NCBI GenBank assembly: GCA_022712775.1
Contig: JAFLJZ010000029.1
Span: 1-7,967 of the forward strand
DNA length: 7,967 nucleotides
Reading direction: 5' to 3'
Source of the DNA: Sulfurimonas sp.
Lineage (GTDB): Bacteria > Campylobacterota > Campylobacteria > Campylobacterales > Sulfurimonadaceae
The translations under genes and the position numbers were made by a program. A model generated the notes under the pieces. That model had not been told where the DNA came from. It saw only the letters and a program-made list of their open reading frames with translations, and ran no database searches. Position 1 is the first letter of the stretch. Every line of letters begins with the position of its first letter. Below are positions 1 to 7,967 of the stretch, piece after piece.

Positions 1-138
1 TTAAGAAAAGAGTTAAAAGTTAGAACTCCATTTGATGCAGTTCAAAGTTGGTTTCAAACGAAGCCTGAAATATTTAAGATTTTACCAGATGTGTTTCAAG
101 ATATTGCTTTTGAAATGGTACAACGTGGTGAAACTTGA
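1..138 (+). CDS. Transposase, C-terminal end only (probably IS481-like, DDE type)
   Basis: An open frame enters from the left edge and ends at TGA (136-138), leaving 45 visible residues that begin LRKELKVRTPFDAVQ and end MVQRGET. The pattern 'K-x-R-T-P-F-D-A-V-x-x-W-F' followed by 'K-P-E-I-F' resembles the tail of IS481/IS3-type DDE transposases, downstream of the catalytic core, where a TP(F/Y)-type motif precedes a short C-terminal extension. The catalytic residues lie off the window, so the family call rests on this tail alone. The stop codon sits inside the likely terminal repeat, as is common in compact insertion sequences. The gene converges on the minus-strand operon. It could belong to another DDE family; intactness cannot be judged. 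Confidence 0.5.
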   Translation, partial: LRKELKVRTPFDAVQSWFQTKPEIFKILPDVFQDIAFEMVQRGET

Positions 139-140
139 CA
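1..140 (+). mobile_element. Right end of an insertion sequence (partial)
   Basis: The transposase tail runs into ...GTGAAACTTGACA, ending at about position 140. Read inward, this is TGTCAAGTTTCAC, a TG-starting terminus of the kind expected for IS481-like inverted repeats. The boundary is inferred: the left end is not in the window, so neither the partner repeat nor a target duplication can be checked. The element stops about 17 bases past the stop codon of the MotB-like gene, so insertion seems to have landed just behind the operon and may have separated it from its original terminator. Confidence 0.4.
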
Positions 141-157
141 GCATCTTACTTACGATA

Positions 158-832
158 TTATTTTTTATTCATATTCAAAATTTCTAATAGTTTATCTTCA
201 CTTTTCATTTGAATAGTAAACTCAACTCTTCTTGCTTTTTCTTTCTCTTTTAATTTTGAAAATGCCATACCGTTAGCTCTAAAATTTGTTTCAAGCCACT
301 GTCTATGTTCTATAATGCGTTCATCATCTAAACTATAACAATAGGACAACACCTCATAAGCTCTAGCTTGGGAAAGTTGCATATTATTTAAATATATATC
401 TTTTTTAGATGTAAGAATGCCCCAAGTATCAGAAGTATGTCCTTCAACTCGTACTTCTTTTATCTCATTTTTATACTTCTCTAAAGTTAAGATTTTAATA
501 TACCTTGGGAAAAAATCTTCTAAAATAGTTTTAAACTCATTATTTATATCACTTTTACTTATTTTAAACAATACTTTTGGTGAGTGAAATACGACACTAT
601 TATCTTTAGTAATCGTAGCCTCCCATAGATGTAAATCTTTTTCAAATTCGGCATATAAAATCTCATTTAGGTCCGCCTTTGTATCTCTGTATGAGGCAGT
701 TACATCTTCCATCTTCTGCTTCTCAGATTCTACCTCTATCATAAAGCCTATAGCTATAAACAAAAAAACTAACATTAGCCCTGACATTAGGTCCGATATA
801 CTCATCCATTCGCTATTTTCTTTCAGAATCAC
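158..832 (-). CDS. MotB/OmpA-like protein, stator or ExbD-type subunit
   Basis: This 224-residue protein has a very short cytoplasmic N-terminus, one membrane helix (about residues 15-32) with the motif SDLMSGLMLVFLFIAI, a helical linker (about 36-68), and a periplasmic OmpA-like peptidoglycan-binding domain (about 80-215). Asp14 at the helix entrance matches the proton-binding Asp of MotB-family plug helices. The OmpA fold is supported by VEGHTSD (129-135), by LSQARA (153-158) with Arg157 as the expected peptidoglycan contact, and by RRVEF near the end. Family knowledge: such proteins pair with MotA/ExbB-like channels to turn ion flow into mechanical work (flagellar stators, Zorya ZorB). The partner is the preceding gene. 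The start chosen is GTG, overlapping that gene by 20 bases, because it keeps Trp9 and the residues before the helix; ATG at Met10 is an alternative. The exact role is unknown. Confidence 0.8.
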   Translation of the reverse strand: MILKENSEWMSISDLMSGLMLVFLFIAIGFMIEVESEKQKMEDVTASYRDTKADLNEILYAEFEKDLHLWEATITKDNSVVFHSPKVLFKISKSDINNEFKTILEDFFPRYIKILTLEKYKNEIKEVRVEGHTSDTWGILTSKKDIYLNNMQLSQARAYEVLSYCYSLDDERIIEHRQWLETNFRANGMAFSKLKEKEKARRVEFTIQMKSEDKLLEILNMNKK

Positions 833-1397
833 CCTTTAGTTTTTCTATAATGGAGAGTGTTGTAGCTACGCTCATTCCAACTATGGATGTAAAAAATGCA
901 GTTTTTAAACCTTCGAGAATTTTGTTGACACTATTTACAATATCCTCTGGATTAAAACCTTGTAATCCTATAAATATACCCACAAAAGTACCAAGTACGC
1001 CAACGCTAACTATTTGACTTTTTAAATCTTTTTTAGTTTTTTGATCTATAAAGGCAAGTATAAAGATAATAAGCACAAATACAATGTTAATAGGCTCAAG
1101 TAAGACATTTTTAATACTCTCACTCATGGAAACTTCTTTGGGAAGGTCCTTTTCACACATACCTAAAATCAAAATATTTTTATTTTTAGAGACAATCAAT
1201 TTACTAATTCCATCAACATTTTCTAACTCATCTATGCTTTTAAAACACTCATTAAACTCTCTATAATTTATGATTTTTTTAGCTTTCGCTTTTCCGATGC
1301 CATTGAGTTCTAAAAGTTCTGAAACGGAAGCATTATTTAAGTCTACTGTTGCATATAAATGCATTACACTAAGTAAAATAAATACAATATATTTCAA
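813..1397 (-). CDS. ComEA-like HhH domain fused to a MotA/TolQ/ExbB-type membrane domain
   Basis: This 194-residue protein appears to join two families. Residues 1-16 form a signal peptide (MKYIVFILLSVMHLYA). Residues 18-80 are a ComEA-type helix-hairpin-helix DNA-binding domain: VDLNNASVSELLELNGIG, then AKKIINYRE, then IDELENVDGIS, with cysteines 51 and 81 that could pair in the periplasm. After a short linker come three likely membrane helices: about 103-117, 129-147 (VGVLGTFVGIFIGLQGF) and 164-184 (LKTAFFTSIVGM). The last two match the proton-channel helices of MotA/ExbB/ZorA. Predicted topology is HhH domain outside, as in ExbB, with only a short cytoplasmic loop and almost no cytoplasmic tail. 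The TTG start is supported by GGAGAG 7 bases upstream. Met91 could be an internal start giving only the channel part. No stop or frameshift separates the parts. The partner is the overlapping downstream MotB-like gene. Confidence 0.72.
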   Translation of the reverse strand: MKYIVFILLSVMHLYATVDLNNASVSELLELNGIGKAKAKKIINYREFNECFKSIDELENVDGISKLIVSKNKNILILGMCEKDLPKEVSMSESIKNVLLEPINIVFVLIIFILAFIDQKTKKDLKSQIVSVGVLGTFVGIFIGLQGFNPEDIVNSVNKILEGLKTAFFTSIVGMSVATTLSIIEKLKGDSERK

Positions 1398-1404
1398 AAT
1401 AACA

Positions 1405-1410
1405 CTCTCC
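1405..1410 (-). promoter_or_regulatory. Ribosome binding site for the ComEA-MotA fusion
   Basis: On the minus strand GGAGAG lies 7 bases before a TTG codon (1397-1395), in the 18-base gap after pglB. It decides the start: TTG is the codon that yields a complete signal peptide in front of the HhH domain. Confidence 0.65.
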
Positions 1411-1415
1411 TTAAC

Positions 1416-3545
1416 TTAGATTCTAAGTTTATATATTTTTGCGTGAGCATTGATAGACACTTGTTCAAAAAGTTTTCTATCATATCGTTCTAAAACCATT
1501 AACTGAATATATAAAGAGTTAAATGTTAACTCATCAATGACTAAAAAAGTATTATACGCTGACATATAAATCACACTTAATTTTGCTCCTAAATCAACCT
1601 CTTTTAGCTCTTTTACAAAAAATTTATTATTTGTATACCCAGTTTTCACAAACCTCTTTAAAGGAACATTTTTATTATTGATAACTAAACTTAGCCCATT
1701 TTTTCTGATAGAAATATTTTGACCAAGGTTTATTAAATCATTTGTTTCTGTTAGGTTTCTACTTACAAAGAAGAATGGTGCTTTTACTTGTTTTCCCGTC
1801 ATTAAATCCATATTTGAAAATACTTTGACCGTTGGATAAATATTTAACATAGAATAAGGAAGATACAAATAAATATCTCTAGTTTTTTTAGGAAGTTCTA
1901 GCTCTGTTTGAAGTGAAAATAAAAAATCATTCGTATCATCAAACCCATACGCTTTTGTCATCTCTTCAATAGTTGAATAAACTTTTATTTTTTCTGTTTC
2001 ATTTTTATCTTCATTCTCTTTATATACACTAAACGCTTTTTCGGTAAATTCAACAGTAAGTCTTGCCATTTTAGCACTAAGCTCTGGAGAAGCTGTTAAA
2101 ATATAACTTAAAGGGAAATTCGTACTTCCTGTATGTTTTCCTCCATCTCCAAGTGTTTTAACATCCGCGAAGTAGCGTATAGGATAGCCATAGTCCCACC
2201 AAGAAATAACATAATCTTCTCTATCTGCTTTTTGCTTTAAAAAGCTAAGTGTTGCTACTTCTTGAGCATTCATAACTGTAGGTACTCTATAGGATTCTAT
2301 ATGTTTATAGTTTGGAAAAAGTATCGCTAAGGTGAAAGCTATCATACTTAAGTATTTTAACTTTTTTGTTGGCATTTTCGAAGATAGCTCTGTGATTACA
2401 AAAGCAACTCCCAAGGCTAAAATCGGCACAGCATAAATTGTAAATCGCAACCCCCCAACACTTGCTAAAAATCCAAGTCCAACTAAAGGAAGTGCAAAAA
2501 TCATAATTCTATGCTTATACACTAAATAAACATATCCAACTATAGAGATGATAAAAGTAATAGTATGTCCACTTATACGATTAGCAAAGGTTTCAAATGG
2601 AATCTTACCTGCTTCACGAATAGTTTGCATAACAGTAAAGAAGTGAAGTCCTAAGCCTTTATCTGAAGATATTATACTATCTTCAAAAATATAAACTGAC
2701 AACTTCGCCCAAATAGGATTAAATCCACCAGAGACAAAAAATAGGATTATAGATAAACCTAAAATATGATAAATATACTTTTCAAATCGTTCTTGTTTAA
2801 AAATATAAAAAGCACCCAAAACTAAAGGTAATCGTATAAAACCATCTACATTAAGCATAGCAAACATCATAATTGCCAAAAGTTTATAGTTGTACATATT
2901 TTTTCTATCAAAAACTAAAGCATATACTAATAAAAGTCCGAAAAATGAAAACTCTAAGGCATAACTTTGAGGATACCACCATCTATATACTAAAAAATCT
3001 AAGGCTGTAATCATAAGGTATTTATTTTCATTTGTTTTCACAGCCCAGATAATTGACCATAAAAGAAACATTGGCAATACAATATTTAACATATCCGTAT
3101 CATAATATCCAACCATGGTACGGTTATAATAACTCCAAGCAATAGAAGACAAAAGTGCTGCAATAAGACCCATTTCTAAATTGTCTAAGCTTTTAGCAAT
3201 GAGTATCACAGGAATCACGACTAAAGAACTTAAGTAAACTGGCATATAAAGAATGATTGTTTCAAATGAAAAAGGTAATACAGTGGCAAAAAATGCTGTT
3301 AATTGTGATGCAGCTGTAGTAGTAGGCGACAGATCATTCTCCTGTGAAATACCGCTTAGTAAATCCCTAGCACCCTCTGCCCAGTAATATCCATCATTGG
3401 TATTTATCATAAACTCACCAGCATGTTTAAACATCTCATAATCAGCGAATTGATAAATCCAAATCATTCTCATTAAGACAGAAAATGTAAAAGCGATAAA
3501 AATATATAAAAGTGTTAGTTTTGTTTCATGCGTAAGGCTATTCAT
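1416..3545 (-). CDS. pglB: Oligosaccharyltransferase PglB (STT3 family), bacterial N-glycosylation
   Basis: PglB moves a preassembled glycan from an undecaprenyl-diphosphate carrier to Asn in periplasmic proteins. The protein has 709 residues, close to the Campylobacter enzymes (about 713). A multi-span membrane part (about 1-405) is followed by a periplasmic domain. Catalytic features are intact: Asp51 in NTNDGYYW, the D-x-D pair Asp149/Asp151 in GYYDTDML, Glu311 in QTIREA, GGLRFTIY (364-371), WWDYG (449-453) with DGGKH (467-471), and the MxxI sequon-binding motif MLNI (566-569). Arg323 in NRISG lies 12 residues after Glu311, as does the Campylobacter lari Arg331 that reads an acidic residue at position -2, so a D/E-x-N-x-S/T sequon preference is predicted. 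It overlaps the glycosyltransferase stop by 8 bases, suggesting translational coupling; AGGA about 13 bases upstream is a weakly spaced binding site. Other pgl genes must lie elsewhere. Confidence 0.95.
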   Translation of the reverse strand: MNSLTHETKLTLLYIFIAFTFSVLMRMIWIYQFADYEMFKHAGEFMINTNDGYYWAEGARDLLSGISQENDLSPTTTAASQLTAFFATVLPFSFETIILYMPVYLSSLVVIPVILIAKSLDNLEMGLIAALLSSIAWSYYNRTMVGYYDTDMLNIVLPMFLLWSIIWAVKTNENKYLMITALDFLVYRWWYPQSYALEFSFFGLLLVYALVFDRKNMYNYKLLAIMMFAMLNVDGFIRLPLVLGAFYIFKQERFEKYIYHILGLSIILFFVSGGFNPIWAKLSVYIFEDSIISSDKGLGLHFFTVMQTIREAGKIPFETFANRISGHTITFIISIVGYVYLVYKHRIMIFALPLVGLGFLASVGGLRFTIYAVPILALGVAFVITELSSKMPTKKLKYLSMIAFTLAILFPNYKHIESYRVPTVMNAQEVATLSFLKQKADREDYVISWWDYGYPIRYFADVKTLGDGGKHTGSTNFPLSYILTASPELSAKMARLTVEFTEKAFSVYKENEDKNETEKIKVYSTIEEMTKAYGFDDTNDFLFSLQTELELPKKTRDIYLYLPYSMLNIYPTVKVFSNMDLMTGKQVKAPFFFVSRNLTETNDLINLGQNISIRKNGLSLVINNKNVPLKRFVKTGYTNNKFFVKELKEVDLGAKLSVIYMSAYNTFLVIDELTFNSLYIQLMVLERYDRKLFEQVSINAHAKIYKLRI

Positions 3546-4389
3546 AGATTTTTAATTTTCCTTCATACTCTTTAATATCTGATATTCTATCATACTTTAT
3601 AGCACCCTTTAAAAGGAGTTTATATTTTTTCACTAATGTATCTATAATTACATCTCCATCTCGTTCCCACGCGCCCCGAAGGAAGTACTCTTGGGGTGCT
3701 TCGCTTGGGAACGAATAATTTAATAACTTCTCTAAACTTCGAACACGAAACCTATCCATACCCCAATACTTAAAACTAAGCTGATCTTCATGCCCTGCAT
3801 ACTTAGTAATTAAAGCTTCATCAATCAGTCCTATTTCATTTTCTAAAGCGATTCTAAGCCACAAATCATAATCTTCACATACTTCTAAATGTTCATCAAA
3901 AACTCCACTAGAACCTAATAAATCTTTATGAACAATAGTAGCAGATGGTGCGATTATACAATGCGATAAACATTTTTCAAAAATATTTCCACCATATTTC
4001 TTAAATTTTTTTGGAATCTTAATTTCTTTAGAATCGCGAATCCATCTCTCGTTTGTATAACTCATTAAAATCGTAGGGTTTTGTTTATGAAACGTCATCT
4101 GTAACTCTAGTTTATTTTTATGCCAAGTATCATCAGAATCTAAAAATGCTATCCATTCGTGTTTTGCATTTTTAATCCCTAAATTTCTAGCACTAGAAAC
4201 ACCAGAATTTTTTTGATAAATATATTTTATTTTTGGAAAATCTTTTTTTATTTGTGAAGTTTTATCAGTTGAACCATCATCTACAACTATAATTTCACTT
4301 GATAGATAAGTTTGAGCGTATACAGATTCTAATGCTCTTTTTAAAAACTCATATCTATTATATGTTGGAATAACAACCGATACATACAT
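3538..4389 (-). CDS. Family 2 glycosyltransferase carrying an in-frame palindromic repeat
   Basis: This 283-residue GT-A fold enzyme transfers a sugar from a nucleotide donor. Visible motifs are the N-terminal VSVVIPTYNR (3-12), the nucleotide-binding VVDDGSTD (35-42, Asp37/Asp38), the metal-binding FLDSDDTW (82-89), and CEDYDLWLR (171-179), which holds the likely catalytic acidic pair. There are no membrane segments, so it is probably cytoplasmic. Its place directly before pglB, with an 8-base overlap, suggests it helps build or branch the lipid-linked glycan, as PglI does in Campylobacter; donor and acceptor cannot be told from sequence. Residues 226-243 are encoded entirely by a 54-base GC-rich palindrome and look like an insertion in the C-terminal helical part, after the catalytic core, so activity may survive. 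It starts 6 bases after mqnE, with AAGGAGT about 11 bases upstream of the ATG. Confidence 0.87.
   Translation of the reverse strand: MYVSVVIPTYNRYEFLKRALESVYAQTYLSSEIIVVDDGSTDKTSQIKKDFPKIKYIYQKNSGVSSARNLGIKNAKHEWIAFLDSDDTWHKNKLELQMTFHKQNPTILMSYTNERWIRDSKEIKIPKKFKKYGGNIFEKCLSHCIIAPSATIVHKDLLGSSGVFDEHLEVCEDYDLWLRIALENEIGLIDEALITKYAGHEDQLSFKYWGMDRFRVRSLEKLLNYSFPSEAPQEYFLRGAWERDGDVIIDTLVKKYKLLLKGAIKYDRISDIKEYEGKLKIYE
3661..3714. repeat. REP-like palindromic element inserted in frame in a coding sequence
   Basis: Outer arms TCGTTCCCA (3661-3669) and TGGGAACGA (3706-3714) are perfect 9-base inverted repeats. An inner imperfect stem pairs 3671-3679 with 3691-3699 (7 Watson-Crick pairs and 2 G-T wobbles) around a loop containing AGTACT. 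The 54 bases hold 33 G/C (61%) in an AT-rich gene. Length is exactly 18 codons, so the reading frame is kept; the encoded peptide is residues 226-243 of the glycosyltransferase. The GTTCCC...GGGAAC ends resemble REP-type palindromes dispersed in many proteobacterial genomes (from memory, not searched). No other copy was seen in this window, no obvious target duplication flanks it, and no T-tract follows it on either strand. Confidence 0.75.
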
Positions 4390-4395
4390 AGCTTA

Positions 4396-5457
4396 TTACC
4401 ACTCCTTAATCTCATTATAAACACTATCTCGCTCAACAGGAATAAAACCAGAATTTTTAATAAGTGCCACAAAGTCCTTTAAGTCAACCCCATTTGCACT
4501 CTTCGCTCCAGCAGCAGAATTTATAGATTCTTTCTCAATAGTTCCATCTAAATCATTCGCTCCAAATTCTTGTGCGACTAAAGCTAAATTTACAGTTGAA
4601 GTCACCCAGTAAGCCTTTAGATTAGGTACATTGTCGAGTACGATTCTCGAAATCGCCATAGTCTTTAGAATCTCATTGGCAGTGATAGGTGCTTCAATTT
4701 TCAAGTAATTATTTTGGGTCTGATACACAAGAGGAATAAAAGCATTAAATCCGCCAGTTTTATCTTGTAAATCACGAATACGCATCATATGATCGATTCT
4801 ATTTTCTCGACTTTCAACATGACCAAAAAGCATAGTAACATTAGACTTTTTACCTCTCTCATGCCATTTTTGATGGATATCTAACCATTGCTCAGTCGTA
4901 ACCTTACCCTTACAAATAAAATCACGAACCTTTTCATCAAAAATCTCAGCTCCACCACCTGGCATAGAATCTACACCATTTTCTACCATTAAGTCTATAA
5001 TTTCATCATATGTTTTATCGTAATGACGAGCAAGAAAATCGACCTCAGCAGCAGTAAGTGCTTTTACATGCATATGTGGATATTCTTTTTTTATCCGAGA
5101 AAATATATCTAAATACCATTCAAGTCCAGTATCAGGGTTATGTGCTGAAACGATATGCACTTCTTTAGCACCGTTTGCATCTACATTTTTCACAATTTCC
5201 ATAATCTCATCATGGCTCATTGTATATGGATTAGGATTTTTTCTATTTGCTGCATAGGCACAAAACTTGCAAACATCAGCACAAATATTTGTAGGATTTA
5301 TGTGACGGTTAATATTAAAGTATGTTTTCTTTGCATGTTTTTTTTGTCTGATAGAATCAGCCAATTCACCTAACTCAAAAAAGTCCATTTCATAAAGACT
5401 AACTGCTTCTTCATAACTAATTCTCTCACCTGCTTGTATTTTTTCTTTTAAGTTCAT
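4396..5457 (-). CDS. mqnE: Aminofutalosine synthase MqnE (radical SAM), menaquinone biosynthesis
   Basis: MqnE is a cytoplasmic radical S-adenosylmethionine enzyme. It adds the 5'-deoxyadenosyl radical to 3-[(1-carboxyvinyl)oxy]benzoate, giving 6-amino-6-deoxyfutalosine, a step of the futalosine route to menaquinone. The protein has 353 residues, normal for the family. The [4Fe-4S] ligands are Cys59, Cys63 and Cys66 in the C-x3-C-x2-C motif ICADVCKFCAYA. Further family markers are the preceding RHINPTN, then MPGGGAEIFDEKVRD, TMLFGHVESREN, and LQDKTGGFNAFIPL. The sister enzyme MqnC shares the fold, but the CKFCAYA version and the FIPLVYQ stretch fit MqnE better. It starts 3 bases after the kinase stop (TAA-TAA-ATG) without a strong binding site, suggesting coupled translation, and ends with TAATAA. 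No other menaquinone genes are in the window, though Campylobacterota often scatter them. Confidence 0.92.
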   Translation of the reverse strand: MNLKEKIQAGERISYEEAVSLYEMDFFELGELADSIRQKKHAKKTYFNINRHINPTNICADVCKFCAYAANRKNPNPYTMSHDEIMEIVKNVDANGAKEVHIVSAHNPDTGLEWYLDIFSRIKKEYPHMHVKALTAAEVDFLARHYDKTYDEIIDLMVENGVDSMPGGGAEIFDEKVRDFICKGKVTTEQWLDIHQKWHERGKKSNVTMLFGHVESRENRIDHMMRIRDLQDKTGGFNAFIPLVYQTQNNYLKIEAPITANEILKTMAISRIVLDNVPNLKAYWVTSTVNLALVAQEFGANDLDGTIEKESINSAAGAKSANGVDLKDFVALIKNSGFIPVERDSVYNEIKEW

Positions 5458-5460
5458 TTA

Positions 5461-7023
5461 TTAAAGTCCCGGTGCCTTCCACATTGAAGTTGTAATATTA
5501 TCATCCACTAATTTTAGCTGTACTTCATATGCTTTTTGCCATTGTAATTTTATGTCTGTATAAAGCCTATAATTGTCCATATTTGGCTCATACTCTTTAT
5601 CCCAAACTACTAATTCTTTTGAAGCTTCTACGAGTGATGGATAAATTCCAGCCCCTACTCCAGCAGAGATACAAGCACCAAGTGCTGTAGCTTCTGTAAC
5701 ACGAGGAATTTTAACTCTACATCCAGTAACATCCGCTAAAGTTTGTGACCATAGTGCACCTTTTGAAGCCCCACCTGCAAATACTATTTCGTCTATCTCG
5801 ATACCAGTAAACTCTTTTATTTTTTCTAAGTTAATCGAAGAGACTATACAAGCATTTTCTTGCAAAGCTTTAAACATTGCACTACGATTACATACTTCTG
5901 AATCTATTGAAAGGTTTAAAAAGCTAGGACTCGCATGATACCATTTTCCATATTTCATAGAATCGGAAAAAATCGGAATAATTCCATATGAACCAACAGG
6001 TACATTGGCAGCCTTTTGCTCAAGAAGTGTATACACATCTATCCCCAAATCCGAAGCTTCCAGCTTTTCTAAGTCACAAAAAGCATCTCTAAACCAACGC
6101 ATAACCAAGCCAGAAAAAAATGTAATTCCCTCAGCTTGAGAAAGTCCTGCAACAACATGAGGGTTTACTCGAATTCCCATATCTTTAGGAGGTTTAACAG
6201 TACTTGGAATATTTACAATCTGTTGCCAAAATGAGCCACCTAAAATTGCTACTTGTCCATCTTCAACGATTCCAAGTCCTGCTGAACCGAGTTGAACATC
6301 TCCACCACCTGTCACTACTTTTGTATTTATTGATAAGTTTGTTTCGTTTGCAGCAACTTCCGTTACATCACCAATAATCGTCCCAACCTCATAACAAGGA
6401 GGAAAAATATCATCTTTGATACCAACTTTCGTAGCCATAGATGAAACCCAATCACGCTTCTCTAATGAGAAGATTCCAGTCGTTCCACCATTACTAGGGT
6501 CTGTTGCTATCACCCCAGATAGACGAGCCAAAATCCAATCCCCAATCATAGAGATATTTGCAACTTTTTCATAAGTCTGGGGATGATTATTTTTAAGCCA
6601 CATGATTCTAGGTAAGGCACCTAATGCAAAAGTTTGACCAGAATCTTGATAAAACTCTTCTTCGATTCCCTCAAGATTCTCTTTTAAAAATTTCACTTCT
6701 TTCTCGGCACGTGCATCTACATTCGCAACTGCCCAAAGCTCTTTGCCTTCTTTATCATAAAGCACTATTCCCTCACGCATACTTGTTGCACTAAGAGCTA
6801 AAATATCTTCACCGCTAAGATTTGCTTGAGACAGACTGTCTTTAATACACTCACAGACTAAAGTCCAGTTTTTATCAAAGTCAAAACTCATAGAGTTAGG
6901 TACACCCTCAACTTCAAGATGCGTCCATTCTTGTTGGCTCATAGAGATTTGATTACCCTTGGTATCAAAAATTACAGAGCGTATACTTCCCGTTCCTGCA
7001 TCTATTGCCATTAAGTACTTCAT
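5461..7023 (-). CDS. lsrK: Autoinducer-2 kinase LsrK-like (FGGY carbohydrate kinase family)
   Basis: FGGY kinases phosphorylate small sugars with ATP; LsrK phosphorylates the linear form of autoinducer-2 (DPD) after uptake. The 520-residue protein matches, from memory, E. coli LsrK (about 530 residues) along its whole length. Shared blocks are DAGTGSIR (8-15), SMREGIVLY (81-89), VANVDARA (99-106), DPSNGGTTG (175-183), GGGDVQLG (239-246, Asp242 the likely catalytic base), RVNPHV, MRWFRDAFC, the ATP-domain FAGGASKG (415-422), EATALG, and the terminal MWKAPGL. It begins immediately after the stop of the aldolase/SDR gene, with AGGA 8 bases before the ATG, and is followed 3 bases later by mqnE. 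None of the usual lsr partners (lsrR, lsrACDB, lsrFG) is visible, and the neighbour is an aldolase/dehydrogenase, so the substrate might be a related deoxy-sugar rather than AI-2. Confidence 0.85.
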   Translation of the reverse strand: MKYLMAIDAGTGSIRSVIFDTKGNQISMSQQEWTHLEVEGVPNSMSFDFDKNWTLVCECIKDSLSQANLSGEDILALSATSMREGIVLYDKEGKELWAVANVDARAEKEVKFLKENLEGIEEEFYQDSGQTFALGALPRIMWLKNNHPQTYEKVANISMIGDWILARLSGVIATDPSNGGTTGIFSLEKRDWVSSMATKVGIKDDIFPPCYEVGTIIGDVTEVAANETNLSINTKVVTGGGDVQLGSAGLGIVEDGQVAILGGSFWQQIVNIPSTVKPPKDMGIRVNPHVVAGLSQAEGITFFSGLVMRWFRDAFCDLEKLEASDLGIDVYTLLEQKAANVPVGSYGIIPIFSDSMKYGKWYHASPSFLNLSIDSEVCNRSAMFKALQENACIVSSINLEKIKEFTGIEIDEIVFAGGASKGALWSQTLADVTGCRVKIPRVTEATALGACISAGVGAGIYPSLVEASKELVVWDKEYEPNMDNYRLYTDIKLQWQKAYEVQLKLVDDNITTSMWKAPGL

Positions 7024-7967
7024 TTAAATAATCCTATCGCTTCCGCCGTCTATTGCGACTTGTGAACCTGTTGTTTTAGCGAAAGCTTTTCCAGCCATTG
7101 CACATACTAATTCTGCTACATTGTCTGATTTTATTTCAGTTTTTAGAACATTATTTCTTTTATACTCATCTACTGTAATTCCATACGCTTTTGCACGATT
7201 TTCAAGCACTTCATCAGTCCAAATTGCTGTATCAAATACGGCATGAGGATGAAGAGTATTTACCCTCACACCAAACTCACCAAGCTCTAAGGCTGCGATT
7301 CTAGCTAATTGCGTTTGACCAGCTTTTGCAACTGAATACGCGGCCGCTCCTTTTCCTGGTGCTGGAAAGTTCTTCGATGCTACCATAACGATGGCTGGGT
7401 CTATTCCAAGTTTTAAAAATGGAGCTGTATATTTTAGTAATTTTTGATGTGCCGTAAGATTTATATTGATACTCTTATTCCAATTATCATCGCTTAATTC
7501 ATCGAGGTTCTCACTCGGTGTAAAGATTCCAGCGTTACTAACAACTATATCTATTCCTCCAAAGCTTTTAACCGCTATAGCAACTGCATTTTGGATTTCT
7601 TCACTTGAAGTTAAATCACACTTAACTCCAATCATATCGGGCTTTGTAAAAATATTTTCTACATCAGCATTTATGTCTAAAATAACAACTGCACAGCCTT
7701 TGGTCTTTAACATTTTTGCAATTGCCAAGCCGATTCCACTAGCCCCACCAGTTACAAGTGCTACTTTACCATTAAACTCAGGTGCAGAACCACCTTTTTT
7801 TAGTTTAGCTTGTTCCAGTGACCAATACTCAACTTCAAAAATATTCGCAGCAGATAATGCTTTATATCCACCAAGTTTTTCAGCTTTTAAAATAGCTTCG
7901 TAGGTATGGTCATTTATATCTTTAATGATATTCGCTTCTTTAGCATTTTTTCCAAAAGAAAGTGTTC
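7024..7967 (-). CDS. Bifunctional class II aldolase/short-chain dehydrogenase, C-terminal part
   Basis: The frame stays open to the right edge, so about 313 C-terminal residues are visible. A TTG at 7728 is not the start, because it lies inside the Rossmann motif. Visible residues 1-66 look like the tail of a RhaD/FucA-like aldolase and a linker (IINDHTYEAI-like region, then EKLGGYKAL, then VEYWSLEQAKL). An SDR domain follows: GKVALVTGGASGIG (66-79, NAD(P)-binding), SNAG (143-146), Asn169, and catalytic Ser197 with YSVAK (210-214; Tyr210, Lys214). In this two-domain family (typically about 650-700 residues), the N-terminal aldolase splits a ketose-1-phosphate such as rhamnulose-1-phosphate, and the SDR oxidises or reduces the aldehyde. 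The aldolase domain proper is not visible; it is inferred from the linker. Together with the abutting FGGY kinase this forms a plausible kinase-aldolase-dehydrogenase route. Confidence 0.8.
   Translation of the reverse strand, partial: TLSFGKNAKEANIIKDINDHTYEAILKAEKLGGYKALSAANIFEVEYWSLEQAKLKKGGSAPEFNGKVALVTGGASGIGLAIAKMLKTKGCAVVILDINADVENIFTKPDMIGVKCDLTSSEEIQNAVAIAVKSFGGIDIVVSNAGIFTPSENLDELSDDNWNKSININLTAHQKLLKYTAPFLKLGIDPAIVMVASKNFPAPGKGAAAYSVAKAGQTQLARIAALELGEFGVRVNTLHPHAVFDTAIWTDEVLENRAKAYGITVDEYKRNNVLKTEIKSDNVAELVCAMAGKAFAKTTGSQVAIDGGSDRII
7032..7035 (-). promoter_or_regulatory. Ribosome binding site for lsrK inside the upstream gene's end
   Basis: AGGA on the minus strand ends 8 bases before the lsrK ATG and overlaps the last codons of the aldolase/SDR gene, whose TAA directly touches the ATG. 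This supports the chosen start and coupled expression of the two genes. Confidence 0.55.

Follow-up and report, generated by a model that had tools for sequence, protein, structure and literature searches.

A ComEA-like HhH domain fused to a tail-less ZorA2-type channel head in Sulfurimonas and other Campylobacterota: a possible motor for periplasmic DNA

Among the described systems closest to the gene pair reported here are the ZorAB motor of type II Zorya and the DNA-binding protein ComEA. In Zorya, the turning ring of the motor bears a cytoplasmic tail, and a study of its mechanism describes the ZorB aspartate, peptidoglycan binding and the ZorA tail as required for defence (PMC11890865). 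On the ComEA side, entry of DNA into the periplasm of V. cholerae has been proposed to work as a passive ratchet through ComEA binding, with K63 as the main DNA contact and R71 needed as well (PMC3879209). In addition, the C. jejuni homologue Cj0011c reportedly contributes little or negligibly to DNA uptake, even though knock-outs were 10-50-fold impaired in transformation (PMC10046745).

The window, that is, the whole stretch of 7,967 nucleotides analysed here, encodes a protein that shares with Zorya II ZorA/ZorB (PDB code 8VVI, Sulfuricurvum kujiense) a ZorA-type head and a ZorB-type partner, and with ComEA/ComE (8dss; 2duy; V. cholerae ComEA; C. jejuni Cj0011c) the tandem HhH domain (Table 1). 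Unlike Zorya II, the protein carries a ComEA-like, likely periplasmic domain ahead of TM1 and is devoid of the cytoplasmic tail, and ZorE was not found in the 26 genomes that carry such fusions. Whereas ComEA is a free protein, the window protein and its 120 listed homologues are fused to a membrane motor subunit. Compared to ExbB/TolQ and the MotA stator subunits, almost no cytoplasmic domain is retained, and the partner bears an OmpA-type domain, unlike the ExbD/TolR partner of the ExbBD/TolQR systems. No description of a ComEA-like HhH/ZorA-head fusion was found among the matches listed in literature on Zorya, ComEA, stator proteins and Sulfurimonas.

Table 1. Features of the gene pair and its surroundings, in window coordinates.
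Feature	Position	Strand	Remarks
ZorB2-like/MotB-like partner	158..832	-	224 aa from GTG; N-terminal TM helix with D14, OmpA-type domain; 20-nt overlap with the end of the fusion
ComEA-like HhH/tail-less ZorA2-head fusion	813..1397	-	194 aa from TTG; 195 aa if ATT at 1400-1398 is the start
ZorA2-type channel head, residues 101-188	834..1097	-	stops where the ZorA tail would start
ComEA-like HhH domain, residues 17-83	1149..1349	-	invariant C51 and C81; G33, G35, K38
Signal-like sequence, residues 1-16	1350..1397	-	judged by eye
Candidate non-canonical start ATT	1398..1400	-	directly 5' of TTG; aligned position ATT/ATC in 18 of 25 readable loci
Shine-Dalgarno-like AGGAG	1407..1411	-	6 nt 5' of ATT
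PglB-type oligosaccharyltransferase	1416..3545	-	context, outside the two-gene cassette
Family 2 glycosyltransferase	3538..4389	-	context
Radical SAM, CofH/MqnC-type enzyme	4396..5457	-	context

The fusion is one continuous frame comprising (i) the signal-like sequence, (ii) the ComEA-like HhH domain, and (iii) a three-helix MotA/ExbB-type head. An earlier note on this DNA had proposed a ComEA-like HhH domain running without interruption into a minimal ion-channel domain, and profile searches bear out both parts. Pfam HHH_3 matches residues 17-73 (E 1.1e-15). TIGR00426, which models the ComEA repeat, scores above its cut-off (56.1 vs 53.1 bits), whereas the full comE protein model TIGR01259 stays under its own (58.4 bits vs 152.35). 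The channel domain can be defined more sharply as a tail-less ZorA2 head, with PADLOC ZorA2 matching residues 94-187 (E 1.4e-20) and Pfam MotA_ExbB reaching 22.7 bits on residues 132-187 against a cut-off of 22.9; in the precomputed list, PF01618 is present in 8 of the 120 listed fusion homologues. PF28082 is present in many of the same 120 proteins and absent from the Pfam matches made here. The structural model, calculated for a single fusion chain, leaves four residues between helices 102-121 and 126-146 and six after the last helix; the aligned homologues end likewise, so that the long cytoplasmic ZorA tail is absent. Foldseek returned no match at E<=0.001, and the fold assignment is based on VIA-align and sequence profiles, by which the channel is best described as the predicted head of a type II Zorya ZorA minus its cytoplasmic tail.

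The fusion is conserved well beyond the window. A protein search returned 309 homologous proteins at E<=0.001, and the 120 listed (173-280 aa; query coverage 88-100%; HhH domain PF12836) are all fusions, in agreement with the unbroken frame claimed earlier. In a set with one genome per species, the junction also recurs at 26 loci (L001-L025 and L030) whose titles name Sulfurimonas or other Campylobacterota, MAGs and single cells being the source of most loci, the remaining 54 of the 80 kept loci aligning only from about residue 84 onward; counts out of 27 add the window, whose own genome lies outside the 26-genome set. Among these loci, L025 and L030 are frame-broken, L022 seems to have a frame break within its signal sequence, and L023 ends at a contig edge. 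With these four omitted, dN/dS was averaged over 50 non-independent pairs with dS <1.6 from 23 loci (35-49 usable per region), giving values of about 0.15 (HhH domain), about 0.10 (channel), 0.52 (linker) and 0.39 (signal sequence); both the HhH and the channel domains are under purifying selection. An artefact of sequencing or assembly, in which two genes were joined by a lost stop codon, is rejected as extremely improbable on account of the homologous fusions, the 26 loci and the selection on both domains, and no support for it was found. The upstream HhH part being under selection, and a Met within residues 76-96 being found in only 16 of 99 homologues, a channel product started at an internal Met, the alternative raised in the earlier note, is probably not the principal product. 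A plasmid- or phage-borne fusion was also considered and rejected, given that no plasmid or phage record matched >80% of the query: 15 plasmid records match, the 8 listed of these spanning residues 118-184 at most, together with a single phage record (residues 129-175).

The fusion may start at the ATT that precedes the TTG, as judged from the window and the corresponding site in L001-L019, L021, L024, L025 and L030. The 25 readable loci, window counted, display ATT in 12 cases, ATC in 6 and ATG in 3. Thirteen of the 18 ATT/ATC loci contain no ATG, GTG or TTG from the upstream in-frame stop to codon -13, although three of these (L002, L019 and L025) have a canonical codon further in, within the hydrophobic stretch, and two (L025 and L030) are frame-broken later; all 13 are preceded, at the usual spacing of 5-8 nt, by a Shine-Dalgarno-like site of the AGGA, AGGAG or AAGG type. 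ATT/ATC starts are uncommon and, as for infC, subject to repression by IF3 (PMC5472188); a start of this kind would fit a motor kept at low dose.

The HhH domain is likely periplasmic, as the earlier note had it, according to the signal-like sequence, the invariant Cys pair and the loop charges of the fusion, positive for TM1-TM2 and negative for TM2-TM3; the C-terminal stretch has a mean charge of zero and is of no help with the topology. The Cys pair C51/C81 is preserved in 99 of 99 fusions and is common to 19 of 20 local standalone ComEA-like proteins. By spacing from the GIG glycine, V. cholerae K63 corresponds to K38 of the fusion and R71 to R46, the lysine being present in 98 and the arginine in 94 of the 99 fusions, while the K62 position is Ala in 81 and the adjacent residue 36 is Lys in 97. 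On the other hand, the domain is less basic than in the 20 standalone homologues (mean net charge +1.6 over the 99 fusions vs +7.3), and the second hairpin is changed, with Ser (97/99) or Thr (2/99) where ComEA has Gly. As far as sequence can tell, the low charge and the altered second hairpin speak against strong DNA binding by this domain.

The partner gene matches PADLOC ZorB2 (E 1.5e-79), the ZorB chain in the solved structure 8VVI, S. kujiense ZorAB II (E 9e-37), and Pfam OmpA (31.5 bits), whereas the NCBIfam ZorB2 model remains below cut-off (172.7 bits vs 400). The conserved pairing with a MotB-like gene suggested earlier is therefore sharpened to a ZorB2-like partner, found directly downstream of the fusion in 25 of 27 loci, window counted; in L018 the gene is intact but separated by about 3.5 kb, and L016 shows no ZorB-like gene on its contig. 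D14 of the partner aligns with D21 of 8VVI and is present in all 23 rows that reach this position, S134, R157 and R202 are kept in 26 of 26, and H132 in 19 of 26, with Tyr in the other 7. The partner has both the TM Asp and the OmpA-type peptidoglycan-binding domain, as required of ZorB in Zorya II. The motor core is probably real.

The kinship with Zorya II is also apparent from a tree of 83 ZorB-type proteins, in which all 26 fusion partners cluster together (99/94) and are adjoined by three Sulfurovum/Campylobacteraceae ZorB2s (97/86), two of them with a neighbouring ZorE (L026 and L035) and the third from a genome with a two-piece ZorE (L029). A search for the ZorE HNH nuclease found it in 0 of the 26 fusion genomes, many of them draft, and a complete Zorya II acting in trans was rejected on this ground; the same search recovered ZorE from each of seven genomes that carry ZorA-like loci, four of which were already known carriers, so that the control speaks for sensitivity, not frequency. 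The simplest history would be that a Zorya II motor shed its tail and its effector and acquired a ComEA domain, a direction of change that we infer. Other arrangements of ZorAB-type genes were seen among the loci. In L086 and L088-L091, a short-tailed ZorA2-like protein of about 210 aa lies beside a ZorB2-like gene together with conserved genes of 191-193 aa and roughly 82 aa, and a PLD-like/DrmC-like gene was judged from sequence in four of the five (scanned in L091 only); these loci possibly represent an undescribed ZorAB-type system. In addition, Helicobacter/Helicobacteraceae loci (L034, L036-L060, L062, L063 and L065) encode ZorA-like proteins with a very long tail (635-1182 aa), adjoined by a ZorB-like gene in all except L041 and L043; in L034 the gene is preceded by an ExbB/ExbD pair and followed by a peptidyl-prolyl isomerase gene with no PADLOC match.

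The kinship of the ZorB proteins, with ZorE beside two of the adjoining ZorB2s and in two pieces in the genome of the third, favours a second reading, in which a motor of Zorya origin, newly equipped to bind DNA, would trap or halt phage DNA crossing the periplasm and dispense with a cytoplasmic nuclease. The distribution of the fusion bears on it in both directions. Among 151 genomes drawn from the G001 family, seven have a full-length fusion, clearly set apart from the next match (8e-70 vs 1.2e-18), so that most relatives manage without the fusion. The RpoB tree comprises 22 of the 26 fusion genomes (4 had no RpoB match) and 38 of 52 matched others (54 searched), and the shares of fusion carriers on it are biased upwards, since all RpoB-matched fusion genomes but only part of the others were included. 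On this tree the fusion label needs six changes: one group of 12 rows is entirely fusion (92/87), 18 rows of a 31-row group carry the fusion, and 4 of the 22 fusion genomes are scattered outside. The scattered genomes and the low family share add to the case for phage interference; the two groups, steadier than a typical defence cassette even though the sampling favours fusion genomes, count against it. Some neighbours judged from sequence as putative toxin-antitoxin genes, PIN-like in L008, L010, L012 and L017 and MNT/HEPN-like in L016 and L025, speak for it as well. Nevertheless, the ZorA tail on which Zorya defence depends (PMC11890865) and ZorE are both missing; phage interference is considered unlikely, and the Zorya-like defence suggested in the earlier note is weakened. 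The fusion seems to have been retained within a single lineage despite losses, along with some transfers.

A fusion peculiar to one assembly, with two separate genes in close relatives, would have refuted the earlier note; this is not what the genomes show, although a standalone ComEA-like gene is found together with the fusion in 22 of the 26, which makes the fusion an addition; in G153 and G018 the two lie about 2 kb or less apart. ComEC is present in 26 of 26 fusion genomes, each time on a different contig from the fusion, and in 10 of 14 control genomes, E. coli among them, so that its presence says little.

In the window, the gene pair lies downstream of genes for an oligosaccharyltransferase, a glycosyltransferase and a radical SAM enzyme, the last of which (4396..5457) we take to be MqnE; on the plus strand, an open frame cut by the window edge (1-138) converges on the zorB-like gene and has no Pfam match. 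At least one glycan-pathway gene occurs within 6 kb in 21 of 27 fusion loci, in 16 of 20 standalone ComEA-like loci and in 0 of 20 control regions; the gene set was taken from fusion neighbourhoods and the window, so that the first count is partly circular and the comparison of 16/20 with 0/20 less so. Four fusion loci (L003, L006, L022 and L025) were counted through a glycosyltransferase alone. Labels checked comprise GalU, glucose-6-phosphate isomerase, mannose-1-phosphate guanylyltransferase, nucleotide-sugar dehydrogenase, LegC-type aminotransferase, Polysacc_synt_2 and Wzz. Three others were read from sequence: those of the initiating transferase, the NAD-epimerase and the WecA-like protein, whose representative lacked an NCBIfam match at 1e-20. 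The standalone loci are L098-L117, and those of a more basic kind (L099, L102 and L103) are not near glycan-synthesis genes. The fusion as a PglB substrate was rejected: 11 of the 99 fusion proteins contain a sequon, and both proteins of the window lack one.

The excess of glycan genes over control regions, drawn from that same gene set, and the low charge of the HhH domain would suit an envelope energiser resembling ExbBD/TolQR, in which the domain would hold on to a protein or polysaccharide from a surface-glycan pathway instead of DNA. This is the least likely of the three functional readings, given that the hairpin 1 positions expected to contact DNA hardly vary, that no single glycan gene is common to every fusion locus, and that standalone ComEA-like genes also lie near glycan genes, from which the location of the fusion may be inherited. 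Glycan loci shape phage receptors, and their proximity adds to the case for phage interference.

The reading preferred here, with a probability of roughly 0.4, is a two-gene, peptidoglycan-anchored, ion-driven rotary motor that acts on periplasmic DNA, most likely for uptake; it is ranked above phage-DNA interference, with the envelope or glycan partner in third place. Powered uptake had been among the hypotheses of the earlier note, beside DNA sensing. In this model, five fusion chains would encircle two ZorB-like copies in the inner membrane, the ZorB-like pair would be anchored to the cell wall, and ions passing the ZorB Asp would rotate the ring of five. With the tail gone and the N-terminal ComEA-like domain as the sole appendage, almost nothing is left on the cytoplasmic side, and the work should happen in the periplasm, where the output would be a turning ring of five putative DNA-binding modules. 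During uptake, this ring could grip, wind or ratchet incoming dsDNA alongside the passive standalone ComEA-like protein and ComEC. The motor reading builds on the domain make-up, the ZorAB II kinship, the missing tail and ZorE, the gene pairing and the conserved DNA-contact and Cys residues, all observed; counting against uptake are the low HhH charge, the second-hairpin change, ComEC on another contig, the Cj0011c result and the patchy distribution. A more specific form of the motor, a proton- or sodium-driven periplasmic DNA winch in which a ComEA ring on a Zorya-type motor core replaces the passive ratchet with an active inner-membrane motor, its dose limited by the conserved AUU/AUC start, is doubtful, though somewhat less so than phage interference.

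The gene pair, conserved in some sulfur-oxidising bacteria, could drive an energy-dependent handling of extracytoplasmic DNA, and a conserved linkage of ComEA to an ion motor would make the idea of an active periplasmic DNA motor testable. For the Zorya family, the fusion indicates that the ZorAB core can exist without tail and effector while bearing a new domain on the opposite side of the membrane, and a tail-less core of this kind is relevant to how motors for defence and for transport interconvert.
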